DNA of 24,584 nt from Physocladia obscura (Eukaryota; Chytridiomycota; Chytridiomycetes; Chytridiales; Chytriomycetaceae): NCBI GenBank assembly GCA_027596945.1, contig JADGJH010000189.1, positions 1-24,584 on the forward strand, given 5' to 3'. This document shows, one piece after another, positions 1 through 24,584 of this stretch. Position 1 is the stretch's first letter. Each line of letters starts with the position of its first letter. Below the pieces are notes generated by a model. It was not told the origin of the DNA. It did no database searches and saw only the letters and a list, made by a program, of their open reading frames with translations. The translations under genes and the position numbers were made by a program.

Positions 1-25
1 GTGTGTGTGTGTGTGTGTGTGTGTG
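1..25. repeat. (GT)n microsatellite
   Basis: About twelve uninterrupted GT units start the window and may continue to its left. On the minus strand this is a (CA)n tract inside the first intron of the RRM gene. It passes directly into the ten-base repeat that follows. Confidence 0.95.
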
Positions 26-50
26 AGTCAATGTGAGTCAATGTGAGTCA
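24..50. repeat. Three TGAGTCA motifs, 10 bp apart
   Basis: The heptamer TGAGTCA occurs at 24-30, 34-40 and 44-50 as part of a ten-base repeat (GTGAGTCAAT). TGAGTCA is the core site of AP-1/Gcn4-type bZIP factors. The spacing is one helical turn, so bound dimers would face the same side. It may equally be a minisatellite grown out of the adjoining GT tract. It lies in the presumed first intron of the minus-strand RRM gene. Confidence 0.6.
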
Positions 51-149
51 TCGACTGGTCAACGTTTCATCGACATTAAAAGAGAGTGTACGGACGAAAA
101 CAAAAGAGAAAGAAAACGAAGCGAAAAGAATGGATCAAAGACTGTTCAC

Positions 150-352
150 TGGTGGGCCAGTTGGTTTGCTTTCAACAAACCTGCAGCTGACGCATCGGCA
201 AATGTCACGATGGCCTCCTTCGTGTTTGCGTTGAACTGAGAGGCGCCCAGCATCTCGATTGATACGATTGTGCCCAGATGCATAAACAGTTCGCGCAGTG
301 TTTCCTCGCTGACAAGCGTTGAAATGTTGGATACTTTGACACTGGTCGACAT
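150..352 (-). CDS. RRM-domain protein, first exon only (SREK1/Vip1-like), cut by window edge
   Basis: The reading frame starts at the ATG at 352 and runs to a likely GT donor at 149-148. The rest of the gene lies beyond position 1. The 67 residues cover most of an RNA recognition motif: a first strand of RNP2 type (VKVSNI, residues 5-10), a helix with ETLRELFMHLG, and a third strand EAIVTFAD in the RNP1 position. RNP1 aromatic residues are weak, as in the SREK1/SRSF11-like and fungal Vip1-like RRMs. Such proteins act in pre-mRNA splicing or RNA binding; the exact family is an inference from memory. It is divergent from HSE1, with only 57 bp between start codons. Confidence 0.7.
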
Positions 353-409
353 TTCGTTTTTCTGCAGAAAAGTCGAGAAAAAGATCCACGTAACACCACC
401 CAAACAAAA
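353..409. promoter_or_regulatory. 57-bp head-to-head promoter gap (RRM gene / HSE1)
   Basis: The proposed start codons of the two divergent genes are 57 bp apart, so 5' untranslated regions or promoter elements must overlap or lie within the genes. If HSE1 uses another start, the gap changes. Confidence 0.4.
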
Positions 410-1998
410 TGGAAGCACTTGTACTGCAGGTTTGCACTGTCGAGCCATTGCTGATGCAAACCATGTGTCCGAATGGCTCCAGACGGTATTAATTTAAATA
501 TAAATTCAAATCAAATAGGCAACCGACGAAAAGCAGACACGCGAGAACTGGGCGCTGATGATTCGTATCTGCGAGGAGTGTGTCAAGTGAGTGAGTGATT
601 GCTGAGTGCAATATTGTTTTTCGCGAAAACTGATTCACGTAACAGGAGCAAAGATAAAACGCGGACAGCGGTTGCGGCGGTGGCTCGGAGGTAAGATTGT
701 ATTGTGTGAACACCATACTCTTTTCTTCTGCTCTGCTGCACTGTATCACACTGTGTTACGCTTAATTCCACTTTCTTTTATTCTAATTTTTCTGTTTGCA
801 GACTCGACCACCGCAACGCCAATGTTGTTTTGTACAGCTTGACGCTGTGCAACTCGCTGGTGCAGACGCGCATTGGCCACGTACACGTTGAAGTGTCGTC
901 GCGCGTTCTCGTTGACGCTATTGTGCGGCTTCTTTCAACATCGAGTGTCCATGCTGTTGTCAAGGCGCGTGTATCTGACTTGCTGCTTTCCTGGAGAGAA
1001 AATTTTGCAGCCTCAACCAACCTGCCCTATCTATTTGATGCGATTGATACGCTGAAAAGCAAAGGTCTCATTTCGCAATTCTCTGGCACCAACCAATCAG
1101 AAACTTCCAAAACTGCTGCCCAAAGAGCCAAAGACCAAGAAAACGAAGAGTTGCAGCTTGCACTTGCCCTTTCTCTCTCGGACGCCTCTGTTTCTTCAAA
1201 TAACAACAGGCCTATTTCTTCTTCAGTCGGCGCCCCCGTTCCCATCTGTCGCGCACGCGCTCTTTACGACTTCCCGGGTCTCGAAGAAGGCGAACTTCGT
1301 CTCGCTGCTAACGACTTGATTGACGTTTTCGACGACTCTACATACCAAGAATGGTGGAAAGGCCAAGTTGGAAACCTTGTTGGTATTTTTCCTTCAAACT
1401 ATGTTGAACGTATTGCTCTCTCTGTCGCTGCCAGTTCCAACGGTGTTCTGTCGTCCAATCCTGCCGCAAATTCTTCTACTTCCACTACGCGACGCGATGT
1501 TGAAAATGTTGAGCAGTTTGTTGGTATATTGGCGAACGCAAATCCGCGCGAAAATTTAGCAGAGAACCTTAAAATTCAGGTGAATCAACGCTTATGTCAA
1601 ATTTATAAAAAATGTATTGAATGAATATTTATTATCCGATAACGCTCTTTCAATAATAATATCAAAAGGAACTCCATAATGCAATTTTGATGATTCGCCC
1701 AAAACTATTGACTGAACTTGAAGAAAGAAAAGCAAAGCAAGATGAATTAATTTCTCTTAATGAACGTTTCACAGCTGCTTGCTCCACATATCACCGACTA
1801 ATGGACCAGTCTATGGCAGTGCAACGGGCAGCTTATCAAAGTTCTTACGCCAACATTGGTAACGGGTATGGTCAAGCTGCACTGGCTCCTGCAAAATTTC
1901 AACAACAATCATACTACGTCCAACAACCGCAGCCACAACCATATCAACAGTTTCCACAGCAACCGCTGCAACAACAACAAGGGTATTACCAGCAATAA
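410..1998 (+). CDS. HSE1: ESCRT-0 subunit Hse1/STAM (VHS-UIM-SH3-GAT)
   Basis: Hse1 pairs with Vps27 at endosomes to gather ubiquitinated cargo for the multivesicular body pathway. Exons: 410-430, 519-586, 646-690, 802-1579 and 1669-1998, giving about 413 residues. The last four are phase-consistent; the 21-nt first exon is the least certain. Domains in order: a VHS domain (residues about 8-140, with ENWALMIRICEECV and LDHRNANVVLYSLTLCNSLV); a ubiquitin-interacting motif (ELQLALALSLSDA); an SH3 domain (ARALYDF ... EWWKGQVGNLVGIFPSNYVERI, shown here in parts); a GAT-type coiled coil (MIRPKLLTELEERK, LISLNERF); and a Gln/Pro/Tyr-rich tail. Length and order fit the family. AATAAA motifs overlap the stop and recur near 2040. 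It converges on the MFS gene. Confidence 0.9.
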
Positions 1999-2228
1999 AA
2001 ACTGTAACGACTTTTCGATTTCTTTTTATGATTCAGTCAATAAAAAGTTTTGAGTTGCATCATCTAAAGATTTCGATAGTAGTAACTGTTTTTTAATTTT
2101 TTTTTAATTTCATGTTTAAGTTTGTGGTTTCGGCAGAGGACTTGAGGGTGATGGGCATCAGTACCATTTAATTTTTTCAAACATTTTGGAAATCGAGAGA
2201 GAATATTTATGATGTTCAGAAACTTTAT

Positions 2229-3959
2229 TCATGCTCCCACGGAAATCTCAGTTCCTTGAGCAATCTTATCTTTCTTAACAAACATGCAAGTAAAAAACCA
2301 AATTAACGAAAATCCCATTGGTAGCCAAAACAAAGTCCGTAAAGTCTCCAAATATCCATGTACAAGCGCTTTCTGTAAATCGCTGCCAGGTACAATATAC
2401 AAGCTATTGTGCAAAACACTTGAATCTTGATAAACAATTGTACTGCTCGCATTTCCCAACAAATGAATCTCGGAAAGGCCATAACTAGTAAGCGCATCAG
2501 CAATATTTCCTGGCAAATTTGTGTTGAATAGAGATGAACAAATCGCAATTCCGATTGCAAGGCCAATAGTCTGGATAAAGTTATTCGTACTTGTGACAGC
2601 TGCGAGTAGATTTGGTTTTACACTGACTTGCGCCGAAACAATGCACATCTGAAAACCGGCACCTACACCAAGTCCAGCAATCAGCATAAAAATAACTTGC
2701 TTTGCGAGACTCGCGTCTTCAGTGAGAGTGGTAAGCAAACCAGCACCAAGTGCTGTGAGAACAGCACCAGCCGGAAGGAACGGGAAAAAATAGCCAGTGG
2801 AAGTTGCTGTGGCTCCAGATAAGATTGATGAAAATACCATTCCCATCATCAATGGAAGAGTGTGTATTCCAGCTTGTGTTGCGCTGACACCAAGCACAAT
2901 TTGGAACCAAAGTGGGCAGTAAAATACCAGGATGAAGAAGGCCGCTCCCACGAAGAACGATGTAGCGAATGTTGCAGACGCGTATTGGTTTTTGAAAAGG
3001 AGGAATGGAAGCACAGGGTTTTTCGCAACACGCGCTTCAACGAATAAAAAGACGCCAAAAAGAAGGAAGCCAACAACAAAGAGAACAATAACGGTCGGAG
3101 AGTTCCATGCATATGTTGAGCCACCGCTCTGAATCGGGATGAGAATACAGATCACTGCAGTTACCAAAAGAAATGTGCCAAGCCAATCAATTTTCTTCAG
3201 GGAACCATAAAATGACTCATGTTCTGGGGCTTGGAATCTGAGGAATTTTAACACAGCCCCAACTGTGATAACACCAATTGGTAGATTGATGTAAAACACC
3301 CATCGCCAACTAACGTGGTCAACGAAGACACCTCCCAACAACGGTCCAGCAATCGAGGCAAGGCCGTATGTCGAACCTATAAGCCCAAGATATTGGCCGC
3401 GGTCGCGAGCAGTGGTCAAGTCACCGATGATAATCATTGTTAACGAAAATACTCCAGCTCCACCCATGCCGGCAACTCCACGAGCAACAATCAACATGAC
3501 CATACTTGTAGCCACACCGCACAGAAGAGATCCAAACTCAAAGATTCCAATGGCAAGCAAAAAAGTAAATTTGCGGCCGAAAATATCAGCCAATTGTCCG
3601 TACACAGGGATAAAAGCTGTTGCAGTAAGAAAAAAGGCAGTTCCAATCCAGTTGATTTTATCCAAACTTTGGAATTCAGCTGCGATAGCTTGCAAAGCAA
3701 CTGCAACGATAGTCTGGTCCAGTGCTGAAATGAAAACAGCAAGAGCAAGGCCGACAAAGACAAGGATAAATTCTGTTCTGGACAAAATAACTGCTGGCTT
3801 TTCCTCTTGGACATCAATAATTTCCAGAGTTTCAATGTCAGCGTTTGAAGCTCGGAGGGATAGGTTCTTGGCAACGGGTAAGTCGAATGCTGAGTCGGCA
3901 TCGGCAACAATAAAAGCCGTCGTTTCGTCAGCTTTTGAATGAACTGTTTGGTCAACCAT
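2229..3959 (-). CDS. MFS multidrug/toxin exporter, DHA2 (14-TM) family
   Basis: A single-exon protein of 576 residues with 14 predicted hydrophobic helices, the size and layout of the fungal DHA2 drug:H+ antiporters. The loop between helices 2 and 3 carries GQLADIFGRK (MFS motif A), and the antiporter motif C region reads GLASIAGPLLGGVF followed by WRWVFYINLPIG, typical of this family. It probably sits in the plasma or vacuolar membrane and exports small toxic compounds or basic amino acids; substrate cannot be told. I chose the ATG at 3959. The frame is open to an ATG at 4088, but those extra 43 residues include a lysine run encoded by a poly-A/T-rich stretch and do not look conserved. A polyadenylation-type AATAAA (minus strand) overlaps the stop codon. 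Confidence 0.88.
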   Translation of the reverse strand: MVDQTVHSKADETTAFIVADADSAFDLPVAKNLSLRASNADIETLEIIDVQEEKPAVILSRTEFILVFVGLALAVFISALDQTIVAVALQAIAAEFQSLDKINWIGTAFFLTATAFIPVYGQLADIFGRKFTFLLAIGIFEFGSLLCGVATSMVMLIVARGVAGMGGAGVFSLTMIIIGDLTTARDRGQYLGLIGSTYGLASIAGPLLGGVFVDHVSWRWVFYINLPIGVITVGAVLKFLRFQAPEHESFYGSLKKIDWLGTFLLVTAVICILIPIQSGGSTYAWNSPTVIVLFVVGFLLFGVFLFVEARVAKNPVLPFLLFKNQYASATFATSFFVGAAFFILVFYCPLWFQIVLGVSATQAGIHTLPLMMGMVFSSILSGATATSTGYFFPFLPAGAVLTALGAGLLTTLTEDASLAKQVIFMLIAGLGVGAGFQMCIVSAQVSVKPNLLAAVTSTNNFIQTIGLAIGIAICSSLFNTNLPGNIADALTSYGLSEIHLLGNASSTIVYQDSSVLHNSLYIVPGSDLQKALVHGYLETLRTLFWLPMGFSLIWFFTCMFVKKDKIAQGTEISVGA

Positions 3960-4763
3960 AGTTTTCTTTTTTGTTTTTTTTTTGTGCATTTTTGAAATTT
4001 TTCTGATTGGTGACATATCCACTGATGACATATCCAAACACATATCCAAAACACGTCGCATAAAATGTGAAGTAAATCCACCAATCAAATGAACAAGTCA
4101 TTTTTTTCCGAAATAATTGCAGTTTCAACTTATTTTTTGGATCAATCGGAGTGTCAAAATAAAACAATTATGGTATGCAGTCGATTTCAAAAAAATCGTT
4201 AAAAACGGTCCACACCAACCAATCTAAAATCCAGTGAGCTGATTTATTGATTTGTGACAGAAATTGGGAAAATAAATTTGTTGAAGTCTCTCAGTACAAA
4301 AGGATTTGCCTTAATCCCCCAAGAGGTCACGTTATTCTAGCGACATTGTGTCTCTCAAGTCGCCCGTGTCAGCCCCTAATAGAGGTTTTTTCTGTAGCGG
4401 CATTTTAGTGTTTTAGCGGTGTGGATGGTTATCTGCAGCGGGAATTGACCCCATGATCTGCGAGTGATCCGTTTGCCGCTCACCAGGCTGAACTATCAGA
4501 GATTAATAAAGGAAACGGGTCAAATAATTAAAAAATCAATAAAATTGTCGTTCGCAAAATTTACAAATTTTAAAAACCTCCAAAAATTTCGTATTATTAC
4601 CTCGCATCGTTAACCAAACTGGAATTGGCGCTCCTCAAATTGGTGGCGAATTTCTCACAAGGTACAAGCCAGTAATAGTGGAAAGAAGATTCATTTAAAA
4701 AATAAAACAACAAATTTATTTTTCGTTGAGATTTCACTCCACAATCGAAAGGTTAATGCAAAA
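3960..4763. other. Intergenic spacer, MFS promoter and CAP1 downstream region
   Basis: This 804-bp stretch holds no convincing protein-coding exon on either strand. It contains the promoter of the MFS gene (close to 3960) and a GC-richer island (about 4290-4500) with tRNA-like promoter boxes, listed separately. The rest is AT-rich. Confidence 0.6.
4298..4504 (-). ncRNA. tRNA-like Pol III element (candidate SINE head or ncRNA)
   Basis: Reading the minus strand, a sequence close to the tRNA A box (TAGTTCAGCCTGG, 4495-4483) is followed about 31 nt later by a B-box-like sequence (GGGGTCAATTCC, 4452-4441), the spacing found in tRNA genes. The first run of four T on that strand after the B box is at 4301-4298, so a Pol III transcript would be about 205 nt, much longer than a tRNA. 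The anticodon stem has two mismatches, position 33 is not T and the acceptor arms pair poorly, so this is not a working tRNA. An 8-bp stem with one bulge lies at 4340-4363. A tRNA-derived SINE, a tRNA relic or a novel Pol III RNA are all possible. Confidence 0.4.
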
Positions 4764-5992
4764 TCATTTGTTTGACAATTCAGCACCAATTTTGTCTGAA
4801 AGAAGGATTAGCAAAAACAGAAAAAAAACTAGAAATATCGTACAGTTTGACACAGAATTCCAATCAAACTTTGTTCTTGTGATTGGCAATGCCCTGCGCA
4901 AGGATTTGAAAGTTGTGTCAGAAATTTGGCTGTAGGTTACGTTAAGAGCCATTTGGTAATCGGTTTCTGCTTTTAGAATGACCTTCACAACAGATGCTGC
5001 AAATGAAGTTGGATCCTATGCAAATTATTGAGAAAAAAAAATTCAAAAAATTCAAAAAAATTATAATTGATATTTTACAATTTCAGTTGCGCTTCGTTTG
5101 ACAGACAGTTGTTTTGAAGCTTTCAATTGAACATTCCCGTCTTCGTAGTAATGAACGTGGGCTCTGACATCACCTTTCACGTCGTCGAAATCTAAAGACA
5201 CTGTCCATTCCGAAATCCATCTTCCGTTCCTATTTTGCAAAAGATTAAAACAAGTACAAGAAATTTGAAGATAATAAGACGAACCAAAAGTTTGTTGGGT
5301 TAAATTTGTTACTAACGATACACGCGACCAAAGTTTTTCCTTCGCCACTATACACAGCTGAAAAGCCTTCAGGATAATGGTCCTCTGTATATGATGCAAT
5401 TGCTAACTCTAAGGCCTTCCTATCGATCGTATCAAGAATATTTAACTTCGGGGTCTATGAAGGAAAAAAGATAACACACCGATGATCCTCAATATGTGAA
5501 GGCGAGTCATGCGGCTGCGGATCGGAGGTAGTCTGCAAAATAATAATAAATATAAAATCAAATAAAAAGGCATTTCAGAACCTGCGTAACGTGGTCCACC
5601 GCAAACGATGTTGCTGATTTTTGATCGACAAATCTGCCATCCTCCAATTGGTTGTGCTTGGTCAGGATAATCTGAATTTGATGTTTGATTATATTTAAGC
5701 GCCAAAACAACTCAACGACAACAAACTTTGGAATTAGTGGCTGGATCAGTTTCGATAACAAGAAAAGAACTTATGCTATATTCAGCCAGGGGTTGAGCAA
5801 TAGCTTCTTGCACAAAGTCTTCGTTGTTGTTGACGAGTACACGGATGTCTAATGTTAACCGGAGATATCTAAAAAATCCGCAAGCTTATCCCAAATACTC
5901 AATTCTAGCTTACCATTCAGCACTTCTTGTAGTTCGCCGGGTGGTGTTTCTGACACAAAGTGCGCGATTGTTGTGAGAGTTTCCCCAGACAT
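4764..5992 (-). CDS. CAP1: F-actin capping protein subunit alpha
   Basis: The alpha subunit of the CapZ heterodimer, which caps fast-growing actin filament ends in cortical actin patches. Eight exons, in gene order: 5992-5914, 5848-5727, 5671-5582, 5532-5480, 5419-5285, 5229-5079, 5015-4844, 4795-4764. All phases agree and give 277 residues, the family's usual size. Landmarks: ETPPGELQEVLNDIR near the N-terminus, LTKHNQLEDGRFVD, SDPQPH, AIASYTEDHYPEGFSAVY, FNPTNFWNGRW, HVHYYEDGNVQL (about residues 183-194), SDTTFKSLRRALPITRTKFDW, and a C-terminal YKIGAELSNK that corresponds to the actin-binding tail of CapZ alpha. The last residue before that tail spans a codon split by an intron. The start codon is only 15 bp beyond the stop of the proposed last MET5 exon. 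Confidence 0.93.
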
Positions 5993-6007
5993 TCAATTTA
6001 AACAAAA

Positions 6008-6148
6008 TTATTCATTTTTCAATGGCAGGAAAAGAAACGCCAAAACCAAACCCGCGAAAGCAAGACCGATCCAGCTGCCACCCCCCGCAAATATTTTTAA
6101 AACACCATTCTGTCCGGTTGACTCCACTTTTGTCGGGAGTTTTTCAAC
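6008..6148 (-). other. MET5: Proposed last MET5 exon encoding a tail-anchor helix
   Basis: A 47-codon open stretch (with stop TAA at 6010-6008) follows a good acceptor at 6150-6149. A donor GTATGA at 6209 sits in phase 0 exactly one codon before the in-frame TGA of the upstream exon, and the 61-bp intron has a T-rich 3' part. Spliced, the protein continues from HFHD into [12 protein letters not shown] and a 19-residue hydrophobic run with a three-residue polar end, the layout of a tail-anchored protein. Unspliced, the protein adds one valine and stops. No ATG precedes the stretch in frame, so a separate gene is unlikely. Whether the splice is used is inference. Confidence 0.55.
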
Positions 6149-9100
6149 CTAACAACGAAAAAACAAAAGTTTGACAAAAAAAAAATAATTAATGACGCTT
6201 CCTTCATACATCATGAAAATGCTTTCCACTGGTTGTTGCTTTCACGTAGTTTTTGCGAATGACAAAGTCGCCGAAATGTTCGCCATTAGCCCTGTACTTG
6301 GCGTAATCTTCAATAATTGGTGTAAGTTCTGAAATAATATCACGTTCGGTTAAGTTCTCCTTGTAAATCTTGTTCAAGCGTTCTCCATTATGCCCACCTC
6401 CCAAGTACATATTATAAGTTCCGGGTGCCTTTCCAATGAATGCAATTTCGGCAATTTGGGGTCTTGCACATCCATTTGGACATCCGGTCATTCTGATAGT
6501 GATAGCATCATCTCTTAGCCCATTGACCTCCAAAACGTTCTCAATTAAACTAATTAGATCGGGAAGATATCTCTCACTTTCAGCCATTGCAAGACCGCAG
6601 GTCGGAAGTGCAACACAGGCCATTGAATGTTGTCGCAATCCACTCAAGTTCCCATTTTCAAGCTCATACTTTCTCAAGAAAGCCTCAAACTTCCACTTTT
6701 CCGCGGCGGGTACCCCTGCAATCATCAAGTGCTGATTTGGTGTTAGTCTGAATTCTATTCCCTCGACATTTCTGCGCACAAAGTCGTCTGCAATTGTGCG
6801 AAGCCCTGACTTCATCATACGTGCCTCTTCGTCCTTGACGCGTCCATTTTGGATAAATAGTGTGTACGCCCATGTTCCTTTTGCACCCTGCGACCATCCG
6901 TATCTGTCACCATTGCTGATAAACGTATACGGCCGTGCTGGCTGCAGTTTATATCCAAGACGCTGCTCAACTTCATTACGGAACCAATCAATTCCGCGAT
7001 CGTCAATGGTGTACTTGAGACGGGCATGCTTACGGTTTGTGCGGTCACCGAAATCACGCTGAACGAGAACGACCTTTTCACCAACATTTACGGCCTGCTC
7101 GATAGTGCAGAAACCAAGGAGGTCACCAAGACGGGGATAAGTTGTATTCATACTATGTGTCATTCCCATTCCACCTCCAACCGTGACTGTTACGTTCCGA
7201 AATAAAAATAAAAAAAGTAAATATCAAGAAAAATTTCGAATGTTCGTCAAACAAACCATTGAATCCAATCAAATTATCTCCGTCAACTATTGAAATGTAT
7301 CCTAAGTCGTGAGCAAACACATCCACATCATTATATGGAGGAACAGCAACAGCCACTTTAAACTTTCTTGGAAGATAAGTCTTTCCATATATTGGTTCGA
7401 CATCTTCACTCGTTACCACCATTTTTTTATCCAACCATATTTCATGGTAAGCGTTTGTATTTGGGGTCAAATGCGCACTGAATTTCCGTGAAAAGTTCAA
7501 AACTTGGGCATGCACATTTGAGCTGGATGGGTTGGGGTTGCACATAACATTTCTATTCACATCACCACAAGCTGCCAATGTATCCATCAAAGCGTGGTTG
7601 ATTTCCTGGATGGCCTTCTTCAGCTTGCTCTTCACAATTCCGTGGAATTGGAACGCTTGTCTTGTCGTTAATTTGATTGTTCCATTTGCGAGTTTGTTTG
7701 AAACATTATCGATAGCAACCCATTGTGCCGGTGTTGCAACACCTCCTGGTACACGCACACGCACCATGAACGAGTATGCAGCTTCTAAACCGGCACGGAG
7801 GCGGGATTCCCGGATATCGCGGTCATCTTGCTGGTAAATCCCATGAAATTTCGTAAGGCGTTGATCTAATTCAGCAAGTGACCCAGTGGTTGTGTCTTCC
7901 AGACCAGGTGCAATTGTTCCACGTAAGAAGTTTGAAGCTTCTTTAATTGCATCGTCAGTTCCCACCATGACAGCTGGTCCAGAAACTTCAACAAAATCAA
8001 CACCAAGAGATGCCCACAAATCGGCAGCGAATAATTTGTATCCCGTTTGCCAACCGTCTGCATCTCTGTCATTTCCAATTCCAATACTAACAAGCCTTGG
8101 AGCACCCAAAGCCTCCAACTTTGCATCCAAATCTTTTCCACTCTTGCAGAAAAAGTGCGCATCAGATGGAAGTGGCCAGTAATGTGAGTCTCCCATTGCA
8201 AAAACAGCATATCTCATTTTCCCGAAATCAACCTCCCCGCCTTTCTTGAGTCCTTGTAAAGCTTTCCAAGTTTCTCTCGAATTTCCAGGAAACTCCCCCT
8301 GACCTGCCGTACTTACGACAAATACAACGTGCTCATGGCCAACAAAATCCTCCACAGAATATTCATCCATCACGCTAAGTTTTGGTTTCAAACCCCGTTG
8401 CTTTGCTTCAGCAACAAGCCGTTTCGCTGCCCCCGCTGCAGCACCACCGTCACTTCCATACAAAATTAGCACGGGTGTAGTATTCAAGTTCGCGACTAAA
8501 GCCGCATAACTGTCCTTAATCTTCGCCTCTACATCCGCTTGTAACTCTTTTTCAACAGAAGGAACAAGCTCCAATGTTGGCTCGGCGGCGGCAATCAAAC
8601 TGATATGTCGATCCCGTTCAAGGAATACTTCGAGCTCTCCACGCATCTTTTCGCTGTCGAGACAAAACGAACTCTCCCCAAACGCGGATGGCGTCCATCG
8701 ATACAACGGCCAGTACCCTTCGTCCACCGCCTGTTTTGTCTCCTTCAACGCCGCCAGTGCTGCTGTGGCTGCAAGCCCTGCGCCACCCTTCACAAGTACG
8801 CCACTGCCACTGGCACTACCAGCTGTGGAAACGCGGGGCGCATACGCCACAACAACACTCGGACCGTTAAATGCGTCCGCTTCAGTGAGTGCTCGGACTA
8901 CGCCCGCAAAGCTAGACTGCAATGCAACACTCGCAACATATACACCTCCATATGTCATTGCATACAGGCCAATATCTTTTCGTCGCGTATCTGGAGATAA
9001 TGAATTCTTTTTTTCACTGTATGGCTGCGTGTCGAGGATTAAAATGTTGACGTTTGATTTGCTCGCTACAACATGGTGCACACCACTGGCACCAATATCA

Positions 9101-10842
9101 TGCGTAAGTGCGTCGCCGCCAAGAATCCAACGTGAAGGCGGTTTGGTGAGAAGGTAGGCAGCAGATTCTTGGTAGAAGTCCCGCAAGTACTTTGTGGATT
9201 GGTCGGTTGAAATTACGTCTGAAAGGTGTTTGTAAGCCTCTTGCCCGTGCGTCGTGGATGTTGTGGCAATATTCGTGCCGATAGTTTGGGCAGCGATCCA
9301 GGCCTCGAGAGGCGCTGAGGCATTAGTTGGTAGTGTTTTGCTTGCCACGATTTCCTGAGCTTTGATTATGAATCGGTCACGTTCTTGCAGCTGCGATAGA
9401 TGGAGGCCGAGTCCAAATTCAGCACTGGTGCCTGTGAGTTTTCCGTTCTTTGACGCAGGGGTGGTAGCAGCTTTATTTGTGGCGGTTACCAAAGTAGGCG
9501 GGGATAGCAAATGAGCACCTGATTCTTCGTAAAAGTCTGAAAGTTCTTGCTGATAAGAACGGGCAGCACCTAATGCGTCGTGTGCTTTTCTCCCAAGAGA
9601 AACGGAGTTAGAAGCATTATTTGAGTCTGGCTCTTGAGCCTGTAGCCAGGCTTTTAAAGGATTTGTGACTCCTTTAGAGACTGCACTGCTGGCAACAAGA
9701 GATTTAGCTTGTTCAATAAATCTCGAACGAGCGGTCGACACAATTTGTTTCGGCTTTAGGTCAATTTCTGGCTGTAGAACAGAAGCTTCGCTGATTACGT
9801 TGGACAAATTTAAACGATCTTTGAAGATTTGATTTAAAAGTGATACATAGGGTCCCTCGATGTCGATTTCTTTGCTAGGAACATCAGAAAGGGTCACATT
9901 TGCAAATGAGTTGACCTGATTTCATTATTTTGTTGGATGAAGCTTAACAGAATCCAAACTTACAATATCTCCATGTAAATTCATAAATGCGGCATTTTCA
10001 TCAAAAACAGAAATTGCAGACTTCAAAATATTCGCAACGACATTTTCCGAAATTTCACCGTGAACTCTGATTTCTTTAATATTGAAAGATGTTGCTGATG
10101 ACGCTGCGACATCAAGAAAGATAGTACCAAACGCGTTGGAGAAATTGGAGACGAAATCGAGAACTGCAATATTGGTCGCAGAGGTGGGGATGGTAGCAAG
10201 AAGATGCTTTGCAGACCAGGGACGTTGTACACTGATTCTGAGAATCCCAACACGCTGGTTCTCTGAAATTGCACTTTCAAACAAAAAAGGCGCCGTTCCG
10301 GGGATGACGAGCACGGTTGATGGTGTCAACGGGCCCGAGTATTTAAAGAACGGAGAATTCTTCGGAAGGGCAGATTCGATGGCTTCCAATGAAAACTCAA
10401 GAGACTATAATGTGAATAAAACAATTTATTAGAAGGATAGAAAACGCGGAAATGATCGGGATTAAAGACGGTTAATGCGAACCTCCGAATAAGAATACGC
10501 GATGGGTGGCAGGGAATGCAGATCCGGTAGAGGATTGTACTGGATAAGCAGAATCGGAACGCGACCAGCTAAAGGCTCGAAAATGTTCGACTCATGTGTG
10601 GCAAGCATAATTGCAATACCGGGCACGTGGACCGCCGCCGCCGCCACTAGCGACGCGTGGGCCAGCGATGTTGGCGCCACGCGCAGCAACGGCAACGGTA
10701 CCGTTTTGTTTTTGTGTTGATCATGCGCTGTGGCCGCGTAAAGTGCCGCAACAACGCCGCCTAGGTCGCTTCCAGTGCCGAGCTCTGTTACAGTCGTCAA
10801 TGCCGACGCGGATGCGGTGGTTGCTTTTGCTGTCAAACTCAT
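6008..10842 (-). CDS. MET5: Assimilatory sulfite reductase, hemoprotein (beta) subunit, with proposed membrane tail
   Basis: Reduces sulfite to sulfide with electrons from the Met10 flavoprotein. Exons: 10842-10483, 10404-9964, 9915-7257, 7186-6210 and a proposed 6148-6008; 1525 residues, or 1480 if the last intron is retained. The first 4 introns-exons match the long fungal Met5/Ecm17 plan: pyruvate:ferredoxin-oxidoreductase-like region (residues 1 to about 730), flavodoxin-like domain (about 748-906, [24 protein letters not shown]), then two sulfite/nitrite reductase repeats. The siroheme/4Fe-4S cysteines are intact as C-x5-C (1344, 1350) and C-x3-C (1389, 1393; [10 protein letters not shown]). 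The family normally ends near FHD (1479). The last exon adds 46 residues with one hydrophobic helix, [19 protein letters not shown], and a KNE end. Divergent from MET16. Confidence 0.93.
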
Positions 10843-10878
10843 CTGTCTTTGTTGAGTTGCAACAATTTCTTCAGTGAA

Positions 10879-10888
10879 ATGGCGCAAT
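10879..10888. promoter_or_regulatory. Cys3/MetR-like site ATGGCGCAAT
   Basis: Lies 37-46 bp upstream of the MET5 start. The left half matches the Neurospora CYS3 consensus half ATGGCG, while the right half matches the neighbouring ATTGCGCAAT palindrome. It starts 31 bp (three helical turns) from the next site. Confidence 0.45.
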
Positions 10889-10909
10889 CGCTGTTTGTTT
10901 TTGTATCAA

Positions 10910-10919
10910 ATTGCGCAAT
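10910..10919. promoter_or_regulatory. Perfect palindrome ATTGCGCAAT, MET5 side
   Basis: A perfect ten-base palindrome 68 bp upstream of MET5. It differs from the CYS3 operator ATGGCGCCAT at two symmetric positions and equals the classic C/EBP bZIP site. A Cys3/MetR/Met28-type bZIP regulator is the likely reader given the genes flanking it. Confidence 0.5.
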
Positions 10920-11224
10920 CAACCTCCGTTGTTATCTCGTTTTGTGAATGATTTGAAACCAGAGAAAAAAGAGAAAGAAGAAAGAGAAAAAAATGGAAAA
11001 ACAACATAAGAGAAAAGAAGGTAAAAGGAAACATAATGAAGAGGAAGAGAGAAGTGCGGAGGGATGGAATTGCGAGACGACAATGTTTCAGTTCATCTCA
11101 ACCGAAATTTTTGCAAGATTTAAAAATAAATTTTAATTCAAGAAGAAATGAATGCAATAGAAATGACGCGTCTGTTCGTTAAAAAATCGCAAAATATACT
11201 ATTCAGTTGCAAATCACATGACCA

Positions 11225-11234
11225 ATGGCGTCAT
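11225..11234. promoter_or_regulatory. Cys3 consensus site ATGGCGTCAT
   Basis: Fits the published CYS3 consensus ATGRYRYCAT at every position. It lies about 131 bp upstream of the MET16 start and starts 20 bp (two helical turns) from the next palindrome. Confidence 0.55.
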
Positions 11235-11244
11235 TTATTGATCA

Positions 11245-11254
11245 ATTGCGCAAT
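11245..11254. promoter_or_regulatory. Perfect palindrome ATTGCGCAAT, MET16 side
   Basis: Second perfect copy of the same palindrome, 111 bp upstream of the MET16 start codon. Confidence 0.5.
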
Positions 11255-11364
11255 CGTCACCAAAAAATTTTCACCTCCCCAAGATTCGAAATTGCAAGTT
11301 TCAAAAAAAAAAGGAAAAGCGATTATACTTTAGAAAGAACCAGCCACAAGTTGAAGTGTGAATT

Positions 11365-12468
11365 ATGACAGTCTCTTCAACAAGCCCTTCTGCGCAATCT
11401 TCAGCAACCCGAACGCAAACTTCAGCAGCAGTTTCAGTTTCGTCAGAGACAGCACTACCTACGTCCGAAACAAAGCAAGCCATTCTTACCCAACCTTTGT
11501 TTGTTTACAATCCTGAGTACATTGCGTTCCTCAACAAATCTCTTGCTACGCGGTCACCGGAAGAAATTCTGGAATGGGCCTTGATTTCCCTTCCTGGGCT
11601 TGTTCAAACGACTGCCTTTGGACTTACGGGTCTCGTGATTCTTGATATGATCAACAAGATTCGTAACAGACGCCAGCTAGCAGAGCATCCAGTTCCTCTT
11701 ATCTTTATCGATACTCTCTACCGTGAGTTGTTTTTTTCAATCATTATTTGTAACGGCGATGACGTGTTGTATTGTGTTATTGATTGCGCAATTTACTGCC
11801 CAAAAAAAAAAAAAAAACGAAAAAATAACTGATCAATTTAATTGATAGATTTTCAAGAGACACTTGATGTTGCGAAACGTGCATCTGAGAAATACGATGC
11901 TCCCCTGCAAGTATACCATCCGCAAGGCCATGACAACGTTGCTTCCTTTGAATCTCATCATGGGCAAGAACTTTGGAAAACAGACGCGGATGTGTATGAC
12001 TATGTTGTAAAAGTCGAGCCCGGTAGACGTGCCGCAATTGAAAATAATGCGCAAGTGTTGATTACAGGTCGGCGGCGGAGCCAGGGCGCCTCACGCGCTG
12101 CCATTCCTATTCTTGAAATTGACTCTGGTGTTACGCCTGCGGTCTTGAAACTGAATGTTCTTGCGGACTGGGATTATGCCCGGGTTTGGAAATATGTGCA
12201 AGAAAATGGAGTCCCGTATAATGTGCTACATGACCGAAATTACAAAAGTATCGGTGACTGGCATTCGACTCAACCAACTGCAGAATCGGAAGGAGAACGG
12301 GATGGGAGATGGAAAGGTGAAGCAAAGACTGAATGTGGTTTGCACAAGGACTACTTTAAGATGCGGGCGAATTACTTGGCAGCTGCCAAAAAGAGGAAGT
12401 TGACTGAATCTACGGATTTTGTTCTTGTTGATTCGGAAGAGCCTTCTTCAAAGAAAATTGATTCTTAA
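11365..12468 (+). CDS. MET16: Phosphoadenylyl-sulfate (PAPS) reductase
   Basis: Reduces PAPS to sulfite and adenosine 3',5'-bisphosphate using thioredoxin, the step before sulfite reductase. Two exons, 11365-11722 and 11849-12468, join in phase 1 to give 325 residues. Family marks in order: TTAFGLTGLVILDM (PP-loop region of the adenine nucleotide alpha hydrolase fold), LIFIDTLYHFQETLD, TGRRRSQGASR (about 193-202), VLADWDYARVWKYV, SIGDWHST, GERDGRW and KTECGLH, whose Cys272 is the catalytic cysteine that carries the sulfo group. Only this cysteine is present in the C-terminal motif, as in PAPS reductases rather than the two-pair iron-sulfur APS reductases. The N-terminal 45 residues are Ser/Thr-rich and not conserved. 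The C-terminus is hydrophilic with a Lys/Arg patch. Confidence 0.95.
11783..11792. promoter_or_regulatory. ATTGCGCAAT palindrome inside the MET16 intron
   Basis: A third perfect copy of the palindrome lies within the 126-bp MET16 intron (11723-11848). I noticed no other exact copy in the rest of the window, though this was a scan by eye. Confidence 0.4.
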
Positions 12469-13213
12469 TTTCATTTTTATTCTCCGTTTATTTTTGGTTA
12501 AACACCAATACAGTTAAAATTTGGATTTTAGGCACTAACATTATGATTCTGCACTCCTGAATCAATAATTGTCTATTTGCAGAAATGAGAGAGGCAGTTG
12601 CATTGTTTGGAAAATAGATGCATTTCTTGTGGTTGACATGATTATGATGGGGCCAATACAATACAAATGTCGATGTCTATTACTAAACCCATGAAACTTG
12701 AAATCACAAGAGCCTGCAATAAATTGTTCTGTTTGAATGTGTGAAAATAAGCCCGACAAAACTCCCTACCAAACGACTCATCCAATAGTTACACTTATAA
12801 CAGCAAAATTGATAATAGATTATCTTGCATCAGAATACAAGTAAAAACAACATAATTCATGAAATTGTGAAAAATCAGAGTACAGTAAGTGGTGGTGATG
12901 TTATATTTGATTCTTTGCTTTCTGTATAGTTCATCACCATGAACACTCAACCAATCCAAGCTAAAAAAACTTGTAATAATCAAATAGTTTCTGTAGTAAA
13001 ATGTGTATGCGTGATTTCTGCACTTGAAAATGAATTAAATACTGTTGCGTGTGATTTTGACAGCTGTGCCAATGATATTGCATGGTATTTAGTCAAATGG
13101 CACTGAAATTCAACCCATTGCATTTTTATTTTGCTTTAATTTATTATAGAGTAGGATGACTTCTTTTTTAAATTTTAATACTTTCTCATAATAAAATACT
13201 TTATTATTAATCG
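12469..13213. other. AT-rich spacer between convergent genes
   Basis: MET16 and TAH18 end here facing each other. The 745 bp carry only short chance reading frames, no recognised domain fragment, no tRNA-like structure and no clear repeat. I see nothing else in it beyond the two 3' ends. Confidence 0.6.
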
Positions 13214-15882
13214 TTAAACCCAGCATTCGCTTTGATACTGTCTTGATTTTTCCAATTTGGCCAAGTGCTCGAGTGCAGCAGGCTCGTCCATTTTGCCCAC
13301 TTTCTGGAAAATTTCAACCAAAGCACCGTCAACAGCTTTTGGGATGCGTTGCGCATTCCTGACCGAAAAAATAGTAATAATCAGATACGTATTGAACAAT
13401 AATGTATAAGTATATAAAAAGCAAAGATTGCGTTTTACTGTGTCAGATTTGGGCTTACCCAGAAACAAAAATAGATCCACCAAGTTGCAGTATATCCCAA
13501 ATCAGTTGAGCTTGTTCACCCATACGATGTTGAATATAAACAATTTTGTTCTTTGGAAATTTTGTGAGTCACTGGTAAATCAATCTTTTTTTCCCCCATT
13601 TACAATAACTCAACTGGATCGTCACGGGAAAAGGCAGGAAAATACGACAGTTTCCCGACATTTTGTAGTTCCTCAAATTCATTTCCGTACAAGTGGTCTG
13701 ACTTTTTTCCTCGGAATCCAGCAAATAATATATTTTCTAAGACAAAGTAACAAAAGTATTTAAACAAACCGAAACGAAAAGGAAAAAAATAATATATAAG
13801 ACAAACAAACCTGAGGATCCATTTTGAATCCGTGCTAATAACAAGGACCGCATTGGTGCAATTCCGGTTCCTAGAACAGTTGAAAAAAACAGCCTATTTA
13901 ATAGACAATTATTTTGGGCTCCTTTTGCCAAAAATGTAGTATCTTTTTCTTGCTTTCGATATTTCACATTTCTCCATTCGATATAACCAAAAAATAATGA
14001 TAATTAAACAACACAAACCTGCAGCAACAAAAATAACAGCAACATTCGGATCCTTTGGAATCTTTAATGTCCCTGCATCAATACGAAACCAAACTCGGTC
14101 TCCAGACTTTATTCGTGCAAGCATCTTTGAACATACGCCTTCACGCAGCTTTTGCATTTTTGTCTTGTACACAACAATGCCGACAGTTATGTCAACAACA
14201 ACAGTCGCAGCGTTCCCGTTATTGCCGTTGCTGTTGCTGCTGCTGTTGTCGTTCGATCCGGAAGTGCTCTGAGGAGCACTAGATATGCTATACATTCGCG
14301 GCCGCATAGGCGGAATCAAGTCAAACAGGTACGCGGGTGGGATGCGGCCTTTACAGCTGTGAAAATCCATGAGAACTTCGAATGTCGTTCGACGCAGACG
14401 GTGGCAGTACGTATATAGTTCCTCTTGGCCAGCTGGCGAGGCGAATTCGCGCAGTTTGTCGGCGTGCATGACGTCAGGTGTGAAGAATGAGAGGAGCTCG
14501 AAAAAGTATCTTTTGGGAGCCCCGAATATGTCCAAGTGGTGTGTGAGGGCGGACCGTAAGGTAAGGTTTTTAGGAAATGTGGTGGGGATTTTTATATCTG
14601 GATTTTGGTGTGTACTTTTTAAAAGGATTGTTGAAGTTTATGAGATGTTGTGAATTTGACCCTTCTATTGTCGCGTCTTTTTTTCCTCTCTTTGCTTTTC
14701 TTCGCATCGTGGCTCACTTCGCTTGTTATTTAATAATAGTATTAACCTCCATTCTGAACAAGCGCGAATGGTTTGTCAGCAATATCAGCCCAGCCGAAAA
14801 AGTCAATGACTTTGACAATCTCCTCAGGAGGATTTGAGGGATAAATACAAAGAATGTCGGCAGGAGAGTATCTTGCGATTGAAACGCGTGTAAGTATTGT
14901 TATTTGTTATTATCATCTATTTTTATTTTTTGATGACGAAAAAAGAAACCTGGTGTTTTCCGAAACTTCAAAGGAAATACGACGCACATCCTGAAAGTGA
15001 TTGACTGCAGAGATGCGTGAGTTTGATTTGCAAGTGGCATAGTTGAGGTTTGCGCAAGCATTGCTATCGTCATCGATATTGTTTTCGTTGTCGAGGGGGG
15101 TTTGTGATGAGGAGTCGGCAACGGGGTAGAGGGGAGGCAATGGGGTAAAGGCGGGAGATGGCAGAATATGACGCGAGGGTTCGACGAAGAGCGGCAGTTT
15201 TGGGCAGAGTTTATCGAGGGCCGGCCAGAAGTTTGCAGCCCACTCGAGCAATGTGTGGTCGGCGCCAAGCGGGTGCTGGTCGTCGGCATATGCGGGCTCG
15301 GCGACAAACATTGCACCCAGATTCAGCAGGCGGCGAGCGAGTTTCTGCAAGTCGTAGGAATGTGTTATGCTGGGGAGTGATGCAGTATGAAATCACCTTT
15401 GCGGCCCAGTTGAAACGCGGATAGGCCGAATCGCCCAAGCCAACAACGGCCACTTGGCGCGATTCAAAGATGCGCAACTGAGTAGTCTTGACATTGAGCA
15501 CGCGACGCCACCATCGGCGCATGTTGCGGGGTGCCTCGCCCTGGCCCGTAGTGGACACGACAAACACGAGGATAGTATTAGGATCTGTTCGTTCGTTTTA
15601 TAGTAGACGTTAACGTTGGAGTACGTTGGGGTGCGGTAAAGGTGCGTTGCGGTAACGATAATGGCAACGGGAGGTCAGAGCGCACGCACCGTCGTCACTC
15701 TCACTGTCTGTATGGATGTCGTCTAAAGCCCGTGCGCTGCCGCCGCCGCCGACGCGAAAGCCTCTGCGGCAGGCCTCGCGTGCCACGTCGGCGGCCCACT
15801 CGGCGGCCGATCCCGTCTCGCTGGCGTACCAGACGCGCACCGAGCCGCGGTATCTATCTGCAGTGAGAGAGGCCGAGGTCAT
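13214..15882 (-). CDS. TAH18: NADPH-dependent diflavin oxidoreductase Tah18
   Basis: Passes electrons from NADPH through FAD and FMN to Dre2, for cytosolic iron-sulfur cluster assembly. Nine exons: 15882-15690, 15584-15397, 15344-14950, 14871-14747, 14597-14019, 13870-13811, 13736-13615, 13550-13459, 13358-13214; phases agree and give 632 residues (yeast Tah18 is of similar size). FMN domain: YASETGS (19-25), STTGQGEAP, VVGLGDSAYPRFNWAAK. FAD domain: RMYSIS (about 400-405), interrupted soon after by a Ser/Asn-rich insert of about 20 residues. NADP domain: GTGIAPMRSLL (from about 494), GNEFEEL, AFSRDDP, YIQHRMGEQ. The C-terminal ECWV holds the aromatic residue that stacks on FAD. A proline/Asp-rich linker of about 50 residues follows the FMN domain. 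It is shorter than sulfite reductase flavoproteins (Met10), so I do not call it MET10. Confidence 0.93.
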
Positions 15883-15954
15883 CTTTCAGTCTCTCTTTGA
15901 TTTGTCAGATTTCTTTCTTCTTTTCCTTCACGTTGTGTTCATCCTTCATTTGCC
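15883..15954. promoter_or_regulatory. 72-bp divergent gap TAH18 / RIX1
   Basis: The start codons of the two divergent genes are 72 bp apart. On the plus strand the gap is strongly pyrimidine-rich (repeated TTCTTT and CTCTCT). The two essential housekeeping genes probably share a bidirectional core promoter. Confidence 0.5.
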
Positions 15955-18619
15955 ATGGCCCATCTGTTTCCCTCTCTCCGCCTGCTCGCTCTGCTCCTCC
16001 CCCAAGATCTAGACCCGCCGTCCACCGACTCGCTGCGTTTAGTGGCTGCCTGCGTTGCCCAGAACCCGGCTGTTCTGCGTCTAGCTGCGAAAGCAGAGCC
16101 CGCTGCCTTCGCCGCCAAAACAAACAAACTGCTGGCCAAGACTACCACTACAACATCGACCAACTCCAATACAACCAACACAGTCGCCTGCATCCGCTCT
16201 GCTTTTGCCGCCTGCGTACTCATCCGACTTGCCGTTTCGCATGCCCTGCCCGAGGCCATTGCTGACTGTTGCGCCGTCTGGGCAACTGGCTTGCTAGCCA
16301 TCCTCAAAGTATTCTCTCTTTCTTTCTCTTTCTCTCTCTCTATTTCTTTGACTGACCGGCTTTCCCAGAAATCTGATTCTGGTCTTTTGTTTGACGAAGC
16401 AATCTTGACCTACCGTACAGTCATTCTCTCCACAAAGCATTCTCCAGCGCTGCAACGCGACGTAGCCACCCAAAACATCCAGAAACTCTTTACTCTGCTC
16501 CTCCAAAAACTCGCGGCTTCTCCCTCGTCTACCGACCTTGTTGCTCACACGCTCCACGAGTACGCCGTCATTGCTTCCGCATTCCCATCCACCGCAAAAA
16601 CTTTTGCCGACAAAATTGAATCCCTCTGCATCGCGACCCTGTCGTCCAATTCCCCCTCCACCTCTGCTTCCACACGAATGCTAGCCCCGCTCGCCATTAA
16701 AGCCCTTGTTACCGTGAACCGAATCGTCAATGTTCCCAAAAAACTTAATCCCAATGACCACAGTAATGCTGGAAAACCTCTGAGTAATCCTGTCGTCTCG
16801 AATATTGGCCGTATTTCTGAGACATTGTTAAATATTGCAAAGGATATTGTTTCTGTTGTACAGGATTTTGGTGGTTTCGAGGTTGGTTGAAGTGACTAGC
16901 AGAAGAATAAATAAAGCGAGTGAAAAATCGAGCACGGCGAGTAAATAATTAAGTCCAGCGAGTAAAACAACGGGCTTAAGAAACGAGCAAAGCGTGAGTA
17001 ACAAAATAAAATTTAAGCGCAGCTAAAAAGACGAATACTACGAGCATTTATCAAGGAAATATAAAATAATAAATCAAACAACATTAGGCAGTCAAGAAAC
17101 ACGAGCCAAAAAGTCAGCCATATGATCTTGGACCGCTTGACGAATCGTATTCTGCGAAACTAGGGCCGCTGGTTACACGATTCAAGATATTTGTTCAGGC
17201 GCATTCATACATATTAGGCACGAAAGGCGAACGGCCAGATATGGTGGATGTAAAATTGATATTGATTATTGCAGAATGTATTCTAGATGTTTCTGGAAAT
17301 GAACAGGTGCCATCCCTCAACTCCAATTTTTTTTTTCACTTTAATTTACAAAAAAAAAAAAAAAAATGATACAAAAAGGAAATTATAATGCAAAATATTA
17401 CTAAAAAAATAAAATTATTTAACAAAAACTTTTCTGCCACGTCAACAGGCTTTTGATCAGCTTGATTTCCGCGTAAGTTATTTACTAAAAATATATATAT
17501 ATAAAAAGCCAATTTAATAATTCCCAACAGTTTATCAATCAACCTTATTTCGGATCGTGAAATTTTGTGGAAGTTGATACGAAAGTCGTTTGCTTATTCT
17601 CAGAAATCTGCGTAAGTTTGTTTTGAGGAAATCCCGTAACTACAATAACAAACATGGATTTTTATGTATATTTATAGACCATTGAGAATATCTTCTTATA
17701 GACTCATGACTACGTTTATCGAAGCTTTTGGCACAAATGGAGTTGATTGTTTGTATCAAGGAATACTTTCAGATGCAGTCACTGATTTTTCGGGTAAATT
17801 TCAACAAGAAATCGAAACATCGCCGAAAAATTATGCAGCTGTTATAATCTCAGCATCAAAATGTAAAGCATTTTTTTAAATTTTATTTTTAAATACACAG
17901 ATACATATTAATTATTTTATTTTGTTTTTACTTCCCATCACTAGTTCTTTCCGCAGTCCTTATCTACACAACGTCAACGCAAATTTCAGTCCCAAAAACA
18001 ATCGCTCCTCTATTCAAACAAACAGTCGAAACCGCGCTCTCATTTAACAACGACAACAAACCCTTCTCCGCCGACCTCCAACTCGCAACATTCACCGTCC
18101 TCATGAAATGCCTGTCATGCACATACGCACGCGACATGTACCCGTACGAATGGGTCGCGTTAGGTATGCGCACGCTTGTCGACGCGATTGCGCGGACCGA
18201 GACCAGCAGCGTTAAGAGTCGACTTGAGGAGCTTGTTGGCGCACATGGAGACGTGCTGTTTGGGTATCGGCCAATGATTGAGAGAGTTGGAGGTGGTGGG
18301 GTGTTGTCTGGTGATGGTGATAGTGGTGGTGCGGAAAATAGGCATGGCGATAGTGGCGCTGGGTTTGGAGGAATGGGGGTTATTAGCACTGCTGGTAGCG
18401 GTGGTGGAAATTTGATGCCCAACCGTCATGGAGATGGTAGCATATTGGGGACATCTGGCATTAAGGATGTGAAAAGTAATGATGGTGGTGACGGTGGCGT
18501 CAAGGAAGCAAATGTTTCCAAACAGTTGAGAGATTTGCTGAAAAAACCTGTACCGCCAGTAGTTAATCCAAGTCAAACCCATGAGCCGTTAACTGGATTA
18601 GATTCATGGTCGGCAGCAA

Positions 18620-18663
<44 letters not shown>

Positions 18664-18820
18664 ACAGTAAATCATAATGCTGATGATAAATCAGGAGAAC
18701 ACGTGTATCAGAGGTTTTCTAATGCAGCGGTAGATATAAAACCCCAGCTGCAGCAACAACATACGTTTGTGTTGCTTGAAGAAAATACAGATGATGATAT
18801 AGAGCTTCCTGATATTATTG

Positions 18821-18873
<53 letters not shown>

Positions 18874-18891
18874 AAGAGTGATGATGAATGA
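15955..18891 (+). CDS. RIX1: Rix1/PELP1-like pre-rRNA processing protein
   Basis: Rix1 works with Ipi1, Ipi3 and Rea1 in removal of ITS2 and release of the pre-60S particle. Confident exons: 15955-16308, 16369-16881, 17118-17306, 17531-17611, 17678-17862, 17945-18891; a short exon starting at 17449 is likely (AFDQLDFR). About 760 residues. The N-terminal third resembles the RIX1 domain (AKTNKLLA, then CAVWATGLLAILK and ILTYRTVILSTKHSPALQRDV, both family-like). Middle exons are helical, HEAT-like (ILWKLIRKSF, RLMTTFIEAFG). The C-terminus is glycine-rich, then Thr/Ala repeats, then an uninterrupted aspartate run, recalling the acidic tail of PELP1. Joins between 17307 and 17531 leave a one-base phase conflict I could not settle. 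The first intron (16309-16368) is a multiple of three with no stop, so it can also be read through. Confidence 0.75.
16916..16963. repeat. 21-bp spaced GCGAGT repeats in RIX1 intron 2
   Basis: GCGAGT occurs at 16916, 16937 and 16958, exactly 21 bp apart, each followed by a purine-rich A stretch, with a looser copy (GCGTGAGTAA) at 16992. The surrounding units are only partly alike, so this is an old or degenerate tandem repeat. It sits in the 236-bp intron 16882-17117, the longest intron in this gene. Confidence 0.55.
18622..18657 (+). repeat. (ACAGCA)n coding repeat
   Basis: A six-base repeat inside the last RIX1 exon, coding for alternating threonine and alanine. Probably length-variable between isolates. 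Confidence 0.8.
18823..18873 (+). repeat. (GAT)17 coding repeat, poly-aspartate
   Basis: Seventeen GAT units at the end of RIX1 code for an unbroken aspartate run a few residues before the stop. Identical codons suggest recent growth by slippage, in contrast to the mixed codons of an old acidic tail. Confidence 0.9.
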
Positions 18892-19213
18892 TATTAGACA
18901 GGTAATAAATTGAAAATAACTGACAAAAACAAAAACAATTTCAATAACAATAATAATTTCAACCATATTTCTTTCAAAATTTTTTTGTGTAATAATTTTT
19001 CAATTTATCTTGCCAATTTTCATCACTTTTCAAGAAATACTCCATATTCCCTTTCACTTTATTATTTGAAAACTTGTAAAAAAATTGTAGAAAATAATCA
19101 CCCACAAGAAAATCTGCAGAAAGAAAATTAGAGTGTTTTTTGGCATACAAAAAAAAAGTAGAACGAAATGTAGAAACACATGCTTGAATTCTGGGTGTTG
19201 CGTTCTGCTTGGA
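18892..19213. other. AT-rich spacer between convergent genes
   Basis: 322 bp between the RIX1 stop and the stop of the small minus-strand gene. Only A/T-rich low-complexity sequence and chance frames are seen; it presumably holds both 3' untranslated regions. Confidence 0.6.
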
Positions 19214-19643
19214 TCAGTTATATCCAGCAAGCAAGTTATCAATGTTTGGACACGCAGAGAATGGATCCGAGCCATAGTCAACATATTTGATTTTGTCATT
19301 CAGTATCTAATAAGAACTAGGCTGGCTCGGAAAAAATGTGCTTCTGCCTTATGTAGTCGGTTTGACTGCTAACAAAAGTATCCAAGGTCTTGAGCTGGAC
19401 AGTATTAAGGCTGTGGTCAACTGAGAAGTTGAGGTTGTAGTTAGAGACAAACTTTTTTGTGATGTCAAGAAAATCAGCTGAGTTCATAATATGATCGATA
19501 CTGCTGGCAGAACTTCCCGATAAATTTTACAAGTTTCGCGTTTTTGCCGTCAGATTTGACGACTTATTGTTCACCAGTATTATAATAACAGTGAGGGCAG
19601 GAAAGCTCTGACCACGAAGTAGAACTGATTTGAAGGTTGTCAT
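19214..19643 (-). CDS. Unrecognised small protein (about 75 aa), spliced
   Basis: Two neighbouring minus-strand stretches read like real protein and join cleanly: 19477-19374 (DFLDITKKFVSNYNLNFSVD and on to VQLKTLDTF) and 19306-19214 (ILNDKIKYVDYGSDPFSACP and on to DNLLAGYN, stop TGA). The 67-bp intron has GT and AG ends in phase 0. A possible first exon 19643-19613 (MTTFKSVLLR) joins in phase 1; otherwise an ATG at 19487 would start a 68-residue protein. The composition is balanced, with no membrane helix or signal peptide. I do not recognise the family. It is divergent from the dsRBD/OAS-like gene, with 176 bp between starts, and convergent with RIX1. Confidence 0.5.
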
Positions 19644-19819
19644 CTTCGATTATTTTCGTTATTTTTAAATTTTATTTATGTTTGCTATTGCGAGTGAAGC
19701 TGATACAGAGGACTTTTTAAGTTTACAAAATCAATTGCAGAGCTTGCAACCTCTCTTCTTGAGCAGAGAGCTTGCACAAGCAATATTTTCATTTTTTATT
19801 TGAAAAGAAACATTGTTTT

Positions 19820-22800
19820 ATGTCTGCCAAAGATTACGTTTCCCAGTTGGAAGTAAAGTGTTCAAAACTGGGCATCGCCGCTTCTAGGCCAAACTATGAA
19901 ATTGCGGAAAAGCGCGGGAAAGATCATGACGTGAGCTTCGCTATCAATCGCAAGTATCATTAATCATTAAACACCCGGCAATGTCAACGCCGAATTCAAC
20001 AACAGCCTCTCTTCAAGATGCGAGTATTCGTTTCAAACTCCTCATACGTGGGCATCGAGTGGTGCAAATCGTCGAAATTGGCCAGACAAGAAGTAATTGC
20101 TACCGAGTCCGATTATTACATAACAACTCAACCTGATATGCAAATACAAACAGGCAGCGCGCGTTGCTTTAATCAACTTGGGTTGGTTGGACTCTGTCGT
20201 CGTGGGAAATCATTCGTCAGTTCAAATGGAGGACTCGCAATCGTCGAACGCGATAAATGAAATCCTGCCTCCACAAGTAAACTCTACCCAAAAAAAAAAC
20301 CAGGAAATAATATCATGGCTTTCTGAAATTGCTCAAGGATCCAATGCCGTGCTCACTGAGATGTACAGTGCGGCTGGGTCTGGTGAATTCAAATGCCACT
20401 TCATGTGGAATGCTCTTCGTTTACCCAGCTCCGAAATATTTCCAAGGAAAAAGGATGCAAAATCACAAGCAGCGCAGCTAGCCCTTGATTACGTGTTGAA
20501 TGCGCACATCGAATCCGTCCATATACCCCCTCATCTTTTAAAGAAAATAATTCCAACTCGGGTGGGTGTCAGTTCCTCTCAAAATATTGATTCTTCAGCA
20601 ACTCTTCAGCAAGTGCCATTATTCGATACTCGAATGGTCGCAAATTTACCTATTGAACAATCACAAGCTCAGCCTGTCGAATCATTCGTCATTGTTCCGC
20701 CCTTGTGTTCACAAACAAACCCCATGACCGACCTTCAAGTTTACGTCAAAAAAAACTCAATTGCTATTAAAAATTATTTCAAACAACTTGGCTCCGTAAA
20801 TACTTTTCTCACAATTTCATATAACGAAATTTCGAGCCCCACAGAATTCAAGTTTTCTGTTTCTCTCGATTCGCACGTCTTGTCGCAAAGTGATGGTTTT
20901 CCAAAGAAAATTCTTGCAAAGCGACACGCAGCGGAGCAGGCGCTTGAAGAATTGAAATCTATCGTTGAAGATGGTAACAACAAAGGAATTAAACGTCGTA
21001 AATTTGGCTCATCGATTGAAAGCGTTGCAAGTCCGTCAAGTGTTGATATCGTCGTCCATGAAGTTTGTTGTATTTTGTGTTGTAATTGGAATAAATTTTT
21101 TTTTTTGTATGGCAGACCGACGTTCACTCTGTGGTATGGAATCGTGAGCTCATCAAATTTGTCAGTGAGAATTTAACGCCTGGCTCCGACATGCTTAAAT
21201 GCAGAAAAAATATTTTGGCCAGTATTTGCCGTTCCTTCACGGCGAGCAAAAGTTTACACATTGGCAGAACTATTGTGTCTGGTCCATTTGGACGGTATTG
21301 GCTTTTATTTTAACAGTCTTTTGGTTTATTAACCAAGCTTGTCTTTCGCAGTGAAACAAATCTTGTATATGACTCCAACATCACAATTGTTTTGTTTCAG
21401 CGACCGAAACCGCCTTCCACCTTGGTTCTATTACAAAATTCTTCGGCGGCAGTAAATCTGAGCATGCAGTCTTTTTATGAACTTGTGTCTTCAGCTCTTA
21501 AGTCTTCTCCAATCAATGCAAGCATTGAAACGATTTTGCCGTTAGCGAAAAACAGTGGTTTGGAAGTTTGGTACAAAGGCATTCAATCTCTCAAACTGAC
21601 AATTCTCGAAGGAAAAGATTTCATGGATGAAAAAGATTTCATGAAACCAGAATTAGCATCACGAGTACAGCAAAGTCTAAGACACTCATGTGCATTGATT
21701 GAGATGCGGAAACAAATTTTAAAAATTAGAGAATCGGGAGAAGGTGAAAGTGGCGGCTATGTTAGTGGCAGTGGTGGTGGTTGTGGGATTAGCCAAGCTT
21801 TAATTGAATCATGTGTGTTAAATTTCATTTTTCCGTTATTTTTATCTATCTTTTTATTTTATTTTATTTTAATCACTAATATTTTCATAACTAGGGGAGC
21901 CAAATTACAGTGAATCGACACATTTGTTTTTCAAAAATCATCAACTTGAGCATCGAACTACTGGAAAAGTTGCAAGAGTTTTGAAATTCTGGGCAACTAC
22001 AGCTCTGGCATTTTTAGATGCAAAAGCTTTTGCTCAAGTTATGAATGTTTTGGATTTTGTGGCAGTTTGGGCGTATGACACTGTATGTTCACGTTTTCTC
22101 GCTTACTCTTCTGTTTTCTCAACTTTTATTTCTGGCCATAATCATTAGATGGAACGATCTGTTAATTTTGAGTCTTCTCGTTTATCGGCTTTTGCATCGT
22201 TTGAATTGACTTTGAAAACTTTGGAGAATTGGAAAAATATGAAGATTTTTTGGACAGGTTTTGCCATTTTTTGTCTTCTGCTTGCAATTTAACAACGATT
22301 AAAAAAACGCAGAACTATATCCTCGAACCGAAATTCAAGATTTTCTCAATCAAAATGGAGACAAACCGTTCATTTTACATCCAGCAAATCCTTTCTGTAA
22401 TTTATTTGAAAGCGTTTCGATTTCTGAATGGAGTAGAATTGGTGATTCTGCGAAAGAGGCACGCATTTTAGTCGAAAAGGTTGTTTTATCGATTTTTTTA
22501 CTATTCTTTTGTAGACTGAAAAAAATTGCACTAGGCGACTCTTGGTAGTCAACAGCTCGATTTTATCTCTGAAGTTCTGAAACCTCAATTGGATTTACCC
22601 AACTCGTTCGAAATTTCTTATTGTGATATAGGGACAAGTTTTGTTCTCCCCGCCCTTTTTTTCTGACTTATGAATCAAACCCTTTGGCACTGGCACATTT
22701 TCAAACACCTTTTTTTTTCAAAAGCTGAAATATTTTGATTTGCAAACAGGAATTGTGAGGTCTAAAGAACAGATTAATTACACGAACCCAGACGTTCAAA

Positions 22801-23174
22801 TATGCTTTGAGCCAGAGGAATTGGACCATATGGATCAAGAATGTGACACTGTGCCCACACAAGCTTACTCATCGATGGAAAAAATCATGCGCATAATCAT
22901 GGCAAAGCTTGCATACCATTCAAACAACTTTTCAATGAGTAACGCGCCAATTTCACCGCAACTTTCTGATGCCGCCCTTCAACTTGCAGATATTGTTAGC
23001 AAAGAAACACAAAACTGTGTGAAAATTGTAGGCGGAGGACAGATTTCGTTGAGTGGAGGTGATAATTTTGGTAAAGCTTTAACTGGAGCATCGGATGGTG
23101 TCATTGGAAGCTTGATGTGGCCAGTTGTTGGGGGTCGTTCGATTGTTTGTTTTCGCGTTCATGTTCGAGAGTAA
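19820..23174 (+). CDS. Triple-dsRBD protein with 2'-5'-oligoadenylate-synthetase-like (inactive-looking) core
   Basis: Ten phase-consistent exons: 19820-19930, 20018-20092, 20154-21062, 21116-21294, 21352-21812, 21895-22082, 22149-22257, 22313-22479, 22535-22637, 22750-23174; 908 residues. dsRBD 1 (about 5-73; QLEVKCSKLGIAASRPNYEI, SSKLARQEAARVALINLG), dsRBD 2 (113-179; KKDAKSQAAQLALDYVL) and dsRBD 3 (265-330; KKILAKRHAAEQALEEL) each end in the basic helix that grips dsRNA. A basic patch KGIKRRKF follows. From 366 comes a nucleotidyltransferase-like fold: SGPFGRETNLVYDSNITIVL lines up with the OAS P-loop and Asp-x-Asp strand, but both aspartates are replaced (Asn434, Thr436). Residues 641-733 resemble the OAS1 C-terminal domain (MKIFWTELYPR, KPFILHPANPFCNLF). 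The last 170 or so residues match nothing I know. NF45/NF90-type DZF proteins are a related alternative. Confidence 0.8.
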
Positions 23175-23288
23175 TATTGGTGTTTCCTTTTTTACCTATT
23201 CCAATGCAGACTTAAAATGGTGTTAAGTTTCAGTTATTAAAAAAAAGCTGCTTTTGAAAATAAGATTTGATATTCTTCATAAAATAAT

Positions 23289-24557
23289 TTAACTTTGTTG
23301 CTTTCTATCACTACTTGCTATTTTTTCTGCAACAAAGACCATATTTCTTGGAGATTCAGTTAAATCAAACAGATTTAACATGGAAAATCTGATACCATTA
23401 ATTCCACTTGCACCTCCTAAAATTCTAGATAATTCATCCATTTCCAATAAAAACACTGCTCTGTCCATCAACAAAAAACTTTCCAAAACTCGACTCAGCA
23501 GGCTCCGCGCACACAGCATCACAAAGTTTTCTCGCTCAGCATTTACAAACTGCGGCAATTCCAGAAAATCTCTAATGTCTTTATCAGATATTCTATCTTC
23601 AAGACCAATACATTTAAGTGCCTCGACTGCATATTCGACAAACCCACCTCCTCGTGCCGCCGCAGAAACTTTATTAAGCCGAAATTTGTGATACTTTCTT
23701 TCAGATTTGGGAACACGACACAATTGCGCTTCTTCAGTGCATTCACAGTATTCGTTATGCTCCCCAGTCGTTTTAATAGTCGTGTCGATTTTAAAATGAG
23801 ATAACAGCGCCGAAAAAAGAGACCGTTTGAAATGAGCACGCATATTGGTCACAACATCTTCACGTGAAAAAGTCTCAAAATTTTGGCACGCAAGGTTTCG
23901 CGCCTTATGACCGAGCGTTAGATGATGCGTGGCGCAAAGCTCACGTACATGTGTGCTTATTGGAAATCCAAATGTTGTCGCTGTTGTTTTTGGAGGAACA
24001 GACAACGGATTTTCCAGCGGTTGCACCGGCTCGGTGAGGAGGTTATAACAACACGGTACGATTGCGACAAATTTAACTTCTGGACATTTTTGAAATGCCC
24101 CCAGAATCGCGGATGACGATAAATCGCCACATGCATGCAAACCAACAAGCATAAAGTTGGTGTCGCTACCGTCAATGCTATTGCTAGAGCTGAGATCAGA
24201 TACAAGGTTCTGTAACGATTCAGCATCTACGTTCAAAGTCTTGTAAATTATTTCTTTTCGCGGTGCGGATTTCTTGTTGGAAAAATTGCTGTGTCTTGTA
24301 TCGCCAAACTTCCCCTTTTTGATATCTGCGCCACGTTTTTTTGAGCCAACTGTTTGGATTTGATCAAAATCAATGGCGACACAAGGCCGGCATGTTGTCA
24401 ATCGATGCGTGAGGTAGCCTTGTCCAGCGCCAATATCTATGATTGTTGTTGACTCTTGGTGATCGGAATTTTCAATCATGTCAATAATTACTTTCGAAAA
24501 GCGTTCAACTTCGTAAAGTTTTTTGCGCGACATTCCTGCAGAGACTGTGTCTTTACG
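23289..24557 (-). CDS. METTL25/RRNAD1-like methyltransferase, 5' part beyond the window
   Basis: The 3' exon of a Rossmann-fold methyltransferase, 422 codons. An acceptor at 24559-24558 opens the exon in frame (RKDTVSAGMSRKKLYEVERF), so the protein continues to the right of the window. The SAM-binding motif is DIGAGQGYLTHRL, followed by the acidic strand VAIDFDQIQ; LVGLHACGDLS and AIVPCCYNLL are the further signature motifs of the METTL25/RRNAD1 (Methyltransf_32) family. The substrate of this family is not settled in what I know; RNA and ribosomal targets have been suggested. A nonconserved basic insert (KKRGADIKKGKFGD) separates two core strands. It converges on the dsRBD/OAS-like gene with 114 bp between stops. 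Confidence 0.85.
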   Translation of the reverse strand, partial: RKDTVSAGMSRKKLYEVERFSKVIIDMIENSDHQESTTIIDIGAGQGYLTHRLTTCRPCVAIDFDQIQTVGSKKRGADIKKGKFGDTRHSNFSNKKSAPRKEIIYKTLNVDAESLQNLVSDLSSSNSIDGSDTNFMLVGLHACGDLSSSAILGAFQKCPEVKFVAIVPCCYNLLTEPVQPLENPLSVPPKTTATTFGFPISTHVRELCATHHLTLGHKARNLACQNFETFSREDVVTNMRAHFKRSLFSALLSHFKIDTTIKTTGEHNEYCECTEEAQLCRVPKSERKYHKFRLNKVSAAARGGGFVEYAVEALKCIGLEDRISDKDIRDFLELPQFVNAERENFVMLCARSLLSRVLESFLLMDRAVFLLEMDELSRILGGASGINGIRFSMLNLFDLTESPRNMVFVAEKIASSDRKQQS

Positions 24558-24584
24558 CTAAAAATGAAATGTGTGACAACAAAA

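Follow-up and report, generated by a model that had tools for sequence, protein, structure and literature searches.

A ten-exon gene joining three dsRBDs to an OAS-type core

The gene under study lies at 19820-23174 on the forward strand of the window, by which we mean the whole stretch of 24,584 nucleotides that was analysed, and belongs to the chytrid Physocladia obscura (order Chytridiales; genome size 21.8 Mb). Its ten spliced exons give a single open frame with a predicted product of 912 aa. All nine introns are bounded by GT..AG and measure 53 to 112 bases, and an in-frame stop lies upstream of the coding region, at 19760. The first-pass annotation had read here one ten-exon gene of a fungal-type genome, in which three dsRBDs are followed by an OAS core whose C-terminal half is of OAS1 type; the 912-aa frame, its Pfam dsrm and OAS1_C matches, and the chytrid host bear that reading out. 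The features are as follows.

19820..23174, +, whole coding region, ten exons, stop included (splice model, upstream in-frame stop, homologues)
19820..19930, +, exon 1, aa 1-37 (splice model)
20006..20092, +, exon 2, aa 38-66 (acceptor picked to restore the PxFxM stretch of the relatives)
20154..21062, +, exon 3, aa 67-369, with the end of dsRBD1, dsRBD2 and dsRBD3 (splice model)
21116..21294, +, exon 4, where the OAS-type N-lobe begins (splice model; mostly missing from deposited P0001)
21352..21812, +, exon 5, remainder of the N-lobe (splice model; first part missing from P0001)
21895..22082, +, exon 6 (splice model)
22149..22257, +, exon 7 (splice model)
22313..22479, +, exon 8 (splice model)
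22535..22637, +, exon 9 (acceptor same as in deposited P0001)
22750..23174, +, exon 10, stop codon included (splice model)
19835..20180, +, dsRBD1, aa 6-75, spanning introns 1 and 2, with GxxH loop (dsrm E 4.4e-9)
20307..20498, +, dsRBD2, aa 118-181, short loop, RKKDAK in helix 2 (sequence; Podochytrium model)
20724..20963, +, dsRBD3, aa 257-336, short loop (sequence; Podochytrium model)
21134..21953, +, OAS-type nucleotidyltransferase N-lobe, aa 376-602 (hhalign)
21281..21358, +, GPFGRET, counterpart of OAS GSSGKGT, crossing intron 4 (alignment to OAS)
21377..21385, +, N-I-T in place of the OAS1 catalytic D75-x-D77 (alignment to OAS)
21957..22479, +, OAS1_C-type helical C-lobe, aa 604-737 (Pfam OAS1_C; PDB profile search)
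22535..23171, +, C-terminal tail, aa 738-912 (24-32% identity in 3/3 pairs; no Pfam match)

Starting exon 2 at 20006 raises the Pfam score of dsRBD1 from 29.2 to 37.2 bits, and exon 4 is supported by similarity to Siphonaria (covering match E 1.1e-19). The deposited Physocladia obscura protein P0001, which shows 96% identity over 87% of the searched part of the protein, begins within exon 3, retains no more of exon 4 than its first codons and lacks the start of exon 5. Because its model omits the N-terminal exons and parts of exons 4 and 5, P0001 has neither dsRBD1 nor the nucleotide-binding loop, both of which the 912-aa model brings back. The homologue searches, domain-piece scores, profile alignments, and active-site and identity comparisons given below were run wholly or partly on an earlier splice model of 901 aa; the two models differ in the dsRBD1 loop and the start of exon 9 and are identical in the active-site region.

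Relatives in one chytrid family

We found the dsRBD-OAS protein in five species, all of them Chytriomycetaceae: Physocladia, Siphonaria sp. JEL0065, Podochytrium sp. JEL0797 (partial), Chytriomyces hyalinus and Obelidium mucronatum (partial, beginning in dsRBD2 and stopping short of the C-lobe). The search for the same domain order in other genomes that had been proposed at the outset thus yielded four further species, and in all four the dsRBDs precede the OAS core. Domains are conserved and linkers are not, judging by aligned residues: mean identity is 40%, 54% and 48% for dsRBD1, dsRBD2 and dsRBD3 and 42% for the N-lobe, compared with 17-24% for the linkers (counting pairs in which 20 or more columns align). 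For the C-lobe the mean is 36%, lowered by the truncated Obelidium protein, and the six pairs without Obelidium fall at 40-58%. The C-terminal tail is common to the three members that reach it (Physocladia, Siphonaria and Chytriomyces) and ends in a conserved WPV-like stretch. Deposited models in the family are faulty in other ways as well, with P0002 (Siphonaria) apparently merged with CFAP20 and P0004 (Chytriomyces hyalinus) apparently merged with an ABC transporter; CFAP20 of Physocladia lies on a contig other than that of the dsRBD-OAS gene.

The apparent restriction to one chytrid family is, so far, as good as the searches behind it, which were word-based, scored about 8000 candidates each and in one case missed the true homologue P0001. 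A third protein search, with a length limit of 0.55-1.75 times 421 aa that shut out the other four relatives, added Obelidium alone and returned no animal OAS, although these are within the limit. In the Physocladia genome, the gene at 19820-23174 is the sole site matching the dsRBD-OAS part of the Siphonaria protein. Searching the Physocladia genome with PF00035, PF10421, PF06479 and PF07528 gave nothing, the first two missing this very gene. Viral and prokaryotic sequences were each searched with two short peptide patterns, and none of the 102 viral or 116 prokaryotic matches proved to be a relative. Prokaryotic or viral contamination was rejected on this result and on the neighbours, which are ordinary eukaryotic genes.

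The three dsRBDs

Pfam dsrm matches three stretches of the spliced protein (E 1.7e-16 for the protein as a whole, E <= 1 for each stretch). The first is the most typical in its features: dsRBD1 has the alpha-beta-beta-beta-alpha fold, the helix-2 lysines and the GxxH loop, which recurs in all four species having that domain, and in the Podochytrium model its helix 2 is split by an insertion. The other two lack the long GxxH loop and keep the helix-2 lysines. As isolated pieces, dsRBD2 (E 0.0044, 18.0 bits) and dsRBD3 (E 2.6e-4, 21.9 bits) both score under the dsrm cut-off of 23. The corresponding Siphonaria pieces reach 23.7 bits, above the cut-off, for dsRBD2 and 19.2 for dsRBD3; in Chytriomyces, dsRBD3 scores 15.7 bits and dsRBD2 has no dsrm match at E <= 1.

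All three domains form in the Podochytrium structure model, where ten-residue pLDDT blocks run at 71-85 in dsRBD2 and 59-81 in dsRBD3; in dsRBD1 they run at 71-82 centrally and drop to about 50 at the edges. In the poorer Siphonaria model, dsRBD1 alone is confident, dsRBD2 is unformed and dsRBD3 has low confidence. Among the VIA matches to dsRBD2, the closest of which lie at about 1.6-2.1 A, are Loqs dsRBD3, TRBP dsRBD3, ADAR1 dsRBD3 and HYL1; the first three of these are protein-binding dsRBDs. The RNA grip is likely to be dsRBD1, and dsRBD2 and dsRBD3 may contribute extra affinity or bind partners.

Kinship of the core

In profile comparisons, the core is of OAS rather than DZF type. Compared by hhalign with profiles of four OAS domains and three DZF sequences, it is assigned to OAS at 97.3% and to DZF at 0.1%; the N-lobe alone gives 69.6%, with a score of 37.4, where 100 shuffles reached no more than 19.2. 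Pfam OAS1_C (PF10421), the domain by which PMC10732462 labels the OAS superfamily, matches aa 607-731 at 31.2 bits (cut-off 19.9) and is present in all four cores, OAS leads a PDB profile search of the core, and none of the four cores has a DZF match at E <= 10 in a profile search whose filters remove most weak matches. DZF membership was rejected on this profile evidence.

The comparison with OAS and ILF structures that the first-pass annotation had proposed divides by method. Applied to Foldseek's candidates for the Podochytrium model, VIA-align places OAS first, with rows within 1 Z unit counted as tied and large rmsd values of 13.6-16.0 A. Foldseek itself does not side with OAS: for both the Siphonaria and Podochytrium models, ILF2/ILF3 and CdnC come first among the nucleotidyltransferases in the 50 matches listed, and no OAS chain is among those 50 for either. 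Both models have low mean confidence (pLDDT 39.9 and 51.7, pTM 0.30 and 0.28).

Catalytic and dsRNA-contact positions

The nucleotide-binding loop reads GAFGRGT, GPFGRET or GTFGRGT across the family, compared with GSSGKGT in OAS1, so that the P-loop Ser (S63 place) is replaced, G62 is kept and K66 is kept as R. At the catalytic pair, the D75 place holds S, N, S, M and A across the five species and the D77 place E, T, E, E and E, which gives x-V-E in four of the five. A direct scan of 22 residues found no acid-x-acid pair in any of the five species. All five do have an Asp two positions ahead of D75; shifting the register by two would bring this Asp to D75, followed by S, N, S, M and A at D77, and there would still be no pair. 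In controls, the same scan found DAD in three of four OAS domains (human OAS1, pig OAS1 and OAS2 domain 2), no pair in OAS2 domain 1 or in either of two ILF2 sequences, and D-x-D in ILF3x, and a PDB profile search puts E-V-E at this place in OASL. The acid test is not a clean one, because ILF3x belongs to a pseudoenzyme family and OASL is inactive; the absence of the pair is telling, and its presence is not.

The D148 place aligns to R, T, K, C and K in weak register (the N-lobe-only alignment ends before it), and a D or E stands four residues further on in all five species. A Trp assigned to this site by hand alignment was dropped when hhalign disagreed. Among R210, K213, Q229 and Y230, which are functional positions of OAS1, the first two are kept in all four species with a residue there, and the last two are changed. 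The basic dsRNA-contact residues of OAS1 are K42, K60, R195, K199 and K204; only K199 is kept, as K or R, in the four species with a residue, and the others are replaced, except for an R at K204 in Siphonaria; Physocladia has H at R195, and Podochytrium H at K204. On these alignments, neither catalysis nor the OAS manner of reading dsRNA seems to have survived in the core.

Genomic surroundings and RNAi genes

The neighbours of the gene are housekeeping in character: a VHS-SH3 protein, an MFS transporter, sulfite reductase, PAPS reductase, RIX1 and a methyltransferase. Eight neighbouring frames were scanned, one of them without a match, and no defence gene was found among them. A possible sulfur-assimilation cluster at 7156-14637 of the window brings together a sulfite reductase frame, a PAPS reductase and a FAD-binding reductase domain. 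Elsewhere in the genome are three RdRP loci (contigs C103, C809 and C262), three Piwi loci (C587, C21 and the weaker C193) and two loci with tandem RNase III domains (C129 and C61). A search for an RNase L-type nuclease domain found none, and the same search matched in no control genome either. The genome also holds one adenosine-deaminase (A_deamin) domain (L021, C199:18152-18865), with no dsRBD noticed in the frames examined; judged by eye, it resembles the tRNA type (ADAT1/Tad1), and an ADAR is not indicated.

These surroundings bear on the roles that had been suggested for the protein. Defence against mycoviruses and control of RNA editing find no direct support. For RNA silencing the support is circumstantial, namely that the genome has RdRP and Piwi loci as well as tandem RNase III loci. 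Mycoviruses do occur in Chytridiales, a published screen giving 10.0% of 40 isolates (PMC7482067).

Discussion

OAS proteins are usually treated as animal antiviral enzymes. Starting from the domain order, the OAS kinship by profile, the acid pair missing in five species and the RNAi genes of the genome, we propose that the chytrid protein is a non-catalytic dsRNA-binding scaffold rather than a 2-5A synthase, and put the probability of this at roughly 0.55. The scaffold was one of two roles raised by the first-pass annotation, and it is the one that the evidence favours. In the proposed mechanism, dsRBD1 with its GxxH loop would provide the main grip on dsRNA, and the short-loop dsRBD2 and dsRBD3 would add affinity or bind partners. 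The dead OAS module could then pair with itself or with a partner, aligned along the duplex in the way of the NF45-NF90 DZF pseudoenzyme modules. Most speculatively, the resulting coat or platform might set the access of Dicer, RdRP and other dsRNA enzymes to viral, transposon or inverted-repeat RNA; any role of the protein in RNAi or against viruses is something that we infer. Counting against the scaffold are the weakness of dsRBD2 and dsRBD3 by sequence and their lack of the long loop, together with the missing OAS among Foldseek's 50 listed matches, the low-confidence models and the large VIA rmsd.

Several other readings of the protein can be weighed against the scaffold. The closest to it, and overlapping with it, is that of an RNA-silencing cofactor of the TRBP/Loquacious/R2D2/DRB kind, whose dsRBDs pass dsRNA to Dicer while the dead OAS module docks. 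The two tandem RNase III, three RdRP and three Piwi loci are consistent with such a cofactor, as are the top three Foldseek matches for the Podochytrium model (TARBP2, DRB4 and Loqs-PB) and the several VIA rows that match dsRBD2 to partner-binding dsRBDs. Every dsRBD looks like these, however, the lysines kept in helix 2 of dsRBD2 favour RNA contact, and no Dicer partner is known to have an OAS core; we consider this reading rather unlikely. Less probable again is the other role first suggested, an active dsRNA sensor in which the dsRBDs deliver dsRNA and an OAS core with a rearranged active site makes a nucleotide signal. The OAS fold and OAS1_C are present, the G62, K66 (as R), R210 and K213 places are kept, and conserved acids lie close to the catalytic places, but not at them. 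Since the acid pair is absent in all five species, 2-5A signalling is unlikely, and with the S63, D75, Q229 and Y230 places changed as well, an active 2-5A synthase was rejected; the RNase L-type search, which matched no control genome, found no such nuclease domain. Some small probability stays with a rearranged site because the D148 place is poorly aligned and conserved acids are nearby.

Membership of a fungal DZF (NF90/NF45/ZFR) lineage with shuffled domains we consider very unlikely. In Foldseek, ILF3/ILF2 chains (E 9.5e-5 to 8.4e-4) outrank OAS, of which no chain is among the 50 matches listed, and both families combine dsRBDs with a pseudo-nucleotidyltransferase; the profile comparisons described above point the other way. 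The lowest probability of all goes to a fusion that is an annotation or assembly artefact of separate dsRBD and OAS genes. The faults of P0001, P0002 and P0004 invite that suspicion, but the linker intron (21063-21115) is just 53 bases long, and a junction common to five species makes a merged-gene artefact unlikely.

UniRef gives P0001 an OAS name, so the OAS match itself is already in databases. The OAS superfamily is reported from 8 of 12 eukaryotic supergroups in a study that mentions neither dsRBD nor DZF in its main text (PMC10732462). Among the matches listed in the open-access literature, titles and abstract starts gave nothing on an OAS protein with dsRBDs or on OAS in chytrids; the fusion to dsRBDs, the missing catalytic pair and the apparent confinement to one chytrid family have so far not been found in print in the open-access literature searched. 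If the scaffold is correct, the OAS fold can be useful without 2-5A, with dsRNA recognition taken over by separate dsRBDs, and the protein would point to a new dsRNA-handling factor in a fungal order with mycoviruses.

Comparison with known systems

Like OAS1, OAS2 and OAS3, the chytrid protein has a two-lobed core that covers most of the OAS length (hhalign 8-338 against 12-328), OAS1_C, and the R210 and K213 places. It differs from them in having lost the catalytic pair and the P-loop Ser, in changes at four of the five OAS1 dsRNA contacts, and in carrying three dsRBDs in front and an extra tail. A further parallel is OASL, a vertebrate OAS-like protein that is inactive and bears ubiquitin-like repeats after its core. 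Both have an OAS fold with an altered Asp pair, E-V-E in OASL and x-V-E in four of the five chytrids; OASL keeps two acids, which the chytrids do not, and the chytrid protein has dsRBDs instead of ubiquitin-like repeats, for which Pfam gave no match at E <= 1.

Several dsRBDs in series are shared with TRBP, Loquacious, HYL1 and the DRB proteins, which are not known to have a nucleotidyltransferase core. The bacterial CD-NTase CdnC (clade C) is, unlike the chytrid protein, an enzyme with intact catalysis and without a dsRBD.

The likeness to NF90/ILF3 with NF45/ILF2 lies in the joining of a pseudo-nucleotidyltransferase and dsRBDs in one protein, and in the Foldseek match. The chytrid core is OAS-like by profile, and its dsRBDs number three, against two in NF90, and stand ahead of the core, so the opposite domain order noted at first reading is confirmed. 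The DZF domains of NF45-NF90 are described as pseudoenzymes that raise the dsRNA affinity of two dsRBDs more than tenfold, and the proteins as heterodimers through the pseudoenzyme domain that form oligomers on long dsRNA (PMC11952958). The analogy suggests that the chytrid protein and NF45-NF90 may work by the same principle. Tentatively, and with less confidence than for the scaffold as such, we would go further and regard it as Fungi's own NF90, an OAS core with dead catalysis and three dsRBDs that coats dsRNA and gates a multi-copy RNAi system. OASL and NF90 have pseudoenzyme parts that remain hard to explain, and the chytrid family would give them a natural counterpart for comparison; the pairing of a pseudo-nucleotidyltransferase with dsRBDs would then have arisen two or more times, with fungi starting from OAS and animals from DZF.
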